DNA from: a virus
Direction: 5' to 3' (one strand)
DNA: 21,586 bases
Virus record (IMG/VR): IMGVR_UViG_3300020183_000532
Coordinates: 1-21,586 of that record
Positions 1 to 21,586 of the stretch are shown in pieces; position 1 is the stretch's first letter, and each line of letters begins with the position of its first letter. The notes under the pieces are model-generated. The model ran no database searches. It was not told the DNA's origin and saw nothing but the letters and a program-made list of their open reading frames with translations. The position numbers were made by a program, and so were the translations under genes.

Positions 1-17
1 GGATCTTTTAGTCCCAT
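1..17 (-). CDS. Start of next gene (5' fragment), probable prohead scaffold
   Basis: Only the first codons are inside the window: ATG at 17 to 15, then MGLKD, running off the low-coordinate edge. The ATG overlaps the TGA of the protease gene in an ATGA arrangement, and a strong GGAGG (positions 24 to 28) sits six bases upstream, so a real start is likely. In T4 the gene after the prohead protease (21) is the major scaffold protein (22); the scaffold identity here rests only on that synteny, because five residues cannot show it. Confidence 0.55.
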
Positions 18-628
18 CACTTGCCTCCATAAGAAATTATATCATTTAATATTCTGTCAATTCTATCTGATTTATTAAAGACTTTTTGGAGTTCAGCAGA
101 AGTAATCCTGCGACCCTCTGGAAGCATAAACGCCCCCGGCGTTGATGGCTCGGAAACATAATCCCAACATATAAGTTGAAAGTCATCTTGCACGACGTGA
201 TAATCGCCTTGTTTTTTTGTAGAACCAACTCCTCTAGAAGAAATACCAAGTTTTACGCCTGATCCAACAAGGGATTGAAGAATTTTACCCGAAGGCGTAT
301 CTAGTAATTCGACAGTACCGTATACTGTTCCACCCTCTAAATAAGCTTCACGAATAACGTGAGAAACATTTTTGAGATTAACGACAGATGAATCTGGATG
401 ATCGAGTTCGCCTAGCGCTCTATTTTCTACAATAAACTTTTGATAGTTGCGAATTTCTCTTTCAAGAACATGCTGCGGGTAAATACGACCATTTTGATTT
501 AGCGTATCTGCTTTTTGCAATATGCCCTTCATCATTACCTTACCGTTGTTCTTTTCGCGAGATTCTTTAATCATCTCCGGCGTATAATCGAAGATTTCAT
601 AAGAATTTAATAGGCGCAAGTCTTTCAT
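17..628 (-). CDS. 21: Prohead core protein protease (T4 gp21-like)
   Basis: This is a serine protease of the T4 gp21 type, which assembles inside the prohead core and cleaves scaffold, core and capsid-targeted proteins during head maturation. At 203 residues it is close to T4 gp21 in length. The sequence shows the family blocks: NQNGRIYP near residue 45, ALGELDHP with the presumed catalytic His77, and GISSRGVGS with the presumed catalytic Ser130. These correspond to T4 His85 and Ser140 as I recall them. An AAGGAG at 636 to 641 lies seven bases before the ATG, and the start overlaps the stop of the upstream gene (ATGA), so translation is probably coupled. Its place after the portal and a core-position gene matches T4 order (20, 67/68, 21). 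Confidence 0.93.
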   Translation of the reverse strand: MKDLRLLNSYEIFDYTPEMIKESREKNNGKVMMKGILQKADTLNQNGRIYPQHVLEREIRNYQKFIVENRALGELDHPDSSVVNLKNVSHVIREAYLEGGTVYGTVELLDTPSGKILQSLVGSGVKLGISSRGVGSTKKQGDYHVVQDDFQLICWDYVSEPSTPGAFMLPEGRRITSAELQKVFNKSDRIDRILNDIISYGGK

Positions 629-1494
629 GACTCTTCTCCTTCGTTTTCTGTAAGTTCTTGACGCAGTGTGGAATACAACATGAATTTTGATACTGTAGAA
701 TCGTCCACAGAATCAAGAGATTCTGACAGTATTTTCGATTTTGTATCCTGTAGTTTATCGACAACAAAAGTATTGTCATGTTTTTGAACCGTATAAACGT
801 CAATCGCTTCAAGAAGCCCGCTGCGAACTTCTTCTAACTTTCTCTTGATAGTTGTTTGATCTTCATTAGCGGTGGAAAAAGCGTATGCCTTGATGATCTC
901 TCTTTGGTCGTTATTTAAAGTCGTCGAATATTTTTCATTCAATTTCTTCATCATGACCTTCATAAGAAGACGAGTGGTTCCAGGCGTTTCGTCTATTAAT
1001 GTGTGATCTTCTTTTTTCTTTTCCGTTATTAACCATTCGCGTAATCGATTTTCGTAACTAGCAAGTGACACAATATCAGCTGTACCAATTGGTTTTCTCC
1101 ATTCATTAAATAAAGTTTGTATTGTTGCGTACAATCTATATTCTGCAATTGGTTGATCATAGAAATTTTCGTCTTTAATCATGTGATTGATACTACGTAT
1201 CAATAGAGATTTTTCTCTATCCAACGTATCGTAATCCAAAGATTCGATCGCAGCTCTTGCTTCTTTAAGAATCGATGTCGCGACAGGGTCTCCACTAACT
1301 GTGGTTTTTACTAACGCGTTAAAAATACGAAATTCTTTATACAGTTGAGTACCTGGCTTGAAATATCTACGAAGAATTTTCAAGGCGGTCGACGACTTTC
1401 GTTTGTTGTCTTCAACAAGGGCGCTTGAAATAGTCCTTATCAAAAATTCGTATAGCAAAGCAGTGTTTCTTTTTTTGTTGTGCGTTTTTGACAT
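625..1494 (-). CDS. Unknown protein in prohead-core position (between portal and protease)
   Basis: This is a 289-residue charged, mostly helical protein with no motif I can assign and no membrane segment. It sits between portal and protease, where T4 has the small prohead core proteins gp67 and gp68, so a core or scaffold role is inferred from position only. I chose the ATG at 1494 (MSKTH). The reading frame stays open upstream to a TTG at 1509, but AAAGGG lies well spaced before 1494, while the GGAGA before 1509 is only one or two bases away. The start region is closely linked to the portal stop at 1506, and its own stop overlaps the protease start. It contains several L-x-E stretches (for example ILSES near the C-terminus) that could be gp21-type cleavage sites, but such short motifs are common by chance. 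Confidence 0.72.
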   Translation of the reverse strand: MSKTHNKKRNTALLYEFLIRTISSALVEDNKRKSSTALKILRRYFKPGTQLYKEFRIFNALVKTTVSGDPVATSILKEARAAIESLDYDTLDREKSLLIRSINHMIKDENFYDQPIAEYRLYATIQTLFNEWRKPIGTADIVSLASYENRLREWLITEKKKEDHTLIDETPGTTRLLMKVMMKKLNEKYSTTLNNDQREIIKAYAFSTANEDQTTIKRKLEEVRSGLLEAIDVYTVQKHDNTFVVDKLQDTKSKILSESLDSVDDSTVSKFMLYSTLRQELTENEGEES

Positions 1495-1505
1495 CGTACG
1501 CCCTT

Positions 1506-3503
1506 TCAATCTCCATCAATATTAAATAGATCGTTTTCTTCGGTAATTAATGTTTGATCGTTTATTTCTTCTGAAAGTAAACCTGAATTTTGTCGTTGCG
1601 TTATTCGTAATGCGGTAGACATTTTTTGAAGTGTCGATTGTAACGATATTGGTAAATTTGGACGAATATAATCTTCTTCAAATGAGTGAGATTCCTTGAG
1701 GGGATTAATCGCTCTTTTTAAATCAGCCATTCCGTGCGGGTCCTTCATGCCCATCCCGTCTGCGTCATAGTCTGTCATACCCTTGAAGTCTGGCATGTGA
1801 TCCTGGTATTTTTTTCTGCGGCTTTGATCGTATAAAGCTTTTTTTAGTTGCGATTGTGCCTTTACTGGCAATTTGTCTTTTTCGAATAATGCTGGCATAA
1901 ATTCTTCTAGATCGTCGCCGTTTGTTAACAGCTCTACATCGATATGTTTTTGTGATATATCATCGCCCGCAAATAAACTTTCGCCTGCTTCTTCTCCGCC
2001 TGTCTCTTCTTCACCGGCCGGTGGAGTTTCTTCTTCACCAGCAGATTCTTCTTTACTGCCACTCGCTGCAGCAGGTTCTTCTTCCGGTTTTGCAGCGTCT
2101 ATCGTTTGATCAACGATTTTTTCTTGATAACGCTGCTCGTCTATTTCGCCTATTTGTTCGTCTGTAAGACCCCAAATCATTTTACGAGCAAATTGTTTGC
2201 TACCCATGCCTTCTGGTATCGATCCAGCTATTTCGAATTTGGAGCGCCAAAGTTCTAGTTTTTGTTGTTGCGCGACAGTAGAAGGATTAGAAAGACGCAA
2301 TGTAAAGTTTTGAAGATCTTCGGCGTCAAAACCATTCGCGTATAAGTGAACTATCGCGAGTTTATTAAGCTCTGATATAAGAACTTTTTGAACAACGTTG
2401 ATGGTTCGAGAAAAGCGAATATCTTCCTGCGCAAGAGTCGCTTTAGACGCCAACATCTCATCGTATCCTAAATATGCGCGTGGTATCTTCAAAGCAGCAA
2501 ATAGTTTTTTCTGAATATATGCTACGTCTTCTACCGCCGCGGCGTTTTGCCCGCCTGCCAGGGTGTCAATTCTAGTACCAGATTCTCCTCCACGAACAGG
2601 TATAAAATAATCGTCCTCTATGCTTAGCGGAGCATAGCGAAGATCTAAACGACCCGTTGCTCTATCTACTACTTGATTAGTGCGAAGATTTTTGCGTTGC
2701 TCCTCGACATACATTGGAACGTTTTCTGGCGGAATATTCGCGACGTCAATATAGAAAACGCGCCGCTCCGGTGCACGAACAACGCGATAAACCAACATCG
2801 CGTCCTCGATAAGAATTAGCTGACGCCAGATACGTCGGGCCGGCTCTATGACGGAAGAACCGTAAGGAAGGAACATATCGTTTCCGAGTAAACGAAAGTG
2901 AGTTACTTCCCAGTTTTCTAATGTTCTATTACCTAAGGTGACCCATCGATATCTCACTGCGAATGGATCGTTGGGATCGTAATTTTCTTCTCTCTCAATT
3001 TCGTTTACCGGGATAGGGAAAGCGTTAATGACGCCATATTGTGGTGATACGTCGTTGTAGAGGAAGAAGTCTCCATATTTTACAAGATTACGTGCCCAGG
3101 ATCTTAGGTTGAATTCGACGTTGAGAGTATTGTAGAAAAGGTCTTCTAGGATCTCTTTGATCTTCTCGTTGTCAGAATAGACGTGTAATGCGCGGCCTTT
3201 GTCATCTTGTGCTACGGTCTCGTCAGCATAAATGTCCATCGCCGCGGCTATTTCTGGCGTGTATTCCATTTCGCTGAAGTCTTGATATCTCATCAAGCGT
3301 TCAGAGAGGTTATACGCGTTCGCTGTTATCGTTGCGTAAGAAGGAGCTAAAGATTTTTGAAATAGTAACGCGCCTGAAGATTTCGTTTTGTCGGCAACGG
3401 CGATAGTGGTATCGAGAGTTCTAAGCTTGCGTTTTACTACAGGACCACTTTTAAAAAGTTTCGATAATCTTTGAAATAACGATTGCGGTTCTTTTTTTAT
3501 CAT
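1506..3503 (-). CDS. 20: Portal protein (T4 gp20-like) with acidic C-terminal extension
   Basis: The portal protein forms the dodecameric ring at the unique vertex through which DNA is packaged and to which the neck attaches. The strongest T4 gp20 signatures are LVYRVVRAPERRVFYIDV in the middle, followed by DRATGRLDLRY, EDDYFIPVR and the DTLAGGQN block, all in family order. At 665 residues it is longer than T4 gp20 (about 524). The excess is C-terminal: a low-complexity Glu/Ala/Gly stretch at about residues 466 to 505, then a charged tail ending NIDGD. The start is ATG 3503, not the in-frame TTG at 3521, because GGAGAGG (3513 to 3519) precedes it by nine bases. That ribosome site lies inside a hairpin (separate entry). 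Terminase lies upstream, with one small gene between. Confidence 0.95.
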   Translation of the reverse strand: MIKKEPQSLFQRLSKLFKSGPVVKRKLRTLDTTIAVADKTKSSGALLFQKSLAPSYATITANAYNLSERLMRYQDFSEMEYTPEIAAAMDIYADETVAQDDKGRALHVYSDNEKIKEILEDLFYNTLNVEFNLRSWARNLVKYGDFFLYNDVSPQYGVINAFPIPVNEIEREENYDPNDPFAVRYRWVTLGNRTLENWEVTHFRLLGNDMFLPYGSSVIEPARRIWRQLILIEDAMLVYRVVRAPERRVFYIDVANIPPENVPMYVEEQRKNLRTNQVVDRATGRLDLRYAPLSIEDDYFIPVRGGESGTRIDTLAGGQNAAAVEDVAYIQKKLFAALKIPRAYLGYDEMLASKATLAQEDIRFSRTINVVQKVLISELNKLAIVHLYANGFDAEDLQNFTLRLSNPSTVAQQQKLELWRSKFEIAGSIPEGMGSKQFARKMIWGLTDEQIGEIDEQRYQEKIVDQTIDAAKPEEEPAAASGSKEESAGEEETPPAGEEETGGEEAGESLFAGDDISQKHIDVELLTNGDDLEEFMPALFEKDKLPVKAQSQLKKALYDQSRRKKYQDHMPDFKGMTDYDADGMGMKDPHGMADLKRAINPLKESHSFEEDYIRPNLPISLQSTLQKMSTALRITQRQNSGLLSEEINDQTLITEENDLFNIDGD

Positions 3504-3511
3504 GATTTCTT

Positions 3512-3534
3512 GCCTCTCCAATTAGGGAGATGGC
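3512..3534 (-). promoter_or_regulatory. Hairpin covering the portal Shine-Dalgarno site
   Basis: In the minus-strand RNA, bases 3512 to 3519 can pair with 3526 to 3534, giving eight Watson-Crick pairs with one bulged base (3531) and a six-base loop (3520 to 3525). The 3' arm contains the GGAGAGG that should serve the portal ATG at 3503. I see the pairing directly; a regulatory role is inferred from T4 genes such as e, soc and 49, whose ribosome sites are masked in long transcripts. Confidence 0.45.
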
Positions 3535-3579
3535 TCTTCTTTCGTTAGTTATAATACTAAAAAAACGATCGTATACTTT

Positions 3580-3936
3580 TTATGCTCCTACGACGGCTTT
3601 GGTTGTCGGTTTTACTGAAACCTTTTTTTCATCCCCGGAAGCCCCCGTTGTCGAAGGTGGAGTCTTAGGACCATCGACGTACTCCATCGGTGAAACTACT
3701 ATTCTTTTCAAGATTTTTTCGGTTTCTAATAAATGTTTGTCTAGCGCAACTGCACTTGCGTCCGCGCTAGATTTTGCTTTTGCAGACGCCACTGACTTAA
3801 AAGACTCGATTGCTTTAAGAAGCTTGCTAGCGTTTTGAGCCATTGTTGCAGCTTGATCTTCGCGGTCGCCTTCCTTCAAAACTTTAACTTCTTCTGAAAT
3901 AATTCTTCTTAGTTGCGAAATTGTTATCTTTGGCAT
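3580..3936 (-). CDS. Small probable internal/core head protein with LRRIISEE N-terminus
   Basis: This 118-residue protein lies between terminase and portal. T4 has sheath (18) and tube (19) genes there, so it occupies a T4-atypical slot. Residues 9 to 16 are LRRIISEE, followed by a Lys/Glu-rich start, an Ala/Ser-rich probable helix (about 28 to 85) and a Pro/Thr/Gly-rich tail. The N-terminal motif recurs in the protein encoded at 9492 to 10490 and contains I-S-E, which fits the (L/I)-x-E cleavage rule of the T4 prohead protease. I therefore infer a protein carried into the prohead and processed, but no enzymatic domain is visible. The start is supported by AAGGA six bases upstream. It could instead be a minor decoration or core protein. 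Confidence 0.7.
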   Translation of the reverse strand: MPKITISQLRRIISEEVKVLKEGDREDQAATMAQNASKLLKAIESFKSVASAKAKSSADASAVALDKHLLETEKILKRIVVSPMEYVDGPKTPPSTTGASGDEKKVSVKPTTKAVVGA

Positions 3937-3980
3937 ATCGATTCCTTAACTTTAATAGATATTCTCTTCAAGCTATAAAT

Positions 3981-5588
3981 TTATCTATATAGCCAAGAAA
4001 AATCTGTAACGTCAACATGTTTAATTTGAGAAGGGTCTTTAGGCTTATGCGCCTCTCTCGGATTAAATCCACTCATCATAGCATTGGGAACAGGTTTAAC
4101 TGATTTAATATCGCCTGGCATATTATTTTGTTGTTCGACCTTCGTCGCTTTTAACATCGCATATGCTAATGCTGTTGCTTGTTCATTTGCTATAGAATCT
4201 CCTGCAACCAGCCATGCAGCGATTGCGAGACTCATGATAAGGTCATCGTGAGCATCTTTTGCAGCTTGAGCCCTCGCGCCGTTCCAGACGAAAGCTTGCA
4301 ATTGGTCGTATAGACGTTGTGAATAAATCTTAATTTTATTGTTTCTAGCCAGTTCTTCTAGTTTTGCCAATATTTGGCCTCGCGTTTTTGTTTGCGTTGA
4401 AAAACCAGGTACCGCGTTAGGGTCTGTTGGTCTAAATTCGAATGGGTCTCCCGAAGCACCTTGGTAATATAGTCTCGGATAACCGTTATCTCTTAATTTG
4501 ACGCAAGTAAAATAACCAAAAGTATTTTGTTCCGGGCATATTAACGCGTCGTTATATAGTTTGCCGTATTCGAATAATAAGTCTGCTAATTTATCTGGCG
4601 GTATTTTGCCCATATACTCTGCAACAACTTCGCAAGTTGAATTATTGACAACATGAAATGTTGAAAAATCTCCGGCGTCTCCTCTCGCTACATCCGAGGC
4701 AATAACATATTTGCTGCCCGATTCAGGTCGCCTCCATATCCAAACAGCCGACTGAGGACCGATTTTTTCTAATGGTGGTCGAATTGACTCTCTTATGGTT
4801 TCAAGGTCGCTTGGCTGTAGAAACGTATCTCCTGATGAGATAAAGTCGCAAAGAAACTCTTGAGCTACCTTGCGCTTCGGTAAATTTTTTGTCTCTTTAT
4901 CGAACCACTCTTGATCATGTTCTGGGTGGACCCACCAAGCAAGTTTGGTGGTATTGAACTCATTCTGTTTCGTTTCTCCGTCCATCCAGAGACGATAGTA
5001 TTGACCGCCGACGCCATTGGGGGTAGAGATAATGATCGCATTGCCGCCAGTGGACAAGGTGGGATATAGACCAGTCCAAATGTCTTCAAAGTCTCTAATA
5101 AACGCAGCTTCATCGACGATCAATAGAGATAGCGCTTCTGAACGACCGGCGTCGGGCGACGTTGGAATAGCGTTAATTTGTGAACCATTATCGAATCTAA
5201 TAGCTTGTTTGGTAGGCTCGAATTTAGTAAGAAGTAACCACTTTGGTAAGCCATCTAACATGATCTTCACTTTTTTAATGAAGTTCATTGCCGTAGATAA
5301 CTTGGTCGCAATAACTAAGACGTTTTTATCTTTTTTGAAAATCGCAAACCATACCGCGTATGCGGCAGTAACAGTTGATAATCCTAACTGGCGAGACTTA
5401 AGAACTATGTTGAAACGATTTTCTTGAAAGTTCTTTACACAGTCATCTTGAAAATCGTAAGTTTCAAAAGGAATAAGCCCACGCACAGTGTGCTGGATTT
5501 TTACGTAATTTTTCATAAAGTAGACCGGATCTTTTCCACATCGTACGATCTCCTTTATTTGTTCGTTTCTGGTAAGAGGTTGCGTCAT
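3981..5588 (-). CDS. terL: Terminase large subunit (T4 gp17-like)
   Basis: This is the packaging motor and nuclease: it hydrolyses ATP to drive DNA into the prohead through the portal and cuts the concatemer. The 535 residues contain both domains. In the ATPase domain, the P-loop-like KSRQLGLST is at residues 64 to 72, Walker B LLIVDE at 155 to 160 with catalytic Glu160, and the STPNG coupling motif at 189 to 193. In the RNase H-fold nuclease domain, the acidic residues are likely Asp299 (ASDVARGD), Glu353 (CPEQN) and Asp448/449 (DAHDDLIMSLA). The P-loop lacks the usual GKT lysine (T4 has GKTT), so Lys64 or Arg66 probably serves, as in other deviant terminase P-loops. The ATG overlaps the upstream stop (ATGA), with no clear Shine-Dalgarno sequence, which suggests translational coupling. 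Confidence 0.96.
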   Translation of the reverse strand: MTQPLTRNEQIKEIVRCGKDPVYFMKNYVKIQHTVRGLIPFETYDFQDDCVKNFQENRFNIVLKSRQLGLSTVTAAYAVWFAIFKKDKNVLVIATKLSTAMNFIKKVKIMLDGLPKWLLLTKFEPTKQAIRFDNGSQINAIPTSPDAGRSEALSLLIVDEAAFIRDFEDIWTGLYPTLSTGGNAIIISTPNGVGGQYYRLWMDGETKQNEFNTTKLAWWVHPEHDQEWFDKETKNLPKRKVAQEFLCDFISSGDTFLQPSDLETIRESIRPPLEKIGPQSAVWIWRRPESGSKYVIASDVARGDAGDFSTFHVVNNSTCEVVAEYMGKIPPDKLADLLFEYGKLYNDALICPEQNTFGYFTCVKLRDNGYPRLYYQGASGDPFEFRPTDPNAVPGFSTQTKTRGQILAKLEELARNNKIKIYSQRLYDQLQAFVWNGARAQAAKDAHDDLIMSLAIAAWLVAGDSIANEQATALAYAMLKATKVEQQNNMPGDIKSVKPVPNAMMSGFNPREAHKPKDPSQIKHVDVTDFSWLYR

Positions 5589-5962
5589 GCTATTTCGAAA
5601 GAAGTCTTTCTACGAATATAGGCCGTTCTTTTTGGATTGTGAACGTTAAATCCGATTATTTCTACGGACGTCGTAGTGTTGTATTCGCTCGTCGTTAAGG
5701 TTTCACCTGATAGATCTTTATAGACTTCCTTTACTCGTTTAAGAACTTCTGCAATAACGCCGCGTGATTCTTCTTCGTACATTCGCTTCATTACTATCAT
5801 TTCTTTTTCAGAAGCAAAATTGACGATAGCTTGATAAGAAGCTACTAAAACGTCGCCAGCCAAAGAAAATTTCACAGAATATGATGCGGTCTTAGGCGTA
5901 GATGTGCGGCCCCATGTCGTGTCTATGGCTTGGCCTAATGCATTGTAATCGATTTTAGGCAT
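5585..5962 (-). CDS. Unknown 125-residue protein coupled to terminase
   Basis: I do not recognise this protein. It has a central charged helical stretch (about residues 52 to 86, KEMIVMKRMYEEESRG onward) between beta-type segments, and a C-terminus rich in Thr, Arg and Lys. GGAGAT sits five bases before the ATG, which is good support for the start, and its stop overlaps the terminase ATG. In T4 the gene directly before the large terminase encodes the small terminase gp16, so a packaging or head-joining role is possible. However, I see no gp16-like coiled-coil pattern strong enough to name it. It may equally be a small neck or head protein. Confidence 0.7.
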   Translation of the reverse strand: MPKIDYNALGQAIDTTWGRTSTPKTASYSVKFSLAGDVLVASYQAIVNFASEKEMIVMKRMYEEESRGVIAEVLKRVKEVYKDLSGETLTTSEYNTTTSVEIIGFNVHNPKRTAYIRRKTSFEIA

Positions 5963-5991
5963 AGTATCTCCAACACTTAAATATACAGCTC

Positions 5992-6297
5992 TTACTCGAA
6001 GACAATATGAGGATTAATAAAAAACCGTTTTTTAACGGCTTTTTCTATTTTGTCTTTGTCTGGTCGCCATCCATTTTGCCATTCTGTTTTATGAGAATAA
6101 ACCCACGTATCTGCGCAGGCGCTACAACAACCAAATGTTTTATAAGTTTTTTCATCTTCTTTGTTGCTAAAACTTATTTCACAAATATCGCAAAATAATG
6201 GCATGCTTTTATTTTCGCAATTATCAGGTATTATCAAAGAATATCCGTTTTTATGGCAAATTTTTCTATTTTTGGGATAAGACGACCATTCACTCAT
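5992..6297 (-). CDS. Small Cys-rich, probably zinc-binding protein
   Basis: This 101-residue protein carries CDIC at residues 36 to 39 and CCSAC at 57 to 61, a C-x2-C ... C-x2-C arrangement typical of a small zinc ribbon. It is followed by a Trp-rich stretch (TWVYSHKTEWQNGWRP) and a basic helix. The start overlaps the stop of the SbcD-SbcC fusion (ATGA), and GGAG lies seven bases upstream. This kind of protein could bind nucleic acid or act as a transcription accessory factor, but nothing in the sequence fixes its role. Its coupling to the recombination gene suggests co-expression with it. Confidence 0.75.
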   Translation of the reverse strand: MSEWSSYPKNRKICHKNGYSLIIPDNCENKSMPLFCDICEISFSNKEDEKTYKTFGCCSACADTWVYSHKTEWQNGWRPDKDKIEKAVKKRFFINPHIVFE

Positions 6298-9200
6298 GCA
6301 TCAACTCCAAAAAAGACTTTTGAGTCTTTTTCATTTTTTGTTATTTCTAAAACATGATCGACAACATCTTTCACACCATCAACATGCGTAATAATCAATA
6401 TTGTCTTAAAGTATTTTTTTAAAGATGTCAGCAACCTATTGCAGGCTTCAACCGAAGAATCATCTAAAGTACCGAAACCTTCGTCTATAATAAAGATGTC
6501 GGGTTTCGGTAACGTCGATATGTTGATCATCGCGGCGCGAATAGCCAATGATGCAATCGTTTTTTCCATACCAGAGCAAAGCTCTACGATACGTCGTGAA
6601 TCACCATAGTTGATGTAAATTTCAGAAGAATCCGTGCCTTCATCATTTTCTAATTCAATTGTAAAATCTACTATGCCATGTAGAATTTTCGCTATTTCAG
6701 CATTGATGATTGGTAACTGTGTTTTGATAATAATAAGAGGAATGCCTTTCTTAGAAAAAGCGCCAGTTACTAATTCGTGAACTTTCATTTTTTCTAACAA
6801 ACTATCTCTTACATTTTTTTCTTCTTCATACTTTTCTAAGCTGGCCGCTAATCTACCTTTTTGAGTGGCAGCAGCTAATTTTTGTGCAGAGAGAGCATCA
6901 ACGTCGTCAGAAATAATTTTTATTTTCGACCTTAGGGAAACAACTTCTACATTTTCTTCGTTTTTTAAGGCTTCTTGTAGGTGCTTTAATCGTTGTTTGG
7001 CTTCTTTTAATTCATCGACCTGAGAATCATAATTGACGCGATGTTTTTCGAGCGCAGCTTCTCTCTTAGAAGATTCTAGAAGTAATTTATTTTCCAATTC
7101 TAAAAGTTTTTCTAATTTTTCTAGTTTATCTGCGACATTTTCTTCTTTTAGTTTATCTAAGGAACTTGCGGCGTCTTTTAGTTTTTCTTTCGCTAGTTCT
7201 GTTTTCTTCGTTTGTTCTATTACCTTAGTCTTGCTGATATGAGCATCTTTGATAAATTTGCATGTCGGATACTCATCTCCACAAGGTACTTCATCTAAAA
7301 TTTTTAAAGATTTTTGGTGTTGTTTCAAAGAAATTTCTTCTTTGTCGTAAGCGTACTGCAACGTTTGTAGCGTAGATTCGAGACTTTTATAAGCGTCGCG
7401 ACGAAGTTTTAGATCTTTGATGTCATTTTCTTTTTTTACTAAAGAAATTTTATCTAACTTTTTTGAAGAATCTAAGATTTCGATGTTTAATTTCTGTATT
7501 TCTTTTTCACAATTATTGACTAATGTTTCCAACGACGATATTCGTCGTTGATGTGCTTCAACTTCATTTTTCGTAACTGGCGTTACATCCTTGCGTTTAG
7601 CTAGCACAAGTTGTAACGTCGATTGATCGTGCTGTTTTTCTTTGATAAGTTGTGTTAATTCTTCGATTAGTTTATTCGCGGCGGCGATTGAGTTTCTTGT
7701 CGTTTCAAATAAGTTTTGCCAATCTCTATCAGGACAATTTTTTAATTGCGATTTTAAACTCGTCAATTCTTTATTTGCTAATTCGTGCATTTTATCAAAG
7801 ATATCGAGATCCAGAAATTTTGATAACACAGCTCGACGTTTTGTGGAACCTTGAGAGATAAAATGATTGGTTTCACCTTGCGCAGCTAAAGAAGTCATCA
7901 TAAAATCTTCTTGGTTTCCGATTAGCGCGCGAATTACTTTTTCTGTGTCGTTTCTCTGTTCACCAGCCAAATCTTCTGCTTCGCCGTCATCCCTAATCTT
8001 AAAAACATTTAATGAAGTTGAGGCGTTTATGATGCCTTTTTTATTTTCTGTTTTCGAAGTTTGTCTTTCAATAACGTAGTCAGTTCCATCGTGGTTAATG
8101 ATAGTTTTCGAGGAACAATACGGTTTTCTAATGTTACAAACGTGAATATTTTTTACGGGTCCGCGGTCCGTGGCGTTAAAGAGAGAATACATCAAAGTAC
8201 CGACTATCGAAGATTTGCCAGCTCTATTCGGTCCAAAAACACCGACTATACCACTTAAGTTATCGAAATTAATTACATTATCTTGTCCGTATGCAAACAT
8301 GTTATCAAACGCGAGGTAACGTAACGACCATTTTGAATTTCTAGTAATATCATCCTGTGCAGTGACGCTTGAAAGACAATTTTTGACTTGCTCAGCGAGA
8401 GTATCCCACTCGGGCCGAGATATTTGCGCGCTAGAATAATAGTCTTTTATTAACTTTGTTAAAACATCTGGATTTCTTAAATCGGCTTTTTCGAGCGTCG
8501 AAGAGCCCGTTTTAATAACTGATTTATCTACAATAAAATCTGATTTAAAAGTTACTTCTGTGGCTAACTTTGCATTTTTTAACGTTTCACTAATTAATTG
8601 AAAGTCCTTTTGCCCAAGAGCGTCAGAGGATCTAATCCTAAAACGAGAACCGTCCGGGTGGATAGACGCTGTCGTTAATAAATCCTTGGTTGAACCATTC
8701 CACTGAATAGTCACATAAGGCTTTGGATTGGGTAATTTTTTGAAATTGACGTCCCAAGTTCTTTGATCATCAATTTCCCAAAGCAAATAACCATGATCTA
8801 ATTCTTCTGCATAATTTTGTTGAACTGGCGTGCCAGGATAGGATATCCACGGTTTCTTTTTTCCATTTAAACAATCTCGATATCCGAGATGTTGCATTTG
8901 ATGAATATCTCCGAGCATGACGAAAGGATAATCTTTAAAAAATTCAAGATTCATTCCTTCCATTTCCCATCCTACTTCAGTTTTAGATCCTTGAACCGGG
9001 CCATGATAGCATGCGATATTTACTTTTCCGCTTTGCGGTCTAACGTCATTCCAACCCTCTTCATCAAAAAGTGAATATACACACCAGTTATATCCTGGCT
9101 GAAATTCATATATACCACTCTTTTTGTATAAGTGGACGTCAGGATTATTTAGCGCTTGTACTATAGGCGAAACTGCATCTTGTCTCGAAAGATTAACTAA

Positions 9201-9455
9201 ATTACCATCGTGATTTCCTAGTGTTAGATGAACTGGCGCGATTTTTGCCATCGAGTCTAACCACCATGTTAATTGATCAATATATTCTGGTGAAATACCC
9301 GTAGTTTTTGTGTGAAAAATATCACCGCCTATAAAGATGTGATCAACTTTATTCTTTTTACAATCTTTGATGAATGTAGAAAAAATTTCTCTATATTCAT
9401 CGTGTCGACTTAAACCACGCCAATGAATATCGGCAGTGTGAGCAATTTTAACCAT
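6294..9455 (-). CDS. Single-chain Mre11-Rad50 type nuclease-ATPase (SbcD-SbcC / gp47-gp46 fusion)
   Basis: One polypeptide of 1053 residues joins the two subunits of the SbcCD/Mre11-Rad50 recombination nuclease (T4 gp47 and gp46), which processes DNA ends for recombination-dependent replication. The N-terminal phosphoesterase has DIH (9 to 11), GGDIF (43 to 47), GNHD (80 to 83), CYHG with His151 and GDIH (182 to 185). After a linker the ATPase has Walker A GPNRAGKS (408 to 415), a Q-loop near 526, and coiled-coil arms at roughly 555 to 720 and 738 to 895 around a C-x6-C turn (Cys725, Cys732). It ends with signature LCSGMEK (959 to 965), Walker B IFIIDE (987 to 992) and switch His1024. The start is ATG 9455 rather than the preceding TTG 9458. 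No Shine-Dalgarno sequence is visible. Confidence 0.95.
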   Translation of the reverse strand: MVKIAHTADIHWRGLSRHDEYREIFSTFIKDCKKNKVDHIFIGGDIFHTKTTGISPEYIDQLTWWLDSMAKIAPVHLTLGNHDGNLVNLSRQDAVSPIVQALNNPDVHLYKKSGIYEFQPGYNWCVYSLFDEEGWNDVRPQSGKVNIACYHGPVQGSKTEVGWEMEGMNLEFFKDYPFVMLGDIHQMQHLGYRDCLNGKKKPWISYPGTPVQQNYAEELDHGYLLWEIDDQRTWDVNFKKLPNPKPYVTIQWNGSTKDLLTTASIHPDGSRFRIRSSDALGQKDFQLISETLKNAKLATEVTFKSDFIVDKSVIKTGSSTLEKADLRNPDVLTKLIKDYYSSAQISRPEWDTLAEQVKNCLSSVTAQDDITRNSKWSLRYLAFDNMFAYGQDNVINFDNLSGIVGVFGPNRAGKSSIVGTLMYSLFNATDRGPVKNIHVCNIRKPYCSSKTIINHDGTDYVIERQTSKTENKKGIINASTSLNVFKIRDDGEAEDLAGEQRNDTEKVIRALIGNQEDFMMTSLAAQGETNHFISQGSTKRRAVLSKFLDLDIFDKMHELANKELTSLKSQLKNCPDRDWQNLFETTRNSIAAANKLIEELTQLIKEKQHDQSTLQLVLAKRKDVTPVTKNEVEAHQRRISSLETLVNNCEKEIQKLNIEILDSSKKLDKISLVKKENDIKDLKLRRDAYKSLESTLQTLQYAYDKEEISLKQHQKSLKILDEVPCGDEYPTCKFIKDAHISKTKVIEQTKKTELAKEKLKDAASSLDKLKEENVADKLEKLEKLLELENKLLLESSKREAALEKHRVNYDSQVDELKEAKQRLKHLQEALKNEENVEVVSLRSKIKIISDDVDALSAQKLAAATQKGRLAASLEKYEEEKNVRDSLLEKMKVHELVTGAFSKKGIPLIIIKTQLPIINAEIAKILHGIVDFTIELENDEGTDSSEIYINYGDSRRIVELCSGMEKTIASLAIRAAMINISTLPKPDIFIIDEGFGTLDDSSVEACNRLLTSLKKYFKTILIITHVDGVKDVVDHVLEITKNEKDSKVFFGVDA

Positions 9456-9458
9456 CAA

Positions 9459-9491
9459 TTAATGATATATTAAAACTATAACATTGTTCAA
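9459..9491 (-). promoter_or_regulatory. AT-rich gap before the SbcD-SbcC gene, weak promoter candidate
   Basis: This 33-base gap lies between the 332-residue gene and ATG 9455. On the minus strand it begins TTGAAC and has TATATC 16 bases later, each matching sigma-70 -35/-10 boxes at four of six bases. If real, transcription would start almost at the ATG, which would fit the missing Shine-Dalgarno sequence (leaderless message). AT-rich phage DNA gives such matches often, so this is a weak call. Confidence 0.15.
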
Positions 9492-10490
9492 CTATACGGC
9501 AGCCGCCGTTGCGGTTGCAGCGGCAACATTGGAAGCTTGTATAATCCCTGCGACCTCTTCAGCGCCACGCGCTAATTCGACACCTTTAACTGCAGTGGCT
9601 CCACCCTCAACGAAACCGAGAAGAGATGCGCCGGCCTTTAATACGCTGATTAGACCGTTAATCGCAAAATAAATTAACAATGCTTTATAAACCAAGCCTT
9701 CTGTTTTTTTACGAGCTCCCGTTTTATCTGCATCAATTTTAAAATCTTCGTATGAAGATAACTCTTCCTTGGAAGAAACGTGATAACCTTTATTGTTTAA
9801 AAACTTGTAGATTTCGTACGATAACCTGTCGGGAATTACATAATCAACAACTTTTTCCTCAAACGCGTGGGCTACATGCTCTGCTTTTTCAAATAACTCC
9901 GCCACCTTAGTTGCCTTAAGATAAGTCGCTAATTTGTGCAATCCTTTAAATAGCAAAGGTAAACCTCCAACGATTGCTAGACCAAAACCCAATATAGTTT
10001 CTGGTCCCATTTCGTTTAAAATTTCGTGTTGTCGAACATACTCGCTGGTATTTAATATCGAATACACTTCGCCTATGGCTTTTTCAGATTTTTGTAGTTG
10101 TTTTGCAGCGTTGTGAACGGGTCCCTCTAAGTCTGCTTGTACTATAGACAAAGAAGCTTCCTTCTCTAGGCTCTTGGCTTTCCTTAGCGCGTCATTAAGA
10201 GGCAAAGATTCGCCAGATTGTTTCATGCCTTCTTTAACAGCCGATATGATGAGATCTAGTCCTTCTGGTTTTTCTTCTTCTAATCCAACAATTTTTTCAT
10301 TAATTGTATTCGCCCATTCTACCGCGACTGATTTGAATTTTTGAGTAACGTAATCAGAAAGTTTTTTTACGCCATCTTTAACATCATCCCATAAACCTTC
10401 TTCGATAAGATATTTTCTTTCAATTTCTTCTTGAACTATCCGACGAAGACGAGCTTCTGATATGATACTATTATGAGTTGCGTTCTTCAT
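9492..10490 (-). CDS. Probable internal virion/membrane-active protein with capsid-targeting-like N-terminus
   Basis: This 332-residue protein is of unrecognised family. Residues 8 to 23 read SIISEARLRRIVQEEI. The first part resembles the T4 capsid-targeting sequence ending FIAE/A, and the second matches the N-terminus of the 118-residue protein at 3580 to 3936. Two hydrophobic segments (about 163 to 183 and 267 to 293) could span or perturb a membrane, and the last 28 residues are very Ala-rich. I infer a protein packaged in the head, trimmed by the prohead protease and perhaps ejected with DNA, but a membrane protein of another kind is possible. The ATG lies 12 bases after the primase stop, with only AT-rich sequence and no Shine-Dalgarno site before it. 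Confidence 0.72.
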   Translation of the reverse strand: MKNATHNSIISEARLRRIVQEEIERKYLIEEGLWDDVKDGVKKLSDYVTQKFKSVAVEWANTINEKIVGLEEEKPEGLDLIISAVKEGMKQSGESLPLNDALRKAKSLEKEASLSIVQADLEGPVHNAAKQLQKSEKAIGEVYSILNTSEYVRQHEILNEMGPETILGFGLAIVGGLPLLFKGLHKLATYLKATKVAELFEKAEHVAHAFEEKVVDYVIPDRLSYEIYKFLNNKGYHVSSKEELSSYEDFKIDADKTGARKKTEGLVYKALLIYFAINGLISVLKAGASLLGFVEGGATAVKGVELARGAEEVAGIIQASNVAAATATAAAV

Positions 10491-10502
10491 CGTTATTAAT
10501 TA

Positions 10503-11480
10503 TTACAATCTTAAACTAGTTTCCATTGCCTTCTTCAATCTATCTGCAAACATATCATTCCAGTCGAACTCTTGCGCTTCGACGAGGGCTTTTTCAAATT
10601 CAGATTTTGTCATACTACCTGGGTCTCCCCACGGTCTAACATCAACAACAACAATATCAATATTGTATTCTTGGAATTTTTTCACTATCTTCGGCATCTT
10701 TTTATGCCACATGTCACCATCTAACGCTAAAGCGACCGGTGTATTATGAAGAAGAATCTTGTTAAAAATTTCGTGGCGTTCATCTAAATCAGACCCTAGT
10801 AACGCGGTAGAATTTTCTGGACATTTTACTAGATCAAACGGACCTTCACAAAGTATTAATCGCTTCGACCAATCAATGTTTATTTCATTAAACACGATTG
10901 GGTTTTTATCTATATCTGGATTATCGTATTTAGGTTTCCTATCTCTATCGATCGCCCGAGCAGCGAAATAATTTAAATTACCTTCGGCGTCAAAGGACGG
11001 CATTATAATTCTACGTTTCCATCTTGGTTCTTCTGATATTCCAAACTTAAAATACCAAGCATCTTTATCAGTAAGACCGCGAGAATAAACGTATCGCCAG
11101 GCCGCCTTGACATCAGGATCCACATCATTCGCTAATGTTAATAAGCGAAAATCTTTAGGTAGTTCGACTTTTTGAAGTTTGTCTAAATCTGCAGTTATTA
11201 GATTAAACTTTCCGTCTTGTCCAGTTAATTCGCGATACGCGTTGAGATGTTCTTGCGTTCCGTATTTTCGCAATAAAGGTGCGAGGCTTCTGGCTTTCCA
11301 TCCACATACCCAACAATGATTGGCATCATTGTCGGTTCTAATTGATAATTTCTTTTTTGTCGAATCAACGGGCGCGCAAATCGGACATCTTACGTCGAAG
11401 TTAACACCGCTGCTTGAGATTCGACCGCGACCAAATATCGATTCAAAAAACTTTATTTTGTCCGTTAGACTATGGACCAC
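10503..11480 (-). CDS. DNA primase, zinc finger plus Toprim (T4 gp61-like)
   Basis: This 325-residue primase makes RNA primers for lagging-strand synthesis with a replicative helicase that is not in this window. The N-terminal zinc-binding domain has C32-x2-C35 (RCPIC) and C56-x2-C59 (HCWVC). The Toprim catalytic core follows, with RRIIMPSFD near 156, ILCEGPFD carrying Glu212, and ALDGDMW carrying Asp254 and Asp256. The length is close to T4 gp61 (342). The only usable start is GTG 11480, because an in-frame TGA lies 27 bases upstream. There is no Shine-Dalgarno sequence, and the GTG sits in the arm of a hairpin (separate entry). It lies downstream of the RuvC-like gene and upstream of the 332-residue gene. 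Confidence 0.93.
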   Translation of the reverse strand: MVHSLTDKIKFFESIFGRGRISSSGVNFDVRCPICAPVDSTKKKLSIRTDNDANHCWVCGWKARSLAPLLRKYGTQEHLNAYRELTGQDGKFNLITADLDKLQKVELPKDFRLLTLANDVDPDVKAAWRYVYSRGLTDKDAWYFKFGISEEPRWKRRIIMPSFDAEGNLNYFAARAIDRDRKPKYDNPDIDKNPIVFNEINIDWSKRLILCEGPFDLVKCPENSTALLGSDLDERHEIFNKILLHNTPVALALDGDMWHKKMPKIVKKFQEYNIDIVVVDVRPWGDPGSMTKSEFEKALVEAQEFDWNDMFADRLKKAMETSLRL

Positions 11481-11500
11481 GGTACTATCGTAAACCGTGG
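11477..11500 (-). promoter_or_regulatory. Hairpin enclosing the primase GTG start
   Basis: This is a perfect 7-base inverted repeat (CCACGGT / ACCGTGG) with a ten-base loop. In the minus-strand RNA the primase start codon GTG (11480 to 11478) is inside the 3' arm. No U-tract follows on the minus strand, so it is not an intrinsic terminator. Control of primase translation is an inference. Confidence 0.4.
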
Positions 11501-11512
11501 ATCAGACATTTT

Positions 11513-12073
11513 TCAAGGCGCTGAAACTAAAGCAGCCTTGGCTATCACGTAAGAATCTGTTGCATCACGTGACCAGTCGACAGGAGAACCGTTCTTTTTT
11601 AGCGGCCACTGAACGTGTTTTAAGTCGTGTTTAGCCATGTATTTGAAGACCTGTTCTTTTCCGCTCATTCCGGCGATCGATGTCCTCTGCACTTTGATCC
11701 CGCACAATTTTCGGGCGGAAGAAGAGGCGATGTACTCTGGATCTACCTTGAATATTTCACGAGAGATATAGGACGTGATGCCGTTGAAGCGCATCAAGGT
11801 AGTGATAGTAGCGGCCGATGACATTCCTTTCTGGAATCCCATAAGAGGTTCCTCGAGGGCGACTCGATAGGCTCCAGGGTATTTCTCCAATAAGTTCGAT
11901 AATTCAACGGCGACCGTGTCCGCCTTTTCCCATAACGTCTTGCATTTTTTGAACTCGATTCGATCTAGGTGAAGTATGTGAGATCCTCGATCGTCGGACA
12001 ACGTCCCTGGATCGATGATGCAAACACCCGTCACTGAAGTTGAAACGTCTAAACCAAGTATCAGGTTAGCCAC
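11513..12073 (-). CDS. ruvC: RuvC-type Holliday junction resolvase
   Basis: The enzyme should cut four-way DNA junctions, clearing branched replication intermediates before packaging. It is 186 residues, close to bacterial RuvC (about 170). The RNase H-fold acidic residues are visible: Asp9 in LGLDVSTSVTG, Glu74/Glu75 in VALEEP, and Asp170 and Asp173 in DWSRDATDSYVIAKAA. T4 uses an unrelated enzyme (gp49, endonuclease VII), so this is a functional replacement. The start is GTG 12073; an in-frame TAA lies 12 bases upstream, and the nearby ATG at 12077 is out of frame. Only a weak AAGAAA precedes it. A related role on other branched substrates cannot be excluded. Confidence 0.88.
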   Translation of the reverse strand: MANLILGLDVSTSVTGVCIIDPGTLSDDRGSHILHLDRIEFKKCKTLWEKADTVAVELSNLLEKYPGAYRVALEEPLMGFQKGMSSAATITTLMRFNGITSYISREIFKVDPEYIASSSARKLCGIKVQRTSIAGMSGKEQVFKYMAKHDLKHVQWPLKKNGSPVDWSRDATDSYVIAKAALVSAP

Positions 12074-12082
12074 GCATGTTTC

Positions 12083-12124
12083 TTAAAGCAGAATTGACCC
12101 TCAGTAAAATCCTATTAAAGCAGA
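12083..12124. repeat. Pair of 10-base direct repeats around the RuvC upstream gap
   Basis: TTAAAGCAGA occurs at 12083 to 12092 and again at 12115 to 12124, 32 bases apart. The first copy lies just before the RuvC GTG, and the second contains the TAA stop of the gp4-like gene. It may be chance, or a trace of a short-homology join between two genes. Confidence 0.3.
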
Positions 12125-12519
12125 CCCATATCTTTTAATTCTATTTCTGTAAGTATTTTATAGGTCAAATCGTGGGCAGTGCACCATTCTTTTGCAGCTC
12201 TAATCTTCTTGACCACGGTGGCTTGACCTAGTTTACGAGACGGTTTAATTTCTACGACTACTCTTTTGCCATCCTTATATTCGATCTGGAAATCTGGGTA
12301 ATATTTACGGATCTTTTTCGTGTGTTGGTTGGAGACGTATTCGATCACCAGTTTTTCGTAGGACCAGGTTGAAACGTTGGGGTCGGAGTCGAGATGTTCC
12401 ATGTATTTTTGTTCCCAACCTGAACGGTACTTGCAATCGCCTGCGATAGGAGAGGTATGGGTACCACGGTGATAGTGACCCTTTTTTTTCTTTTTTTTAC
12501 GGGGTTTCTTGGGAGCCAT
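12115..12519 (-). CDS. 4: Head completion protein with PD-(D/E)XK nuclease fold (T4 gp4-like / TnsA-N-like)
   Basis: In T4, gp4 is needed to finish DNA-filled heads before tail joining. This 134-residue protein has the matching nuclease-fold signature: YRSGWEQKYMEHLD with Glu35, YYPDFQIEY with Asp75, and VVVEIKPS with Glu89 and Lys91. The same fold occurs in TnsA-type transposition endonucleases and in VSR-like nucleases, but the size and phage context favour gp4. The N-terminus is a strongly basic KKPRKKKKKK stretch, suited to DNA contact. It is encoded by two A8 runs (separate entry). The start lies one base after the stop of the 816-residue gene (TGACATG) with no Shine-Dalgarno sequence, so coupled translation is likely. 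Confidence 0.85.
   Translation of the reverse strand: MAPKKPRKKKKKKGHYHRGTHTSPIAGDCKYRSGWEQKYMEHLDSDPNVSTWSYEKLVIEYVSNQHTKKIRKYYPDFQIEYKDGKRVVVEIKPSRKLGQATVVKKIRAAKEWCTAHDLTYKILTEIELKDMGLL
12482..12498 (-). other. Two tandem A8 runs forming A-AAA-AAG slippery sites
   Basis: The coding strand reads AAAAAAAAGAAAAAAAAG inside the poly-Lys part of the gp4-like gene. Both runs contain A AAA AAG in the zero frame, the heptamer known for -1 slippage in E. coli dnaX. The -1 frame after the second run remains open for roughly 55 codons. Frameshifting is possible but unproven, and no obvious stimulatory hairpin was found. Confidence 0.3.
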
Positions 12520-12520
12520 G

Positions 12521-14971
12521 TCAGAAGTCGAAAGCTATCTTAAACAACAATTTTTCGTTTTCTCTCTTGATTACGGGTTGCGCCAACGAAGCCTTGGCAA
12601 TCACATTGAAATTATCGTCGTGTAAATTGATGCTAGATATGTAGACAAAAGCGTCTGTGTCTAGTGGATCCATGGACGCCGACATCTTACCGAGAGAGTT
12701 AGCGTAAGATGGATTAGAAGAAGAATTCAAGAGGCCAAAAGGCGCGAGGAGTTCGTACTTTGTCGAGTAGAGATTTTGCTCGCCCTTAAAGGACATCTCG
12801 TATTGATTTTTGCCGAACAAGTATAGATGCGGACTCTTGATGAGGACTACGCCTTCGCTATAGAAGATATTTCCGACCGAGCTCCAACTACTGTGCGGGG
12901 TATCGCTATCGGCTCGATAGATGTTGCCCATACCGTTGTCTTTGAGTTTGATTGAAACTTTGCCATAAGATCCTGATAGGCTCGAGTCGTATAGTTCGAA
13001 CGAGCCAGGAAGTATTCTAGAACCGTAGTAGAGGTTACTAATATTGAATATCGTCACCTGATTCGACGATGGATCTTTCGTATTTTGAAAGACGATTAGT
13101 GGTGTATTCGAAGCCAGACCTGGATCGTCGTTGTTTAGGAAGTTGCTCAGCGCGGGACCAGGGGGTAGACCAGGATATTCTGGCGACGGACCAATAGATT
13201 GTTCCACCAAGGAAGGATCGTAGTCGGTATCGTGAGTTTTGCTAAACAGCAGTGAAGCAGTACTCATTAAGTTGTTTAGAGAAATTACGCTATAGTCAGT
13301 TCTTCCTATCGCGTCTACGTATTTTTCTGCCGACTCGTTTTTTAGCAGACCATAGTTGGGAAGGAAGTTACCGTCGTCGCAAGGCAGGATAGTTAGATTC
13401 CTTTTCCTGACGAAAGGCGAACCATACAATATGTCGTCGGCGACGACGGCCTGTGTCGTATAATCAACGACCGAGGCCGATAGGTGATGAAGCCGGGGAT
13501 AAATTCCGTTGGCAAAATCCTTAGTAAAATTTTCTAGGTTGATGTAATGGCCGTGGACGCCGAACGATATCGCAATGTTGAATGGATCGTTGGTCGAACC
13601 ATCGGCTTCTATGAAGGGAGTTTGTAGCACGCCACCGCTACCATTGATGTATTTTCTAACAGGCGCCGTTGGGATAAAGAACGGCGGAACGTAGAACGCA
13701 AACTTGAGAGGATCTATGTCGCTAACGCCGCTGCCAGACGTTTGCGTTATTCGAGTATTTGAAAGATACTCTCTTCTTATCATAATTTCGTGTAGTTCTG
13801 CCTTCAAGGGATGGTTAAAATTAAAAACCGCAGGAACGTCGGCCGCCGATTCGCTCGAATCTATTAATTCTTCTAGACCTTCTCGTTCTGAAATAATATC
13901 GCTAAAAAAGTATGATTGCGCCGACAGACCAAAGTTGGTACCTTCATAATAATTGCCTAAGCATAATACGCTTGGATCTCCATTTAAAGGCGACGTTTTT
14001 GGTGCTATGGTACCAGAAGGAATGACGAAATATCCCCTGTCGACTCCGTCTACGTTAAATGAACCCGTTCCATCATTGACTAGATTAGTACCCCATCGTA
14101 CAACTACTCTATGCCACTTATTCCATTCGAGACTATTATCGTCGGAAAGAAAGATCAAGTCGTTTGGATAAGAACCAGGAATCGCCTTAGAAGGAGCGAC
14201 GTCGGCGCTGTGACTCAATTGCAACAACAGTCTAAATCCAACGGGCAATCCGTTCTCGTCTTTTTTAGATCCCGTCACTAGAGACAGCGCGTAGCTGGAA
14301 GATAGGTGGAATATCGTTCCCGCCTTGAAATAGCCAGCTTCTATATCGTCGGTTTGATATCGGGGATTAACCCTAAAGTCAAAAGAAAAGGCGCCTGATA
14401 ACTGGTAGGTTCCACTTACGTATCCACTATGATTAGGTAGAGAGTTATTGTCGACAGACGGGTATAGCAACACCGACGACGTTGGTATGTCGGTCGTCGT
14501 AAAAAAATTTAAGGAATTGTAGTTCGTATATCCCCATCCGACGCTGGGATACATCCCGTTGTAATACGGGACGAGTATGTCTTTGATGTTCAACTTCTTT
14601 ATCGTGTCGTTGGAGAAGTAATAGGTTGGTACGAACCTGTCGATCAATATCTTCGCTTGTTTCTTTTGTGAAGGAGACTGGTTGTTGACCTTGGTCAGGT
14701 AGTTAGTCATGCCTCCCAAAAACGAGCTACTGGCGGGTAGGAGCTTTGCTTCGAGCGCAGCCGCTGTTCTGTATTGTTCCAGGTCTTCGTCGCTAGCGTA
14801 TGACGCAGAAAAATTTGTCAGAGGACGTAGTTCTTTTTCGATAGTGGAAGCGCGAGGAAATAGATTGACAGAACCCGTTACACCAGACGACGACGACGAA
14901 TAACTTACTTTAGGATTGATTATGGTCGTGAAGTATTCAATGTTGTCTGTTGAAACGGGTAGTATTGCCAT
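12521..14971 (-). CDS. Large virion protein with LamG-like domain and shared C-terminal module
   Basis: This 816-residue structural protein is probably on the tail or baseplate periphery. Residues about 185 to 405 look like a concanavalin/LamG-type beta sandwich, with alternating strands including GAFSFDFRV, GFRLLLQLSH and EWNKWHRVVVRWGT, so carbohydrate or surface binding is possible. The next section, around NISNLYYGSRILPGSFELYD and then NIFYSEGVVLI, resembles repeated phage structural-protein blocks. The last 42 residues align without gaps to the C-terminus of the upstream 417-residue protein, with 14 identities. GGAAA lies seven bases before the ATG, a modest ribosome site. The gene sits between that protein and the gp4-like gene. 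Exact location in the virion is not shown by the sequence. Confidence 0.8.
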   Translation of the reverse strand: MAILPVSTDNIEYFTTIINPKVSYSSSSSGVTGSVNLFPRASTIEKELRPLTNFSASYASDEDLEQYRTAAALEAKLLPASSSFLGGMTNYLTKVNNQSPSQKKQAKILIDRFVPTYYFSNDTIKKLNIKDILVPYYNGMYPSVGWGYTNYNSLNFFTTTDIPTSSVLLYPSVDNNSLPNHSGYVSGTYQLSGAFSFDFRVNPRYQTDDIEAGYFKAGTIFHLSSSYALSLVTGSKKDENGLPVGFRLLLQLSHSADVAPSKAIPGSYPNDLIFLSDDNSLEWNKWHRVVVRWGTNLVNDGTGSFNVDGVDRGYFVIPSGTIAPKTSPLNGDPSVLCLGNYYEGTNFGLSAQSYFFSDIISEREGLEELIDSSESAADVPAVFNFNHPLKAELHEIMIRREYLSNTRITQTSGSGVSDIDPLKFAFYVPPFFIPTAPVRKYINGSGGVLQTPFIEADGSTNDPFNIAISFGVHGHYINLENFTKDFANGIYPRLHHLSASVVDYTTQAVVADDILYGSPFVRKRNLTILPCDDGNFLPNYGLLKNESAEKYVDAIGRTDYSVISLNNLMSTASLLFSKTHDTDYDPSLVEQSIGPSPEYPGLPPGPALSNFLNNDDPGLASNTPLIVFQNTKDPSSNQVTIFNISNLYYGSRILPGSFELYDSSLSGSYGKVSIKLKDNGMGNIYRADSDTPHSSWSSVGNIFYSEGVVLIKSPHLYLFGKNQYEMSFKGEQNLYSTKYELLAPFGLLNSSSNPSYANSLGKMSASMDPLDTDAFVYISSINLHDDNFNVIAKASLAQPVIKRENEKLLFKIAFDF

Positions 14972-14998
14972 TGTTTCATTTCCACACGCAACATAGTA

Positions 14999-16252
14999 TC
15001 AGAAGTCTAGTCTTACCCTAAACGTCAAATCTCTTTCGGGGCTCTTTTCTACCGGCCTGCTCAATTTTGCGACGGCGAGGAGCTCGCTGCCGGCGTTATA
15101 GAGTCCGATCGTCGTTACGTAAGTGAAGGTATCTTGCGTGCCTTCTTCGCCTTGGTCTATTACAACTATTCTTTGGTTGTCGTCGACGAACGTTGGGTTA
15201 GAAGAATAGTTGAACTGGTCAGACGGAGCCCTGCAATAGATTAGTGTGCTATTGATCGTTGTTACATTTTGGAATGTAATGGCGGTGAGAGAACCCGACT
15301 GGAACCTTGTAGAACAGAGGTGATCTACGATATTGTCGAGGCTGGCCGACAACACAAAGTCTGGTATAAATTTTGCTTTATTCGCTGTTTCGGTATAGTC
15401 GCCACCAAGTAAGAGCGTTCCATTGGTGGTCATCGCGTCGATTGTACCAGAAACGAATTGGCTGGCGGATGTAATCTGCTGTAGATCCAGCACCGCGATA
15501 CCCGCGTCGTAAAACATCAAACCAACTCGTCTGCTGGTGTTGCCCGAATCTACGATGGTGCCATATTGTCCGCCATAGGTAACGAACTTTTGGTCGCTGG
15601 AGCCAATGTCTGTAAATATTGTAGAACCAGAAAGACTAGTTGTATACAAATTTGTTTGGCCTTCCGTTTGGAGAGTTGGTGGCATATCGATACTTGTACC
15701 AAACAATTTTGAAACGTGGGAAGCGCTCTGGTAGAACCGCATCGCGAACGTTTCACGCTTGATTTGATCTCTTGCGAAGAGACGCTTGAAGGCTATGAAC
15801 ATCGCAGCGTCGACGGTAGTTTGTGTAATACCGCTCTCGCTAATTAAGGGAACTTTGAATTGCAAGTCTCCATCACCCAATAACGTCTGCGCGAATTGAC
15901 GGTATATTTCTCCCTTTTCTCTCGCCATCAAAGAGCTGGACGGGAACAGTAATTTACCCGACGCATCTTGGCTCAGTTTGTAGGTCTGTAACACACCGCC
16001 CGATAACGTAGGTGCCAGGCCGACGGTAATGTCGAATATAGGATTGGCCGTCTGTAGCGTAAAATCTTGGTCGTAAACGGTTTGGAACAGGGAGGAGGTG
16101 ACTCCGGGACCCACGCCGCCTGTTACGAAATGTTGATATTTTCTTCGTGAGGTAGAACCGCTAATATCCTCTTGCAAAACATCGATTAGCTGATTTAGAA
16201 AAGATCTAGCTGTCTTGATGTCGACGTTGCCAAATGTCTGATATATGGTCAT
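14999..16252 (-). CDS. Virion structural protein with shared C-terminal module
   Basis: This 417-residue Ser/Thr-rich beta protein has no signal peptide. Its N-terminal helix (DIKTARSFLNQLIDVLQEDI) is followed by GGVGPGVTSSLFQTVYDQDF and a helical section around residues 150 to 185. I take it for a tail or baseplate component conserved among T4-type phages of aquatic origin, but I cannot assign a T4 counterpart. Residues 376 to 417 are the same module that ends the 816-residue neighbour (YVTTIGLYN ... LLAVAKLSRPV ... RLDF), which suggests a common docking or assembly surface. GAGG seven bases before the ATG overlaps the stop of the 232-residue gene, a sign of tight coupling. Confidence 0.78.
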   Translation of the reverse strand: MTIYQTFGNVDIKTARSFLNQLIDVLQEDISGSTSRRKYQHFVTGGVGPGVTSSLFQTVYDQDFTLQTANPIFDITVGLAPTLSGGVLQTYKLSQDASGKLLFPSSSLMAREKGEIYRQFAQTLLGDGDLQFKVPLISESGITQTTVDAAMFIAFKRLFARDQIKRETFAMRFYQSASHVSKLFGTSIDMPPTLQTEGQTNLYTTSLSGSTIFTDIGSSDQKFVTYGGQYGTIVDSGNTSRRVGLMFYDAGIAVLDLQQITSASQFVSGTIDAMTTNGTLLLGGDYTETANKAKFIPDFVLSASLDNIVDHLCSTRFQSGSLTAITFQNVTTINSTLIYCRAPSDQFNYSSNPTFVDDNQRIVVIDQGEEGTQDTFTYVTTIGLYNAGSELLAVAKLSRPVEKSPERDLTFRVRLDF

Positions 16253-16261
16253 TATTTATCC

Positions 16262-16960
16262 TCACACAGTTTGTTCGATGTTTACGGGTATGTCGAGAGT
16301 AAGACCCGATTTTATTCCTACGACCTTTACCGACGTCGCTATCTGATATTTTCCACTACTAACGAGGCGTCCATACGTCTGGAATTGTGCGGCAGTTAAA
16401 GACTTAAACACGATGGAAAAAGACGCTTTTCTTTCGGTGTCGGTCGACGTCGCGACGTTGATGATCGTGTGGGCAGTTCTCAAAGAATCTTGCGAAACTT
16501 GTTGCGCTACCTGATTGTTTATCGTCAAAAACAGCGAAGGATAGTAGACGTCGAAGCTACCGTCGGCGATGGCGTCATTTAGCGCTTCCGTAGAATTACC
16601 TGTCGCTTGCCTTTCAACAACTGTTACGCTTGAGCTTTGGCCTTGTACGTTAGTAACTGAGGGCGTTTGACTGTCGAGTATCAGCGTGGGAAGATAGACA
16701 AGCGGCACAGGTATTGAAATCAACTTGTTTTTTAGGGCCAGGTTTTGGTTGGTCAGAGCTTCAAAAATGGGCGTATTCTTTTCTATCTTTTCTCTTCCGA
16801 TAGTCCTACCGTACTTAGTGATAATTCCGTAGTTGACCTCGTCGTCGCCCAGTGCAAATTTATTGATGCTAAACTGACCTATCGCCAACGCTCGACGACC
16901 ACGATCCGTAAGAACTGCGTCTAAAATTATGTTGTTTGTGGAATTATCTAACCAGCCCAT
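16262..16960 (-). CDS. Virion structural protein, ILDAVLTDxGR-type
   Basis: This 232-residue protein begins MGWLDNSTNNIILDAVLTDRG and continues RRALAIGQFSINKFALGDDEVNYG. I recognise that N-terminal block as recurring in tail/baseplate proteins of T4-type environmental phages. The middle is Thr/Ser/Val-rich beta sequence, and the C-terminal strands (residues 170 to 232, KASFSIVFKSL onward) look like an immunoglobulin-like or jelly-roll half. A very good ribosome site (GGAGG, four bases before the ATG) suggests high expression, as for a multi-copy virion part. Position between the FN3 protein and the 417-residue protein fits a baseplate or fibre-attachment role, which is inference only. Confidence 0.77.
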   Translation of the reverse strand: MGWLDNSTNNIILDAVLTDRGRRALAIGQFSINKFALGDDEVNYGIITKYGRTIGREKIEKNTPIFEALTNQNLALKNKLISIPVPLVYLPTLILDSQTPSVTNVQGQSSSVTVVERQATGNSTEALNDAIADGSFDVYYPSLFLTINNQVAQQVSQDSLRTAHTIINVATSTDTERKASFSIVFKSLTAAQFQTYGRLVSSGKYQIATSVKVVGIKSGLTLDIPVNIEQTV

Positions 16961-17022
16961 TTTTCCTCCAGAACGTCAACTCTTTCTTAGCATAGATATC
17001 ACTACCGTGAAAAATTGACTTT

Positions 17023-18855
17023 TTATTTAATCGAAACCAAATTTTGTTCATCGTTTATCTTAATCGTCAAGCTGTCGGTTTTTTGATTCTGCGTATTTAT
17101 GAATTGCAACTTATAGTAACCGCCATCTTGGTTGGTCGACACCATCTTCTGTATCTTGCCAGAGTTGTATATTACTTTAAAATACTCTGGCATAAAATAT
17201 ATCTTTAATTTTTGAGAAGACATACCGCTCGTCGCGATCGTGTCCTTGAACAGATCGACGTTTAGATACAGGTTTGGGTACGGTCGTGGCGCGCCGGCGT
17301 TACTGATCAATTTTTTCACTAGCTTATTCTTGAAAAAGTCAAAAGTAACTTCAACCTGCGCGCTGTAGTTGGAGATATAGCCGTGGGCGTCGATGGACGC
17401 TAGCGCGTAGATGTACTTGGAAGATTGTAACGTTTCAGTGTTAATCTTAAAATCGTCGTCGCAATAACTGTAAGTCGACGTTGGCGAATACTTGACAAAA
17501 GATTTTTCTTCGTTTGACATGTCTAGCTTGTTGCCGTCAATAATTTCGCCTGTCGGCCTCTTGATGCTCGACTGGTCAAAGCAGTGTTGCTCGAGCAATT
17601 CGAAAGGTTCATTTATGGTTTTTCGCCTGAATATCTGGAACTGCTTAACGTCGTTTTGCGAATTGAACGGCATCGACCAAGTCAGGTAAAACTTGTTTTC
17701 TTTGTAGTTCCAAATGAAGCCTAACTCTTCGGGTGGCGGGGGTGCGACGTCCTCGTCGCAAGTAACACTGGTCGTGACTGCTTTTCCCGACACATAAAAA
17801 GCGTAATTATTGATTTCATTATCGCCGGGTAATGGTATTTCGACTCGAGCAATCGTTCTTATCGAGTAGAGGTAGGTGGTCCCGTACCTGACGTTAACGT
17901 CAAATATGTTGTTGGCCGTAGGATTTTCTATGAAAATTAACTTGTCTTTTTTGTAAGAGTTGTTATCGAGTTTGTATCTCTGTATCAGGTATCCTACTAT
18001 GGTAGTGTTTTGAGACGCGTCAGGAATTTGATAGTTAGAATTTGCTTCTACGCTGACATGCTCGAGAGCTAAAGTTTCTTCTGTGTTCTCCTTGGGTGAA
18101 GCATTATACGCGGCGTTGAGATTCGATATGACGTCGTTGGGTAAGTTGGCTTCCGCAAAAATATCTACAAGAAGCCTGTCGTTTATTTGCGAATATAACT
18201 TTAGATTCGATTGCATCAACGCGTTGAATCCGTTGACGCTAATCTTTTCGTTTTTTTCGTTATAAAATTGATAGCCTAAAAATCCATCCGGTCGATCACC
18301 GATCGCCTCGATGGAGGCGATAGCAGTCCTAATTCTATCTTTTACTAAGTCTACGTCTACTTTCTCTGCGCTTTCGTCGTAGTCTTTAAGCATGTCGTTA
18401 ACGAAGTTATCGATGATCGTCGATTGACTCATCCCCAGCTCCGACAGCGACATTCCTTCTACGTCTCTCTTTACGTCATTTGCGGCGTTCTGAAACGTTT
18501 CGTAACTAGAGAAAAAGTACGGCGTGTACCTCGAAGTTATTACGTTGTCTTCTGTTGCAATTTTGCCCTTGTTGTCTTCTATCTTCTGAGCTAGATTGCC
18601 CTTCATCGGGTTGGCGCACGCCGGGACGTCCCAAGTCAGTTCTACATATCTTGGGAGTCTTAAGGTAAAATTATCTAAATTAACGCTAGTTTTATCTATC
18701 GTTCTTTTTTTGTAATAATCTGGGACCTTCGGGTCTTCTTGCGTGCTCTCGTCGGCGACATAGAAATTATAAACAAACTTGGCCTTAAAGTTTTGCGAAG
18801 GTACGGGTACCCTAAAGGAATGAATCAATTTAGATTTATTTGACGTTGTAGACAT
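17023..18855 (-). CDS. Virion protein with fibronectin type III domains
   Basis: This 610-residue structural protein has two FN3-like regions. The second is clear: it follows a Pro-rich hinge (372 to 375, PPPP), with FYLTWSMPF near 389 and YIYALASIDAHGYIS near 481 to 495. The first seems split: the typical early strand RYVELTWDVP at 69 to 78 is separated from the later FN3 strands (VGYLIQRYK at 287, GTTYLYSIRTIA at 325) by a helical insertion of about 190 residues. The C-terminal 100 residues are beta-rich. FN3 domains are common on tailed-phage surfaces and may contact cell-surface sugars. AGGTG five bases before the ATG supports the start. The stop is followed by a 62-base gap with no terminator that I can see. 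Confidence 0.8.
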   Translation of the reverse strand: MSTTSNKSKLIHSFRVPVPSQNFKAKFVYNFYVADESTQEDPKVPDYYKKRTIDKTSVNLDNFTLRLPRYVELTWDVPACANPMKGNLAQKIEDNKGKIATEDNVITSRYTPYFFSSYETFQNAANDVKRDVEGMSLSELGMSQSTIIDNFVNDMLKDYDESAEKVDVDLVKDRIRTAIASIEAIGDRPDGFLGYQFYNEKNEKISVNGFNALMQSNLKLYSQINDRLLVDIFAEANLPNDVISNLNAAYNASPKENTEETLALEHVSVEANSNYQIPDASQNTTIVGYLIQRYKLDNNSYKKDKLIFIENPTANNIFDVNVRYGTTYLYSIRTIARVEIPLPGDNEINNYAFYVSGKAVTTSVTCDEDVAPPPPEELGFIWNYKENKFYLTWSMPFNSQNDVKQFQIFRRKTINEPFELLEQHCFDQSSIKRPTGEIIDGNKLDMSNEEKSFVKYSPTSTYSYCDDDFKINTETLQSSKYIYALASIDAHGYISNYSAQVEVTFDFFKNKLVKKLISNAGAPRPYPNLYLNVDLFKDTIATSGMSSQKLKIYFMPEYFKVIYNSGKIQKMVSTNQDGGYYKLQFINTQNQKTDSLTIKINDEQNLVSIK

Positions 18856-18862
18856 TTTTCAC

Positions 18863-21586
18863 CTAGATGAAGGCCTCTACCTCCACGCTGAATCCGTAAA
18901 TTTCTATTTCATCATTCTGCGCAGTTTGTCTCAGGTATGCATCATTATCGTTTTTTTTGATCGTACCTAACCCTTCATAATAGCTCAATATGTCAGAGCC
19001 GAGTAAATTTTTTAGGTTGTTGGTTTCAACTTGGTCGACTTCAAAATCATCCGGGTCTATCGCGAGATGAAAGACTCTGTCGAATTTTTTTGGCTGTATT
19101 AACGACGCTATGATCTTGTTATGACCAACGAATAAGCCATTTTTTGCGTATTCGGCTTCGCCCATGGTAGACGGTGTCATCAACAAACTATTGACATTAA
19201 ATTTTTCTATATTTTTGGTTCTATAGAAAATAGATTCGTCGAAAGCTCGTCCCGAAACAAATTTCAAATATTCCTCCAAGGCGAAACTGGCGATGTGATT
19301 TTCTATTACCTCCTCGGCTACCTCCTTGGCTTCTCCTCCGCCATTAAACACAGTTCCATACGAAGTTTGACTTACGTTGTTGTAGAAATCGTAAGCGTTT
19401 TCGGCTATCGCTTGATTTTGCTTGTTGTTTCTTACGTTGAAAAAACCAAACTGCTTGACATATCCCGACGCGAAATTTGTTCTAGCTACTTCGTCATAGG
19501 TGTGAGATTCAATTAGCGATTGATCGACGTAGTAGTTTAGCGTTTTTATGTTGAAAAAGTTTAAATCGAATAAAAATTCTTGAGGTTTGTGAATTAGCGT
19601 GGGGCGCAAATAGTCGTTTAGATAAACCTTTATCTTTACTATTTCAGGAGGATTTATCCTCCTGGCGGAATCTGCTTGAACGGGCCTGTGTAGCGTCTGA
19701 TAGAGTCTCGCTGGGATGCCTACCGACAATATCTTTTTATTGCGTGCAATCGTTTGTCCAAATTCCTGCTTCGAGAAATAGTCTTTTAGTAAGTAGTTCC
19801 AAGAGACCATGCTAAAGTCTTCGATGGGCAGCAGCAACTCTAGGTCTTTTTCTTTCTTTAGGCTAACGAAATAAGGAACGACGTTTCGTAATTCTGACTT
19901 GTAGTCATCCGACAATCTGGTTCTGAGACCCGCTAATTTACTCTTCAGCAACGACAGCTGTCGTATCGTCATTAACTCGGTTAATTTAACGGCGACTTTT
20001 CCCGAGTCACCATCCAACTCTTGCAAAATTTGTTTAATGTAGTTAACGTCTGTGGTTATCTTGTTCGAGTAGTTTTCAAGGGAAGAAACGAACGCCGCCA
20101 TTTTGGCGTGTAAAAATTCCAAGAAACACAAGAACGTCATGCAAGTTTCTGTCGTTCTTACTATTTCGGAATGAATTTGTTTTTCAACTTCGATAATTAA
20201 TTTATCGTAAAAATATTCGTTTTTTTCCGGCGCGCCATTAGCAGTCTTTTTTTGTCCGCTAAGCGAGCCTTTACCTTTTTTTTCTATTCTAACATTCAAT
20301 AGAGAAGCTTGAGATTGATTAAATCCCGTTATTTTTTCTGGATTTACTTCGTGAAGCATCAAACAACACAAGTAAAATATACAGGTAATGATTACTTCTC
20401 TCTGTATTCCTCTGTAGTAGGATTTAGATAAATTAGATTCTGTTTTGAACGGGTTTGGGTCTACATATTGTTGATTATCTTTTTCAAAGAAAGAGATCAT
20501 ATCGCAAATTAGATCAGCTATTGAATTGAGCGCCAATAAATTTGAATTTACAACCGCATCTTTAATCGACTGTACGGACCTATGGGTAAGTTCAAATTTA
20601 TTTTGGGGATTAGACGTTGTTTTTTTGCCGAGCTCATTTTCTAGTCTTTCAATGCCATTCGCGATATCTTGAATAGCCGCTCTGGAATTTTGAATAGCCG
20701 CGCTGGAATTACTGGAATTAGAGCCACCTTGTTTTTGCGCGACTTTGGCGTTGACGTTACCTATGACGTACATGTACAATAGAGACAAAAGCTCGGGATG
20801 GCCGTCCAGGCCTTGTGAGATCAAAAGGAGGCTATAGTCTGTTGCCGCAGAAGTATTGTAAGAGCCTTGTCTGGCGAAGGCAGGCGGTGGAGATTGTCTT
20901 GGCAAATATTTGTTGACTATTCTTTGCTCTATTGTTCTCAATAGCAATAGAGGATTTTTTAAAGCCGTCTCTATGCTAACATCGTTCACATTTCCATTTA
21001 TTAAATGTTCAAATGAGCGAGGTGTTATTTTTAAATTGAACAATAGACCACTATCATCTCCGTCTTTTAGAATTTTTTTAATTCCTAACCTAGCTTTATC
21101 TAACTTCGTTTTGAAATTCGTTACGTTAACTAGATCGAAATTTTTGTCAATAGAAAAATTCAAAGCCTGGTCTATCAGGTAAACAGTGCCTGGCGTTAGG
21201 ATGGATCCATCTCTTTTTAGAGATCCCGATCCCACGTTGTCATTAACGTAGCTTTTTTCGAACGTCAATATTTCATTTTTGTTGTCGTCTGCGCTGATGA
21301 ATTGAGACAAGCTAATCAACGAATAGCCCGCTCCTTCGGGAGCCATCGCTATTTCTGTGATGTCTTTTCCACAATTTCCGACTATGTAATTTAAAAAACT
21401 ACCGTTGTTGGTGCTGCTTAAGTTTGCTGAGGGGTATCCGTATGTATTTATTATGTCACTTGGTATCTTACGAATCTCGGAAGAGTATCTGAGTTCTCGA
21501 GTTATCGCGTAACTTAGGCGAGCTATATTTTTTTGTTTTTTACTATCATCATCGGCAAAGAAGCTGAATAGTGGAACGTTAAAGAT
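18863..21586 (-). CDS. Very large virion structural protein, 5' end outside window
   Basis: The frame is open across the whole upper end of the window. The Met at 21346 (MAPEG) is preceded by 80 further in-frame codons to base 21586, has no Shine-Dalgarno sequence, and is probably internal. At least 907 residues are therefore visible. The protein is mostly helical in its middle, with a seven-residue tandem repeat (NS(S/R)AAIQ), a Cys-containing hydrophobic segment (IITCIFYLCCLML) and a beta-type C-terminus ending SVEVEAFI. No enzymatic motif is seen. Its size and its place at the head of the structural run suggest a baseplate or tail-associated protein; I cannot match it to a T4 gene. Seven bases separate it from the FN3 gene. 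Confidence 0.75.
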   Translation of the reverse strand: MFNVPLFSFFADDDSKKQKNIARLSYAITRELRYSSEIRKIPSDIINTYGYPSANLSSTNNGSFLNYIVGNCGKDITEIAMAPEGAGYSLISLSQFISADDNKNEILTFEKSYVNDNVGSGSLKRDGSILTPGTVYLIDQALNFSIDKNFDLVNVTNFKTKLDKARLGIKKILKDGDDSGLLFNLKITPRSFEHLINGNVNDVSIETALKNPLLLLRTIEQRIVNKYLPRQSPPPAFARQGSYNTSAATDYSLLLISQGLDGHPELLSLLYMYVIGNVNAKVAQKQGGSNSSNSSAAIQNSRAAIQDIANGIERLENELGKKTTSNPQNKFELTHRSVQSIKDAVVNSNLLALNSIADLICDMISFFEKDNQQYVDPNPFKTESNLSKSYYRGIQREVIITCIFYLCCLMLHEVNPEKITGFNQSQASLLNVRIEKKGKGSLSGQKKTANGAPEKNEYFYDKLIIEVEKQIHSEIVRTTETCMTFLCFLEFLHAKMAAFVSSLENYSNKITTDVNYIKQILQELDGDSGKVAVKLTELMTIRQLSLLKSKLAGLRTRLSDDYKSELRNVVPYFVSLKKEKDLELLLPIEDFSMVSWNYLLKDYFSKQEFGQTIARNKKILSVGIPARLYQTLHRPVQADSARRINPPEIVKIKVYLNDYLRPTLIHKPQEFLFDLNFFNIKTLNYYVDQSLIESHTYDEVARTNFASGYVKQFGFFNVRNNKQNQAIAENAYDFYNNVSQTSYGTVFNGGGEAKEVAEEVIENHIASFALEEYLKFVSGRAFDESIFYRTKNIEKFNVNSLLMTPSTMGEAEYAKNGLFVGHNKIIASLIQPKKFDRVFHLAIDPDDFEVDQVETNNLKNLLGSDILSYYEGLGTIKKNDNDAYLRQTAQNDEIEIYGFSVEVEAFI
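20669..20719 (-). repeat. 21-base in-frame tandem duplication in the large virion gene
   Basis: Units at 20669 to 20689 and 20690 to 20710 differ at one base, and a nine-base partial copy follows (20711 to 20719). They encode NS(S/R)AAIQ twice, preceded by NSSNSS. This looks like recent slippage in a flexible linker. Confidence 0.85.

Follow-up and report, generated by a model that had tools for sequence, protein, structure and literature searches.

The window analysed here, a complete IMG/VR record of 21.6 kb, encodes two proteins, designated P1 and P2, which carry the same N-terminal motif, and the question raised by this locus is what their shared N-terminus does. The window is a genome fragment from a myovirus related to T4 and of the far-T4 kind. 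Comparison of the terminase places it closest, among named phages, to Flavobacterium phage immuto, Microcystis phage Mel-JY01 and LR756508.1, with an identity of about 40%. LR756508.1 is an uncultured phage of 484 kb. The features of the window are listed in Table 1; among them, the gp21-type protease announced in the preliminary description was borne out by Pfam S77 and PHROG 207 matches, and it is presumed to be the enzyme removing the tag.

Table 1. Location of head genes, tagged genes and predicted sites in the window
Feature	Position	Strand	Basis or remark
Prohead protease, gp21/Peptidase S77 type	17..628	(-)	Pfam PF03420, E=1.7e-26; PHROG 207, E=4.6e-51
ORF294, conserved head-cluster gene between portal and protease	625..1509	(-)	Synteny in the relatives analysed
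Portal protein, gp20 type	1506..3521	(-)	PHROG 213, E=4.5e-70
P1, tagged small helical protein, 118 aa, family F00	3580..3936	(-)	Between terminase and portal genes
Predicted propeptide of P1, residues 1-22 (MPKITISQLRRIISEEVKVLKE)	3871..3936	(-)	Predicted cut E22/G23
Core motif LRRIISEE of P1, residues 9-16	3889..3912	(-)	
Terminase large subunit, gp17 type	3981..5588	(-)	PHROG 2, E=1e-52
P2, tagged all-helical protein, 332 aa, family F02	9492..10490	(-)	Two hydrophobic stretches
Possible second protease site of P2, L158-N-E160/M161	10011..10019	(-)	Before the hydrophobic half
Predicted propeptide of P2, residues 1-31 (..SEARLRRIVQEEIERKYLIEE)	10398..10490	(-)	Predicted cut E31/G32
Core motif LRRIVQEE of P2, residues 15-22	10425..10448	(-)	

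P1 begins with MPKITISQ followed by LRRIISEEVKVLKEG, so that eight residues precede the motif, as had been described. The N-terminus of P2 reads MKNATHNSIISEA-R-LRRIVQEEIERKYL; the motif does lie near the N-terminus, but not directly after SIISEA, as a single R separates SIISEA from LRRIV, a trivial slip in the earlier reading. No convincing matches to Pfam and PHROG were found for either protein, and a fold search with P2 returned nothing at E<=0.001. AlphaFold models of modest confidence (mean pLDDT 63.9 for P1 and 68.5 for P2) predict a helix over the tag, at residues 6-20 of P1 and 12-30 of P2, with a break at the predicted cut.

Across the relatives, the gene order is F02 > terL > F00 > portal > ORF294 > protease > F01 > scaffold > major capsid protein (MCP), some families being missing in some relatives. 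The three widest tagged families, namely, F00, F01 and F02, all sit in this conserved cluster. The genes of P1 and P2, previously called two distant genes, are thus both members of a syntenic head-assembly cluster and are not placed there by accident.

The 1,361 ORFs called, from the window together with nine related contigs taken whole (61-298 kb), contain the motif [LI][RKQ][RKQEN][IL][IV]x[EQ][EA] 35 times. The first 20 residues, a zone comprising 7.2% of all residues, contain the starts of 33 of these occurrences, while shuffled proteins yield 0.4 occurrences in total. Internal occurrences without N-terminal bias had been named in the preliminary description as evidence against a tag; the bias found favours the tag. 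A start-blind DNA pattern for LRRIIxEE, run over all IMG/VR, matched 115 stretches, and at least 118 stretches were matched in bacterial and archaeal species genomes. Among the matches listed, ATG is located exactly seven codons upstream in 73 of 116 viral cases, including many distinct proteins, versus 2 of 119 bacterial cases; since the 73 include near-identical copies of a single gene, fewer of them are independent. One of the two bacterial matches has the same protein start as a protein in a viral contig. Short helical motifs rich in L, R, I and E are common, and two N-terminal helices could resemble each other by chance; these positions and counts exclude a chance likeness, the probability of which is negligible.

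The same tag on otherwise unrelated proteins, which the preliminary description had proposed to look for in related phages, was searched for and found. In total, 238 tagged proteins from 127 sources formed 106 families after tag removal, or 121 when further genomes were added (blastp, E 1e-3), these counts being an upper bound, since remote relatives may be split. Three families are wide, namely, F00, which includes P1, F01, with proteins of about 80 aa, and F02, which includes P2; the remaining families are mostly singletons of 57-502 aa. The 101 kb contig G010 contains 17 tagged genes, 14 of them within about 9 kb, the 273 kb contig G020 contains roughly 19, and more than 20 candidate tags were found in LR756508.1. 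The contents of the cargo are unlike, comprising the all-helical P2, cysteine-rich proteins and a P-loop-like protein. The 79 tagged representatives gave seven weak Pfam matches only (best E 0.0013), versus 62 Pfam families, ten among those listed with E<1e-20, for 79 length-matched untagged proteins of the relatives; Pfam and PHROG scans of the tagged cargo provided no usable function.

Tandem arrays such as the one in G010, together with the splitting of remote relatives at the blastp threshold, are in line with the view that the tagged proteins are ancient paralogues of a single family, which arose by tandem duplication and diverged everywhere except at the N-terminus; the shared N-terminus would then reflect ancestry and carry no signal. 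This is very improbable in view of the range of lengths, the unlike contents and the sharp end of conservation at the putative cut; even if ancestry is the right explanation for some arrays, conservation confined to the first 22 residues needs a signal.

Column conservation, computed on one representative per family, gave the consensus M-[KR]-[IL]-T-x-x-Q-L-R-[RK]-I-I-[KR]-E-E-[VIL]-x-[KR]-[VL]-[LI]-x-E/[AGSD], where "/" marks the predicted cut. The tag is about 22 aa long, and 22 residues is also the mode of propeptide length. M, K/R, I/L and T/S are followed by two loose positions, Q and the core L0 R R I I K/R E E; after the core, V/I/L is conserved at +8, K/R at +10, V/L at +11, L/I at +12 and E at +14, and conservation is at background from +16. 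Such a pattern of columns matches a single amphipathic helix.

The [LI]xE at the end of this helix, the second in the tag, falls outside the search motif and was, accordingly, not selected by it. It is located at +14 in 36 of 106 families, while any offset past +16 has it in 0-4; the interval +10..+20 contains it in 65 of 106, versus 8-16 in control windows. L/I at P3 and E at P1 are coupled: 69 cases were observed versus 32.8 expected (sd 3.6), the maximum among 2,000 column permutations being 45. In G020, where the spacer is longer, [LI]xE shifts along with it (..YSRLKRQGLITE/T; GLITE/T, GLLAE/T, GLISE/G). No [LI]xE was found at +8..+23 in 37 of the 106 families, and just 2 of the 38 members of F01, the second widest family, have the second [LI]xE. 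An amphipathic helix alone would yield part of the hydrophobic spacing; helix periodicity and the protease motif are only partly separated by the coupling test and by the comparison with the capsid proteins given below.

These data suggest that the cuts are likely located at the end of the tag helix, at VLKE22/G in P1 and LIEE31/G in P2. E22 is invariant among 25 aligned homologues of P1, and [LIV]xE is present in 48 of 55 members of F00, in 41 of them at the same offset; E31 is invariant among 16 homologues of P2, and all 18 members of F02 have [LIV]xE. Cleavage at the core EE (I-S-E/E or V-Q-E/E), as originally suggested, was set aside: the frequency of this position is no evidence, since it is fixed by the search motif, and the independent second [LI]xE, located some eight residues downstream, is better supported. 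The third site suggested, I-S-E/A in P2, corresponds to E12 and is indeed conserved, but as the preferred cut it gives way to E31, which matches the general tag end. E12 and E160 are retained as [LI]xE in nearly all homologues of P2, E160 in 15 of 16. The E160/M161 site falls in a low-confidence linker of the model (residues 151-172), and the hydrophobic stretches lie around residues 166-184 and 265-288; a second cut in this flexible linker may split P2 and release its hydrophobic half.

A similar site was found in the capsid. Alignment of eleven MCPs of these phages showed that the segment ENQ/QNQ..Q[VLI][LVI][KS]E/[SAN], ending at residue 55-62, is retained in all eleven; it ends in LLENQAAQVLKE/S or a like sequence. 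FLTE of T4 gp23 ends at residue 65, in agreement with the known length of the gp23 propeptide (PMC9026906). A profile built from the tag sites alone, applied to the 523-620 positions of each MCP, ranked the propeptide-end site first in seven proteins and among the top three in all eleven, and the gap-free register aligns II-KEEV-xK-VL-xE of the tag with LL-ENQA-AQ-VL-KE of the capsid protein. The scaffold proteins, too, have [LI]xE sites that score high and recur. Another head-cluster family, encoded just after the protease, begins with MGITKxQLKxIVKECLVEILxE/G in the same register; having C at position +7, it escaped the motif.

Of the tag-bearing records, the ten with a length of 142 kb or more all encode the S77 protease; ten records that match the motif by chance (<=136 kb) all lack it. 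The tag-bearing records without S77, among those tested (<=104 kb), also lack the gp23 capsid gene and are, therefore, probably fragments.

An amphipathic helix could also act as a general docking peptide, and the cargo consists mostly of small orphans, often in arrays outside the head genes. The N-terminus might accordingly dock the proteins to another phage or host complex, such as RNA polymerase, the membrane or the replisome, the proteins acting in infection without being packaged. Docking of this kind is unlikely, as it gives no reason to expect a coupled [LI]xE at the tag end, the match of the tag end to the capsid propeptide, the shifting site in G020, the presence of the widest tagged families within the head cluster or the association with S77.

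The shared N-terminus is, with good probability, a prohead-targeting propeptide similar in function to the capsid-targeting sequence (CTS) of T4 and removed by the gp21-type protease. A modular tag of this kind had been suggested at the outset, and it is the reading best supported by modularity, coupling within the site, likeness to the MCPs, co-occurrence with S77 and synteny. The tag would begin with M-K-[IL]-T, continue as an amphipathic helix spanning about 15 residues and end in the protease site [LI]-x-E/[AGSD]. In the assembling head, the helix would bind the scaffold or core, whereby any protein carrying it would be built into the prohead, and the S77 protease would cut after [LI]xE, so that the mature cargo is set free within the head. 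Computation provides evidence on modularity, the cleavage site and association with the head; scaffold binding, actual cleavage and the presence of the tagged proteins in virions we infer by analogy.

Ejection of the cargo into the host, where it would counter defences or take the host over, is speculative. The membrane-active-looking protein might be delivered in this way, as the preliminary description suggested, and P2 might act on the host membrane. A general export label, by which about twenty tagged orphans per genome, many of them in tandem arrays, would be ejected with the DNA as anti-defence and takeover effectors, is conceivable, with chances somewhat short of even; if it is true, the tag reads out the delivered arsenal of a phage from sequence.

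Proteins of large phages are mostly orphans. The presence of the tag on more than 100 otherwise unrelated proteins would make packaged proteins of unknown function predictable from sequence in large uncultivated T4-related phages: about a hundred orphan families gain a predicted place, inside the head, and a predicted mature N-terminus, and the exact cut sites predicted are checkable by mass spectrometry. IPI of T4 blocks a restriction enzyme, and if this precedent holds, the tagged proteins are a list of candidate injected counter-defence proteins. The tag could also be used for loading foreign proteins into such heads.

Examination of Rhodothermus phage RM378, T4 and Microcystis phage Mel-JY01 revealed no clear tag, the tag core being absent from T4 and RM378; therefore, heads of this type can do without the tag. 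Two or three weak cases were found in Flavobacterium phage immuto. A short-peptide tblastn search against named phages found LR756508.1 alone and, consequently, no cultured carrier. One tagged protein from a Halobacteriovorax metagenome bin has a start identical to that of a protein in a viral locus; since this may be a phage contig binned with Halobacteriovorax, it was not used as evidence on the host. The motif was not reported in the literature searched, which covered few subscription journals.

The tag is a real, widespread and modular N-terminal signal, in function most likely a CTS of the T4 type, although not alignable with that of T4. In T4, the CTS of IPI, IPII and IPIII is a short N-terminal propeptide common to unrelated proteins and ending in [LI]xE, and the cargo is diverse and of mostly unknown function (PMC9026906, PMC3012670). 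For IPIII, the first ten residues are enough to target the protein; co-purification with gp22 is known for internal proteins, and cleavage by gp21 takes place after L/I-x-E (PMC9026906). The tag shares with the T4 CTS its occurrence on unrelated proteins, the gp21/S77 protease in the same genome and the [LI]xE end, family F01 excepted. The T4 CTS, however, read in the T4 genome at 65718 and 66415, is MKTYQEFIAE/A, with only 10 aa, while the tag has about 22 aa and includes the conserved helix LRRIIxEE; compared with MKTYQEFIAEA, it showed no alignable likeness beyond M-K and I-x-E, and sequence likeness thus provides no indication of descent from the T4 CTS. T4 has three internal proteins, whereas up to about 20 tagged genes per record, and more than 100 families overall, were found here. 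As regards maturation by gp21, the capsid propeptide of these phages ends at the place homologous to that in gp23, the cut motif being V-L-K-E/S or A versus F-L-T-E/A in T4. Ejection proteins of phiKZ and SPN3US also lose N-terminal propeptides to a gp21-like protease; in phiKZ the cut follows S/A-x-E, and the propeptides of SPN3US are mostly longer than 70-100 residues (PMC5694885, PMC9026906). The tag is of a different type, with L/I/V at P3 and about 22 residues. The uncultivated Far-T4 phages have gp23, portal and terminase of the T4 type in freshwater contigs (PMC4360716); a term search of that paper found no mention of an N-terminal tag, and these phages and the phage of the window probably belong to the same broad group.

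A variant of the tag (core LRRIIxEE, closed by a second [LI]xE, the predicted cut site) was found in a further family of the head cluster. In this family, encoded 3' of the prohead protease, for example in genomes G002 and G006, the N-terminus MGITKxQLKxIVKECLVEILxE|G is a variant of the tag, in which the second E of the core is replaced by C.

The FDFDDT/DUF2608 proteins of loci L124 and L146 open with the tag-like helices LRKLIREIIEEE and IRRIIKEEAENV, respectively, and are possible packaged phosphatase-like enzymes. The tagged 502-aa protein gave no match in a Pfam search at E 0.01. In locus L294, LRRIIQEEL is located deep within an ORF (about 7336, + strand), 386 codons past the upstream stop, and is directly followed by a glycine-rich, protein-kinase-like loop; this occurrence may be either an internal tag or chance.

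Features of the window and of related loci and genomes
Feature	Location	Strand	Basis or remark
101-aa protein, many CxxC pairs	window 5992-6297	-	sequence
SbcD-like + SbcC-like ORF, 1,054 aa	window 6294-9458	-	family matches
F01 example, 80-aa tagged protein	L002:13033	+	between protease and scaffold
Variant-tag family, gene after protease	G002:255870-256283	-	head cluster
Variant-tag family, gene after protease	G006:7736-8158	-	head cluster
FDFDDT-motif protein	L124:5413-6321	+	DUF2608 match; tag-like N-terminal helix
FDFDDT-motif protein	L146:4140-5198	+	DUF2608 match; tag-like N-terminal helix
Tagged 502-aa protein	L292:1984-3489	+	P-loop-like stretch VVLYGPPAAGKG

In the uncultured phage LR756508.1, matches to both the portal and the prohead protease fall in separate pieces (about 145787-149524 and 156489-158102), which suggests that inserts, e.g., introns or inteins, interrupt both genes. 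In the window, the CxxC protein is probably zinc-binding. Since one ORF matches both the SbcD-like (residues 1-382) and SbcC-like (339-1048) families, the functions of gp47 and gp46 appear to be joined in a single fusion protein. Family F01 retains the tag, yet the second [LI]xE is missing from 36 of its 38 members; it may represent a core protein resembling gp67/gp68 whose maturation would differ.
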